From Loxodes magnus (taxonomy: Eukaryota > Ciliophora > Karyorelictea > Loxodida > Loxodidae): a DNA stretch of 64,000 nt. Position numbers and translations under genes: made by a program. The DNA lies in contig CAMPDV010001717.1 in the NCBI GenBank assembly GCA_946699065.1, positions 1-64,000 of the forward strand, given 5' to 3'. The notes under the pieces were generated by a model, which saw only the letters and a list, made by a program, of their open reading frames with translations, had not been told where the DNA came from and made no database searches. This document shows positions 1-64,000 of the stretch, in pieces (positions within the stretch are counted from its first letter, which is position 1; each line of letters starts with the position of its first letter).

Positions 1-743
1 ATTTCACAATATTTAGATACTTCCATAATACGATTTTAAATATCTTTATTTAAACAAATCTTAATTTATTTTTCTTCAGGAAAAGTTAATTAATTTTTCA
101 TGATTTTAGTTTTCAGTCTATAATTTTTTAGTATTAATATTAAATATTTTAAGTTTTTATTTAACATCCTTTAATTTAATTTCACTTTATATATAGTATT
201 TTGTAGATTTTATATCTAATTTTTATAAAAGAATTCAATGACAAAATTTGCTCGTCAAATTAATAACGTTTTATAATAACGTAACTTTTGAATAATAATA
301 TAGTCTATAATAAATAACAAAGCAAATATTAAAATTAAATATATTTAAATAGATAATATTTTTACATTATTTAACTGAGATATAAATAAATCATTCTTTT
401 TTGCTTTAATTATAATTTCTTATAGTGACTAGAATAACTTTTTTAATTTATTAAAAGCTTAAAAAATAAGTAAAAAAATAAAAATGATTATAAATTATTT
501 ATACAAATAATTGGTCGGTTATCAAATAAAAAATTTAATTAATAAATAAAAAACATATTAATTTAATTAAATTTTAATTAAATTAAGTATGCAAAATTTT
601 ATTTTGTCTTAAGTTTTATTTAGCTTTAGTTATTTAAAAATAGTTATTTAATAATAAACTATAAAAAATTATTAAAGTGATAAAATTTCAAAATAATAAA
701 CACTTTTTATTGAATTGCTTAAATTTTACTTTTTCTTATAAAA
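1..743. other. AT-rich gene-free stretch
   Basis: Very A+T-rich sequence before the first Kelch-like pseudogene. I see no open frame with family-like composition under the reassigned code, no repeat shared with the rest of the window and no GC-rich island. Confidence 0.5.
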
Positions 744-1691
744 ATGGATCAAGAGATTTGCAAATACAGTAAATAGCTAAGTATAGTTAAAATCATTTAT
801 TTGAAAAAATTCTTAGAAAATACTAATAAAATTGAAATTATAGTTTCAAAAAAAATAGGATTAGGAATATAAAGTATGAAATATGTCCAATTTTTGCTTA
901 TAAACATATAAAAGCTAATAAGACGTTTCTTTCTGATTCTAATATCTTATATGAATATATTATCAACTAATAAAACGTATTTTAATCCAAAAAAACAAAT
1001 AAAGGCTCTAAGTGCAAATTATACACGAGTATCGGAAGTATTCGAAAATAATTTAATTATATCTGGTGGAATTTAGTCAACTAGACTGACTTTTTACAAT
1101 CAATAAAAATGTGAAAAAAGTTAAATGATGATGAGAAGAGGTTTGTATGAAGTTGCACTTGGCAAAGAATTAATGTTCTTTCTTAGTGAATATTGTACTA
1201 ATTCGTGTAATTGATTAATCTAAATTAACAACAAAATACTATTTAAATTTAGGATATGGTCTAATGTGGTGGTTATTTATATAGATTTGGTGAATATAAA
1301 GTATTTTTATGTCATGTTTTTGGGGGAAATAATTCTAAAGTAAATTACATTAATAAAATGAGAATATTTGAAATAAAAAGCAATCAATGAAAAGAAATAA
1401 ATGAAACTTTACCTGCTAAAGCTATCACTATGTCTTCTGATTTTACCAAGTATACAATCTATATTTTTTCATAATAACTGGAAACAAGTTTTTGTAACTT
1501 AAATATTTGATATATACAAAGAAAAATGCATTAGCATTCAAACATTTTTGAAGGAAATGATTTCTTCTGAATAACAAATCCTAATTTGCTAATAAATGGT
1601 TGTATATCAGTTTAATCATATTTTTAATCTTTTTAGATATGAGATAATAAAATGAGTTTGGCTCAAATTATTCAATTAAAAGGAAACTTGA
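744..1691 (+). pseudogene. Kelch-like family A copy A1, frameshifted
   Basis: This is a degenerate member of the 316-residue family A. The start region (MDQEICKYSKQ) and the tATAAAAATGG leader match the other copies. The reading frame breaks within the first 40 codons, at the conserved Tyr-Lys-Asn-Trp stretch, and again later. The region reading GGAC/GGAG (propeller strands), the tract AKAITMSSD and the C-terminal YQFNHIFNLFRYE are all still recognisable. The conserved terminal TGA is present at 1689-1691 after a KET-like end. TAA and TAG stand in Gln positions throughout. It probably makes no protein. Family assignment is sure; exact function is unknown beyond the Kelch-type fold. Confidence 0.8.
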
Positions 1692-2070
1692 TTAAAAATT
1701 TTAAATTTAAATAAAATTATAAATAAAAGTATTTTTTAATTCTAGATTTATTCTAAATAATTTGAACTAAAATTAATTTAAATGTCTATAGCTTTCTTTT
1801 CTTTTAAAATTTTATTTTTTACTTATAAAATTTAATTAATTAAGTAATTAATAGAGATTAAGATTTAATTATTTAGAAAAAAATGTTAATATAATATTAA
1901 AAAATATTTTAGTTATTTAACTTTGAAAAATATTATTTATTAAATATTATCATTAACATAAAAATAATTAGTGTTAAATAATTAAATAATATCGATAATA
2001 ATAAATTATATTGATTCCGTTTTTAAAAAATTTGCTACTGTTATGATTTTATTGTAAATAATATTTTTCC
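1692..2070. other. AT-rich gene-free stretch
   Basis: Spacer between A1 and the kinase relic. Only A/T tracts are visible. Confidence 0.4.
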
Positions 2071-2074
2071 CTCA

Positions 2075-2485
2075 AAATTTATTGTTAAACTACATTTCTA
2101 TCTGAATCTTCTTTATATGAACATCAATTAAATTATCATATTACTTATATATTGTTTGTGATTGAATTTCAAATTTAATTATCTATGCAATTCCTTACAT
2201 GTTGGTATAAGAAACATTTTCAAAATTCCACTTTTACGTTACTTGAAAGCTATTTTTCAAATATTTTTCCACTTATTCAAGTAACTTCTCAATTAGTGGA
2301 TTTTGGTTGAAGTTTGAACATAAAGATTTTTTTAATATTTTAGCTATGGTATTGCTTGATTATACAGAGTCTTCATCCAAGTAAACCAACATTGCAGATT
2401 TGAGATGTGGTCTTTTCATTTAATTATTTTATATTAAATTTTAATTATATATAATTCTGCATGTCTATTTTGCTCTAGCAAGGCA
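2075..2485 (+). pseudogene. Degraded Aurora-like protein kinase relic
   Basis: Pieces of a Ser/Thr kinase domain are visible in order but in three different frames. From 2081 comes IVKLHFYLNLLY, as in the N-lobe strand-4/5 region. Next is an ENI-like segment running into VDFGWS at about 2296-2313, with the Trp written TGA at 2308-2310. Then LLDYTE at about 2352-2369 resembles the GT-x-DY-x-PE activation-segment end, followed by ADL-x-CG, as in the VDLWSLG helix. DFGWS is characteristic of Aurora kinases among eukaryotic kinases. The HRD loop and N-terminal Gly loop are not recognisable, and the frame breaks several times, so this is a dead fragment. Another kinase family cannot be excluded. 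Confidence 0.4.
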
Positions 2486-3420
2486 TATTAAGTTTGAAGA
2501 TAATTAATTTTTAATCTATTTAAGTAATATGAATAGCATAATTGACATAGTATTATAAGCAATTAAGGAAACTCTTATAAAAATAATTTAAAATCTCTTT
2601 TTTATCTTTTGATGTTTTTACTTTTTTATAATGAAAATAATTAATTATTATTTAGTCTTTAAAAGGTAATTTATAATTTAAATAGGATATAAAAACCATT
2701 ATGCAACTATATTAATACTAATGAAAATATAAAATTAAATAAGGTGAAGAAGTTAAAACTACTTTAATAGTATTATATATAAACTTAAATTAAAGTTATT
2801 TTTCAATTTTTAATTAAATCAAAAACGAAATAATGATGAGCTTCACATTTTATGTTTATTATAATATTTCTCAATTATTTTATTTTATTTATATTAAAAC
2901 TATAATTTTCCTTTTCAATAGATATATAACTTTTTTTGCTATTATAAATGTTTTATACTTTGGATATAAGTTTTAAAATAAAAATTTTTTATTTTTAATA
3001 TGATAAATAATATTTAAAATAAGAATATTTATTGCTTTTCTTAGAATGTTAAAGCTTATATTTTTTAAAAATTTATTATTCTTTGCTATTTAGTGAAACT
3101 TTTTTTACTTAATCAAAATTCTAGCTTGACCAACTTTTTAAAATTTACTTATTAAATTAAGAAATTCATAAAAAGTTTGCTGCTTATATAAAGTATTAAG
3201 TTATATAATTAGATTTGTTTTAATTAAGCACATCAAATAAAATTAGTAATTACTAAAAATAAATAAAAAGATAAAATGTATTTAAAGATGATTATAAATT
3301 ACATTATTTGTTAATATATTATTATATTCCTTATATCATTTAAATTAAATCTTATTCATTAAAAAGATTATCTAATTAAATTCATAATAAAAAAAGTTAA
3401 AAGTGTTTATAATTTCAAAA
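2486..3420. other. AT-rich gene-free stretch
   Basis: No supported gene. Sequence is A/T runs with no repeat relation that I could establish. Confidence 0.4.
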
Positions 3421-3424
3421 TTTG

Positions 3425-3650
3425 ACCTTTAAATTCAGAAATCTTGAAAAAATCTTCTTTTGAAAAAAGAATGGCTTAGGACTTCATTATTCTGCACTTC
3501 TTTTTTATAAATTGGACTTTTACAGCTGAGTCTTGTTCATCTAAAAATTATTTTTAAATTGCTAAATTTACTTCTATAAAATTTTTTTCTATATATTGAG
3601 CCTGATTAAATAAATCATAATTAAAAAGATATTTCATTATATTTCTTTCA
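3425..3650 (-). repeat. Third diverged copy of the inverted-repeat outer segment
   Basis: About 225 bp resembles 27960-28160 and, inverted, 47020-47215. Shared landmarks are the tract around GACTTCATTA and the tract ending GAGCCTGATT (here) or TAAGCCTGTT (there). In the other copies the minus/plus reading gives a short Myb-like segment; here that reading is further decayed. Confidence 0.45.
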
Positions 3651-4419
3651 TTATTTTCATAAATTTTATTTCTTCGCCAGTATCTTTAATATGATACTGC
3701 TTTTAACATTTATAACATCTTATTTTCTTTTTATGCTTTATTATTAATAATTTATTTCTATATTCATAGATATATTTCTCTATTATCCATTAATTCTTTA
3801 AATAAATTCTTATTGTACTGTTAATTTTTCCATAATTCTTTTATTCGATATTGGAACTAAGAAAACTAAAATTGAAACATTTGATGAATTTAATTAAATT
3901 ATTTATCATTTCCTTTATTTTGTATACCATTTACTATTATATATCTTTTACATTTCTATAGACAAAATTTAAAAGTTTAGTTCTTCGTCTATTTTTCAAA
4001 TTTTGTTTATTTTTTAAATCTTTATTCTTTGTTGTTTTAATTATTATTGTAGATTTATTCTTATTTAATGGATTGATTATGCAAAAGATTCCTGAGATTA
4101 TTTTACTCTATCATATTAAGGTGATTATTCAATTAAATTAGAGTATTATTCGTGTTTTTAGGTATTCATTGAGAAAAGTCTATTATTTCTTAGGTACCAT
4201 TTTACTATACATCATACCAATAATGAATTTAAAATTCTTAATAATGTTCTTGATAAAGTAATGTAAACATAAATATAAAGTTAACTTTTATCATATCTTA
4301 AGTCTTTAAAAATGCATAAAAAACTAAATAAAAATAAAAAGTAATCTAAAGTATAAATTAACAAAAATTAAATTTAATATAAATCTCTTTTATTTCTAAA
4401 TAATACTTTTATTTATAAA
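3651..4419. other. AT-rich gene-free stretch
   Basis: Upstream of Kelch-like copy A2. No gene seen. The last bases before A2 carry the TATAAAATGG leader shared by family A. Confidence 0.4.
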
Positions 4420-5370
4420 ATGGATCAAGAGATATCAAAATCCAGTAAATAACTATATTTAGTTAGGATTATTTTTCTTAGGAAAATATTAAGAGAAAAT
4501 TATAAAAATTGAAATTATAGCTTCTAAAAGTTAGGCTTAGGAAACGTAAAGTATGAAATTTGTCCAAATTTCGCTTATGATTATATCAGATAATATAAGA
4601 CTTTCCTTCATGATTCATATATCTTATATAGTTATGACTTAAAGTAAAGAATAGTAGATTAAATGGAAAAAAATATAGAAGCTCTTAGTTCAAATTTTAC
4701 AAGAGTATCACAAGTAAATGAAAACATCTTTGCTCTTTCTGGTGGAGTATCATTAAAAAGACTAACCTTTTACAATTTAGATGAATGTGAAGAAAGTTAA
4801 ATGTAATTTGAAAGGGGAATGCATGGAGTTGCTTTTAACCAAAAATAAATGTTTTTTCTTAGTGGATTTATTACAAATTCATGTGAAATGCTTAATCTAA
4901 AATAAAGATTAAATACAATCTAAATTCACGATATGCTAAAAGAAAATGAAAGTGTATGAGGATTTGGAGCTAATATAAAATTACCTTATGTTTATGTTTT
5001 TGGAGGAAATCATTCGAAAGATTTGTAAATTGATAAAATAAGAAGATTTCAAATGTAAAACAATCACTGAGAAGAGACGAACGAATGTTTACCTGCAAAA
5101 GCTACTACTATGTCTTCTGATTTATAAAATAAACAATCTATTCTAGTTTATAGCAACTGGGATTAATTTTTGGAAACTTAAATATTTGATTTAGTAAAAG
5201 AAAAATGCTATTAACATGGTAATATTTTTGAAGGAAATGATTGCTGCTTAGTAGCAAATCCTCTATATCAACAAAATATTGTATATCAGTTTAATCACAT
5301 TTGTAATCTTTTTATTTACGAAGTTAAAAAAGGAGAATGGTCTAAAGCATTTATTTCAAAAGGAAGATGA
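4420..5370 (+). CDS. Kelch-like protein, family A copy A2 (intact, 316 aa)
   Basis: An uninterrupted 317-codon frame when TAA/TAG are Gln and TGA is Trp. Residues 1-50 are a conserved N-terminal block (LVRIIFLRKILRENYKNW, then GLGNVKYEICPNF). From about residue 95 the sequence has Kelch-type blades: repeated Gly-Gly or Ser-Gly followed by a hydrophobic strand and a Trp or Tyr (LSGG, FLSG, WGFGANIK, YVYVFGG). A beta-propeller binding scaffold is inferred; no catalytic motif is visible. In-frame TGA codons at 4510, 4957 and 5068 (codons 31, 180, 217) sit at positions where Kelch repeats want Trp. The TGA at 5368-5370 falls where most copies end and is taken as the stop. ATG 4420 was chosen because MDQE is conserved in all copies. 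The gene stands alone. Confidence 0.85.
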
Positions 5371-6009
5371 TAAATTTTATATTAAACTTAAATTAAAAAT
5401 TAAGATTCTTATGTTACAATTTTTTATAATTCAAATTTATCTTTAAATAAGTAATAGTTTCTTCTCTATAATTGCATTTATATTAAAATACTCTAATTAC
5501 GGCACTAAAAACTTGCATAACTTTATATAATATTCTTAAAATTTATAAGATTTACTTTAATGAACTTAAATAAGAAAAAAACTAAATTAAATTAAATAAG
5601 TAACAACATTAAAAAAATAAAGCTAAATATTTGCTAAACATTGAAGAAAAATATTTATAATGAATTAAGATATCATCTTTTAAAATTCTAAAAATTTATA
5701 TGGTTTGTATATTAATTACTATAAAAGCTTAAATTATCGTTAAATATAATATCGTTTTTGAAGAAGAATCTACTAAGATTTTTAAAAAGATTTTTAAATT
5801 TATATGTATAAAATTTAAATATTAGTATATAATAGATATATTGAAATTGAAAAATTAATAAAAAAATCACTCACGTTTAAGCCCATTATATATCTTAATA
5901 TAAAATCATTTTTATAAATATAATTTCATAAATTCTTTAAGCATTAATTAAAAAACTATCATTATTATTTCTACCCTTAAACAATTTAAATTAATATAAA
6001 TTTTTTGTT
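5371..6009. other. AT-rich gene-free stretch
   Basis: Downstream of A2. No gene or repeat recognised. Confidence 0.4.
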
Positions 6010-6150
6010 TAGATTTGGTTTTACTATTGTAAATGTTACTAAGAGGAGAATGGGACCCGCTCAAATTAAATTTATTCAATAATACCTACTATTTAAACGC
6101 TTAAGCGATTGAATCAACAAGTTATTAGTTTAGGTTTAACATATTATTTT
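6010..6150 (+). repeat. Short dispersed repeat, paired with 25440-25585 (-)
   Basis: About 140 bp matches the reverse complement of 25440-25585. Shared landmarks are TGTAAATGTT..ACTAAGAGGAGA, then CTCAAATTAAATTTA-like sequence, then GATTGAATCAACAA and TTATTAGT. No coding reading is convincing. Nature unknown. Confidence 0.55.
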
Positions 6151-6424
6151 ATTTTCTTAACGCTTATAAAAAAAAATTTATTTTAGTTTATGCTTTAAAT
6201 TTAAAGTTTTTTTAACTTTTTCATATTTTTTAATAAAAAATAAAGTATTACATATACATTTATAATAAATGTTTAAAATATTGAAATATGCTTTATTTAA
6301 TTATTATTATAGATAATTCAAGTAAAATCTATAATATAATTTTGTTAAAAATAATAAACTTTTTAAAAATTGTCTTATTACTTTTAGATTCGTATAATCT
6401 ATTTTCTTAAAATCAAAGAATTTT

Positions 6425-6775
6425 AGGTCCTGCATTTTTTATTTTTTAATATATCTCTAAATTTTTGAGAGCCCCTATTTGAATCTTAACTGCCAGAAGT
6501 CATTAAGTACAAACCACAATATCCTCATGAGAAATTATGCTTGAGGAATGATCTTCTTCATCTAGTCTTATGGAATGCCAAGACACCTTCGATTCTCAAT
6601 CTAATGCAAACATTTATAACGATTAGACTTCAATCGTCCTTATCACAGCCTTATCTTCAAGGAATAATTAAATAAGCATATCACCTCGCAAAATGGTTCA
6701 AAAAGTTCAGAAACCAAAATAATGAATTGAATCTTGCCTCCTTGTACCATTCTCTTTCAGTGCCATATTTAATTA
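6425..6775 (-). repeat. Dispersed repeat R3, copy 1 (possibly coding relic)
   Basis: This GC-richer block shares scattered blocks with 63480-63815 in the same orientation: the end CAGTGCCATATTT, CAAAATAAT, and the tract around TTGAGGA.TGATCTTCT. Read on the minus strand in one frame, both copies give a similar peptide containing YGTE near the start and WRRS-x-LKH-x-FS near the end. Here several of the Trp codons are TGA. I do not recognise the family. It may be the C-terminal part of a mobile-element protein or an untranslated repeat. Confidence 0.45.
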
Positions 6776-8065
6776 TTAATTAAAAAATTAAAATACTCTC
6801 AATCAAAATATTTTTATAGTTCTTATCTTATAAACTTTTGATAAATTATTTCAAATTAATAATTTACATTAGGTTAATAATTTTTGATTACTATTAATAT
6901 TTTTATATTTATATTATATTTACTTAATGCATCTCTTATTTAAACTTTTAATTTATTTTTTTAATTTGCTGATGACAAAAATTTAGATAGCAATGCTTTT
7001 AATTTTAGATTATAACTTATAAATTATCTTAACCCAATATTTTTAGTATAAACTATTTAGTTTTTAAATTTTCAAGCATTTTATAATTTTATTTATAAAA
7101 AAGCTAATCATTGATAATAATTACTTCAAACATTAATAGGTTAACTACTTTATAGATTATGCCATTAAATTTCCCATCTTTACTTTTCTTGTGATTATTA
7201 ATTGTTTTCATTAAATACTTTAAAATCTCTGTAGTTTTTTTTAATTCTTCATAGTAAGTGTTCTCCAACCAGTTTAACTCTTAGAATAAAATATTAATAA
7301 TAATGCTTTTATTTACTTCTATCTCTATTATATTATTTCTAAATAGCATGGTCTATTTATTAAAATAATAGTTTAAACTTAAAAATTATAGATTACTTTA
7401 ATTATAATTTGTTTCCATTTATTTCAAGATTTTTTGTTAATCTAGCTGCTTTATAAAGAATTTTATCACTTAAATTTAAATTTTATTAAGGCTTCTTCTT
7501 ATTTAATTAACTTAGAATCCATTTTTCAATAGACATTGTAATTTAAATATAGCAAAATTTAATACTGTATTAGTTACAATAATTAAACCAAGCCACAACT
7601 TAGCATTAATAATTGTAAAAAATATACATAAAAGGTATTTATTCTTTTAGTGATTAATATAAAATAAAAGATAAAAGCTTAACAAATTTGTAGCATAAAT
7701 TAAAAGGCATATTAAATTTATTTTTAATTCTTTTAGAAATCATAAAAATAAAAGCTTAGAAAATGTTTTACTTATCCATAATTAAATAAATAATATAAAA
7801 TTATTATTATTAAGAGAAAGCAATTCCAATATAGTTTATATTCGCTATATTTTTAACTATTTTTTAGAATAAATATTATTCTATCAGTTATATTTTTTTA
7901 TTATATAATCAAGTTATAAAAAATGTATAAGTTTTATTAAATGTAAATGTCTGAAGAAAGCAAAATAGTTATTTTTTAAGTATTATGTAATTTAGCATAC
8001 ATTAATAGTTAAAATTATATTTAATTTTAGAAACTAAAATCATTTTTTATTTTTGGGTATTATTC
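6776..8065. other. Mostly gene-free; weak minus-strand open frame
   Basis: A/T-rich. On the minus strand an ATG at 7522 opens a Lys/Ile/Gln-rich frame towards about 7060 with several TGA codons. Its composition is what A/T-rich DNA gives by chance, and no motif or second copy supports it, so it is not called as a gene. Confidence 0.35.
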
Positions 8066-8067
8066 AT

Positions 8068-8380
8068 TTTTAGGATATTGCTTGCTTGCTTTAGCAGGTG
8101 GAACCTCTGAGGTACTCAAGCCATGATTGAAGGTTGAAGAAAAGGATAGCTTCATCAGAGGTTGAGGAAGTTAAGTACCCATAATCGATTATGTCTTCCT
8201 CTGCTTTGGCTGATCCTTGGACCTGGAATGGAATGACCTTTGGTTTTGGTAATCCTAAGAGATGCAATCTGCCAAGTCTCCATTTTTTTGCAGATGCATA
8301 TATTTATCAATATTGAACATTTAAACTAGTGATTAACCTAAAAATAGTGAAGTCACTTTAATCAATTATTATTATATATA
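8068..8380 (+). mobile_element. SINE-like element with one three-way-junction module
   Basis: A GC-richer island ending in AGTGAAGTCACT at 8347-8358 (a 5-bp hairpin) and an ATTATTATAT tail. The same hairpin plus a short repeat tail ends the ORF1-only element at 56.4-57.27 kb, suggesting this SINE borrows that element's 3' end. It contains one CAGAGG...CCTCTG module (8156-8203), described separately. No open frame is supported. No target-site duplication was found. Confidence 0.6.
8156..8203 (+). ncRNA. Predicted three-way-junction RNA module M1
   Basis: CAGAGG at 8156-8161 pairs with CCTCTG at 8198-8203. Inside, the second arm is the perfect palindrome ATAATCGATTAT (8181-8192). The related modules at 8433, 8593, 28556 and 28716 keep the outer stem exactly, and the second arm changes in ways that keep pairing. 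Confidence 0.45.
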
Positions 8381-8432
8381 TTTTTTAAAACCGCCATAGT
8401 TGTTCGAAGGTGAACAACAAGGTCATCTTCAT

Positions 8433-8482
8433 CAGAGGTTGGGGAAGTTAAGTACCCATAATCGACTTTATGTCTTCCTCTG
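8433..8482 (+). ncRNA. Predicted three-way-junction RNA module M2
   Basis: Outer stem CAGAGG/CCTCTG; inner arm GGG-loop-CCC; second inner arm ATAA-TCGACT-TTAT. The arm sequence differs from M1 (ATAATCGATTAT) but pairing is kept. Confidence 0.45.
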
Positions 8483-8592
8483 CTTTGGTTTGACCTCGAG
8501 ACATAAGATTCTTAGACCTTCGACTCTGGCTTGGCTTGGCTTAGTTTATTTTTAATTCTGAAACGAAAAAGAAATAATATTGCGAGCTTCAT

Positions 8593-8640
8593 CAGAGGTG
8601 GGGAATTTAAGTACCTATAATTGACACATGTCGTCCTCTG
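8593..8640 (+). ncRNA. Predicted three-way-junction RNA module M3
   Basis: Outer stem CAGAGG/CCTCTG as in M1 and M2. The second arm is now GACA-CA-TGTC, a different sequence that still pairs. The copy at 28716-28763 has GATA-CA-TGTC, where an A-to-T/U change keeps a G-U pair. Confidence 0.45.
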
Positions 8641-8886
8641 CTTTGGTGATGCAATGAGACACAATCCTGCCATGTCCTTGGACCTCCAGCAAGTATTAAA
8701 GATTACGAGTATTCTAAAATTATATCAGTATTGAACATTTTTATCAGTACTGAATAATTATACCAGTATTGGACAAGGTTTATCAGTAAGAAACATTCTT
8801 GTCAGTATGAAACATTTTTAAAGAGCTGCGCACCAACGAGAGTGCTACGCGCTCTATAATCAAATTTATTTATTATTATTATTATT

Positions 8887-9318
8887 GGGTAATTATTTAT
8901 TTTAGTTTTATTATTAATATTCAAATATTATCATAAATTCAGCGCTTTTAATATATAAAAATATTATTAGCCTATTAAGATTTAATCTCATATTATTATT
9001 TTTCATACTATAATTTGTAAAAGCACACTGTTATAAAAATTAATTTAAAAGGATAATATAATCTATTATGCGATAAAAAATAGTATATTATTGAAAGTTT
9101 TAAAAAGTTTAAATTAATATATATTTAATTTCTAAAAATAAGTTTAATTAAAAATCTACCTCATAATGTAAATTTTATTTATAACTTAAAAAAATTAAAT
9201 TTAAATCGTAAATTTCTATTAATTTTAAAAATTTTAATTTGATGAAATATTAATAGCTTAGTAGTTTATTTTTTATGAAAAATTTTAATATAAAAATTTT
9301 AATTTGATGATAATTTTT
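8887..9318. other. AT-rich gene-free stretch
   Basis: Between the S1 SINE and the 3' end of A3. Nothing recognised. Confidence 0.4.
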
Positions 9319-10269
9319 TCAAGTCTCATTTGAAGAAAATGCTTTAATCCACAATCCCTTTTTTATCTCATAAATAAAAAGATCGCAAATGGATTTAAAC
9401 TGATATACAAAGCTTGATTTATAAAGAGGATTTGATATCAAACAATAATTATCTCCTTCAAAAGCATTTCCGTGCTTATAGCATTTTTCTTTTACTATAT
9501 CAAATATTTAAGTCTCCAAAAAATGTCTCCAGTTGTTATAAACTAAAATAGATTGTTAACTTGGCAAATCAGATGACATAGTAGTAACATTTGCAGGTAA
9601 ATTTTCGCTTATTTCTTCTCATTGGTTGTCTTTTATTTGAAATCTTCTTATTTTATTAAGATATCCATGCTAAGTATGAAGTCCTCCAAAAACATAGACG
9701 TAAGGCATTTTTATATTTGCTCCAAATCCTCATACACTTTAATCATTTTGGAACATATCTTAAATTTATATTGTATTTTATCATTATTTTAGGTTAAGCA
9801 TTTCACACTTATTTGTATTAACTCCACTAAGAAAAAACATTTATACTTTGTTAAAAGCAACTCCATGCATTCCTCTTTAAAGCTTCATTTAACTTTCTTC
9901 ACATCTTTATATCTTGTAAAAGGTCAGTCTATTTGATTACATTCCTCCAGAAATTATTAAATTATTTTCATTTATTTATGAAACTCGTGTATGATTTGAA
10001 CTAAGAGGTACTAATTGTTTTTCACTTTTATATACTCCTTATTGTTTTATGTCATATTCATATAAGACACAAGAATTATAAAAGAACGCTTTATAAACTT
10101 TGATATTATTGTAAACGAAATTTGGACAGATTTCGTACTTTATATTTCCTAATCCTATTTTTTAGAAGCTATAATTTCAAATTTTATAGTTCTATCTAAG
10201 AATTTTCCTCATAAAAATGATCTTTACTACATTTAGCTGTTTATTGAATTTTAAAACCTCTTAATCCAT
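9319..10269 (-). CDS. Kelch-like protein, family A copy A3 (intact, 316 aa)
   Basis: An uninterrupted 951-nt frame, the same length as A2. It opens with MDQEVLKFNKQLNVVKIIF and has the conserved block GLGNIKYEICPNF. Propeller-like strands follow: ISGG, FFLSG, VWGFGANIKMPYVYVFGG. The tract MSSDLPSQQSILVYNNW has Trp as TGG, while at least four other Trp positions use TGA (in YKI-W-NYSF, LKQ-W-QN, SV-W-GFG and DNQ-W-EEI). The frame ends KAFSSNET-TGA at 9319-9321, the family's usual stop. It is presumably a Kelch beta-propeller scaffold; the partner is unknown. It is transcribed towards the S1 SINE. Intact in spite of surrounding mobile DNA, it is among the best candidates for a working member. 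Confidence 0.85.
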
Positions 10270-11490
10270 TTTTATAGATTAAGACAAGTATTAAAAAAGC
10301 AAAAAAAGTAATTGAATATCTGTAAACTTAATTAATTTGTAAATTTGTATACTTTCTTGCTTAAAATAAGAATTATTATAAATATAACTATAAATATAAG
10401 TTTTAAACAAAACAAATTAAATATGAAATTATTATTTCATAAGTAAAAGAATACTATTTCTCTGAATGATAAATATTAAATTAATCAAATTTTTATCTTT
10501 ATTTTAATTATTAATTCAATTATTATTTTATCGCTATATCTTAAATTTATTACTCTCTGTTATAAATTCAATAATTAAACTATTCAATTCAATTTATCAT
10601 TATAGAGAAACAGAATGGTTTAAGTTATAAAATACCTTTTAAATAAAAAGTTTCCATTACATTATTTTATTTAATTCTTTAATTTAATCAAATTATATTC
10701 AAATACTTAATTTCATTTATAACCTTAATTATTATATTTTAGATAGAAAAGCTATAAAGCTTTAATAGTATCTATATAAAATTTATTTTTATTAAGATAA
10801 TACAAATATTAATTCTTTTATAATAAATTTTAGTATAGCTAAAGTAATTTTTATTGACTATGTTCATCATTATTTAATCTTTATAAAATTATATAGTTAT
10901 TTTAAAAATTATATCTTTATAACTTTTATTATAGTTTTTTATTAAATTAACTAATTTATAATAAGTCACCTGCTAAAAATGTTTTAATATAAATCTTCTA
11001 CTTTAATTAAAATACTTCATTTTATTTATGTTTAAAACTTAATACTTCATTTCTCATTTTGCTTCATCTCTTCTTCTACACTATATCTTCGCTTATCAAA
11101 TTTTTTTCTTTCTTTACCTCTAATTATTTTTATTTTATTATTTTAAGTTTTAATATAATTGTTAGAAAATTAATAAATTCTATTAAAAATAAAAAAAATT
11201 AAGATAAAATATTTGGTTTGCTTATGAACTCAGTATATGAATTTCAAAAATAATTTTATTTGCAATAGGTATCAAGATGCAACTCAAATCTATGCAGCAT
11301 AATTACCAAATGATTATTAATCTTTTCCCCTGATATTATAATAGGAATTTAACTTAAATCCATTTTCTGCCAAACATTTGCTTAAAATTTTTTGTTGGCT
11401 CTTCTTCAAGCATCTTCAGTACATTGTTATTTTAATATCTTTTTATTAATATTTTTCCTTAAGGCGTAATAAATAAACTATTGAGTCATT
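10270..11490. other. AT-rich gene-free stretch
   Basis: Between A3 and the ORF1 element at 11.5 kb. Near 11215-11235 there is a short resemblance (TTTGGTTTGCTTA) to the start of repeat R3 at 63490. Otherwise nothing is supported. Confidence 0.35.
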
Positions 11491-11491
11491 A

Positions 11492-11955
11492 TCATTATTT
11501 CATGCTTTCGACTTCTTGTTTTCGAAAGAATTTTCGATAGTTCTTTTCAAAATGCTCAGACATATAACAAAACAAGCATTATTGTATTATTTTTGACTAA
11601 CATTTGATGATTGGTTCGATCTTTGGTTCAACATCCATAGAATCATTCTGAGACAAATTCTCAAAAACAGGCCTTCTGTTGATTCTATGAATTAGTATAA
11701 ATTCTGCTCAGTTTGCTCTATTCGTATGTTTGTAGCTTGTATCTGAGGTCTATCGCTTATCTCTTTTTTAAATATTCATTTTCTTATTTGATTAAGGACA
11801 TGCTAGATATGAAATTTACCCTTAAAACTCTATAGCTGTTCTGAGAAATTTTGTTTTCATGTTGCATTATTTTAAGCTCCTTTAAATTAATTTCTAAGAG
11901 CTTTTAGATTGAATGATTTCCTTAAATTTTATACTTTTTGTGATAGACTTTCCAT
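11492..11955 (-). pseudogene. ORF1-type retroelement protein (coiled coil, damaged zinc knuckle)
   Basis: Read from ATG 11955: MESLSQKVQNLRKSFNLKA and a Gln/Lys-rich stretch that could form a coiled coil. After one frameshift comes CLFC-YMSE-H-FEKN-Y, a CCHC knuckle whose last Cys is Tyr (TAT instead of TGT). The frame then closes at TGA 11492-11494. Such coiled-coil plus knuckle proteins are ORF1 (nucleic-acid-binding) proteins of non-LTR retrotransposons. No reverse-transcriptase frame follows, so this is an ORF1-only or truncated element. It is broken by the frameshift and the lost Cys. Confidence 0.55.
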
Positions 11956-12204
11956 TTTTCAATAAAATAATAATTTTAATTTTAAATTTTAATCTTTAAA
12001 TTAAATGTTAATTTTTTGAATCAAGTCTTTATATAAGAAAATATTTTGGACCATACTATTTTTTTGATCTAATAACTAAACAGATTACAACTGTGATTAA
12101 ATTGATAAGCAAAACCTTAGTAACAAAGAAGATTTGCTAATAAACAACAGTCATTCCCTTCAAAAGCATTTCCATGCTGATAGCATTTTTCTTTTACTAT
12201 ATCA

Positions 12205-12221
12205 AATATTTAAGTTTCTAA
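12205..12221. repeat. Target-site duplication, copy 1 (17 bp)
   Basis: AATATTTAAGTTTCTAA, repeated exactly at 12526-12542 on the other side of the SINE. It is part of the Kelch-like A4 gene. Confidence 0.85.
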
Positions 12222-12525
12222 TAATTAAAAAGATGGTGGGAGCTGAGATTGACCTTCTGAATCATACTTTCTGGTTTTATGGCTAGGAACAAGTTCCTTT
12301 CCTGTCGTTGAGAAAGTCCCTGGTCAAAGTCAACCTTTGCAAGGGAACGCCTTCCTCTTGATTATCCACTCCTGGTAGGGGCTTGAAGCCTGGCTGCCCA
12401 TAGCGATGGAGCTCCCTGGCAGCTGCTTTTCGAAAGCAACAGGATATCCCCGTTATCCCATGAAGGGAATGTTGGGGTCGTTAAACTGGAAGAAGTTGCA
12501 GTCCAAAATTCTTTAAGTTGAAATT
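12222..12525 (-). mobile_element. SINE-like element S3, copy 1 (about 304 bp, GC-rich)
   Basis: About 50% G+C against roughly 20% around it. Orientation is set by alignment to 25658-25963 (+). On the minus strand it starts with AATTTCAACTTAAAGAATTT and ends CCATCTTTTTAATTAT next to the duplication. It contains a hairpin GGATA-ACGGGGA-TATCC. No protein reading is conserved between the two copies in a way that suggests coding. The exact 17-bp duplication shows target-primed insertion with little subsequent decay. Confidence 0.8.
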
Positions 12526-12542
12526 AATATTTAAGTTTCTAA
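12526..12542. repeat. Target-site duplication, copy 2 (17 bp)
   Basis: Exact second copy of AATATTTAAGTTTCTAA. See 12205-12221. Confidence 0.85.
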
Positions 12543-13461
12543 AAATTTATTCCAGTTATTATAAACTAGTATAGATTGCTTACTTGGTAAATCAGAAGTC
12601 ATAGTAGTAGATTTAGCAGGTAAATATGCATTTATTTCTTCTCATTGGTTGTCTTTTATTTGAAATCTTCTTATTATATTAAGATATTTTTGCTAAGAGT
12701 GATTTCCTCCAAAAACGAACACATAAGGTAGATTTATATTTACTCCAAAACCTCATAACTTTTGTTCATTTAGAAACATATCTTAAATTTAAATAGACTT
12801 TTATATTTGATTAAAATTAAGCATTTCACATGAATTTGAAAATAATCCACTAAGAAAAAATATTTATTCTTAGTTAAAAGCAACTCCATGCTATCCCCTT
12901 TCAAATTACATTTAACTTTCTTCACATTTCTCTAAATTATAAAAGGTCAGTCTCTTCGATTAATCTCCACCAGAAATTATCAAATTGTTTTCATTTACCT
13001 GTAATACTCGTGTATAATTTGAACTAAGAGCCTCTATTTGCTTTGGGGATTGTTTTACTCTTTATTACTTTATATCATACTCATATAAGCAACTGGATGA
13101 GCAGAGAAAAGTCTTATAAACTTTGATATAATCATAAGTTAAATTTGGACAGACTTCATATTTAACATTTCTTAATCCTATCTTTTAGAAATTATAATTT
13201 CAGTTTTTATAGTTTTAACTAAGAGTTTTCCTAAGAAAAATGATTTTAACTACATTTAACTATTTACTGGATTTGAAAAGCTCTTGATCCATTTTTATAA
13301 ATAATTATAAATATTAAGCAAACTAATGAAATATATTATTTTAATACTTCACTATTTATTTTATTTTTTACTAGCTTCTAATTTAAATACTTAGTTTATA
13401 ATATATTAATAGTTTAATTACTTTATCTTTATCAATCTCTTTTTAATGGTAACTTTTATGA

Positions 13462-14160
13462 CTCAAAGTAATCCTAAACCTCTAGGAAGTGGTCAGGAAG
13501 CTCAGGAAGGAGAACGAGAAGCTATCACAGCAGTTTCAGCATGGATTGCAAGATACTTTAGACCTCAGAATGGCTAACAAGGAAAGGGAGATTGATTCCC
13601 TATGGAAGTATCAGCAGGAGCAGTTTAACCAGACTAAACCTTAAGTGGAAAGGATACAAGATTAGAGTCAGCAGATAGAAAACATCTTGTAAAATCAGAG
13701 AAGCTAACAGATCCCATTAGAATAGATAAATTCTGATAAGATGGAGATTGAGAAGAATCCTCAGCAAGAAAAAATAATTGAACCAAAACTCAAGATTTAG
13801 AAATTATGCTACTACTGTAAAAGTAAATGACACCTTTGGAAGAATTGTAACGAATTTAGAAAAGTCAGGGAGAAATCTAAGAAATAATTATAATAATAAA
13901 TAAGGAAAAAGAAAAATTAGATTGGTGCAACGAAAAAGGTTTATTTTACAGATTTAAGAAGATCTTTGAACAAAAAGGACCAGAAGAATTAATTTGAATT
14001 GATAACGGAAGGAGAAATAGAATTAGGAATACAAGACTCACGAGTGCTAGGGCTCGTAAAAAACTAGATTTAAACTCCAAAACTTTTATTAAGTGGTTAT
14101 CGGTTAGACACCACAGATACTTAAAAAAAATCTAAGATTATAGAGTGCGTAGCACTATGA
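13462..14160 (+). CDS. ORF1-type retroelement protein with CCHC zinc knuckle (5' truncated)
   Basis: Open from just after a TGA at 13459 to TGA 14158-14160, 232 codons, with no start codon, so the element is 5' truncated. Residues 1-80 are a Leu/Gln/Glu/Lys-rich coiled coil (LRKENEKLSQQFQHGLQDTL). At about 114-127 lies C-YY-C-KSKW-H-LWKN-C, a perfect CX2CX4HX4C knuckle. Its first Trp is TGA (13828-13830) and its second is TGG. A basic Lys/Gln tail follows. The protein presumably binds element RNA and shapes ribonucleoprotein. The diverged copy at 43.8-44.4 kb (-) shares coil, knuckle and the C-terminal GYRLDT segment. There is no reverse transcriptase beside it. Confidence 0.7.
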
Positions 14161-14185
14161 TAGCGCGCAGCTCTTTTAATATTAA
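14131..14185 (-). repeat. GC hairpin tail of S1 type (minus orientation)
   Basis: On the minus strand reads AAGAGCTGCGC...GTGCTACGCACTCTATAATC, matching the 3' end of the S1 SINEs at 8822 and 28971. It overlaps the end of the ORF1 frame and abuts the broken end of Kelch-like fragment B1. Confidence 0.6.
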
Positions 14186-14204
14186 TAATAATAGTAAAAA
14201 TAAG

Positions 14205-14363
14205 TGAGACATTTCTAGAATCTTTAAGATTAGAACAGAGTTCGTATTTAGTAACTCCTATTCCAAATTTACCAAATATTTAATTTCCATTATATTTTTG
14301 AGCGTTTCTTAATAGTTATCTTAGGAATAAAATCTTAATAAGTTAGTTATCTTACCAAGACAT
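14205..14363 (-). pseudogene. Kelch-like family B fragment B1 (N-terminus only)
   Basis: The first 53 codons of family B are present: MSW then DNQLIKILFLRQLLR, then the conserved FGKFGIGVTKYELCSNLKDSRN. It stops abruptly at the hairpin tail at 14205. Upstream, around 14400-14430, lies a decayed form of the family B promoter box. The rest of the gene is missing. Confidence 0.75.
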
Positions 14364-15440
14364 TTATTTTTATAAAATTATGGAAAATAATAAAAATTTA
14401 AGTAAATTAACGCAATTACACATATATAGATAGTTAAATTTAATAATAATTAAATTTATAAATAAATGCTTTAATTATTAGTAATTAAAAGAAATATACT
14501 TAATTCTTAAAAATTAATATTATTAAAAATAGACAAAGGAATGACGGTTGGAATATTTTTAATTTACTAAATATACCTGAAAATCTAAAAATGTTTCTAG
14601 CTTAAGTAAACATTTTTGAAGGTAACGCATTTGATGATTATCAGGAACAAATAGGCGAAGTTTATGATAATAGAGTATGCTATCATTACTCATAATGATT
14701 CCTTTTTGCTTAAACTAATAAGCAAGATTCATGATTATATTTATAATATTCCATTCAGAGTAAGAAGTATGGCAAAAATTAAGTTGTGCTTAAAGACTGA
14801 AAATGAATAATTATAATTTAAGCATATATTAAACTAAATAAGATAATCAAAGTAAAAAAGTTTATATAATCACTTCATAATAAATCTTTGCAAGCTATTA
14901 AATGCATGCTTCATTTATACTTGTTATATAAAAATGATAATATTTCTTATAAAGGAAAAGATAAAGATTCTTAAATATTAACTATTAAAAGAAATATAAA
15001 AATTAAAAAGATAAAATAAAGTTTAAGATATTTATATAATCTTTTTAGGACTAAGCTATACTTTAAAATAAATTAATCAAATCATTTAAAATAAAATAAT
15101 AAATCATTATTATAAGAATAGACTATTTCAAATAAATAAATGAGGCTAAGGTGCTCTATAATTTTTTCTAATCAAATTATTTTATATTTGAGTAAGATAT
15201 CTAAATTATAATAAATATTTCAATTTGATATTTAAAAATATGCTGAAAATTAATAATTTAAATTAATATATTTTTAAAAGGTAAAATCTATTAGTTAAAA
15301 TAGCATTTAATATAAAAATTAGAGAATTAGATAAATTTTAGGATTAATATTTTATTAAAGAATAAATTATCACAATCTAAAATTAATATTTTATTAAATT
15401 CATATCTTTTTTCTTATTCACGAAATTTAAAATATATCCT
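14364..15440. other. Gene-free stretch
   Basis: AT-rich. Apart from the decayed family B promoter box, no gene is supported. The tract near 14590-14700 has slightly higher information content but no recognised motif. Confidence 0.35.
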
Positions 15441-15463
15441 TTTTTAACAAAAATGGATTTTTT

Positions 15464-15838
15464 TTAATTGTAAAAAATGTTTTTAAGCAGGATTCTCTTA
15501 AAGAAATCTCAACTTCTGCTTATTTAAATACTCAGTTAGATAAATTAAAACAATGAAAAAGTGGTTAGGAGAAGTAAATTTTTAAGTTTTTTATGCTGTA
15601 AATTCAGCAGAGATCTACTGTTCGATTATTTGGTCACCTATTTGGCAAAAGATATCCAAGTAATGCAAGAGCAAAGCTTTGGAAATACTTTATAGGCTAA
15701 CCTGAAAGAAATGTGGTAATAATAAAAAAGTCAATCTAAATTGCGATTAGAAAATTTATTTAACTGAAAAATAATTTCAAGGTGACGTATATTTAGTTAA
15801 AGACAGAAGAAAATAAATTGAGATTAAAAGAAAGATGA
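15464..15838 (+). CDS. Unknown basic protein, possible ORF
   Basis: A frame with a non-random mix of residues runs from about 15464 to TGA 15836-15838 (about 120 codons). One TGA is read as Trp (LKQ-W-KSG). The central part reads STVRLFGHLFGKRYPSNARAKLW and is richer in Arg, Gly, Pro and Ala than chance A/T-rich frames. A possible start, ATGGATTTTTTTT at 15454, is one base out of frame across a T run, so either the gene is frameshifted or the start is elsewhere. I do not recognise the family, and no second copy is in the window. Confidence 0.35.
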
Positions 15839-15889
15839 CTTGAGTATTGTACTAAATAAAGAATTTTTTTTAAAAAAAATCTAAGATAA

Positions 15890-16205
15890 ATAAATATATA
15901 TTTGAAAAATTAATATTTATTAAATCTTATTAAAGAAAAAATAAAAATTTACAAGAACTTTTACTTAAAACTTTAAACTTGAATAGTATCCAGGTTTTTA
16001 TTGACATTTTTTAAGTATGATAAAGTCATGTTGATCCTTTATAAATAAGGATAGCGTTATTTTATTATTATTATAAAAGTGTTAAAGAGTATTTTTTTTA
16101 AATAAAACATTAAAACTGAAATTATTATATTGATTATATTTGATTTAACTTAAAATAAGATTTAAAATAATATTTAAGGTTAATTTTAAATTTAATGTCA
16201 ATTTT
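15890..16205. other. AT-rich gene-free stretch
   Basis: Between the unknown ORF and the A5 fragment. Nothing recognised. Confidence 0.4.
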
Positions 16206-16209
16206 TCAA

Positions 16210-16700
16210 TCAAGTTTCTTTTGAAGTAAATGCTAAGGACCATATTCCTTTTTTTTTCGTATATAAAAAGATTACAAGAGTTATTAAACTGATAGACATA
16301 ACTTTATTATTTATGAGAATTTGTTATTAGACAATTTCCATTTCCTTGAAAACCATTTCCATGCAAATAACATTTTTCTTTTACTATATCAAAAATTTAA
16401 GTTTCTAAATTACTATTCCAGTTGTTATAAACTAAAAGAGATTGCTTACTTGGCATATCAGAAGACATTGTAGTATTCTTAGCAGGTAAAATTTCGCTTA
16501 TTTCTTCTCATTATTTGTTTTTTATTTGAAATCTTCTTATTTTATTCAGAAATAATTAAGAGCTAAGTCCTCCAAAAACTCAGACATAAGGTAATTTTAT
16601 TTCTAATCCAAATCCTCATAATTTTTTGTCATCCTATAATATATCTTGAATTTAGATTAAATTTTATCTTTATTTTAGATTTATCAGTTCACAAGAATTT
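16210..16700 (-). pseudogene. Kelch-like family A fragment A5 (C-terminal half)
   Basis: The C-terminal half of family A, ending in the conserved FTSKET-TGA (16210-16212). The tracts MSSDMPSKQSLLVYNNW and YQFNNSCNLFIYE are clear, with the preceding VFGG-like blade. The sequence loses family similarity near 16700, so about 160 N-terminal codons are missing. TGA is used as Trp in one blade. Confidence 0.75.
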
Positions 16701-17255
16701 TATAGTTTAATTTATTTATACGATGATAAAATTTTAATTTATATTTTTCAATCATTTTATATGAATTTCTTCTAAAGAAAAAAAATTACAAATTTAATTT
16801 ATTATTTACAGAAATTTAGAAAAAAACATAATTTATTTAAATTTAGATTTTAAAATGTAAATATAGATTAATATTGATTAAATTTATTATTAAATAAGAG
16901 CAGTTATAAAATTAAAAATTATATAATACATATTTTTATTTTTTAAAGATGTTTTACAAATTAAATCATTATTATTTATTTATTTAATGGTATTAAAAAA
17001 TTTATTTTATTTATTAAAGAGAATAATTAATTTGATGCTAATTATAAAAATTATTTTATTAATAACTTTATCAGAAATATAATATAGGAAAGTGATTAAA
17101 AAACATAATATTAAATAAACAATGAAACAATACTATTTAAATTAAAAGTTAATAAAGTATTTAATTTATTTATATGATAAATTATACAATAATATAATTA
17201 AAAAATTATAATGCTTTTTTGATATTTTGCTTAAAAATAATTTTTATTAATAAAA
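16701..17255. other. AT-rich gene-free stretch with family A leader
   Basis: No gene. The last 50 bases (TTGATATTTT then TATTAATAAAAATGG) match the leader of A11 at 58090-58128. Confidence 0.4.
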
Positions 17256-18386
17256 ATGGATCAAGAGGTTTTCAAATCCAGTAAATAACTAAATGTAGTT
17301 AGGATCGTTTTTCTTAGAAAAATTCTTAGATAAAACTAAAAAAATTGAAATTATAGTTTCTAAAAAATAGGATTAGGAAACATAAAATACGAAATCTGTC
17401 CAAACTTTGCCTACGATCATATCAAGGTTTATAAAACTTTCCTTTATAATTCCTGTATCTTATATGAGTATGATATAAAGCAAAAATTAATAGATAAATC
17501 CTCAAAAGAAATATAATCTCTTAGTTATAATTTTACACGAGTATCACAATTAAATGAAAATAACTTGATAATTTCTGGTGGAGAGTAATCATAAAGGCTG
17601 ACCTTTTATAACTTATAGAATTGTGAAGAAAGTTAAATGAAATTTGAAAGGGGACTACATGGAGTTGCTTTTGACTAAAATTAAATGTTTTTCCTTAGTG
17701 GGTTAAGGACAAATTCTTGTGAAGTTCTTAATCTTAAATAACGATAAAGTGTAACTTAAATTCAAGATATGTTCCAGTGTGATAATTATTTATGAGGATT
17801 TGGAGCTAATATAAAACCGCCTTATGTCTATGTTTTTGGAGGAGTTAATTCTTAAGAAAAATATCAAAATAAAATAAGAAAATTACAAGTAAAAAACAAT
17901 AAATGAGAAAAGGTGAGGGAATTTTTGCCTGCAAATACTACTACTATGACTTCTGATTTACCAAATAAGCAATCTATTTTAGTTTATAATAACTGGAATA
18001 AATTTTTAGAAACTTAAATTTTTGATATAGTAAAAGAAAAATGCTATAAGCATGGAAACATTTTTGAAGGAAATGATTATTGCTTAGTAGCAAATCCTTA
18101 TTAGTAATAAAGTTTCGTATATCAGTTTAATCATATTTGTAATCTTTTTATTTACGAAATAAAAAAAGGAGTGTGGTTCAAACATTCACCTTAAATGGGG
18201 AATAAAAAATTAATTTAATTTAAATTAAATTTAAAATTCTTACTATTAAATATTTATTTCAGCTTAAATTTTACCTTTAATTAAGAATTAATTTTTCTTA
18301 TTATAATTGAACTAAATTTAAACACTCTTTAGATTCAAAATTTTTACGTCAGAAGAAATTTGATTAAAAAATTTATAATAAATTGA
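17256..18386 (+). CDS. Kelch-like protein, family A copy A6 (open, usual stop lost)
   Basis: The family frame is intact from MDQEVFKSSKQLNVVRIVF through GLGNIKYEICPNF, VWGF-like and YVYVFGG blades, YNNWNKFLETQIFDIVKEKC and YQFNHICNLFIYEIKKGVWF. TGA stands for Trp in codon 31 and in two blades. The usual terminal TGA, expected at 18204-18206, is AAA here. The next in-frame TGA is 18384-18386, adding about 60 residues of A/T-driven sequence. Either the protein has a useless tail, or termination occurs at one of the TAA codons just after 18209, which would favour a table-28-like code. Fold and role as for A2. Confidence 0.75.
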
Positions 18387-18389
18387 AAT

Positions 18390-19710
18390 TAAAAATAAAA
18401 ATTATTTCAGCCTTTAATGAATTCAAAGATAACGAATAATATAATAATTTTAATATTTTACACTTTCTTTACTTTGTAATTTTTCAATTAAAAAATATAG
18501 ATTGATTTGTTAATTTCACTAATTAAAATTTAAAGAATATGCTTTATATACTTTTTAGTAGGTAGAAGTTAATTAAATGATTCATTTAATTAAGTTTCAA
18601 ATTTTTAATAAAAAAAGTAAGTTAATAATTGAAAATTTTAAGAAAAATATTTTATCATTTCTATTTTTAATTTATTATTGCGTCAGATTTTTTAAAATAG
18701 TTTTTTTATGTAATTTAATATTAATATTGATTTGTAAAAAATATATTTCTATAAATTTTATCTTTTAACTAAATTATTCCTTAAATGAAATAAAATTTTA
18801 AAAGTATTTATTATAATCACGATTTTTATATTAATAGTTTTTTATTATTGATTATGTTAACATATTATTTTTTAAAGATTTAAAATAAATATTTTATTTT
18901 TTCAAGCTTGCTTTATTATTCTACTTCTGTTTTATGGAGTATTTATTCACCTTATATTAATTAATTATACCTTTATTTAAATTTTAAAATATAGAAATTT
19001 TTTAATTTATTAGTCAAATTTTTTATTTATCTAGTCCATTTTCTTTATGAGAATCAATTATGTATATTGATTATTTTTTAAATATACCTAGTGAAGAATT
19101 GACCTCACTAAACTAAAATTAAAAATTAGCCTATTATTCAACAACTTACATGTTAGAACCCTTAACGAATTTTTTTAATTACTTAATTTAAACTAATTTT
19201 AATCCCTCTTTTTTGAGTTATTATAATAGATAAAACAAATTCGATCTTTGTATAAATATGTATAAGTATGTAAAAATGATAATATATCTTAATGTTACTA
19301 TCTCTTAACTATTTCTCACAACTAAAAAAATTGCTTCTGTTCATTCAAAAATAATATAAGTAATCATTTAGAACTTTTCATATATATAATTTCATGATTA
19401 AAACTATTTATAATTTAGTATTAATTAAGGTAAAAAATGTTTATCGAAAATTTTTACATTTAATGTTAAATAAAAATTTATAAATTAATTTTTATTGAAA
19501 GGTTTATTCAAATAATTAAAAATAGTTCTGACTAAATTAAAAATTTTAAATTATTTTAATTTTAAATTAGTTGTAATTAACCAATTAATAAAATATCAAT
19601 AATTTTAAATTTTAATTTAATTTAAATATTTATTAATTATATTTATGTGTGACTTTATTATTTTATCTTCTTACATTTATTTATAACTAAACTAAATGAA
19701 AATAAACTTA
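18390..19710. other. AT-rich gene-free stretch
   Basis: No gene or repeat supported. Short frames here (for example 18577-18768) have only Phe/Ile/Lys/Asn composition and no relatives. Confidence 0.45.
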
Positions 19711-19713
19711 TTC

Positions 19714-20485
19714 ATTTTTTGGGATTTTCAAGCCAACCAGAGCAGCCGATTTTTCTGCGTGATCAGGATCGATCAATTACAACATTGATCTTCTTAACAA
19801 TTCTATTTCTGGATTATATAATCATTTTTTTATATAATTTTCTATTCCGTACAAAATATCTTTATATATTATTGTAATTGCCTCTTTCTAATTCGTTTCT
19901 TTCTTCTCAGTCAGCCCTTTATCTTTTATAAATAGCTAATATTTTTGATAGAAATACTTTTCACTTCTACAGAAGTAGCACTTCATCTTTGTTGCCTTGC
20001 TAATTTTTTCAGATATCAAGGGTCAGTGATATTCTCTAATTCCATCTTGTTTTCTACTAATAATGAGTTATTTCTTTAATCTATTTGTTTAACTTTATGT
20101 TAAAATCTATATTATTTTTTCACTGATTCTTTTATTTATCTAGTTCTTGATGCTTTCTTTATAGATCAAAGTTTAACTACTCTAATATTTAGATATGCTT
20201 CAAAAGGTGTTTAATTCTCTTTTGAGACACGATTCTTGATTATATTTTTTCTTAGATGTTTAGGTTTTCCATTAGCGTTTTTTTTATCTTTTTTAGTCTT
20301 ATAATATCTTCCTGGAGATTCAGCACCACTTTGACTAGCTAATCTTAGTTTATCTGCTCTATGGCGAGGAATTCCGATAATTCTTGAAGTAATATATTTT
20401 TGCCTATTTCTAGTTTTTCTTCAGAAACAGGAGATTCAATTGTATGAGCAGCCATCTTGTCTGTTTTTTATCAAGTCTTAGACAT
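19714..20485 (-). pseudogene. ORF1-type retroelement protein, frameshifted, knuckle decayed
   Basis: From ATG 20485 or 20455 the frame reads MAAHTIESPVSEEKLEIGKN, then LVKVVLNLQEDIIRLKK, a coiled-coil start shared with the element at 43.8 kb (LIKVVLNLQKEVRKLRK). Towards 19980 a second frame shows C-YF-C-RSEK-Y-FYQK-Y, a CCHC knuckle in which His and the last Cys are both TAT (Tyr). The same frame then stays open to about 19714 with LLRRSMLQLIDPDHAEKSAA-like sequence. The C-terminal part lacks the RT motifs. Upstream, at 20870-21010, is a leader resembling that of the 43.8-kb element. Confidence 0.55.
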
Positions 20486-20869
20486 TCTAGAATATTGCTT
20501 ACTCCTACTTTTTGGGAGCAAGAAGTCCTTTCAATTTTCAACTAATTTTTCCTCTTTTCAATATTTTTAATTAAATTAAGAAAAATGAGATTAAATAAAA
20601 ATATTTAATTATAACCTGTCTATTTTATATTAAAATAAAGTATATTTTCATTTCTAAGCAGTTTATACTTAATTCTATAAATATTAAGAAGAGAAAATAC
20701 TTAAATTATGATTTATATGTGATCAGGCTTTCTTGCAAATAAAATATCTAGTATACCTTTATTGAATATTAATAATTCTATTTAAAAAAGGAAATCATAA
20801 ATTAAAAATTAATATAACTAATATTTTATATTAATTTAAGCTTTATTTCTGCCTATGTCCTTATGAAGA

Positions 20870-21015
20870 TGTTAAATCTAAGATTAGGGTTAAATTTTTG
20901 CTTGTTAGAAGGTTGGACTGATTTAAGTTAAGAAGTGAGTATTAAAGAAGTGGTGTCTCGCTTCCTCTCTTCTTTTGTCTTAGGAAGAGGTGGTAAAGAA
21001 GCCCTATCGAACGTC
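20870..21015 (-). promoter_or_regulatory. Conserved 5' leader of an ORF1-only element
   Basis: GC-richer tract, in + orientation AGGGTTA...GAAGTGGTGTCTCGCTTCC...GAAGAGGTGGTAAA. It resembles 44490-44580, which lies at the same relative place upstream of the 43.8-kb ORF1. It is probably the element's untranslated leader or internal promoter. The element's 5' end is likely near 21015. Confidence 0.4.
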
Positions 21016-21311
21016 TATTATGTTATTTTTTTGTAATAATTTATTATTAAATTTAAAATTTATTAATTATTCGAAGCTTTTACATATTTTTATCCCTATT
21101 TCATAACCAAATAAATTATATTATCCTATTGAATTGCTGTATATCATTTCTTTACTTAAAATAAGTTATAATATAGGATATTCACCAATTTAGTGAAGAC
21201 AATTTATTTCATAATCTATTAGTTATTCGAAATCATAAAATGTATTTCTCTTAAAATACTGTCATTCATTAAAAATGCAAATTTAATCTAACTTTTATAC
21301 GCATAAATTTT

Positions 21312-21741
21312 GAATCATATGAGACTAAGGTTAAAGAATATTTTTCAAATAATTCTTCTTTTTTGTATAAATTTTCATAAATATCTTTCTCATAGTTCCT
21401 GCATATCTTCCATTACTATATTCACTTTCCTTTGCTTAAGCAAATCCATTTCCTTTAACTCCTACAGTAAATTCGAAAGAGATTTATATTTTCTTTTGAT
21501 CATTTCAAAAACTTCAAAGAAAGCAAGCAAAGATTCTTAGTTACTTCATGCATTTATAACAAAACAATTTATAGTTTTCTCTATCTTAAATTAGTTTATT
21601 TCCTTCTTCATAATAACAAACTAATTTAGTTTTATTCTCAAGCTTTAGAAAAAAGAAAAGAGAACTTTAAAAAATTTTAATTATTATTATTTACTTGAAA
21701 TATAAATGATTTAGATCACCAAAAGATTGTTTATCAATCAT
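21312..21741 (-). pseudogene. Possible zinc-binding plus coiled-coil protein fragment
   Basis: From ATG 21741: MIDKQSFGDLNHLYFK, then a low-complexity stretch that could hide a short intron (GT near 21690). Next comes LVCYYEEGNKLIQDRENYKL-FC-YKC, a Cys-X18-Cys-X2-Cys arrangement recalling a damaged B-box or similar zinc site. After a one-base shift a Lys/Glu/Leu coiled coil follows (LLQELKEMDLLKQRKVN). Zinc plus coil is the TRIM-like layout, but key His residues are not evident. It lies just downstream of the kinase relic on the same strand and may belong to it. Low confidence. Confidence 0.3.
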
Positions 21742-22029
21742 ATTATTGGGGACTTTATATTGTAGATTTATTTATATTTTTTTATTTTTACTATAATATT
21801 TTGGGTTGTATTAGTTGCTTGGCTTGAACTTAAGTTGCTGTTTTGTTATCTTATTTTTGAAAATTTAAGTTATCCATTTGGGAGTTGGTGCTTTCAATAG
21901 TTGGTACAACCCTTCTTTTATTTAATTTATTATTTCTATAAGCTGCTTTATAAAATATTTATATAGCTAACAGATTTATCCTTTCAACTGGAATTTATAG
22001 ACAGAATTCCTATATTATTTACTTATAAT

Positions 22030-22470
22030 TTTGAGGATAATCCACAATCCTCTAGAATTTCCTTAGTCTATTCTTAGCTCATCGTCTTTTATGAACTAAT
22101 CCTCTACTTCTTGAAATGACACTAATCAAGCTACTATCTTCCAAAATAAAACACTTAAAGTAAATATGTCAGATTATTTGCATTATTTTGGTCTTTAACT
22201 CTTTATTCAGGAGCCGTTCAAAAGATATTAAAAATTATCTCTGTGATTCTATATATTTGAATTCAGATCTTATTCTTGATAATCCAAAATCAGTAATCTT
22301 ATTTCTCAATCTGGATATTAATAAAATATAGCTACTCTTCAAATCTCTATGGATATATTTTTCTCATGTATATAATCTAAACCTAATACTATTTACAAAT
22401 TTATTTAAAAAGATAATCCCCAAGATGTTTATTTTTTAATATGTAATAAATGCTGTAAAATTTAAGATAA
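22030..22470 (-). pseudogene. Protein kinase domain relic
   Basis: On the minus strand: GLDYIHEKN just before IHRDLKSSYILL (catalytic loop; HRD codons within 22335-22354), then ITDFGLSR (DFG within 22274-22291), WTAPE about 22230, and DIFTLSVLFWKI (subdomain IX helix) about 22130-22180. These are the C-lobe landmarks of a Ser/Thr/Tyr kinase, in correct order but in different frames. The N-lobe with Gly loop and the VAIK lysine is not found; an ORF1 element lies upstream at 22.7 kb. A dead kinase fragment. Tyr replaces the usual Asn in HRDLKSxN. Confidence 0.65.
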
Positions 22471-22680
22471 TAAGTTAATTACAAACTTTAGTGATTAGCA
22501 AAATAGCTATAAATAAATGTTAAAAATTAATAAAATATTTAATTTATATTTATATAATTATATTCAAAAATTTAAATTATGCTACTCTTTTATTATATCA
22601 AATGGCTACTTATTTCAGGAAGGGTCTTTTTGCTGCTTCTTCAAAGCAGGAATGAAGACCAGAAACGTCTTTCTCCTACC

Positions 22681-23608
22681 ATGTCTCAGCTTCAACTAAC
22701 CCAGTCTTTTTAATAGCAACAAATAGCCAGTAGGGAAAAAACTTATAAAACCAAGAAAAATCATCCTCAATAAAAACATGTAAAGTTAACTTTCTTTTTT
22801 CAACGAACAGATAGGAGCTGAATAAAAATTCCGAACAGAGAAGTTACATAGTTCTCAATGCCTCTACTAAAAATGAAAAAAGAGATAACTAAAATTAATC
22901 TCTGTAATCAATAAATAAAAAATAAATAAAGAAGACAAAGTACGATAATTAAATATAGATCCTGATATTTTTGATTTAGATAATATTAAAATAGAACAAA
23001 CTGGTTTTTAATAGATTATATAGTTAATATATCAACTTATAAAAATAATTAAAAAAATCGAAGAGGATTTAAACTCATAGAAGGAAGATATATTTAAAAT
23101 AAATCAGAACTTCAATGAGCACTCAGATGATGAAGTACATATGGTAGACCTAAGAGCTAAAGCCGGAGTCTATAATCGAATGACAGAGTTAGATAATGAT
23201 ATTTTAATATTGAGAATGTAAGACGATAAAAATTGAGTATAATGAAATTCAAAACTAAAATTAATAGAAGAAAATATCCAGAAGCCTTTATAAGGAACTC
23301 CTATGGAAATAGAGAAAAAAGAAAATACATTTCCTAAAGCGAGAAAAAGATGGCATATTTACAAGAGCACTTAACATTTGTTACGGAAATGTCCAAGACA
23401 AAAAAGAATAAGAAGTAACATCTGGCAAAACATTAACAGGAATTGAAAGAAAGGGAGACGGAACTCTTTTCATCGGAAAATAGGATAATTTGAAAAAAAA
23501 ATTAATTCTTAATTTTTAATATAAAAAGGAGAGAAGTAAAGGAAAAAATAAAAGTAAAGAAAGAACATATAGGAACGAAGATTTCGTATATTTAAAGTTG
23601 AAGAGTGA
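22681..23608 (+). pseudogene. ORF1-type retroelement protein, one frameshift, knuckle decayed
   Basis: ATG 22681 opens MSQLQLTQSFQQQQIASREK, rich in Gln and Lys. Around 22940 the reading shifts by one base and continues as DPDIFDLDNIKIEQTG and LIKIIKKIEEDLNSQKEDIF (coiled coil). The tail has RKR-W-HI-Y-KSTQ-H-LLRK-C, a CX2CX4HX4C knuckle whose first two Cys are now Trp and Tyr, then a basic region to TGA 23606-23608. The TGA codons within are read as Trp. No reverse transcriptase follows. Once an ORF1-only element; now inactive. Confidence 0.5.
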
Positions 23609-23609
23609 A

Positions 23610-24118
23610 AAGATATCTTAATGATTAATGATTATTATTACTCTTTTATATAAAAAAAATACATCTACATTTAATTTTTCTAAATATAACAATTTATAAA
23701 CTTTTAATAATAAATGTAACTTTTTAAATTTATAATGAAAAATATTAAAAAAAGTAAAAAATAAGTTTCTTTCTAAATATTTTTAAAAAAATTACAAAAA
23801 AATTGCTATTAACGTTCTTATTTCTTTCTTGGAGCTTTTAAAGTCCTTTTCATATATTCTCTACTTATTTAAAATAAAAATTTATTTATTTTAAATTTAT
23901 TCCTTTAAATATAGATTCAAATTTAAATCCTTTAGTAAAACTAAAATTTTATTAAAAATAGCAAAGAATTTTACCTTTTTATAATTTATTAAGTATAAAG
24001 TTAAAATATTAAAATAGACATAAAGATATTATGTTATTTAATTAATGAAATTATCATTACTTACATATTTTTTAATATACATTTATTTAACTTAAATATT
24101 AATATAAATGTTACTTTA
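23610..24118. other. AT-rich gene-free stretch
   Basis: Between the ORF1 relic and the 3' end of B2. Nothing recognised. Confidence 0.4.
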
Positions 24119-25053
24119 TCAAACTTCAACTTTTCTCCATCCTTTTTTGTTCAAATCATAGCTAAATAAGTCACGTTTTCTATCAAATTGAAAGACAGTA
24201 TTTCTACTTAAAACTGGTCGACAAGAATTAATGCTTTATACTGGAAATTATTCATTAAAATTAACTATCTTTTTAAAATCAAATAATTATATATCAAGTC
24301 TTTAGCATCCATTATTATAGATTAGAAATTACATTATTTTAGGTATATAAATAGCTGAAGCAGTGGCTTTCTTATCTAATTATACTAAAATTTTTTCTCA
24401 AGTATTTTTATTTTTGTCATATATCTAAATTGTATTAAACGCTTAAGAGAGCTAAAATCCACCAAATACATAAATTTAAGAAATAGTTTAATCACATCCA
24501 AATAAGCATACAGGTATTTCTATATAATTTATTTACTTAAAATTATTATTTCTCAAATTAAAAATTTCACATTCCTACAAATTTATTCGCAAGTTGTTTT
24601 TAAATTGTTATCCTGAAATTATAAAAATGAAATTCTACTTATAAAATTAGTTCTATGAAATTATCTTCCTTCTTGCATTTAAAATTCTAAAGCTTTATTA
24701 TTTAAATTATGAATAATAAATCTTCTTTCATCTTCTTTATTACCACCTGAAATTAGTAGAGTATTATTATAAATTTATTCTATGTATGAAGATAATTTAT
24801 CAGTAGAAACACTTATAGTTTCATTTTAGAAATTATTATACCTAGTTTAGTAAGTAATTTTATTGTTTGAATTCTATTTTATAGTAGAAATAAGTCTGAA
24901 GCTTCTGGAATCTTTAAAATTAGAGCAGAGTTCATATTTGGTTATTCCTATTCCGAATTTACCAAATTAATAGTTTCCATTAAATTTTTGAGCTTTCTTT
25001 AAAAGTTATCTTAGAAATAAAATCTTAATAAGTTATTTTTCTTACTAAGACAT
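24119..25053 (-). pseudogene. Kelch-like family B copy B2, single frameshift
   Basis: 935 nt against 939 for intact B3. Starts MSQQEKQLIKILFLRQLLKK, keeps FGIGITKYELCSNF, LLISGGNKEDERRF and VFGGFQLS. TGA is used as Trp in NT-W-EKI, matching TGG in B5. One base is missing near 24638 (ATTTT-ATAAG where others have ATTTTGATAA), plus a 3-nt difference. The C-terminus KGWRKVEV-TGA is conserved, with the stop at 24119-24121. The decayed family B promoter box lies upstream near 25085-25130. Confidence 0.85.
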
Positions 25054-25099
25054 TTATTTTTATAATTAAAGGAAAATGATTGGTATTTAAATAAATTAA

Positions 25100-25435
25100 A
25101 ATAATTTGCATGTATTTAAATAGTTTAGATTTAATTATAATATAATTTGCAAATAAGAATTATAGATTAATGTAATCAAAATAAATGTTTTTAACTGTTA
25201 TATTATATTTCTTCTTATTTAAGAGATGGAAGATTATATTTAAAAACGAGTAATATAAAACACTTAAAAGATAATTTAAGCGATAATACAATCTCAGTAT
25301 TCATTTTAACTATAATTTTTAAGATAACAAGCTATAACTGTGTATATATTTTACCTTTTAATTCATAGTTAATTTTATTATTAAAAAATAAAATACCATG
25401 AAAAAGAGATATTAAATTTAGTGAAAATGAATATA
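25100..25435. other. AT-rich gene-free stretch
   Basis: Upstream of B2. Apart from the promoter-box remnant nothing is recognised. Confidence 0.35.
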
Positions 25436-25439
25436 ACAA

Positions 25440-25585
25440 TAATCAAAGACTAATAATTTGTTGATTCAATCACAAAGGTAGTCGCGAATAACAGGTTATT
25501 AGTGAGTAAATTTAATTTAAACAGAGTAAAATCTCCTCTTAGTGAACATTTACAAAAAAATGTGCACATAAGTCACAAAATATAA
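25440..25585 (-). repeat. Short dispersed repeat, paired with 6010-6150 (+)
   Basis: Reverse-complement partner of the 6.0-kb repeat. See that entry for shared landmarks. Confidence 0.55.
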
Positions 25586-25657
25586 TTTACTATGATTGTG
25601 AATTCTCTTAGTAATAAATGATAAAAATAATAATAATGATATTTCTTTAATTAATTA

Positions 25658-25963
25658 ATTTCAACTAAAAAGTTTTTGGACCGGAAACTCCTTTCTGATT
25701 GCACGATCCGACGCTCTCTTTTTATGGAATAACGGGGATATCCTGTTGTGTTCCAGGTACAGCTGCTAGGGAGCTCCATCGCTATGAGCAGCCAGGCTTC
25801 AAGCCCCTACCAAGAGCGGATAATCTCAAAGACAGTGTTCCCTTCAGAAAATGACTCTGACCAGGGACTTTCTCAGCGACAGGAAAGGAACTTGTTCCTA
25901 GCCATAAAGCCAGAAAGTGTTGTCACGAAGGTCATTCTCAGCTCTCGCCATCTTTTCAATTAT
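25658..25963 (+). mobile_element. SINE-like element S3, copy 2 (about 306 bp)
   Basis: Matches the reverse complement of 12222-12525 across its length, from AATTTCAACTAAAAAG to CCATCTTTTCAATTATAA, with a more diverged first third. A plus-strand ATG frame (25748-26044) spans it and runs into A/T sequence. The other copy does not preserve that frame, so coding is unlikely. No clear target duplication is visible. Confidence 0.75.
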
Positions 25964-25964
25964 A

Positions 25965-26740
25965 AGGATTTTCTTTCTACTATGAATAATGTTATTTTTA
26001 TTTTATTTCTTCTAGGATTAACTTTATTTTTAGATTCACAATAAATTTTATTTAAATTAAATGTAAAATTAAATCTTTTAATATTATGACAGAAATTAAT
26101 TTTAATTTTTTAGTTATCTTATTTTAAAATATATAATTAAGATTAATTTTAAGAGCTTAAAAGTAATTTGAATGTAAGAATGAAATAACATAAACATTTT
26201 CTAACTCTAAAGATTACCTTTTAATATCCAACTAATTATTTCTAAAATATCTTCATTTTTATATGTTTTTCTTAAAATATTTTGAGAATTTAAGATTCAA
26301 ATTATTTATTCCAGATATTTTAAATTAACAGTATTACTTTATTTATATATCTAAATGTATAATTTTAGACTAGAATGTATAAATCATATAAATTCTCTCT
26401 ATAATGTTTATATTAAAATTCTTTTAATTTATGATAAATTTCTCTTTAAATTAAAAAACTCGAAAATTGATATAAAACAGCTAGGATATCTAAAGATAGT
26501 TTATATAATTTTTTCTAACTTAAACTTTTTTTTAATTATTTATGTTAAATATTAAATTAATTATCAACAAGAATAACCATTTTTAATATTAGCAATAAAA
26601 TACTTTCTCTCTTTCTGAAGAAGGTTGAGAGAGATATATAACAAATATTTTAAATATGACATTCTTATATTACTTTAATATATTTTGTAAATTATTTTTT
26701 ATTTATTATTTACCTGAAGGCTTACTTGAAGAAATAGACA
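25965..26740. other. AT-rich gene-free stretch
   Basis: No gene. At 26605-26640 a short hairpin-like tract (TCTCTC...GAGAGA) is visible; its role is unknown. Confidence 0.35.
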
Positions 26741-26826
26741 TGTATTGAAACATTTATTAAAGACCTGCGCACCAACGAGGTGCTACGCGCTCTATAATCA
26801 AATTTATTTATTATTTATTTATTTAT
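26741..26826 (+). mobile_element. 5'-truncated S1 SINE (3' tail only)
   Basis: TATTGAAACATTTATT followed by the CTGCGCACC...GCTACGCGCTCTATAATC hairpin and (TTTATT)n. It is the same 3' end as the S1 copies at 8.4 and 28.5 kb; everything upstream is missing, as in abortive reverse transcription. Confidence 0.7.
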
Positions 26827-27959
26827 AAAAATCATTTAAATAAATGATTTGATTGAAGTTAGTTATTTAAAATCTTGAAACTGATTCTTACACGCCTCTG
26901 CTTTAATATTTAGAGCTTTCTGATTAAGCTATAAAACGAATAGAAAAAATTTTTGATAATATATTTGAAAAGAAGAAATTTTAAAAGGGAAAAAGATCTT
27001 CAAATATAATCGAGTATTTAATTGCTAGAATGAAAAAATATATGTATCTATGTAGTTTAAACTTGTAAAATATTTCCCAAAAAGATATATACAATATAAA
27101 ATAGTATAGAAAATTTATTTAAAATAGATTAATAAGAAATAACATTATAATAATAATAAGTGCGTAAAGCTGCCAAAATTAAGGTATCAATATTATAATT
27201 CATTAAGATTATTAAAATCTAGGAGAGAAAATTATTGTTGTTTTTTATCTAACAATTAGTTAAAATTGCAAAGAATTTTAGAATTGAAAGAAGTAAAATC
27301 CTAAGAATTTAGAACAATTTTCACAAGATTTCATATCAAAATGTATTTTGCATTGAAGATGTTTGAACTGTGATACACATTGTAAAATAAAGATAAAAGT
27401 ATTTACAAATTAAATTTAAATTAATAAATGAACTTAAAATAATTTCAAATATACCTTGACTTTTATATATTATTTTATTTTTAAATCAGTAATAATTTAT
27501 AGTTTTCCTTATTTAATTTTTATTGCTTTTTTGATAGAGTTAATTCTAAATATACTACTAATATTTCTTCGAGCTAATCAAACTTTGATTCTTCAACTTT
27601 AAAAATGAGAAATCTTTTTAATTTAAAAATTAAATTTTAATATTCTAATTATTTCCAAAAATGTTAATAAAAAATTTATAATAATGGAAGTTTTTTAGTA
27701 AGAGACTAGAACTTATAAAAAAAAATTATAATTAAGAAGTTTTGTTTAACTTTTAAATTATACAATTAATAATTCTATCAAGCTCTTAAATTTAGACTTA
27801 AACATTCTTCAAAATAAATCTAATTTAAAGATTTAATTTATTTAAATATAAAAATTAAGAATAATATTTTTACTTTTTTATAATGTAAATAATAGTAAAA
27901 ATCTTGAAATATAAAGTTGTTAATTAAAAGGTAAAATATATTTAAAACTTAAAAGAAAT

Positions 27960-28150
27960 TTATAGCTTCAAAAGTTGGTCTTTACAAATATAATCTTGAG
28001 AATGTCTCCTCTTGAACTAAAGATCGGATAAAGACTTCATTAATCCCCATTCTTTTTTATATTTTGCACTTTGCAAAACTTGCTACATCTAAATGCTTTT
28101 CTTAAAATTTATAAATTTGCAATAACAAAATTTTTCCTATATTAAGCCTG
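27960..28150 (-). pseudogene. Possible Myb-like fragment in left arm
   Basis: On the minus strand a frame reads KRMGINEVFIRSLVQEETFS. The paired right-arm copy gives KKGWWTNEVLIISLVKEE, recalling the first helix of a Myb/SANT repeat (basic, Trp-Thr-x-Glu). The key Trp residues are lost here. Short and uncertain. Confidence 0.25.
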
Positions 28151-28510
28151 TTAGAATTGAAAATATTAAAAATGATTATGAACAAATTTAATATATATCA
28201 AAAATTTTATTGAAACATATAACTTAAAAATAAAGATTTATGAGCAAATTTAATATTCTAATAATTTCTCATTTCACATCCTTTGATTATACTAAATGAT
28301 TACTTAATATACTTATAATAATATATATCTTACTGCTGAATTTTCTATTATAATCAATTATTAAAGCACTATTTATTTTTTAGATATCTTTTCTTTATAA
28401 TTTAAAGATAAAAAGTAATTTATAGATTATCATAGAAATAATTTAGTAAGTTAATATTTGCAACTATAATTAAAAGCGTAAAGCAAAAATAATTTTATTA
28501 TCTATTTTTT

Positions 28511-29022
28511 TTAAAACCGCCATAGTTGTTCGAAGGTGAACAACAAGGTCATCTTCAGAGGTTGGGGAAGTTAAGTACCCATAATCGACTTTATGTCTTC
28601 CTCTGCTTTGGTTTGGCCTCGAGACATAAGATTCTTAGACCTTCGACTCTGGCTTGGCTTGGCTTAATTTATTTTTAATTCTGGAACGAAAAAGAAATAA
28701 TATTGCGAGCTTCATCAGAGGTGGGGAATTTAAGTACCCATAATTGATACATGTCGTCCTCTGCTTTGTTGATGCAATGAGACACAATCCTGCCATGTCC
28801 TTGGACCTCCAGCAAGTATTAAAGATTACGAGTATTCTTAAATTATATCAGTATTGAATATTTTTATCAGTACTGAATAATTATACCAGTATTGAACAAG
28901 GTTTATCAGTATCTGATAATTTTATCAGTAATAAACATTCTTGTCAGTATGAAACATTTTTTTTTAAAGAGCTGCGCACCAACGAGAGTGCTACGCGCTC
29001 TATAATCAAATTTATTTATTTA
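28511..29022 (+). mobile_element. SINE-like element S1, copy 2 (about 510 bp)
   Basis: Near-identical to 8385-8886, with a 3-nt deletion before the first module, one extra ATCAGT unit and a longer T run before the GC hairpin. Modules lie at 28556-28605 and 28716-28763. It is absent from the matching site in the right arm of the inverted repeat (about 46.65 kb), so it inserted after the arms were duplicated. A short TTATCTA may be part of the target duplication; this is not certain. Confidence 0.75.
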
Positions 29023-29024
29023 TC

Positions 29025-29798
29025 TAAAAATTTCTCTAATAAAGTTAAACAAAATGTAAAACTATGCTTTAATTATAAATGGAAGAATAGCTAAATTTTT
29101 ATTATTTAATTTTAAATAGAAATATCTAATGTTTCAAATCTTGAAAGATGCTTAGAAATAAATATATTAATATAAATAAAAGTGATTAATGTAAATAAAC
29201 AAATTAAAACTTTAAAAATATAATCAAATTGTAGTATATATTATATTTAGCTGAAACTAATAGAAATATAAATGAAAAAATAATTAAATTTTACTTTCCT
29301 TTAAGTCTTTATAAATTTGACAGCTGGAAATTTCTGTAAAGGATAAAATTTTTAGATTGAAATCAAATAAGAATCAGATTCAATAAAGCAAGTAAGAAAA
29401 TTAAGTTATAACATCAAAAAATTAATTATTTTTGTTCTAATATGTAATAAAAAACAAGAGTATGAGATTAAAATATTATTATATATTAATAATGAAATGC
29501 TAAAGTAATTCTAGTCAATAAATAAATTTTAAATAATTAAAAGTAAATCCACTTATAAATAATATTTAAGCATGTGCTAGTTTTTAAATAAAAGGAGTGA
29601 AATAATAATTTTAATATCTAAATAAATATATTTTAATAACTAATAATTTAATTATTTATTAGAAAAATGATAATTAATTCTAAACAATTTAATTATGTTT
29701 ATTTCATATGTTGTTATTAAATTGTAAATTATTTAAATACGTGTAACTGCGTGTATTTTACTTAAATGCCAAATATTTTTCATATTTAATAAAAATAA
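29025..29798. other. Gene-free part of left arm, with B3 promoter box
   Basis: Paired with 45900-46650 of the right arm. No gene. The family B promoter box at 29737-29776 is listed separately. Confidence 0.45.
29740..29765 (+). promoter_or_regulatory. Family B upstream box (B3)
   Basis: ACGTGTAACTGCGTGTA: two CGTGTA units ten bases apart, 40-60 bp before the B3 start. The same box occurs before B5 (51440-51460), before B4 (reverse strand, 45945-45965) and, decayed, before B1, B2 and B6. Conservation upstream of paralogues in an otherwise drifting A/T background suggests a transcription-factor site. Confidence 0.5.
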
Positions 29799-30737
29799 AT
29801 GTCTCAGTAAGAAAACTAACTTATTAAGATTTTATTCCTAAGAAAACTTTTAAGAAAATCTCAAAAATAAGATGGAATCCATATATTCAGCAAATTTGGA
29901 ATAGGAGTGACTAAGTATGAACTCTGTTCTAATCTTAAAAATTCTAGAAGTTTCTCACTTATCTCTACTTTAAATTAAGCCCCAAGAAAATTTACTTATT
30001 AAGTTCATAAAAATAAATTTATAAGTGAATATACAAATATTATTATTGATAAGCTGAACTCATGTGTCGAATAAATTTACAATGAAACTCTGCTTATTTC
30101 AGGTGGTAATAAAAAAGATGAAAGAAAATTTATGATTCATAATTTAAATAATAAAACTCTTAAATTTAAAATGCACGAAGGCAGGAGATATCATAGAACG
30201 AATTTTGATAAAAAAAGCTTAATTTTTATAATTTCAGGATAAAAAGATAAAAACGATCGGTAAATAAATTTTTCTGGATGTGAAATTTTCGATTTGAGAA
30301 CTAATAACTTTAAGTAAATAAATTCTATAGAAATACATGTTTTCTGATTTGGATGTGATTAAACTGCTTCTTAGCTTCATGTGTTTGGAGGTTTTTAACT
30401 TGATCCCTCTTAAGCATTTAATACAATTTAGATATATGATGAAACTTTGAATATATGATAAAAAAGCGAAGTTTAATTGGATAAGATAGCCACTACTTCA
30501 GCTATATATATATCAAAAATGAAATCATTTCTTATCTATAATAATGGATATTACAATCTTGATACCCAATTATTTGATTTTAAAAAGATCGTTAAATAAA
30601 ATGAAAAATTTGAAGTGGATAACATTAATTCTAATCAGCCAGTTTTAAGTAGAAATATTATCTTTCAATTTGATAGGGATAGTGATTTATTTAGTTATGA
30701 TTTGAACAAAAAAGGATGGAGAAAAGTTGAAGCTTGA
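29799..30737 (+). CDS. Kelch-like protein, family B copy B3 (intact, 312 aa)
   Basis: 313 codons without a frameshift. The N-terminal block is MSQQENQLIKILFLRKLLRK, then FGIGVTKYELCSNL, the counterpart of the family A block. Kelch-like blades follow: LLISGGNKKDERKF, IIFIISGQ, LHVFGGFQ, and near the end LFSYDLNKKGWRKVEA. TGA is Trp in HVF-W-FGCD and at codon 220 (30456-30458) in LNI-W-QKSE, where paralogue B5 has TGG. The stop is TGA 30735-30737, followed at once by a second TGA, as also in B4. A beta-propeller scaffold of unknown partner. It lies in the left arm of the large inverted repeat. Confidence 0.85.
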
Positions 30738-30740
30738 TGA

Positions 30741-32555
30741 AGTAAAACTTATATTAATATTTAAACTTAAAAATAATGATAATTATAAAAGAATATTTGT
30801 AAATAGTAATAAACATAAATTAATAATAAAAATAAATATTTAAAACATAATAAAATATATATATTTAGGTTAAAGAAATCTAAACTTATTTTATTTAAAT
30901 TATAAGATAATATTAAAATATTTAATTATCAAAAATAAATTATCATATTTACTGACTAACATGATTAAGTATATAAAATTTAGTTAATATATTTTTAAGC
31001 TATGTAAAACTTAAATCATGAAAGTTATAAGCAAATTTATAAAAAAATTATAATTAAATTAATTTAATTTTAAATATTTTTATTTCGATAAATGGAATTA
31101 TTGCCAATAACAATTAATTTTAATTAAAATATTAAAAGAAAATATTTAGATAAGAGAAAATACAATTATAAACTTTATTTAATATATTTTCTATCTAAAT
31201 ATTTTAAGCTAAATAATTAAAATATAATATTAAAGTAAATATTATTTAATAAATAAAAAATAATATTTTAATTAGAATAAATGTATACTATTATTAGAAA
31301 TTAAATGCTTTTACAATAAAGCTATTATTTAAAATAATAAATGACAGGAAAATAAGTAATATAAATCTATTTATTTCCCCCTTTTGATTAATTTTAAAAT
31401 AATTTTATTATTCCTTTTTAAATTATTTAAATTTAAAAAGATTTAAATCAAAAAAATTGTATTTGAGAGATTAATTAAAAGATAGAAATATAAAATAACT
31501 TAAATCTTAAAAAATAAATTTTTTTTTAATTTTTAAACTAAATGAAAATTAAATATATTTAAAATAATAAATAAATAAATTTGTCATTTATTAGATAATT
31601 TATTGAATAAAAAATAAAAATTATGAGAATAGAAATAATATAAAAAGAATAAAATAAATAATAAATATCTTATCTAAGATAAATTTTAGAACTTATTTTA
31701 CTTCATTTATTATTTTATAAAGTCATGTTTATTGAAACTTAAAAAGAGTGTTATGTAAATTAAAATTTTAAACCTTAAAATAAATTTTTTTTAATTTAAA
31801 ATATATTTTGTTCATTATTTTAAATATTATAATTATATAACTTTTTGAAAGATTAGAAAATAAAATAAATAGATTTAAAATAAATATTTAATCATTTTTA
31901 AGAATACAAATATATTATAAGATGCTTAAATATTATTTTATGTTGATTCTTTATCTGGTTTATTAGACTTAAGTAATGCTAAATTAAAAAATTAAAATTA
32001 TAAACTTAACATTAAGATTCTCAAGCATAAATGATATATTATTTCTAATTAAAATCTAAAATTATAGCAGAAAAATTTTTTAAAGTAAAAATTAATATAC
32101 AAAAATTTTTAATTTAAATAATATTTTATAAGAAAAAATTCAATTGTAAAAATATAATTTAACTTTTCAATTATGCTTAAAAAATATATTTTTAGGTTTT
32201 TTTTTTAATTTTTCAATATGTTTTAATTTAATTTTAACCGAATATATTAACTTTAAACTTTTCAAATTAATTATAATTTAGCGATTGCAAACTATAAAGT
32301 TATTTAAATTTTAATTAAAAGACATTGATTAATTATAAAATTCAAATGTAAATTTATATTATTTTTTAGTCTTTACATACAAAATTATTTTATAATTATT
32401 TACCCTAATATTAAATTTTTTTTTAATGAACTCTAGAATATCTGATTATTAAATTTCTCTTTAATTTTTTTAATTTAAATAAAAGAAATAATTTAAATTT
32501 ATTTTTGTAATTTTCTTAAAAAATTTTTTTTGGTTCAGCTTTTATGTTTTATTTT
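30741..32555. other. Gene-free inner part of left arm
   Basis: A/T-rich, similar to 41940-43780 plus 44640-44950 of the right arm and to 62750-63470. I see no gene; conservation between three copies appears to reflect common descent, not coding. Confidence 0.45.
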
Positions 32556-32839
32556 TTTTAATTTTTTTTATTAAAAATCAAAATATTATTTTATTTTATT
32601 TTATTTTAAACAGTTATCTAAAAACTTAAAAGATAAGAGAAAATAAATTAAATCAAATAAAAAAATTAATATTTTAAAATTAATATATTTTTCTTTATTT
32701 AAAATAAAAATATACATTATTAATTAATTAAAATATAATAGTTTCAATATTTAAGAATATTGAGACATAGTTGCAATAAATATAGCTTAGACTATAAATA
32801 TTACAAATATGTTGAAAAATAAAAATTTGTAAATGTCCT

Positions 32840-33855
32840 TCAAGCTTCTTGTTGTTCTTTCTCTATCATATATTTTTATTTATTGTCTTAATTAAATTTT
32901 TTTTCTTCTAGAAACTCTTCTAAAAGCTCATCTTGTAGTTTAAACATTTCAATACGCTTTTTTAGTAATTTAGAATGAAAGTTTTTGATTAATTTGTCTA
33001 TTTTAGGAATTTGGTTTTTTGAAAAATGTTGTTTATATAATTTTAGTCATAAAGAATTAATTTCTTCTTGTCTTTTTCTTTAAAAGCTTTATGACTTTCG
33101 AGTTCCTCAATAATATCTGCATAGTATTAGCAATCAAAAATATGATCAGCTTCATCAAAGTCCTAGCCCCATAAGCAAATAATGCTATATCTAACGTTAA
33201 TGTGGCGATTACTAAGTTCTTCTTGAAAATTATTAAAAAAAGTCCTCAGTTTATAGATAGAAATAGTCTCTCTAATATAATGTTTATTATATTTAGTGTA
33301 AGTATTTTCAGGAAATACGCTTTAATTATTTTCTATTTAATCTATAATTTTCTTGCTGTTGTCATAAGTGTATTCTAGAGAGACATTCCATTAACAATTT
33401 ATGTTTTATATTTTATGCTTTATTCCGTGAGTTTATAAAAATCCATATTATTCTAAACATGTGATATGTCAAAATTATACAAATCGATACATTTCTTTAT
33501 ATTTTAATAGTTTGGTAAATTAAATTTAGCGCATTTTTTTAATAAAAAAGCAGTATCTGAGTTAGGATTTTCTTTGCTATATCACATTAATTTTTAATAA
33601 AAGTGCATTAAATTTTGAGTTGCTATTTGTGTAAAAGGAAGCCAGTTTAGGTCAATAAAGCATGACTCATTGAATGTGAATTCTTAAGATCTAAACGCCT
33701 ATCTTGAGATAAGTCTTTACGATTTTGTTATCTTGTTTTTTATTCCTTTAATTCCAGAAATAGTAGCTCACGGAGTAATATCACTTCCATATTCAACTTA
33801 AGGCAAAATAAAAGTTCTAAAAAAAGTTTTGAAGCTGAGAGGGGATACTAGTCCT
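32840..33855 (-). pseudogene. 5'-truncated non-LTR retrotransposon, C-terminal ORF2 part
   Basis: The minus-strand reading matches the C-terminal third of the 38.3-kb ORF2. FRTFILPQVEYGSDITPW aligns with LCRLFTLPKAEYGGDLVPW, FTFNESCFIDLNWLPF with STFNESCYIDLNWLPF, and RETISIYKLRT with REIISIYKLRT. The C-terminal cysteine motif survives as C-L-W-...-DHIFD-C, with the second Cys changed to Trp. The frame ends ...EKEQQEA-TGA at 32840-32842. At least one frameshift occurs. Similarity stops near 33855, so the RT active site is absent. Its 3' end faces the left arm of the inverted repeat as the 38.3-kb element's 3' end faces the right arm. Confidence 0.75.
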
Positions 33856-33899
33856 TATTTAGAAAGTATTGCAGTAGCTTTTTAAATAGCTACTCTGTA

Positions 33900-34650
33900 T
33901 TTGGTAGCTACTGCTGTTCAAATATACATTATTTAAATTCATATAAATAATACAGTAGAAATATTATAATATTTTTATTTTTCGAAAATTGGATAAGATT
34001 TATACTTTATATTTTTAATATTATTTTATACAAATTGCTCATATAATTATTTCACTTTTTCTTAGAATCTAAATTTTTATTTTTATTTACTTTATTTGTT
34101 TATTTTTTAACCCTTTTAATAATAAAATAATAATTATTTATATTTCTTTAAAAAGATAATTTTTTATTAGTTTTTTATTTTAAATAGAATATATAAGCTA
34201 CTATACAATTGCATGGAAAATTTCGATCTAAGATCTTGAAGGAAATGAGTCTTAAAAATTATCATGACTTGAAAGAACTTGAAATCTATTAGGATTATGC
34301 ACTTATTCTTATAAGAGCTTTATCAGCAGAATATCTCCGTTATATTCTAAATTTTACTTAGAAAAAGTATTAGGGTAAAATTTTTCTTTCATTAAATATT
34401 CAAATTTAATCCTTAATCACTAACTTTTTAATTTACTTATTTTTATTATTTTTGGTACTTCTTACTATTTAAGGATACTTTATACAATATTACTTTTATA
34501 AAAATTAATATATTTTAATATTTATTATTATCTTATACATTCAATTATTTTATCTTTTTTGTTTAATGTCAAATTTTGTTTCAATGGATAGGAGAAATAT
34601 ATATCAATATTGAAAAATAATATTTTAAATTGGATTTAATTAAATTTAAA
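33900..34650. other. Gene-free stretch
   Basis: One short plus-strand frame at about 34215-34400 (GKFRSKILKEMSLKNYHDLK) has plausible composition but no motif, clear start or second copy, so it is not called. Confidence 0.35.
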
Positions 34651-34654
34651 TAAG

Positions 34655-34905
34655 TTCGCCTTTTGGCTTTATTGAACCAACATAAGGGTTCAAATTTCTG
34701 TTTTTCTCTATAATACCACTTATAAATACTTTATTTTCCTCAGGGAAGGTTTGGAAGAGCGAGATTAAAATGGAATGATTTAACTCTCAAAGCGGAAAGC
34801 TTCTAAACAGTATTGCCGTTCAGTATTAACTGCGCACCTTTACTTGCTCAAATGCGAACTACCAGTGTCGACAGTCAATTTCCAGCTGGCCTCCATTTTT
34901 TAATT
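34655..34905. mobile_element. GC-rich SINE-like island, single copy here
   Basis: About 250 bp with much higher G+C than its flanks and sharp borders, ending CTGGCCTCCATTTTTT. It contains GGGTTCAAAT, which resembles a tRNA-type B box, but no cloverleaf can be folded convincingly. No open frame. Probably a SINE of a family not repeated elsewhere in this window. Confidence 0.4.
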
Positions 34906-35227
34906 TAAATTAAAGAATATTAGATTATATTTAATCTTTAAATGAATTAAATACTCTAATTTATTTTAAAATACTAAAAATGTTTAAATTAAAAAATTTA
35001 AATACAAGAATTGATGCTAATTTGTTTCAAGATAAAAAAGAACAAAAGTTATTAACAACAATTGATTAAACATTTAAGATTTATAAAATTTACCATTAAA
35101 AAAAGAATATAAATAAAAATAATAGTTAAGCTTATTATAAATTATGCATTATAACTAGAAAGTTATAAAAATAAAAACAATAAATCAACATTTTAACTGA
35201 AAATTTCAGCTTAATTTTATTATAAAA
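34906..35227. other. AT-rich gene-free stretch
   Basis: Upstream of Kelch-like copy A7; ends in the TTATAAAAATGG leader. Nothing else seen. Confidence 0.4.
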
Positions 35228-36180
35228 ATGGATCAAGAAATTTAAAAATCCAGTCAATAGCATAATATAGTAAAAATCATTTTTCTTAGGAAAATTATTT
35301 GAGAAAATTATAAAAATTGAAATTATAGCTTCTAAAAAATAGGTTTAGGAAATGTAAAATACGAAATATGCCCTAACTATGTTTATGATAACGATAAAGT
35401 CTATAAGACTTTTCTTATAATTCTTGTATCCTATTTGAGTATAACATAAAATAATAAAGAGTAGATAAATCCTAAAAGGAAATAGAATCTTTTAGTTCAA
35501 ATTAGAAACGAGCTTTACAATTAAATGAAAACAATTTGATTCTTTCTGGTGGAGATTTCTTAAAAAGACTAACCTTTTACAATTTAGATAAATGTGATAA
35601 AGTGAAATTAAATTTTAAAGGGGAATGCATGGAGTTGCTTTTAACAAAGAATAAATGTTTTTTCTTAGTGGATTCTATTCTAATTCATGTAAATTGCTTA
35701 ATCTAAAATAAGGATAAAATATAATCTAAATTTAAGATATGGTCTAAAATAATGAAATATTATGAGGATTTGGAGTAAATATAAAATTACCTTATATTTA
35801 TATTTTTGGAGGTGATCACTCTTAGTAAAATTACCTTAATAAAATAAGAAGATTTCAAATAAAAAGTAACCAATGAAAAGAAATAAACGATTATTTACCT
35901 GTTAAAAATACTACTATATCTTCTGGTTTACCTAGTAGACAATTTATATTAATTTATAACAACTGTAATAAAATTTTGAAAACTTAAATATTTGATTTAT
36001 ATAAAGAAAAATGTTATTAACATGGTAATGCTTTTATAGGAAATGATTTATGTTTAGTAGCAAATCCTCTAAATTAATAAAATGTTGTATATCAGTTTAA
36101 TCATACTTGTGATCTTTTTATTTACGAAGTTATAAAAGAAATGTAGTCGAAAGAATTTATTTCATTAGAAAAATGTCAAA
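35228..36180 (+). pseudogene. Kelch-like family A copy A7, frameshifted
   Basis: Starts MDQEIQKSSQQHNIVKIIFL and keeps LGNVKYEICPNYVYD. An in-frame TGA replaces the usual Leu-Arg near codon 24. A base is lost near 35415-35420 (CTTATAAT where others have CTTTATAAT). Later blades are recognisable (LPYIYIFGG; the TGA-coded Trp in the NQ-W-KEI tract). The terminal TGA is not conserved. Lies between the two LINE copies in the centre of the inverted repeat. Confidence 0.8.
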
Positions 36181-36525
36181 ATTTTATATTAAATTTAAAT
36201 AAAAAACTAAATCCTTATATACATCTTTAAATTATCTAAATAATAACTTATACTATATTATCTTAGATAGTTAGAATTCAAAAGATATACCTTCAAATCC
36301 TAATTAAAATTCAAATAAAAATACCCTTTTATGGTAGTCAAAAATAACATAAACTTAAGATTAATTTTTGAATAATACTAATTAACAATTCTATTAAATT
36401 TCAAATAACTAAATTAATCAGAAATAAAATAATATTACTAATCCTGATAATTCAAATAATCATTATTTACCTAATCTTCAGAGTAAACAACCTTAAAATT
36501 AAACTGCTGATTTAAGAAATGTAAT

Positions 36526-38394
36526 ATGAAATCAAATAATTAATTAGTCTAATGAGAACTTATTTACTTAGAAATAAAAGAACTTAAACATAATATATAA
36601 AGACTTATAGATAAGAACCAATAATTAAATGAAATGCTAATTAATATAAAAGCAAAATATGAACGAGATATTGAAACATTAATAAGTAACTAAGAAATAT
36701 CCAAAATATATTATAAAACTTATATAAATAAAATTTATTAGAAATATAAACAATTATAGAGCAATTTTTAGTCAATCAAATCTGATATATAACAATATCA
36801 CAAAAAAATGCTATCAAAATAACTAGTTCATAAATTTACTTAAACAAACTTCTCCACTTATTACAGTAACTAAATAGTTTAAACAGATGAAATAATTAAT
36901 ATAGTTCAAGAAATTTAGATATAATAGAAAAACTATGAGAATTAAGTCAATTCAAAAGATTAAATATAATCTAATTAAGAGATTCAAATTGAAGCCAATG
37001 CTAATTAAAGCTTTACTTAAGCTTAAATGATAGGAGCAAATAATTCACTATGCCAAAACTTTAATAAAATTAGAAATTTTACTTAGATTGAAATAGATAA
37101 CTTTCTAAATAAAATTTAGCTAGGATATCAATAGACTATATTAGAATAGAACTAATATTTACTTCAACAAATTACCTAATAAAAAATAATAACCGAAATT
37201 TAACTCCAAGAGTTATATTTTTAATATTAAAAATTATAAAACTAAAATAAGTAATTTATAGATTAAGAATAGAAAGCTTAAATGGAAATTTTAACTTTTA
37301 AAATCGAATTAGATAAGTAAAGATAATAAAACTATGAAATAAATATAGCTTTTCAAAGTTAAATTCTATTAAAAAATAAGGAAATTCAAATGTATAAAGA
37401 ATTATTTTAGAAGAAGTAATTTGTAAATGCATAAACTTAGACATTATATGGAAATATTTAAACAAAGGATAGTATTATCTAAACAGATAATATAAATAAA
37501 TAATAAACAGCTTTTTTGTGTCAAAAATTTACTCAAACAAATATAATCAAGCAAGACAAGTTAATGTAAACTTAAAATAATTAATAGGAAGCATAAACTA
37601 ATACTATTATAACATAACATAATAACTAATACTGTCAAATAAAATTGCCAGATGAAGATTTTGTTTTACTATAGCATTAATATCACTAACTCAACTTAAA
37701 ATTCATTTAAAGTACCCAAAATATGTAGACACTTGAGATAAAAATAGAAGAGTTTTAAAAACTTAATTAAAATTTGAAAACAGATATATTTAATTATTCT
37801 ACTAAAAGATTAAAAAAAGATTAATAAAACTAAACAGATTCGATCGATGCTATTTATCAGAATTAAACCTTATCTTCCAATATTAATCTTAATATTCTTA
37901 AAAGGAAACATGAAGAAGAAGATAAAACAATTCCGCCAGCAAAACGTATGAGTAAACATAATAATAAAAAAGAGTGTGATTAAATAATATGTTATTTCAA
38001 TCTGACTAGTCTATAACTTTAAAAGTTTATTAAATCCGAAACTTGAAGACGTCCATAGCACGAAATGTAAAATATATAAGAAAGATATGTCACAGTTACT
38101 TAAGATTTAGAATAAGGTACATGTGATAGTGTGAAAAGTAAAATTGACATAGATAGAAAGCTACTTAAAAAATATACGACGTAAGTAATATATATTTTGA
38201 TACAATATTTTCATTAACATCCTGAGTATGGAAAAAGATTAGTACATATTTAGATTAACCAATAAGGATAGAAAAGCATTTGCATTTACGAAAGTGGTCT
38301 ACCTGCAGGTTCGGAAAAAATTAGAAAGGACTAATAAATTTAAAAATAAAGATGGGACATATAAATATTAATGGAATAGCGAGCAAGTGCTTGA
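36526..38394 (+). CDS. LINE ORF1: Gln/Asn-rich coiled-coil protein with basic segment
   Basis: An open frame of 622 codons, TGA being read as Trp at 36553 and near 38047. Gln and Asn are extremely frequent because TAA/TAG are Gln. Long heptad-like runs (IKELKHNIQRLIDKNQQLNE; LQELYFQYQKLQNQNKQFID) predict coiled coils. Around residue 460 is LKRKHEEEDKTIPPAKRMSK, a bipartite nuclear-localisation-like signal, followed by a globular stretch. No zinc knuckle is visible, unlike the other ORF1 proteins here. It ends at TGA 38392-38394, overlapping ORF2 by 43 nt in another frame. Presumed RNA-binding ribonucleoprotein component. The start ATG is a choice; upstream sequence has several TGA codons. Confidence 0.65.
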
Positions 38395-41300
38395 ATATTG
38401 AAGAATTTATCAGAGATAACAGTATAGATATTTTATCAATAAACGAAACCTGATAAAAAGATGACTTTCCTCCAATATTGATAAATGGATTTAAAACATA
38501 TTTTAAGAACTCAGGAAAAGGAGGAGGTGTATGCTTAATTGTAGGAGAAGAATTTAATAGTACAGAAATACATATATAAGTTGAAAAAGAAATAAATAGA
38601 TTCATAACAATTAAACTGGATAATATTTTAATCACGTCTTGTTACATGCCTGATAGTGGAAAAAGTTAAGATGTTAAAGATTTAGCTTATGAACAACTAA
38701 ATACATTGCTGAATTTATATAATGATAATCCACATATACTAATGGGAGATTTCAATGCTCTTTTATAAGATTTCGGTGATAATCCTGAAAATGCTTATGA
38801 TAATAACATTAGACTATAAGAATTCTTACTATAAAACGATCTTGAGATAGTGAATGATAGCAACATTAATACATGTATTCACAAAGGAACAGGAAAAACG
38901 TATTGTAATGATTATATCATTATAAACAACCATTTGAACGTTAATTAGTTTGCAAATTTCACTGCTCATAATAATAGTTTATTTTCTGATCATATTCCAA
39001 TCACTGTCGACTTTATCAATAATTCTATAGTATATTGGGAAAAGATAACTCATAAAATAAATAGATTATAAGATGCAATAGATAGGCAAAAATATTAAGA
39101 ATCTTTCCTACAAACTTATCTAGAATTCTTTTAAATAGATTAAGATAATCTTGAAGATTAATATGAATGCATCAAAAGTAATATTTAAGACAATGCTGAT
39201 CAAACATTAGGCTCGTTTATTCCAGACTCAAATTATAACAAACTTCCTCGAGCTCTCACAAAGAAATATATAGAGGCAAAAAGAGCTAACTCAGAATATA
39301 AGGAAGCTCACGTAAAATTTGGAAGAATAAACTAGTAAGTAACTAATCTTCATGAGGAAGCAAAACGACTTTGGAAAGACTTCAAGCATAATCTATGAAA
39401 ATTTAAAAAGAACAAAGCAAAAAAGAAATTTCTACTTCTTAATGGAAATTCTAAGGAAATTTTTTCACAAGCTAAGAAAATTCTAAATCCTTTGAAGAGA
39501 AATACTATGAACTTTAATTAAGAAATCAAAAATAAATTCGTTGAATCATGGGAAAATTGTGTTTTTAACAAGCATTCTAATCTAACTCAAGAATAGATAA
39601 ATCTTAGTAATTAAAAAATAGATAAAATATACGATAATATTTAAGAAATTAAAGATTATCCACTTATTTGTAAGGATTTGATCTTTTTACCATAAAAGAA
39701 ATATAAGAAATTATAAAAGAAAATCCGAATGGAAAAGCAGCTGGTCCAGATGGAATAAAAGGCGAACTTCTGAAATATGGTGGATAATATTTATTAATAA
39801 TTCTTCATTCTTTTCTGAATAATATGCTAAGACTTGGAAGAATCCCTTAGGAATTAAATATATCGGTGATAATTCCAATATTTAAAAAAGGAAATAAAGA
39901 TGATTGGAAAAACTGACTACCTATTTCTCTTATTAATACTATTCTAAAACTATATGATAAAGCTTTAACAAAAAGAATATACAATCTGATTTATTAGAGA
40001 AATTTGATTCATCCTTCATAAATGGGATTTATGAAAAACAGATAAACAACTTAATAAATTTGAATAATATAACAAATAATTGATAACTATCGGAAATGTG
40101 CTAAAGGTAAGACTAAATTGATAGCAACACTGATAGACGTTGAAAAAATGTTGACTCAATAGAAAGAAGACTCTTGTTTGATTAACTTAAGAGAGTTAAA
40201 CTACCACTTGGAATAATAATAGCATTAGAATCGTTTTATAAAAACCTAAATTCTTCATTTATCATGATGGTAAGAACACCAGAACTTTATAATTCAACAA
40301 TGGAGTTATGTAAGGAAGTTCTCATGGACCAGTTTTAGCATTATTGTATTATGACATAGTAATTAGATATCTGGAAAGTAAAAGTAACTAATTGGGATTT
40401 AAATGCCAGGATTCAAGTATTAGCTTCGCTTGTAGAGGATGGGTAGATGATCTTATTCTTCTTTCCAAATCTGCAAAGTAGATGTAGAATTTAATAAATG
40501 AATCAAATAAAGTTTTTGCATGAACACATTTAAAGATTAATGTTACCAAATCCGAATGCATCTAATTTCTAAAGAAGAATCAGAAATAATAAATTTTAAA
40601 TTTATAATTAGGAAATTAACCAATTACTTAAAAAGAACAAGTAACATATTTAGGAATTATTCTACATTAGAAGAAGAACTTAAATCCCCATTGCAAAGAA
40701 GTTGCATTTAAATATATAGCTGCAGTGAAGAAAGCTGTTTTTTAACTGATGAGATATAAGAATGTAACTCCTTGACATTTTAAAGCTTTATGTAGACTTT
40801 TTACATTACCTAAAGCAGAATATGGAGGAGACTTAGTACCATGAAGTATTCAAAAAGGAGTAACTGGAGTTCTGAACAGAATAGAATCAAGCATGAGATT
40901 AATTTCAAGAAAAGCTTTTTAAGTAGCAACTTCAACATTTAATGAATCATGTTATATAGACCTGAATTGATTACCCTTTAAGCACATTATGGCTATAAAA
41001 TTCTTCAGATTCTACCATAAAATTAAATAAGAAAGTACTGATTTTCCAAGATCAACAATAGGCTCTCTTTTCATTAATATATGGAAAAAAGGATTTCAAT
41101 ACTACGATTAAGTGTAGCAATTATCAGACCTTTATAATATCGATCTGCAGAATTAATAGAATAATACCAATCTTAAAATTTTTACTAAACATGTAAGAGA
41201 AAAAATACAACAATATTTCTACAAAGTAGCTACTAAAAAATTTATGAGGATGAAAACAGCTAAAGTATATACTGAATAATTTGGTAATCTTTAACAATTT

Positions 41301-41729
41301 CCACAAATTACTTATACTAAATTAAACAAATAGTACAGACGAGAAATTATCAGTATATATAAACTTAGAACCTAAACTTATAATTTCCGTAAGGATCTTT
41401 AAGATCGTCATTACCCCATTGATAATCCCTTTTGTATGTGTGGAGAGTATGAAACTTTCGAGCATATCTTTAAATGTGTGTACTATTCTAATATAATGAA
41501 TTGATTATCGGAAAAAATCGGAAATTATGACTTAAGGCGCCTTATACTATACGATCAAGAATATCTAAACTCATTTTCAAGGTCTAAATTGGAGTATTTA
41601 GACTTATAGATCAAAATATTTCATAAGAAGCTAATGACAAGGAGACTTGAGATTCTAGAAATGGAGAAAGTAAAAAAAGAAGAAGCTAAAGATGAATAGA
41701 AAGAAGAACTAATTGAAGAAAAATAATGA
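38352..41729 (+). pseudogene. LINE ORF2: APE endonuclease + reverse transcriptase, three frameshifts
   Basis: Residues 1-230 are an APE-type endonuclease: INING, INETW (Trp as TGA 38451-38453), GKGGG, LMGDFNAL, CNDYIII and FSDHIPI. The reverse transcriptase follows: NPNGKAAGPDGI, ISVIIPIFKKG, NW-LPISLINT (Trp TGA), HPSQMGF, NGVMQGSSHGPVLALLYYD, and the active-site strand FACRGWVDDLILL. VDD stands where YADD/FADD is usual. The C-terminus has C-M-C-GEYETFE-H-IFK-C, the CCHC motif of many LINEs. Frameshifts lie near 39680 (T run), 40150 and 40310. It cuts target DNA and copies element RNA in the family; this copy is inactive unless the shifts are errors. Stop TGA 41727-41729. Confidence 0.85.
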
Positions 41730-41939
41730 GATGTAAACAAGATTAAAAAACAATTTAAAAACATTTACTAACGTCTATAATTGAAAGAAGCAATTCTTGC
41801 AATTAAAGACATCAAAAAAATCTTTTAGTTTAAATTTAATTTAATAAAGTTTTTTAAAATGAAAATTACAAAAAATAGTAAATATTTAAATTTTAATTCC
41901 TATAACTAAGACTAGAAAAATAAATTAAGATTTTTCAAA

Positions 41940-43780
41940 ATCTAATTAAATTCACTTCACAATTAAAAAATTATTATTTAAAATAGAAAATAACAATAAA
42001 ATAATATTTCTTTTTAAAAAATAAATTTAAATTAATTATTTTATTTAAATTAAAAAAGTAAAAAGAATTTAATCAATAAATATTCTAGAGTTCATTAAAA
42101 ATCTTTTTAAAATTTTGAGGTAAATAATTATAAATAATTTTGTACGCAAAGACTAAAATAGGATATAAATTTACATTTTAATTTTATAATTAACCAGTGT
42201 CTTTTAATTAAAATTTAAATAATTATATATTTTTAAATTGCTAAATAATAATATTTTAAACTAATATATTTGGGTAAAATAAAAATTAAATCTATTGAAA
42301 AATTAACCAAATAAATCTTAAAGATAAATTTATTTTAGACTTAAATGAAAAAAAGTTAAAATATATTTTTATAATTTCATTTTTTCTTATAAAATATTAT
42401 TTTAATTTAAAATTTTTGTGTATAATTTTTTATATTTTTTATTTTACACTATAATTAAAAATTCATTATATTTTATAATTATTAAAAAGTAAGTTAAATT
42501 ATAAATTTTTTCAAACAGCATAATTGTATATTGAAATAAAAGTTGCTATTTAATATTTATAGCTATTTTAATTTACTGAATATTTTTCTTAATTTATTCT
42601 TTTTTTTTTAATATTTAAAGAATATTTTCTTATTTCTCCAGACTCTTTATTAATATTTTTTTATTTAATATGAACTTTTTTTCTTATTTTTGATATTCTT
42701 GCTTCTATATAAATAACAATAAATTTATTTAAATAAATTTTCTTATACACTAAAATAAGTCTTTACTTTTTAAATTCTTCTGCTATATTTTAAATTTTAA
42801 TTAAAATAATATATAATTTATGTTAGAGAATCTTAATGTAAATTTATAAGTTATAATTTATAGGTTTTATTTTTTAATTTAATACTACTTAAATCTAAAA
42901 GATAGATTAGATAAAAAATAGTAAAAAAATATAATTAAAAAAATTTATAAAATATTTAAATTATCAAAAATGATTAAAATTTATTTTAGATATTTTATTT
43001 ATTTTTGAATCTGTCAAATAACTATAAATTTTAAATAATTAAAAAAATTAATAAAATATCTTTTAAACTTAAAAAATTTTATTTTACATAACATTCCTTT
43101 TCAGTTTCAATAAAAATGATTTTCATAAAATAATAAATGAAGAAATATAAACTCTAAAATTTATTTTTAGATAAAATATTTATTATTTATTTTATTCTTT
43201 TTATATTATTTCTATTCTCATTATTTTTGTTTTTATTCAATAAATTGCCTAATTAATATAAAATATTTTTTTAATTATTTTAAAGATATTTAGCTTTCAT
43301 TTAGTTTAAAAATTTTAATCAAATAATTATCTATTTTTAAATAGTTAAGATTTTTTATATCTTTATACTTTAATTAATATTTCAAATAAAAATTTTTAAT
43401 TTATTGAAATCTTTTTAAATTTAAATAAAAAAACAAATTATTTAAAATTGATTAATAGACTTATTTTTAAAATTAATAAAAAGGGAAAAACAAGTAGATT
43501 TATATATACTTACTTACTTTCTTTCTTTTTATTTATTTACTTAAATAATGGTTTTATTGCAAATAAATTTAATTTCTAATATTATATACATTTATTCTAA
43601 TTGCTAAATATTGTTTGTTATTTATAAAATAGATTTACTTTAATACTTTATTTTCAATTAATTAGCTTAAAATTTTATATAGAAAAAAATTAAATAAAGC
43701 TTAAATTTTATGCTTTCTTATTTTAATCTTAATATTTTTCTTTAATATTTTAATCTTAAATTTATCGATTTTTAGGATTA
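41940..43780. other. Gene-free inner part of right arm
   Basis: Counterpart of 31100-32555. Only A/T-rich repeat-arm sequence; no gene recognised. Confidence 0.45.
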
Positions 43781-43785
43781 TTTTA

Positions 43786-43815
43786 TTTAGCAAAGTTAAA
43801 TTATTTTAAATTTAA
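43786..43815. repeat. Diverged target-site duplication, copy 1 (about 30 bp)
   Basis: TTAGCAAAGTTAAATTATTT and onward, matching 44599-44628 (TTAGCGAAGTTAATTTATTT) with several mismatches. The left arm has this sequence only once, near 31070-31110. Confidence 0.6.
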
Positions 43816-43837
43816 TATTAAAAGTGTTGATGGCGTC

Positions 43838-44392
43838 TAACCGATCGCCACTTGTACCAGATCTAATTTTTCTTTTTTTATTTATTTATTATTATAATCC
43901 TTTCTTCCAAGATTTCTCCCTGATTTTTCTAAATTCGTTACAATTCTTCCAAAGATTTTATTTACTTTTACAGTAGTAGCATAGTTTATAAATCTTGAGT
44001 TTTGGTTCAGTTATTTTTTTGATAAGGATTCTTCTCAATCTCCATTTTATCGGAATTTACCTACTCTAATGGGATTTGCTAGCTTCTCTGATTTTACAAG
44101 ATGCTTTCAATCTGCTGACTCTAATCTTGTATCCTTTCTACTTAGGAGTTAGACTGGCTAAGCTGCTCTTGTTGATTCTTCCATAGGGCATCAATCTTTC
44201 TTTCCTAGTTAGTCTTCTGAGGTTTAAAGTATCATGCAATCCATGTTGGATCTGCTGTGATAGCTTCTAATTCTCCTTCCTGAGCTTTCTGACCTCTTTC
44301 TAGAGGTTTAGGACCACTTTAATGAGCTGCTCCATGCTCATCTAGCAAGAAGGATTTACATCAGAAACTTCCTGGTGAAGGGCAGACTTCAT
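43838..44392 (-). pseudogene. ORF1-type retroelement protein, frameshifted, knuckle His lost
   Basis: From ATG 44392: MKSALHQEVSDVNPSC, then MEQLIKVVLNLQKEVRKLRK, the coiled coil. It shifts frame at least twice relative to the 13.46-kb copy (first near the KERLM/REIDSLW point). The knuckle reads C-YY-C-KSKQ-N-LWKN-C: CX2CX4NX4C, with His replaced by Asn. About 150 nt present in the 13.46-kb copy are deleted before the final GDRLDAI-like segment. The frame upstream of ATG 44392 is also open. Not functional. Confidence 0.6.
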
Positions 44393-44489
44393 CTGCTTCT
44401 TTGTCTACTCCTCCGACGTTAAAATTTCAGAATTTGTCGCTTTTTTAGGCTGTTTCCGTTCTTCTTGTTATATTTCAGGCTATTAAGTA

Positions 44490-44598
44490 GAAAAAGTTTA
44501 GGGTTAGGTGTAAGAAGACTGATAAGAAGTGGTTTCTGGATTTATCTCCTTCTTCGTAGAGGAGTTATAAACTCCCTTTTTGAAACCGTCAATCATTT
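44490..44598 (-). promoter_or_regulatory. Conserved 5' leader of the ORF1-only element
   Basis: In + orientation AGGGTTAGG...GATAAGAAGTGGTTTCTGG...TTCTTCGTAGAGGAG. It resembles 20870-21015 at the same relative place upstream of another ORF1. Likely 5' untranslated leader or promoter; the element starts at 44598 by the target duplication. Confidence 0.4.
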
Positions 44599-44628
44599 TT
44601 AGCGAAGTTAATTTATTTAAAATTAAAT
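44599..44628. repeat. Diverged target-site duplication, copy 2 (about 30 bp)
   Basis: Partner of 43786-43815. Confidence 0.6.
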
Positions 44629-44952
44629 TAATTTAATGATAATTTTTGCCTACATTTGTTTAAAAATTTAATGCTTTAAGTTTTAAATAGTTTAAAAATA
44701 ATTTAATTAATTTTTATAGACTTAATTATGTTAATCACTAAATTTGATAGTTTATTTTTGGTAATTAAACATTTTAATATTCCTTAATAATTTAAATACA
44801 AATGTGCTTGGATTAATTTAACCTAAATAGTAATATTTTATTATGCTTTAAATATTAATTTTTATTATTAATTAATTAATTTTATTATTTAAAATATTAT
44901 TTTATAACTAACATAATTTTTAAGTTTAAATATTAATATAAGTTTTACTTCA

Positions 44953-45893
44953 TCAAGTTTCAACTTTTCTCCATCCTTTACTGTTCAAATCATAACTAAA
45001 TAAATCACTATTTCCATCAAATTGAAAAACAGTATTTCTACTTAAAACTGGTTGATTATTATTCAGATTTTCTACTGGAAATTGTTCATTTAAGTAAATG
45101 ATCTTTTTAGAATCAAACAATTATGTATCAAGACTGAAATATCCATTATTATACATGAGAAATTATTTCATTTTAGATATGTAAACAGCTGAAGTAGTGG
45201 CAATCTTATCTAATTAAACTTCACTTTTTTATCATGTATTTTAAATTTTGTCATATATCTAAATTGTATTAAATGCTTAATAATTTTAAATTCAAATCCT
45301 CCAAACACATGGAGTCTTGAAGTAATTTAATCACATCCAAAATAGCTAATAGAAATTTCTATAGAATTTATTTACTTAAAATTATTATTTCTCAAATTAA
45401 AAACTTCACATTCAAATAAATTTACTCACTGATTATTTTTAATTTATTATCCTGAAATTATAAAAGCTAGACTTGATTTATCGAAACTTGTTCTATGAAG
45501 TTTTCTTCCTTCTTGCATTCTAAATTGTAGGGTTTTGTTATTTAAATTATGAATCACAAATCTTCTTTCATCTTCTTTATTACCACCTGAAATTAGCAGA
45601 ACTTCATTATAAATTTGTTCAACATATGAAGTCAGATCATCAATAAATATATTTACAATTTCACTTTTAAATTTATTATTACGAGTTTAGTAAGTAATTA
45701 TATTACTTGAATTCTATTTTATAATAGAAATAAGAGAGAAGTTTCAATAACCTTTAAAATTAGAGCAGAGTTCATATTTAGTTATCCCTATTCCAAATTT
45801 ACCAAATATTTAGTTTCCATTATATTTTTGATACTTTCTTAAAAGTTTTCTTCGGAATAAAATCTTAATAAGTTAGTTTTCTTACTAAGACAT
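44953..45893 (-). pseudogene. Kelch-like family B copy B4, one frameshift
   Basis: 941 nt. MSQQENQLIKILFRRKLLRK, FGIGITKYELCSNF, LLISGGNKEDERRF and LHVFGGF read in one frame. A net 5-nt insertion near 45260 (GAATTTAAAATT) then shifts it, and the remainder (NTIQIYD, ATTSAVYISK, RNTVFQFDGNSDLFSYDL, KGWRKVET) follows in another. The stop is TGA 44953-44955, followed directly by a second TGA as in B3. Paired with B3 in the inverted repeat; B3 is intact. Confidence 0.85.
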
Positions 45894-47030
45894 TTATTTT
45901 TATAAAGCTATGAAAATATTAAGTATTTAAATAAAATACACGCAATTACACGTATTTAATTAGTTTAGATTAATAACAACATATTAAATAAACGTCATTA
46001 AATAGTTTAGAATTATTTATCATTTTATTACTAAATAAGTGCTTTAAATAATTAGAGATTTAAAAAATGCAAAGATATTAAAATAATAAATTCCTTTTTT
46101 TTAACCTAGCATATGCTTAAACATTATTTATAAGTAGATTAACTTTAAATTATTTAAAATTATTTTATTCATCAATTAAAAAAATTTTAGCAATTGATTA
46201 CTATATATAACAATATTTTAGTTAATACTCACATTTTTTTATTACATATTTGAACAAAAATAATTAATTTTTTCATGTTATAACATTAATTTTCTTATTT
46301 GGATTATTGAATCTGATTCTTATTAACCTTCAATATATAAATTTTATCCTTCTATAGAAGTTTTCAGCTTAAAAATTTTTAAAGACTAAAACTAAAATAA
46401 AATGTAATTATTTTTTATATTCTATTAGTTTCAGCCAAATATTATATATACTTAGCAATTTAAATTATATTTTTAAAATTTAAATTTAATTATTTATATT
46501 AATAACTTTTATTTATACTAATCTTTTTATTTATGAACACCTTTATGATTTGAAAAATTAGTTTTTTATCTAAATTAAATAAATTAAATAATATTATTTT
46601 AGCTGCTTTTCCATTTTAAATTAAAAGTTTAGTTTTATATTTCTTTTAACTTTTTTTAAATAAAAAATACATTTTGGTTTTACATATTATATTCCTATCA
46701 TAAATATAAAATTATTAAAATATCTCAATGATAATTTATAAATAAAATAACTTTTTATCTTTAAATTACAAAGAAAAATTTAAAAAAATTAAAAATAAAT
46801 AGTGATTTTACAATTTATTATAATAGAAAATTCAGCAGAAAGATATATATCATAATAAGTATATTAAGTAATCATTTAGTATAATCAAAATATGTGAAAT
46901 AAGATACTATTAAAATATTAAATTTAATCATAAATCTTTATTTTTAAGTTATTTGTTTAAAATAAAATTTTTGATATATATTTAATTTATTCATAAGAAT
47001 TTTTATTATTATCAACTCTAACAGGCTTAA
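45894..47030. other. Gene-free part of right arm, with B4 promoter box
   Basis: Inverted counterpart of 28150-29798 without the S1 SINE. On the minus strand the family B box (ACGTGTAATTGCGTGTA) lies at about 45945-45965. Confidence 0.45.
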
Positions 47031-47059
47031 TATATTGGAAAATATTTTATTATTATAAA

Positions 47060-47215
47060 TTTAGAAACTTTAAGAAAAGTATTTAAATGTAGCAAGTCCT
47101 GTAAAGCGCAAATATAAAAAAGGATGGTGGACTAATGAAGTCTTAATCATATCTTTAGTTAAAGAAGAGATATTCTCAACATTATTTATGTAAAAGCCAA
47201 CTTTTGCAAATATTT
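47060..47215 (+). pseudogene. Possible Myb-like fragment in right arm
   Basis: Frame reading PVKRKYKKGWWTNEVLIISL then VKEEIFSTLFMQKPTF. Basic residues followed by W-W-T-x-E and a hydrophobic helix resemble the start of a Myb/SANT repeat. Only one helix is visible and no start codon is evident. The left-arm copy is more decayed. Confidence 0.3.
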
Positions 47216-48590
47216 ATTTCTTTTAAAATTTAAAATACATTTTAAATTTTAATTAAATACTTTTTATTTAAGAATTTTACTATTATTTATACTTTAATAA
47301 ATTAAATATTTAAAATAACTTTATTTTTAAGAATGTTTTTATCTAAGTTTAAGTGCAAGATAAATTGCTAATTGTATAATTTAAAAGTTAAACAAAATTT
47401 CCTAATTATTAAAATTTTCTTACAAGTTCTTTTTCCTACTAAAACTCCTTCAATATTTTAAATTTTTGCTTAAAATTTTTTATTCAAAAATAATATTAAA
47501 ATTTAATATTTTAACAAATATTTTTAATTAAAAAGACTCCTTACTTTTAAATTTGAATAAAATGAGTTAGGCTAACATAAAGAAATATTATTAATATATT
47601 TAGAATTAACTTTATCAAAAAATAAAAATTAAATTGAGGTAAACTCTAAACTATTGCTTATTTTAAAATAAAACAATATAAGAAAGTCAAGATCTTCTTG
47701 AAAATACTTTGATTTCAGTTTTTATTTTCAACTGAATTTGTAAAAATTTTTATCTTTGTTGAGCATCCTATATTCTTTATTGTGTATGTTATGGTTCAAG
47801 CATCTTCAATTTAAATATATTATTAATGTGAAATTTTGCTTAAATTTTTAAAAATTTAGAGCACTTTCTTCTTTCAATTCAAAAGCTCTATACAATTTTT
47901 AACTAAATTTTAATTAAAAAAGGGGATAATTTAATCATTTAGATTTAAATTATCATAATTAATTCTAAAATTGATATTTTAATTTTAAAAACTTTACACA
48001 CTCATTTTTACTATTTAATTATATTACTTCTAAATCTATTTTAAATAAATTTTCTATATTATTTACATATTGTAAATATCTTTATGGGAATATTCTACAA
48101 GTTTAAACCACATAGATATAATTTCTTTTTTTTTATTTTCTTCTCATTCTAGCAATTAAATACTCGGTTTTATTTGAAGATTTTTCCCTTAAAAAATTTC
48201 TTCTTTTTCAAGCAGATTATTTAAATTTTTTTCAATTCGTTTATTATTTTATATTTTATTTAGCAAACAAAAGTTTTAAATATCCAATTTTTCTTATAAC
48301 TATAACATTTTTTATTAAGTGGAAGATTTCTTAATTTTAAAAACTATAATACCTTACATTAATTATTTAGAAATTTATTTTTTCTTTCTTAAATTTATTC
48401 TCTAGTGTGAAAAATCGGATTTAAATTTAAAGTTCTGCAAATAAAATTTATTTTGCATTTATATTGTTTTTATAATGCTTTTTTATTTAATATTAATAAA
48501 ATTAATATAAAGGTTTTATTTATAAATATAGTAAATCAATTAAACTTAAAATATATTTCACTTTATTAATTTTTTTAAGACTTATTTTTA
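47216..48590. other. Outer part of right arm and A8 upstream
   Basis: Pairs with 26910-27950. On the minus strand a frame with FNCQNE...YLCGLNLQNI is partly kept between arms, perhaps a lost gene, but I cannot name it. Confidence 0.3.
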
Positions 48591-48599
48591 TTTATAAAA

Positions 48600-49322
48600 A
48601 TGGACCAAGTTTTTACAAATCCAGTAAATAGCTTAATATAATCAGGATATTTTTTCTAAGAAAATATCTTAGAGAGAACTATAAAAATTGAAATTATAAT
48701 TTCTAAAAGTTAGGATTAGGAAATATAAAGTATGAAATATGTCCAAATTTTGCTTATGATCATATCAAAGTATATAAAACTTTACTTTATAAGTCTTGTA
48801 TCTTATATGAGCATGATATAAAACAATAGAAAATAGATAAAACCTAAAAATAAATAGAGGCTCTTAATTCAAATTACCTGCGAGTGTCATAGATAAATGA
48901 AAATAATTTTTTAATTTTAGGTGGATTTAAGACTAACAGATAGCCTTTTACAATCTAAAAAATTTAGAAGAAAGTTAAATGAAATTTTAAAGGGGAATAC
49001 ATGGAGTTACCTATAATAAAGAATTAATGTTTTTTCTTAGTGGATATTGTATAAATTCGTGTGAAATGATTAATCTAAAATAAAGATTAAATACAATTTA
49101 AATTTAAGATATTCTATAGAATGAATAAAAATTAGCAGGATTTGGAGCAAATGTAAAGCAGCTTAATGTTTATTTTTTTGGAGGATATTAATCTTAATAG
49201 GGATGTCTTAATAAAATAAGAAAATTTCAAATAAAAATTAATCAATGAGAAGTAATAAACGAATTTTTACCTGTTTAAACTTCTACTATGTCTTCTGATT
49301 TATCAAATAAATAATCTATGAA
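48600..49322 (+). pseudogene. Kelch-like family A copy A8, frameshifted, 3' truncated
   Basis: Opens ATGGACCAAG then loses one codon position, shifting the frame within ten codons. GLGNIKYEICPNFAYDHIKVYK and later blades remain visible. It breaks off within the MSSDLSNKQS tract and is joined directly to an inverted 5' fragment (A9). Confidence 0.75.
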
Positions 49323-49390
49323 CTTTTTATTAGAAAAATTACCTTAATTATACTGAGTTATTTACTGGATTTGAAAATCTCTTGATCCAT
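49322..49390 (-). pseudogene. Kelch-like family A fragment A9, inverted 5' end
   Basis: The first 23 codons of family A on the minus strand (MDQEIFKSSKQLSIIKVIFL), followed upstream by the usual TTTATAAAAATGG leader. It abuts the broken end of A8 in opposite orientation, as if by a fold-back or template switch. Confidence 0.75.
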
Positions 49391-49394
49391 TTTT

Positions 49395-50080
49395 ATAAAT
49401 AAAAACTATTTTTTTAATTAACAAAATAAAGTTTATTATTTAATATTTGATTGTTTCATCTTATTTTAATAATTGGTTATTTATTATACACAAATTTAAG
49501 GAAAATAATAGAAAAACTATAATATTTTTAATCAATATTTTTTAATAGGAACTTTTATGAATCTTAAATTTTCATCTATCTCTTATTAAAAATTTTTTAT
49601 CTATATTAAGTGTCAAAGTAAGTTAGCATGCTTCAAGAGATTAAATTTTATCTAATATAAATATTTTTTCAGTTCTTTGAAGCCTATAAAATTTTTAACT
49701 CTTACTATGATTCAAAGAATTTATGCTTTTTTTACTTGGATTTTTAAATAAGAAAGTAAATAAATTAAAAATTTGATTGCTTAAACAATTTAATTTTAAT
49801 TGCATAATACTTTCTAAGATTTAATCCCTTTTGTTTCTATTATTTAATAATTATTTTTTAAATATTAGAATTATGTTTAATATTTTTCCTTTAACATATT
49901 TATTTGAACTTAAATTTAACATATTATGTAATTAAATTATCTTAAAACTTCAAAGCTATTAAGCAAACTATATTATTTTTAATTTAATTTATGTAATTAA
50001 ATTATAACTAAATATCTAATATAAGTAATTGCAAATTATGTTTTAATTAAATCTAATTATATTATGAACCAAAGTGAGAA
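49395..50080. other. AT-rich gene-free stretch
   Basis: Nothing recognised. Confidence 0.4.
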
Positions 50081-50083
50081 AAA

Positions 50084-51334
50084 ATGACAGAAGGCTTCAA
50101 GAAGAGCTTTTTCGTGTTCCATTGGTAAAGGAGAGAAAATCATAGATTTCTAATTCTTATTCTATCACTTTATCTTTAATACCATAATGATTTTCTTAGT
50201 CTCTACATAGAAAATTAAAGAAAATCTTAAATTGAATAAGAAATTATATCAACAGAAACTGGTTTAAACAAAAATACTTTTTACCTGCTAAACCATGAGC
50301 AATCAACTATATGAAAAGTGAAAAATTAAAAAATGATGTTAAAATAGAAAGATGATGAATAACTAGCAATAGAAAAACATAAGAAATCTATATTTAAACT
50401 ATAAGAAAAAATTAAAATACTAAAATTATAAAAACAATAATTGTTAGAAAAAAATTAAAACATTGAAGAAAGATTAGTCAAGTAAGAAATTGAAGTTAAA
50501 CAACTTGAAGAAAAACGTAAATAGAGTAATTTTATAAAGCAATAAAATAGCTAGTATAAAAAGCTCTAGTAAAGATAATTTTTTAAAGTATATAAACTGA
50601 AAATAATTGAAAAATTTTATAAAATTAGCATAAAAAATACTAAAGAAATAAAATATATAGAATAGAAACATTAATATGTATAAAATAAGGATTATACAAT
50701 TCATTATCTTTAGTCAACGTTTATGTTTTTATTCAAAAAGAAATCTTTAAATTTAAAAGAAATTGTCAATATAATCTAAAAATATTTATTCGGGTATTTA
50801 AATATAGTAATCCTTTAAGTTTTAATATCTAGAATAAAGAATTAGAAATTTTATCGCTTGAAATATATTAAGAAAAAAATTATAATCATAGAGATATTTT
50901 AGAAGAATAATTTAAACTAAAATAATATTTTTAAAGATAGGAAATTTCGTTTATCATTTCATTCATGCATTAAATTTTATATATATGTGCTAAAACGTCG
51001 AAGTAACTATAATTTTTAAAATAAACCAACTAGAAAATTTAAATTTTCTTTAGTATAAAAGTAAATAACTTTGATTTTTCTGATGATTTATTTAAAACTA
51101 TTAGGGAATTAATAAACTATTTTTTAGAGAAAAGCATAAAAAAATTAATTAAATGCTAAAAGTTAAACTTTTGATTAAATTTTTCTTATCTAAATTAAAA
51201 AATAAAATATAAATTATTACAGACTTTGTATAATCATTTATAATAATGATTTAGTTATTCTTATTACTCATCATATTAAATATTTTATTACTTGTCTTAT
51301 AATATATTTAGAGAAATTATCTTCTATATCTTGA
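50084..51334 (+). CDS. Hypothetical coiled-coil protein
   Basis: From ATG 50084 (MTEGFKKSFFVFHWQRRENH) the frame runs 416 codons to TGA 51332-51334 with one internal TGA. Residues 100-170 form a strong Lys/Glu/Gln/Leu coiled coil (ERLVKQEIEVKQLEEKRKQ). The last third is Ile/Lys/Asn/Phe-rich and may be chance. A TGA is expected about once per 60 codons in such DNA, so this frame is moderately unlikely by chance. The layout (possible zinc region, then coil) recalls TRIM-like proteins, but no zinc ligands are clear. Function unknown. Confidence 0.35.
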
Positions 51335-51439
51335 AAAGAGCAGAGATATAACTCTTGTAAACTAATTTATTTCTTTAATAACAAATAATTTATAGTATTT
51401 TATTTAAAATAAAATGGAGTCTGAAATTAGACGATTTAA

Positions 51440-51465
51440 ATACGTGTAATTGTGTGTATTTTATT
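51440..51465 (+). promoter_or_regulatory. Family B upstream box (B5)
   Basis: ACGTGTAATTGTGTGTA about 45-65 bp before the B5 start. Same direct-repeat box as upstream of B3 and B4. Confidence 0.5.
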
Positions 51466-51502
51466 TAAATACTTAAAATTTTTAATTACTTTATAAAAAT
51501 AA

Positions 51503-52447
51503 ATGTATTAGTAAGAAAACTAAATTATTAAGATTTTATTCCTAAGAAAACTTTTAAGAAAAGCTCAAAAATATAATGGAATCTTTATATTCAGCAAATT
51601 CGGAATAGGAGTTACTAAATATGAACTCTGTTCTAATCTTAAAGAATCTAGAAACTTCTAATTTATTTCTACCATAAAAATGAATTCAAACAATAAATTT
51701 ACTTACTAAATTCGTAATAATAAAGTCTAAAATGAAACTATAAATGCTTTTACTGATGGCCTGACTTAATGTGTAGAGCAAATTTATAATGATACTCTGC
51801 TAGTTTCAGGTGGTTTTAAAGAAGAAGAAAGAAGATTTATAATTAATAATTTAAATAATAAAAATTTAGAATTTTAAATGTAAGTAGGAAGAAGATTTCA
51901 TAGAACTAATTTTGATAAATCAAGCTTAATTTACATAATTTCAGGACAAAAGTTTTAAAACAACTAGTGAATAAATTTGTCAGAATGTGAAGTTTTTAAT
52001 TTGCGAAATAATAATTTCAAGAAAATAAATTCTATAGAAATACCTATATGCTACTTTGGATGTGATTAAACTGCTTCTTAAATTTGTGTGTTTGGTGGGT
52101 TTTAAAATTCTTAAGCGCTTAATACAATTTAGATTTATAACAAAACTTAAAATACATGGAAAAAAAGTGAAACTTAGTTATATTAGAATGGTACGACTTC
52201 AGCCATTTATATACCTTATAAAGGAGTATTTTTTATATTTAGTAATGGATACTATAATCTTGACTCATTATTTTTTGATTTCCAAAAAATTGTACATTTA
52301 AATGAATAATTTCCAGCATAAGACCTTAATTCTTATTAGCCAGTTTTAAGTAGAAGCACTGTCTTTCAATTTGATAGAAATATTAATTTATTTAGCTATG
52401 ATTTAAGTGGCAAAGGGTGGAAGCAAATTGGAATTTAATAAAGTTGA
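51503..52447 (+). CDS. Kelch-like protein, family B copy B5 (intact, 314 aa)
   Basis: 315 codons without a shift. MYQQENQIIKILFLRKLLRK, FGIGVTKYELCSNLKESRN, LLVSGGFKEEERRF, ICVFGGFQNS and LFSYDLSGKGWKQIGI are all conserved. At codon 219 (52157-52159) this copy has TGG where B3 has TGA, direct evidence that TGA means Trp in the family. A further TGA stands in the QNNQ-W-INLS tract. The stop TGA is at 52445-52447, three codons later than in B3 because the usual TGA is TAA here; the extra Gln-Gln-Ser follows. Beta-propeller scaffold inferred. Confidence 0.85.
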
Positions 52448-52449
52448 AC

Positions 52450-52870
52450 TTATATTAATATTTAAATTATAATAAAAATAATAACAATTAGAGAAGCTTA
52501 TAATGATAATTGAATAAATAAAATAATAATTTTATATTTATTTTAAATTTTAATTAATTTAGAAAAACTAAGGAAATAGTAATATCTATGCATACATAAT
52601 ATCTATATAATTTTAGTGATACTATAATGTTAATTTTTGTTATTTTCTAAAATCAGTAAAATTGAAAATAAATAATCTTAAAATTATATGAAAAAGATTT
52701 AAGAATTCCAAAGAAATAGGCAGAAAATATTACATGCTAAAAATATATGAAATTAAATAAATAAGCAGATAACACACTAAATTGTAACTATTGCCTTATA
52801 AGAAAAACTAAGAAAATAGGTTAAACCTCTATTAGCAAAGGTGACCCTAAATTTTAAGTAAAAAAAATTA
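52450..52870. other. AT-rich gene-free stretch
   Basis: The first 60 bases resemble the sequence after B3 (ACTTATATTAATATTTAAA). No gene. Confidence 0.4.
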
Positions 52871-52873
52871 AAG

Positions 52874-53743
52874 TCACTAATTAAACTATTATTGAATTTG
52901 GAATAAGAATGAAATAACAATAAAAAATTAAATATTTGGCGTTCTTGGAGGTATTTCAACCTCTTTCCAGCCAATCTCTAGATTATTCTAGAGGTTTAAT
53001 ATAAAAGTTTGAAAATATTTAAAATTCTTCTTCTTGCTATGCATATAATCCTTGAGGTATTTTTCAACTAGAAAATGCTTGACTAAATTTTTCTTGAATA
53101 TGTTTACAAATTTGTTGAAATAAAATTTTCCTCCCCTCTTTTAGCTTTTTTTATTATTTTCCTTTTCTTTTTATTCTCCAACTTCTTCTAGTTTTTCAGT
53201 ACTCTTATTAGTATTTTTGAAATTTCTAGCATCTTTTTGTTTCTCTTTTAAATCTGAATTTTCGTTTTTATTATTCTTTGATTATCATTGGATCATTCTC
53301 TTATTCTCTTAGTTCCATTTATCGCTATAATTTTTGTTAATTTTCTTCTATTTTTTCTATCTTGCTGCTCTGCTCTTTCTGCTTCTATTGTGAGTTCTAA
53401 GATTAACTGTTATAGTTTTGAAATATTTCAGAAGGTTTTAAAGTCATTTTCTTAGATCATGAATCTCAATTCAATTTCCCTGACAATTTTAAGCTTTTCC
53501 ATCAGTCTTTATTGTCTTTCTTAGCTTTTTTATCTCTTCTTGGAGGTTCAACATATTTTAATCAGCTAATCATAGCTTATTTACTGCTCTTATGTGAAAT
53601 TCGAGTGTTCTAAGTGCATAATATTTTTAGATTATTTCCTAGGCTTCTCTTAAGAGGCAGAATTCAGGAGTTCGGTTTTTTTGAGCTTTTTTATAATCTT
53701 AAATTCTCTAGAATGTTATTAACTCCTGTTTTCTTGGAGTCAT
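52874..53743 (-). CDS. ORF1-type retroelement protein, no zinc knuckle (289 aa)
   Basis: ATG 53743 to TGA 52874-52876, exactly 290 codons, with internal TGA read as Trp in NKL-W-LAD, GN-W-IEI, LRK-W-LQN and IQ-W-QSK. The start MTPRKQELITFQRIQDYKKA aligns with the region before the 20.48-kb ORF1 (LAPKKQEQAIFQNVQDLIK), and NLQEEIKKLRKTIK with NLQEDIIRLKKIKK. A coiled coil is followed by a very basic Lys/Asn-rich half. No CCHC motif is present. Probably the ORF1 of a relative of the other elements; no reverse transcriptase adjoins it. The C-terminal 60 codons may be read-through. Confidence 0.5.
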
Positions 53744-53946
53744 AAAAAATCCTGATAAATCCTTGCATCTTTTTTATAATTTGCAAGAAAAAATCAAAGA
53801 ATAAGAAAAATTAAAAATTAATTTAAATTAAAAAAATTAAAAATTTATATAAGACTTAGACGTAAGAGTAGAAATAAGTGCTTTTTTGAGCTATGCTATA
53901 AAAAATTAGAAAATCTATTAAACAAGCTCAGAATTATAAATAAAAA

Positions 53947-54395
53947 ATGAAAAATGTAAAGAGAAAGATAGAAAGACATTAACATTAGAGTTATTAATAA
54001 AAAATATCAAAGCTAACTACGATTTAGAATTTAGTATAATATGGTAATTTGTTTAGCTAGCGTAATCGTTTAATTAAATTTACTAAAAGCAATTTTAGCC
54101 ACATAGCAAGAACTCTAAAACTATATATACAGTTTTCATAAGATATTGAAGATTGAAGATTGAAGATTTTAATTAAAAATAAATTTTTCACAAGTATGTG
54201 AATTTGAAAAGAATCCCAGGTAAAAGAAAACTATAGAACATGAAGATGTTAAATTGATTGCGAATAATTGAATCCAGAGCATCAAATAGAAAGTTCAGGC
54301 AATTATATGTGGTATTTATTCATGTAAACAAAATGGTAGCAAGTATCTGGTTAAAAGACTAGAGAAAGTAAAAAATATAATATTATTTTATTATT
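53947..54395 (+). CDS. Unknown ORF
   Basis: From ATG 53947 (MKNVKRKIERHQHQSYQQK) the frame carries a mix including Cys, His, Trp and Met unusual for chance A/T frames (CQIDCEQLNPEHQIESSGNY, then MWYLFMQTKW). Several TGA codons are read as Trp. The frame formally stays open to about 54780 but turns into Ile/Asn/Lys sequence after about 54395. A direct repeat (TTGAAGA x3) sits at 54143-54165. I do not recognise the family. Confidence 0.3.
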
Positions 54396-54399
54396 ACTA

Positions 54400-55140
54400 G
54401 AAATCACAAATTCTGCCTTTAATATCTTTAGAAAAAAATAAAAATACTAACTTATTCCAATATTTTAGAATAAAAATAAACAAATATAAATTTTTAAAAT
54501 TTAAAACATAATTTAAAATATAAATAATTTTTTATTAGTGTTATTTTAGAAATTGTAACCATTAAAAATTTATTAAGTAAATAATAGAGAATAATTCTAT
54601 TAAAAAAATTATTAAAAAAATGTATATAAGCTTGAATTACTACTATTTATTCTATAACATTTTTTATTTTCACACGCATTTTTTGCTTTACACCTAAGAT
54701 ATAATAAAAGCTTTATTATTGCTAATTAAAAATCTTTTAAAGCAAGAGTTTAAATCTTTTTTAAGTATTATGATTAAATGAAAATTTACATTTATAAAGT
54801 ATTTGATTTCAGAAAAAAAAGTAATTTAAATTTTAAGATAAATAACTTATTTATATTACTGCAAATATAGGCAACATTCTGCGTTCATTTATAAAAAACA
54901 AATTTTATTAAGTTTTTCTTAAAAAATAACTGCTACTATTTAATCTTATCTATAAAATATAAAAATCTTCTAAATTTAAGAGTAAAATTAAATGAATCAT
55001 TCAAATAGTATGTAAAAGATCAAATTTTAAAGAATTAAAAATTACAAGAAATTTAAATTATTGATTGCTTAGAAGTTAAAGATTAATTTAAATTAAATTT
55101 AAGATAAAAATTTTAAGTTTTAACTTATTTCAAAATATTG
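54400..55140. other. AT-rich gene-free stretch
   Basis: Nothing recognised apart from the tail of the frame above. Confidence 0.4.
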
Positions 55141-55142
55141 AA

Positions 55143-55879
55143 TCAAATTTCCCCCGAAAGAAACGTTTTGGACCACTCTCCTTTTTTCATTTCATAAATA
55201 AAGAGATCACAAATTTCATTAAATTGATATACAAAATTTTATTACTATAAAGGATTTGCTACTAAGCAACAATTATTTCCTCAAAAATGTTTCCATGTTA
55301 ATAGCATTTTTCTTTGATTGGATCAAATATTTAAGTTTCCAAATCTCGATCCCAGTTATTATAAATTAGAATAGATTATTTACTTGGTAAATCAGAAGAC
55401 GAATCTTCAATAGGTAAAGATTCGTTTATTTCATCTCATCGATTTAGTTTTATTTCATATATTCTTATTTTATTTATATATCCTTATTAAAAATGAAGTC
55501 CTCCAAAAACATAGACATAAGGTAATTTAATATTTGCTCCAAATCCTCTTAAATCTGAATAATCCTAGAACGCACCTTAAATTTAAATTGTCTTTTATCG
55601 TTATTTTAGATTAAGCATTTCACATTGATTTGTAAAATACCCACTGAGAAAAAATATTAAATCTTTGTTAAAAGCAACTTCATGCATTCCTCTTTCAAAT
55701 TTCATTTACATTTCTTCACAATTCTATAAACTATGACAAATTTCGTACTTTACATTTCCTAATCCTATTTTTTAGAAACTATAGACTCAGCTTTTATAGT
55801 TTTCTCTAAGATTTTTCCTTAGAAAAATGATTTTAACTATATTTAGCTATTTACTGAATTTGTAGATTTCTTGATCCAT
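55143..55879 (-). pseudogene. Kelch-like family A copy A10, internal deletion
   Basis: Start at 55879 (MDQEIYKFSKQLNIVKIIFLRK) and conserved stop after LSGEI at 55143-55145 are both present, but only 737 nt separate them. About 214 nt are missing near 55730. There KYEICH is joined to the EEMQMKFERGMHEVAF blade, so the frame cannot be kept. The later blades (YVYVFGG, NKNLRIYEIK) and YQFNEICDLFIYEMKKGEW are clear. Confidence 0.8.
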
Positions 55880-56437
55880 CTTTATTAACGGAAATTAATT
55901 TTAGTCAAATAAATTAAAAAAAATTATTTTGATATTTTATCACTGTGTTTATATTTTATAGCTTTTAGTTTATAATGCATTATATAATAAAATAAATTTT
56001 TAATTATTTTATTTTTAGTAATTGTATTTTTTAATGGGATTATCTAAATTCTTAAGTTTTTATCAATCTTATTTTAGAAATATTTAGCTCTCTTTTATTT
56101 TTGAAATTAATTTACATTATTTTCAGTAATTAAATTTTATCTTAATCAACCTTTTTGAGTTTCTTTAAGTCTCATGGCATTTAAACTTCCTATTCTTACT
56201 ATCATTACAATGAATTACTTTTTCATACCTTCAAATTATAATTAAAAAGAACTAAATCAGGCTAATTTTTATTTATTAAAAATTTTAATTTTAATTTTAA
56301 TTTTCATAGATATCTTGTAAGATTTAATACCTTTTTAATCCTTTTTTAACAATCAAGATAAACTTTTAAAATTATAATTTAGAATTTTTAAAACGCTATT
56401 TAGTTATACGATACTATACTCTAAATTATAAAATAAA
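55880..56437. other. AT-rich gene-free stretch
   Basis: Nothing recognised. Confidence 0.4.
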
Positions 56438-57268
56438 ATGGCTCCTAAGAAATATTCGACCAAAAACTAACAGGAAATCGAATAATAAAACTCTCTAATC
56501 GAAATATACTCCCTAGAAGCGGAAAACAAAAAAAAGCATCAATCACTTCTAGACTTGATTTAACGATTAGATTCTCTATTTTACTGTGCAATAATTATAA
56601 AACTAAAATTAATTGTTAAAAACGGAAATAAGCACTAAAGCCTTGATGTTGCAAGGTAATTAAAAACTGGAAAAAACGGAGCAAAAAATAGTAGAAATTA
56701 ATAAACCATAGAATTCTAATCTTAATAATGATCCTATGGTAATAGAAGAACAAAATTTAAACTCTTTTTCGGATCGGAAAAAAATTGTTAATTTTTAAAA
56801 ATTCCAAAAATGCTAAAAATGCTTAAAAATAGGACTTAACTCGAAATATTGTAAAAAAAGATGTTTTTATTGCTAAAAAGTTGGACACATCTTAAGAAGA
56901 TGCTGGTATTTTCAGAAGAAGCAAGAATCTAATAATTGAAAGATATGAAATAATATGACAAAATTATACTGTTCTCCAGAAGGAAGACTTTACAAGAAAA
57001 AATTATACGGTGGAGATTAATTACTATTGTATACAGTAAATCCTCAAAAAAGAAGGACGAGGAAGATGTTGGGACCTAATTGAGATTGAAGAAAAATTCC
57101 TAAAATCAAGAAAGGTTAAATCTGTACAACACGATATGCAATAGAGGAAGCAAGTTTGAAGAAGACCTGAACGATTCATTTACATCTTAAAACTCATAAA
57201 CTAATTAGTGGCAAACCAAATAAAGGTGAAGTCACTATAATAAATTATGTTATGTTATGTTAATATTT
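56438..57268 (+). pseudogene. ORF1-type retroelement with two zinc knuckles, one frameshift
   Basis: MAPKKYSTKNQQEIEQQNSL and a coiled coil from ATG 56438. After a one-base change around 56560-56600 it continues as LEKTEQKIVEINKPQNSNLN. Then come C-QK-C-LKIG-L-NSKY-C (His replaced by Leu) and C-FY-C-QKVG-H-ILRR-C, a perfect CX2CX4HX4C. After the knuckles the frame stays open to the element end with a more mixed composition (KLYCSPEGRLYKKKLYGGD). The 3' end carries the hairpin GTGAAGTCAC (57231-57240) and a TTATG repeat tail, as expected for a LINE-mobilised unit. No reverse transcriptase. Confidence 0.6.
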
Positions 57269-57530
57269 TTTTAACCTTTTTAAATGATATTTCTTAAGAA
57301 GTTTATTTAAATTAAAATTTAATTTTCTTATATTCATAACTACAGAGTTCAATTTCTTATTTAATATCAATCTTATGTTAAAGGTATAAATTTGTTCATA
57401 CTAATCTATATTGTTAAATATAGAGTAAATATTAAGATTAAATAAAATAATGTAATTCATATTTTTATTTTAAAAGTTATTTTATAACTTTAATCATTCT
57501 TTTTCTAAACTTATTTTTAAGGTTTACTCT

Positions 57531-57775
57531 TGAGTATTTAGATTTATAAATCAAAATATTTCACAAGAAACTAATGATAAGAAGACTTGAGATTCTAGAA
57601 ATGGAGAAAGTAAAATAGGAAGATGTTAAAGATGAGTAGCAAGAAGAAGTTTTTTAAATGATGAGATAAAGATAATATGAAAAACAATTTAAAAGTACTT
57701 ACTAATGTTTATAATTGAAAGAAGTAATTTTAGCAGTTAAAGAAATCAAAAAATCTTTTAGTTTAAATTTAATTT
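57531..57775 (+). mobile_element. 5'-truncated LINE copy (3' 245 bp)
   Basis: LEYLDLQIKIFHKKLMIRRL and EILEMEKVK match the last codons of the 38.3-kb ORF2. The following non-coding tail matches 41740-41845 closely. Only the 3' end was copied. Divergence is low, so this insertion is relatively recent. Confidence 0.85.
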
Positions 57776-58125
57776 AGCTATTCTTTTTCTCTATATTTAT
57801 AAATTTCATTTAATTTAACAAATATTTATTTTATTAAAAGAGAGTATAAATATAAAATATAGCGATATAATAATTATTTAATTTATCATATAATAAAGAC
57901 AAAAAATCTGAAAAAATTTAATATTTTGCATACAGTGAAAAAGTGCTATTTTAATTATGAAAATAATAAAATATTTAATTTAATTTGTTTAATATTTATA
58001 TTTATAGTTAGAATTATAATAACTCTTATTATAAACAAGATTATATAAAAACAAAAAAAATTAATCAAATAACAAATATTTAATTTATTTTTTTGATATT
58101 TTAATTATTTTTTTAATTAATAAAA
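57776..58125. other. AT-rich gene-free stretch with A11 leader
   Basis: Ends in TTGATATTTT...AATAAAAATGG, as before A6. Otherwise nothing. Confidence 0.4.
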
Positions 58126-59104
58126 ATGGATAAAGAGGTTTTAAAATCCAGTAAATAGCTTAATATAGTTAAGATCATTTCTCTAAGGAAAATTCTTAGA
58201 GAGAACTATAAAGATTGAATTTATAGCTTCTAAAAAATAGGATTAGGAAATATAAAATACGAAATCTGTCCAAATTTCGTTTATGATAATATCTAAGTTT
58301 GTAAGACTTTTCTTTAAAATTCTAGTATCTTTTTTGAATATGACATAAAGCAATAAAGAGTAGATAAAAGTGAAAAACAATTAAGACCTCTTAGCTTAAA
58401 TCATACACGAATTTCATAGATAAATGAAAACGAAATAATAATTTCTGGTGGAATGTAGTAAAATAGACTGACCTTTTACAAGATATAAAAATGTGAAGAA
58501 AGTTAAATGAAGTTTTAAAGAGAATACATGGAGTTGCTTTCAATTAAGTATAAATGTTTTTTCTTGGTGGATATAATACAAATTCATGTGAAATGCCTAA
58601 CCTAAAGAAAAGATAAAATAAAATTTAAATTTAAGATATGTTCCAAAATGATCAAAGTGTATGAGGATTTGGAGCAAATGTTAAAAAATCATGTGTTTAT
58701 GCTTTTGGAGGATTTCATAATTAGCAAAAATATCTAAATAAAATAAGAAAATTTCAAATAAAAAGCAATAAATGAGAAGAAATAAATGAAACTTTACAAG
58801 TCAAAGCTACTACTATGTCTTCTGATGTGCCAAATTAATAATCTATATTAATTTATAACAACTGAAATCGAAATTTATAAACTTAAATATTTGATATAGT
58901 AAAAGAAAAGTGTTTTTAGCATGGAAATCAATTTGAAGGAAATAATAGTTGCTTAATAGTGAATCCTCTTTGTTACTAAGGTTTTGTTTATCAGTTTAAT
59001 CATACTTGCAATCTTTTTATTTATGAGATAATAAAGGGAATGTGGACTAAATCCTTTTCTTCAGATGGGAATGGACAAAAATTTTATTTAAATTAAAAAT
59101 TTTT
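58126..59104 (+). pseudogene. Kelch-like family A copy A11, one frameshift
   Basis: MDKEVLKSSKQLNIVKIISL and GLGNIKYEICPNFVYDN open the frame. One base is missing near 58520 (AAAGAGAATAC where others have AAAGGGGAATGC), after which the rest reads cleanly in the shifted frame. At 58863-58865 the family's YNN-Trp is TGA; A2, A3, A4 and A6 have TGG there, so this is direct proof of Trp coding. The terminal TGA is not kept; the sequence continues SSDGNGQKFYLN then TAA near 59095. Apart from one base this copy is complete. Confidence 0.8.
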
Positions 59105-59590
59105 ATTAAACTTTGTCATAAAAAAAAACTACTATGCTATTAATATTTCATTAATTTTGCAATATTTTAAATAAAAAAAATTATATACTTAATAGAAATT
59201 TAGATGTTCTATTATGATTTGTTTTATTATATCTATAAATCGTAGAGAGCTTACCTAAAAAGATCCAAAGCTAAGAATGGAATGCATCAGGATGATTACG
59301 ACTTTAGCAGGAGAATGGATTTTTTATTATAGATTTGTATTAAATTTTTATAGAAACTGATCTAGCAGAATGATCCAGACATATCCAATAGGTCATTCAG
59401 AGAAAAAGCAAGATAATCTTAGATTTATTTAAGTTCTAAAAGCTAATTATTAATCATTAATTTTAATTTTTCTTAAAAATAATAAAAAAAATTTGATTTT
59501 AATTTCTAATTTATTTCTAGAATATTCTTTTTAATTAAAAATTAATTTACTTAAATATTAAAATAATCAATAATTAAAATCTTATATAAA
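59105..59590. other. Probable leader of the 59.6-kb ORF1 element
   Basis: 59240-59430 is GC-richer than its flanks (GTAGAGAGCTTACC...GATCCAGACATATCC) and has no open frame. It may be the 5' part of the next element. The rest is A/T-rich. Confidence 0.35.
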
Positions 59591-59595
59591 AAAAA

Positions 59596-60237
59596 ATGGA
59601 TTAATCTCTTCGACTCTCAAAAAATTAACTTAGAAACCTAAAGAGAAAAGCTGCAAAAGAAATTTAGAAAAAATAATAACAATAGGAGGAGTCAAGCTCT
59701 TCTTCAGAAGGTAAAGTTATGGTAGGATAAATAGAGATAAGTTAACCTAAAAACGAAACTAATCAAAAACTTTAAATTTAATTAGACCAAATGTAAAAAG
59801 TAATCTCAAATTATGAAGAAACAACTTACAACTTAGGCGAAAAAATACGGGAACTAATGAGTAACATAGAAGATTAGAACAACGAATTACTAATACTTAG
59901 AAGATAACTTATTTGTAGCAAATTAATAACGGAAGAATAACTCTGAACTTAATCATAATAAAATTTTAAATATGACACAAAAATGGAAATAGAAAAAATA
60001 CCAATAGAATTAAAAACAGAATTGAATCCAGAAAAAGAAATGATTGCTACAAGTTTCATTAAAAGATTAGAAAATATAGAAAATAAATTATCATAAAAAA
60101 GAACGAAATAAAGACAATAATACAAACTTTGTTGATGTTGCAAATCAAATCAACATATTTTAAAAAACTGTTGATAATGAAAGAAAATAAACGAATAAGA
60201 GCAGAAAAGAACATGGAGACAACTCAATAAACTATGA
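59596..60237 (+). CDS. ORF1-type retroelement protein, intact, CCHC knuckle (213 aa)
   Basis: ATG 59596 to TGA 60235-60237 without a shift. It begins MDQSLRLSKNQLRNLKRKAA, a basic Gln-rich start; a Ser/Glu run SSSSSEG follows, then a coiled coil (LDQMQKVISNYEE, NNELLILRRQ). Residues 179-192 are C-WC-C-KSNQ-H-ILKN-C, a perfect CX2CX4HX4C knuckle in which TGA (60133-60135) encodes the Trp inside the finger. A short basic tail with more TGA-Trp codons follows. A structured 3' part and an ATT repeat tail come next, so this is an ORF1-only element that looks recent. Which TGA ends the protein is uncertain; 60235 is the fourth or later in-frame one. Confidence 0.6.
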
Positions 60238-60289
60238 ATAACTCCAACAGGGATCTACAAATAAAAGCTTTTTGCAAGACCACTTGAAC

Positions 60290-60341
60290 GGTTACAGTGG
60301 TAACCTTCCACTTAATAAAAAGGTCGTGGATCACACCCACG
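60290..60341 (+). ncRNA. Two stem-loops in the 3' part of the ORF1 element
   Basis: GGTTAC-AGTG-GTAACC (60290-60305) and CGTGG-ATCACAC-CCACG (60325-60341). The second has the 5-bp stem and 7-nt loop of a tRNA T-arm, and its loop region partly fits a Pol III B box. A complete tRNA cannot be folded. Probably the recognition structure at the RNA 3' end; the element ends in (ATT)n near 60430. Confidence 0.4.
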
Positions 60342-60439
60342 TTAAAAAAACTGTCCGCAGGAACTGGTTGCAATTCCAGAGAATGCAAAACTCTACTAAC
60401 TTTAAGTATATTATTATTATTATTAATTAAAATCTTATT

Positions 60440-61825
60440 TTAGAGTGAATAAATTTATATTTCAATATATGTTATTAAATTCAGTTTTTGTACTCAGGAA
60501 TATTTAAATGCTATTTCATATTTTCTTTTTCAATTTTACCAATATTTTTCAATAAACATCATATTGAATCAACAAGTATACAAATGAAAAATTTAATTAA
60601 TTAATTAATAATGAATAAGTCTTAGGATAGTTTTAATACTATTATTCCTTTTTAATTAAGTTTATTAAATTTAATTTTTATTAATTAATAAAATTTATTT
60701 AAGAATAAAGATTTAATTATATTTAAATATTTATGATAATTTTAATCAACCTTTTTAAATGAGTAAAAAGAAATGAATTCAAACTTTATGGACTAAGTAA
60801 GTAATAAAAATGTTAATATTAATTGAAAATTTTTATAATCTTAAATGTTTATTAATTTGGAGCATTCTTCCTTTGTATAAATATTTATTTAAATTTATAA
60901 ATAAAATAGTAAAAATCATTTAATTTAATCCATTTACTATTTTTGAAAATATTTTGATTTATAGATTTATTCGATATTTTTTTATCCAAGTAATGAATAT
61001 ATGAATCATTATTGTTTTTGCATATTAAAGAATATTTTAAATAGAAATAATAAAATATAATAACTTTTATCTTTTTAAATTATAGAATACTAAAAATTTA
61101 CTAAAGAAAGGTATTATAATAAATTACCAAATAATATGAAAGATTAGAGATTAAAATTTAAATCCAAGTTATTTAATAATATTACTATTAAGTTATTTAT
61201 TTCATTAAAACTTAAATAAATATAAAGCAAATAATATTTATATATCTAGTCCTAGTTTATGGAAAGATATTACATTATTTTACTTTTGTCTGAGAATCTT
61301 TCGTAGAAATAGCATATAAAACTATAATTTTTTATTTACATATTATATTATAACCTGATTTACAATGTAAATAAATAATTATCATCTAGTCTATTATAAA
61401 AAGGAATTTATAATTTTTGAAATATTTTATAGCATATATAATCCATATTGCTATTTTATTAAAAATTAAACTAACAAATTTGATTTAAAAATAACAAAAA
61501 TAAGTTGAAAAATTAAAGCTACTATAATATATAATACAATTAAAAGTAAATTAAAGTTATTTTTCATTTTCTATTAAAAATAAAAATAAAATAATAAATA
61601 AATAAAAATAATAAATAAATAACATTACATTTCATAGCATATTTTTTGAAATATCATTTTATCTCTTAGAATTAGAAAAATTTTAATTCAAAAATATACT
61701 TTGTATCCCTTATGATTTATAGTGTTTATTCGTTGCTAAAAAAATGTAAATAATAAAAAAATTAAACGGAGTATATTTACGTGTGCTTTTAATAATTACT
61801 TAGGATTTCCAAAATTTATAAAATA
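60440..61825. other. AT-rich gene-free stretch
   Basis: No gene. Near 61770-61785 a decayed family B upstream box (TTTACGTGTGCTTTTA) lies before B6. Confidence 0.4.
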
Positions 61826-61829
61826 AATC

Positions 61830-62700
61830 TATAAATAAAAAAATCAGTTTATTAAGATTTTATTACTTAGAAAGCTTTTAAGTGAATCTCAGAAATATAA
61901 TAGAGACTAAATATTTGGTAAACTTGAAATAAAAGTGACTAAATATGAGCTCTGTTCTAATCTTAAAGAATCTAGGAATTCCTAATTTATTTCTATTCTA
62001 AAGTAGGATTCAGACAATAAAATTACTAAGCAAACTCGTTATAATGAATTCAAAAACGAAAATGTAGATAATTTTTTACTGGTATGTCTTTTTTTGTTGA
62101 GCAAATTTATAATGATACTCTATTAATTTCAGGTGGCTGGAAAGAAAACAAAAAAAATTTTTTGATTCATAATTTAAATAATGGGTCTATAATTTTGAAT
62201 GCATTAAGGAAGAAAACTTCATGGAACAAATTTTGATAGATCAAGCTTTATTTTTATCATTTCAGGATAACAATTTAAAAACAACCAGCAAATAAATTAG
62301 ACAGGATGTGAAGTTATCAGATGGGAAAATAAGTAATGCCTGTAACTAAATTCTATAGAAATACCTGTTTTCTATTTTGGATGCGATTAAATTACTTCGT
62401 AACTTTATGTGTTTGGAGGATTTTAATTTTCTCCCTCTAAAGCAGTTAATACAATTTAGATATATGACAAAACATTAAGATACATTAAAAAAAGTGAAAT
62501 TTAATTAGATATAACAACCACCACTTCAGCTATTTATATACCTTATAAAAGATAATTTCTTATATATAGCAATGGGTTCTATATCCTAGATGCTTCGTTA
62601 TTTTATCTTTAAAAAATAGCAAAATTAAAAGAGTAATTCCCAGCAGAAAGCCTTAATTCAATTTAACCAGTTTTAAGTAAAAATACTATTTTTTTATTTA
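61830..62700 (+). pseudogene. Kelch-like family B copy B6, no start, 3' truncated
   Basis: The start ATG and first codons are lost (AAATAAAAAAATCAG where others have AAATAAATGTCTCAG). Recognisable pieces include LIKILLLRKLL, KVTKYELCSNLKESRN, LLISGGWKENKK, YFGCDQITSQLYVFGGFQFS and TTTSAIYIPYK. Several frameshifts occur, and TGG of other copies is replaced in RYIKKSE. The C-terminal KGW block is missing. It belongs to a third copy of the inverted-repeat unit. Confidence 0.75.
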
Positions 62701-63479
62701 GAAAATATTTATTGAGATAACTAAATAAAATATTAAAATTGATAAAACTAAAGAAAAATACACTTAGTTTTATGTGATAAAACTATAAAATATGAAAGAT
62801 TATAACTAAATATATGCAAAGTTTTATTATATACAGTCTTAAATTAATTTATATTTAGATACTGTTATTTAATAAATTATATTGAAATAAATAAGGTAAA
62901 ATTTAATTTTAAATATAAAAAGGTAATAACTATAAAAATGGTATAAAGTAGTTCAAAAGAAATAAAATTTAAAACTTATTTAAAACACTTTAATGTATAA
63001 TCTTAAGCTAAATAAATTAAAATATTTTATCAATGTAAAAATTATTTAGAGATAAAGTAGTTAGCATTTTTCAGTTAGAATGTATGTTTATCTATTATTG
63101 GAAGTTAAATTAGCTATACAATCACAATTATTGCTTAAGCAATCGTTGAAAAAAGATAAGTATAAATCTATTTATTTTTTATTTTGATTATTTCTTAAAA
63201 ATAATTTTCATTTTTATTATAATTTCACAAAATTATTAAATCAAAAAATTTGTAATTAGGGAATTAATAAAAACGATTAAATATAAAATAAAGAAATATT
63301 ATTTAAAAAAAAGTATTTATTTTATTAAATTTTTAACTAAATAAAAGCTAAACATATTTTAAGTAGAAAATAGAGAAATGCTTTTTATTGATGAGATATA
63401 TTAAGAAATAAATTTTGAAAATTTTGAATAAAGAATAATATAAAAAGATTAAATAAAAAAAGAAGTTTTTAGGATTAAG
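62701..63479 (+). repeat. Third copy of the inverted-repeat inner segment
   Basis: 62930-63470 resembles 31060-31700 (left arm) in the same orientation. Landmarks are TAAATCTATTTATTT before TTTTGATTA, the tract AATCAAAAAA.TTGTA, and GAATAATATAAAAAG. No gene. Cut by repeat R3 at about 63480. Confidence 0.55.
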
Positions 63480-63815
63480 ATTAATAAATTTGGTTTGCTT
63501 AAGAGCTCAGGATTTTGGACTTCCAGAAATAATTATGTATAATACATAGGATCCTCTCGAGAAGCTATGTTTGAGGATTGATCTTCTCCACCTGATCTGT
63601 AGATATTGCTAAGTCATCATCTACTATGCAATACAATGCAGGCACTGCGAAAGATTAGACTTAAATCTTCCTTGATGATGCTTCATGTTTTTGGAAAGAT
63701 AAATAGGTACGATATCTCGTGAAATAAAATAAAAGGTACAATTAGCCAAAATAATAACTTGAATTTTGGTTCCTTGTGTCATTACTTCAGTGCCATATTT
63801 GATTTTATCTGCTAA
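63480..63815 (-). repeat. Dispersed repeat R3, copy 2
   Basis: Partner of 6425-6775. The minus-strand frame reads YGTEVMTQGTKIQVIILANC, then SRDIVPIYLSKNMKHHQG, then RWRRSILKHSFSRGS. It has fewer in-frame TGA codons than copy 1 and looks more like real protein. Family not recognised. Confidence 0.45.
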
Positions 63816-64000
63816 AAATAGTTAAATGCTAAACATCTCTAATTAATAATATTAATTAGCGCAGTTAAAATAAAAAGGTATTACCATATTGCATGCTAAT
63901 AAAAAAACATAAAATGATAATATTTGAAGTGCCTAAGTAGTTAAAAGTGTTTAAGCAACTAATTCGATTAAAATATTTAAAGAGATAAATTTAGAATATC

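Follow-up and report, generated by a model that had tools for sequence, protein, structure and literature searches.

Kelch-like genes and a LINE-type element in the window

The window analyzed here is positions 1 to 64,000 of contig C1717 in the Loxodes magnus assembly (705,730,643 bases in 7,843 contigs). The published macronuclear assembly of this species is described as 706 Mbp long with about 2,700 RVT_1 copies (PMC11441545); our RVT_1 search of the assembly gave 3,403 candidates, 150 of which were scored. The window is rich in repeats, among them the copies of a kelch-like gene family (family A), related kelch-like copies (family B), and a LINE-type element. The features considered are given below, with columns numbered as in the codon alignment of 23 family A copies.

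4420..5370, plus strand: A2, a kelch-like family A copy, ATG to TGA (kelch Pfam model on family members)
4510..4512, plus strand: in-frame TGA of A2, column 31, mixed and no clear Trp position (11 of the 23 copies have TGA)
4957..4959, plus strand: in-frame TGA of A2, column 180 (TGA in 15 of 23 copies, AGA in 4)
5068..5070, plus strand: in-frame TGA of A2 at a kelch-type Trp, column 217 (TGA 21, TGG 2)
5158..5160, plus strand: TGG of A2, column 247, TGA in other copies (TGA 9, TGG 13, TGT 1)
5338..5340, plus strand: TGG of A2, column 307, 10 codons 5' of the stop (TGG in 22 of the 22 aligned copies with data)
5368..5370, plus strand: terminal TGA (stop) of A2, column 317
9319..10269, minus strand: family A copy, TGA end
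12477..13292, minus strand: family A piece, columns 1-274
12021-12227, beside the minus-strand piece at 12477..13292: family A piece, columns 249-317, TGA end
17256..18182, plus strand: family A copy without terminal TGA
29820..30728, plus strand: B3, a related kelch-like copy, TGA at 30456 (column 217), TGA TGA three codons past the aligned end
38379..41498, plus strand: LINE-type element with endonuclease and reverse transcriptase (PF14529, E 4.6e-11; PF00078, E 4.7e-10; PF03372, E 1.4e-8)
51497..52444, plus strand: B5, a related kelch-like copy, TGG at 52157 (column 217), TGA immediately past the aligned end
58126..59069, plus strand: A11, a family A copy (two BLAST pieces), TGA at 58863, terminal TGA absent from the family position

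The assignment to kelch proteins comes from the family: A2 matched kelch models only below the curated cut-offs, and one kelch Pfam model matched all 20 aligned family A members tested with it at E-values up to 0.01 (best 2.9e-9). The search of the genome for family A produced 1,936 candidates and 125 scored matches. A single-sequence fold of A2 was of no use (mean pLDDT 33.7).

Read with TGA as Trp, A2 is open from its ATG to its end, and with table 6 it is broken at three internal positions. It contains 16 in-frame TAA codons, no TAG, and three internal TGA codons (4510, 4957, and 5068) besides the terminal TGA at 5368. Shuffled sequences hold 17.6 TAA, 6.6 TAG, and 6.7 TGA, against 16, 0, and 3 observed, and the six reading frames of the window include 62 TGA-free runs of at least 250 codons; since the stop counts are near random and long TGA-free runs are many, A2 alone is uninformative and was rejected as evidence for the code by itself. 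Frame 1 of the A2 DNA contains no TGA whatever.

The first-pass annotation had also pointed to TGA in an endonuclease ETW motif and at the Trp of zinc knuckles. The former was located within the LINE-type element, where ETW occupies 38445-38453 and its Trp is encoded by TGA (38451-38453); the reverse transcriptase match of this element, in the same frame, is limited to positions 106-205 of the 205-position profile. Nine other ETW strings occur in the window, four of them at or beside the 3' ends of kelch-family members. As for the zinc knuckles, knuckle-like TGAs do exist (from 13807 and from 60130), but the motif is not defined by a Trp, and they are thus weak evidence for Trp.

Exchange of TGA with TGG in the kelch-like family

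The codon alignment includes 4 family A copies from the window and 19 fetched from elsewhere in the genome. The pairs of codons cited in the first-pass annotation as interchanging proved to be correctly placed: TGA at 58863 of A11 and TGG at 5158 of A2 share column 247, and TGA at 30456 of B3 and TGG at 52157 of B5 share column 217, the place of Trp in the kelch repeat motif. The proposal that TGA occupies Trp positions many times per gene turned out to be overstated. Clean Trp columns are limited to 217 and 247, whereas column 31, with eight other codons among the copies lacking TGA, and column 180 are mixed and support Trp poorly; A2 has no more than three internal TGAs.

Among one-step codon differences that involve TGA, 41% lead to TGG in frame 0, as compared with 10 and 6% in the two shifted frames, and among those involving TGG, 93% lead to TGA in frame 0 vs. 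25 and 16% in the shifted frames, although the pairs compared are not independent, since the family copies are related. The exchange of TGA with TGG in Trp columns is thereby confirmed to exceed chance. For TAA and TAG the family is less telling. In the pooled family A copies, TAG differs to TAA or CAG in 71% of cases in frame vs. 28 and 46% in the shifted frames, and TAA to CAA in 25% in frame vs. 8 and 25% shifted; being equally high in shifted frame 2, the TAA-CAA exchange does not discriminate Gln in family A. The Gln reading of TAA and TAG rests on the tubulins, not on the kelch family.

Internal stops in multicopy genes might simply reflect decay, i.e., dead repeat copies whose stops are read as sense only through alignment. 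The repeat-rich window, the plainly degenerate family member at 744-1691, the near-random stop counts of A2, and the dN/dS of 0.72 for one close pair of copies (L081/L087, outside the dS filter) would all be expected from such decay. Yet TGA at conserved Trp positions exchanges specifically with TGG, this exchange is lower out of frame than in frame, and the median dN/dS of family A is 0.29 (range 0.17 to 0.53; computed from the 214 pairs, out of 253, whose dS lay within 0.2 to 1.5). The genes described in the next section, which carry TAA and TAG as well (eRF1, actin, tubulin, and four of the nine histone H4 genes) and among which beta-tubulins with dN/dS far below 1 show the same TGA-TGG exchange, make decay a highly improbable account of the internal stops.

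Codon meanings in conserved genes

In two beta-tubulins (L091 and L092), Trp 101, 344, and 397 are all encoded by TGA and the terminal codon is also TGA, so that one codon stands both for Trp and for stop within one gene. Two further beta-tubulins (L090 and L093) have TGG at the same three positions and TGA as the terminal codon. The dN/dS between L090 and L091 is approximately 0.015, with dS saturated. Together with kelch columns 217 and 247 in the 23 copies, these positions bear out the assignment of TGA to Trp, and internal TGA at the Trp positions of conserved genes is at variance with table 6, where TGA is a stop only.

TAA and TAG (TAR) columns in the tubulins agree with Gln. Nineteen of the 20 TAR columns in the four beta-tubulins are Gln throughout, 16 of them with exchange between TAR and CAR, and all four TAR columns in two alpha-tubulins are Gln. 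A tRNA gene with the UUA anticodon, described below, agrees with the same assignment. Against Gln, the eRF1 alignment has, within its first 104 residues, four TAR codons that stand opposite human K, S, K, and K.

The first match to the eRF1_1 domain (contig C2, L009/L065) was rejected as eRF1; judged by eye, it reads like Pelota. The eRF1 genes proper lie on contig C196.

Use of TGA differs between the members of two conserved families. In the tubulins, with 150 scored matches from 258 candidates and TGA counted within the PF00091 domain, the 30 best-scoring matches have no TGA and 116 of the 120 others have at least one. In the actin family, the 44 best of 96 matches lack TGA and 25 of the remaining 52 contain it. 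Many copies in both families are near-identical, and these counts are therefore not independent.

Termination at TGA and the ends of genes

All nine histone H4 matches found end in GFGG-TGA, in both eRF1 genes TGA is terminal and absent from the interior, and six of the eight fetched tubulins have TGA after the acidic tail; TGA is thus the only stop seen in this sample of conserved genes, which is a sample rather than a genome-wide survey. For the two other tubulins (L094 and L095), TGA was not found near the expected end, and TAA follows the tail of L095.

In family A, most copies were said in the first-pass annotation to end at the same TGA. Of the window pieces that reach column 309 or beyond, five of eight have TGA at column 317, and the pieces at 17256, 35559, and 58518 (A11) lack a terminal TGA in the 20 codons onward. 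In the 23-copy set, TGA lies exactly at column 317 in 11 copies and within two codons of it in 3 more, the remaining 9 having no TGA within two codons or ending short of the column. Among the related B pieces, the four checked have TGA 1 to 3 codons past the aligned end.

Several ends deviate in other ways. Two B-family pieces end in TGA TGA (window 30735-30740 and near 44950). Similarly, both eRF1 copies on C196 (L010 and L011) have a second in-frame TGA three codons after the stop TGA, and L010 has a third two codons later. These additional in-frame TGAs are possibly back-up stops. Two family A copies (L079 on C77 and L080 on C3328) have TAG where other copies show the terminal TGA; pseudogenes, extended proteins, and a rare UAG stop are all possible explanations.

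The TAG ends of L079 and L080, as well as L095 with TAA after its tail and no nearby TGA, are what a Condylostoma-type code (table 28) would produce, since UAA and UAG would then also be stops near gene ends. TAA or TAG serves as the stop in none of the nine H4 genes, none of the six tubulins with a clear end, and neither eRF1 gene, all of which end in TGA, and UGA is described as the sole stop in the Loxodes paper (PMC11441545). We accordingly consider it very unlikely that table 28 applies.

In the 11 copies with the terminal TGA, which belong to a single family of related copies, the closest in-frame TGA lies at least 70 columns upstream. The Trp at column 307 is TGG in seven of the eight family A pieces of the window, the other having TAG (36144), and in four of four B pieces. 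Mapped on the tree, changes number 0 at column 307, 4 at column 247, and 1 at column 217, and four conserved Lys/Glu columns show 1, 6, 1, and 2; with as few as one change in such columns, the invariance of column 307 alone is a weak indication. The TGG at this column and the distance of the last in-frame TGA from the stop fit, within this weak tree test, the depletion of coding UGA shortly 5' of the stop that has been published for Loxodes (PMC11441545).

tRNA genes and the release factor eRF1

A pattern search for tRNA-Trp gave 171 matches, and the 100 listed all have the CCA anticodon (48 on C67, 50 on C148, and 2 on C110). In the genes fetched in full from the two arrays, 26 on C67 and 21 on C148, positions 27 and 43 are mismatched, leaving an anticodon stem of 4 pairs. 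The two genes on C110 have 27:43 paired and a 5-bp stem. The matches listed on C67 and C148 form tandem arrays (C67:482301-491340 and C148:155442 onward) that repeat roughly every 187 and 241 bases. At another locus (L042), a 5-bp-stem tRNA-Trp(CCA) gene (1493-1565) and, some 775 bases away, a tRNA-Met(CAU) gene (718-790) have nearly identical bodies, and from the sequences the pair looks as if an anticodon arm had been swapped.

The UCA-anticodon tRNA-Trp anticipated by the first-pass annotation was not found with the patterns searched. UCA versions of all four tRNA-Trp forms identified here had no match to the pattern used for them. A looser pattern of UCA anticodon plus T-arm had 177 matches vs. 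233 for the reversed control, and none of nine of these 177 places, picked by eye, was folded as a tRNA by ARAGORN. This negative result does not refute the code, because decoding of UGA by tRNA-Trp(CCA) with a 4-bp stem has been published for Blastocrithidia and Condylostoma, and this tRNA is cited as present in Loxodes (PMC13092985, PMC12005148). The presumed mechanism should shift from a UCA tRNA to the short-stem CCA tRNA.

A tRNA gene with the UUA anticodon was found and folds as a tRNA; it recurs through its match list (C214:232599-237571). A search for a CUA-anticodon tRNA, limited to the D-arm of the UUA tRNA, gave no exact match. The general Rfam tRNA search scored 63 of 42,786 candidates and is hence no full survey of the tRNA set. 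Some tRNA genes recur in many copies, often in tandem (C103, C78, and C158), and the 30 fetched of the 63 scored are tRNA-Lys(UUU), several of them beside tRNA-Ala.

In eRF1, Ala67 aligns to human Ser70, a position occupied by Gly in Blastocrithidia (PMC12153298). The protein also differs from the human one at Glu55, Thr58, and Ser60, so no single change can be held responsible.

These elements can be combined into a scheme modeled on published work on other species, in particular on the model in which UGA is sense by default and a stop at the 3' end (PMC4967479). UAA and UAG would be read as Gln by the UUA-anticodon tRNA, whose charging with Gln we infer. UGA inside genes would be Trp by default, most likely read as a near-cognate codon by the abundant tRNA-Trp(CCA) with an anticodon stem of only 4 pairs, and the eRF1 change at the human Ser70 position may aid this reading. 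Near the mRNA 3' end, eRF1 would win the competition and UGA would terminate translation. RNA editing of UGA (e.g., A-to-I conversion into a UGG-like codon), with UGA itself never decoded, would result in Trp as well, but the coding UGAs tallied in the Loxodes paper come from assembled transcripts (PMC11441545), and we regard editing as the least probable of the readings considered.

Comparison with known codes

The code table supported by the conserved genes tested here is table 27 (UAA and UAG as Gln, UGA as Trp and sole stop), as the first-pass annotation had proposed in naming the karyorelict code with context-dependent UGA. It is almost certain, in our estimate, that Loxodes magnus nuclear DNA follows this table, most likely with the UUA-anticodon tRNA, the 4-pair tRNA-Trp(CCA), the eRF1 change, and the 3'-end override acting jointly. 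The codon meanings and UGA ends in conserved genes, as well as the tRNA and eRF1 sequences, are established by the present analysis.

The same meanings have been reported for the karyorelicts Parduczia sp. and Loxodes (PMC4967479, PMC11441545), and the published Loxodes data record the depletion of coding UGA 5' of the stop (PMC11441545); we found no differences from table 27. For Loxodes magnus itself, the Loxodes paper gives this table, with UGA as the sole stop that is nevertheless Trp where it is far enough from the poly-A tail (PMC11441545). In Condylostoma magnum (table 28), all three stop codons are also sense, and a CCA tRNA-Trp is described, the UCA gene being undetected there (PMC4967479). 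In contrast to the conserved gene ends analyzed here, where only UGA was seen, all three codons terminate in that species. Blastocrithidia shares UGA as Trp, the 4-bp-stem tRNA-Trp(CCA), and an eRF1 change at the human Ser70 position (PMC12153298, PMC13092985). It is reported to differ in that UAR encodes Glu, UAA is also a stop, and the eRF1 residue is Gly rather than the Ala of the present protein.

Implications for Loxodes

It is a true biological oddity for one codon to carry two meanings, but a karyorelict example was reported in 2016, and the code of Loxodes magnus itself has been described in these terms. The dual-meaning UGA code of Loxodes having already been published, the window is a clear yet ordinary example of it. 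For gene finding the consequence is practical: if TGA were taken solely as a stop in this window, A2 and genes like it would be broken.

The split in UGA usage between genes raises the possibility, which we put forward tentatively and hold to be somewhat less probable than its opposite, that UGA is a second-class codon for Trp. The best-conserved and presumably highly expressed genes would use UGG only, whereas diverged paralogues, multicopy families, and LINEs would use UGA freely. If so, there would be a selection gradient arising from competition between eRF1, with Ala at the human Ser70 position, and the 4-bp-stem tRNA-Trp encoded in large tandem arrays. The pattern of genes that avoid UGA as Trp could itself yield a cheap test of what the ambiguity costs.
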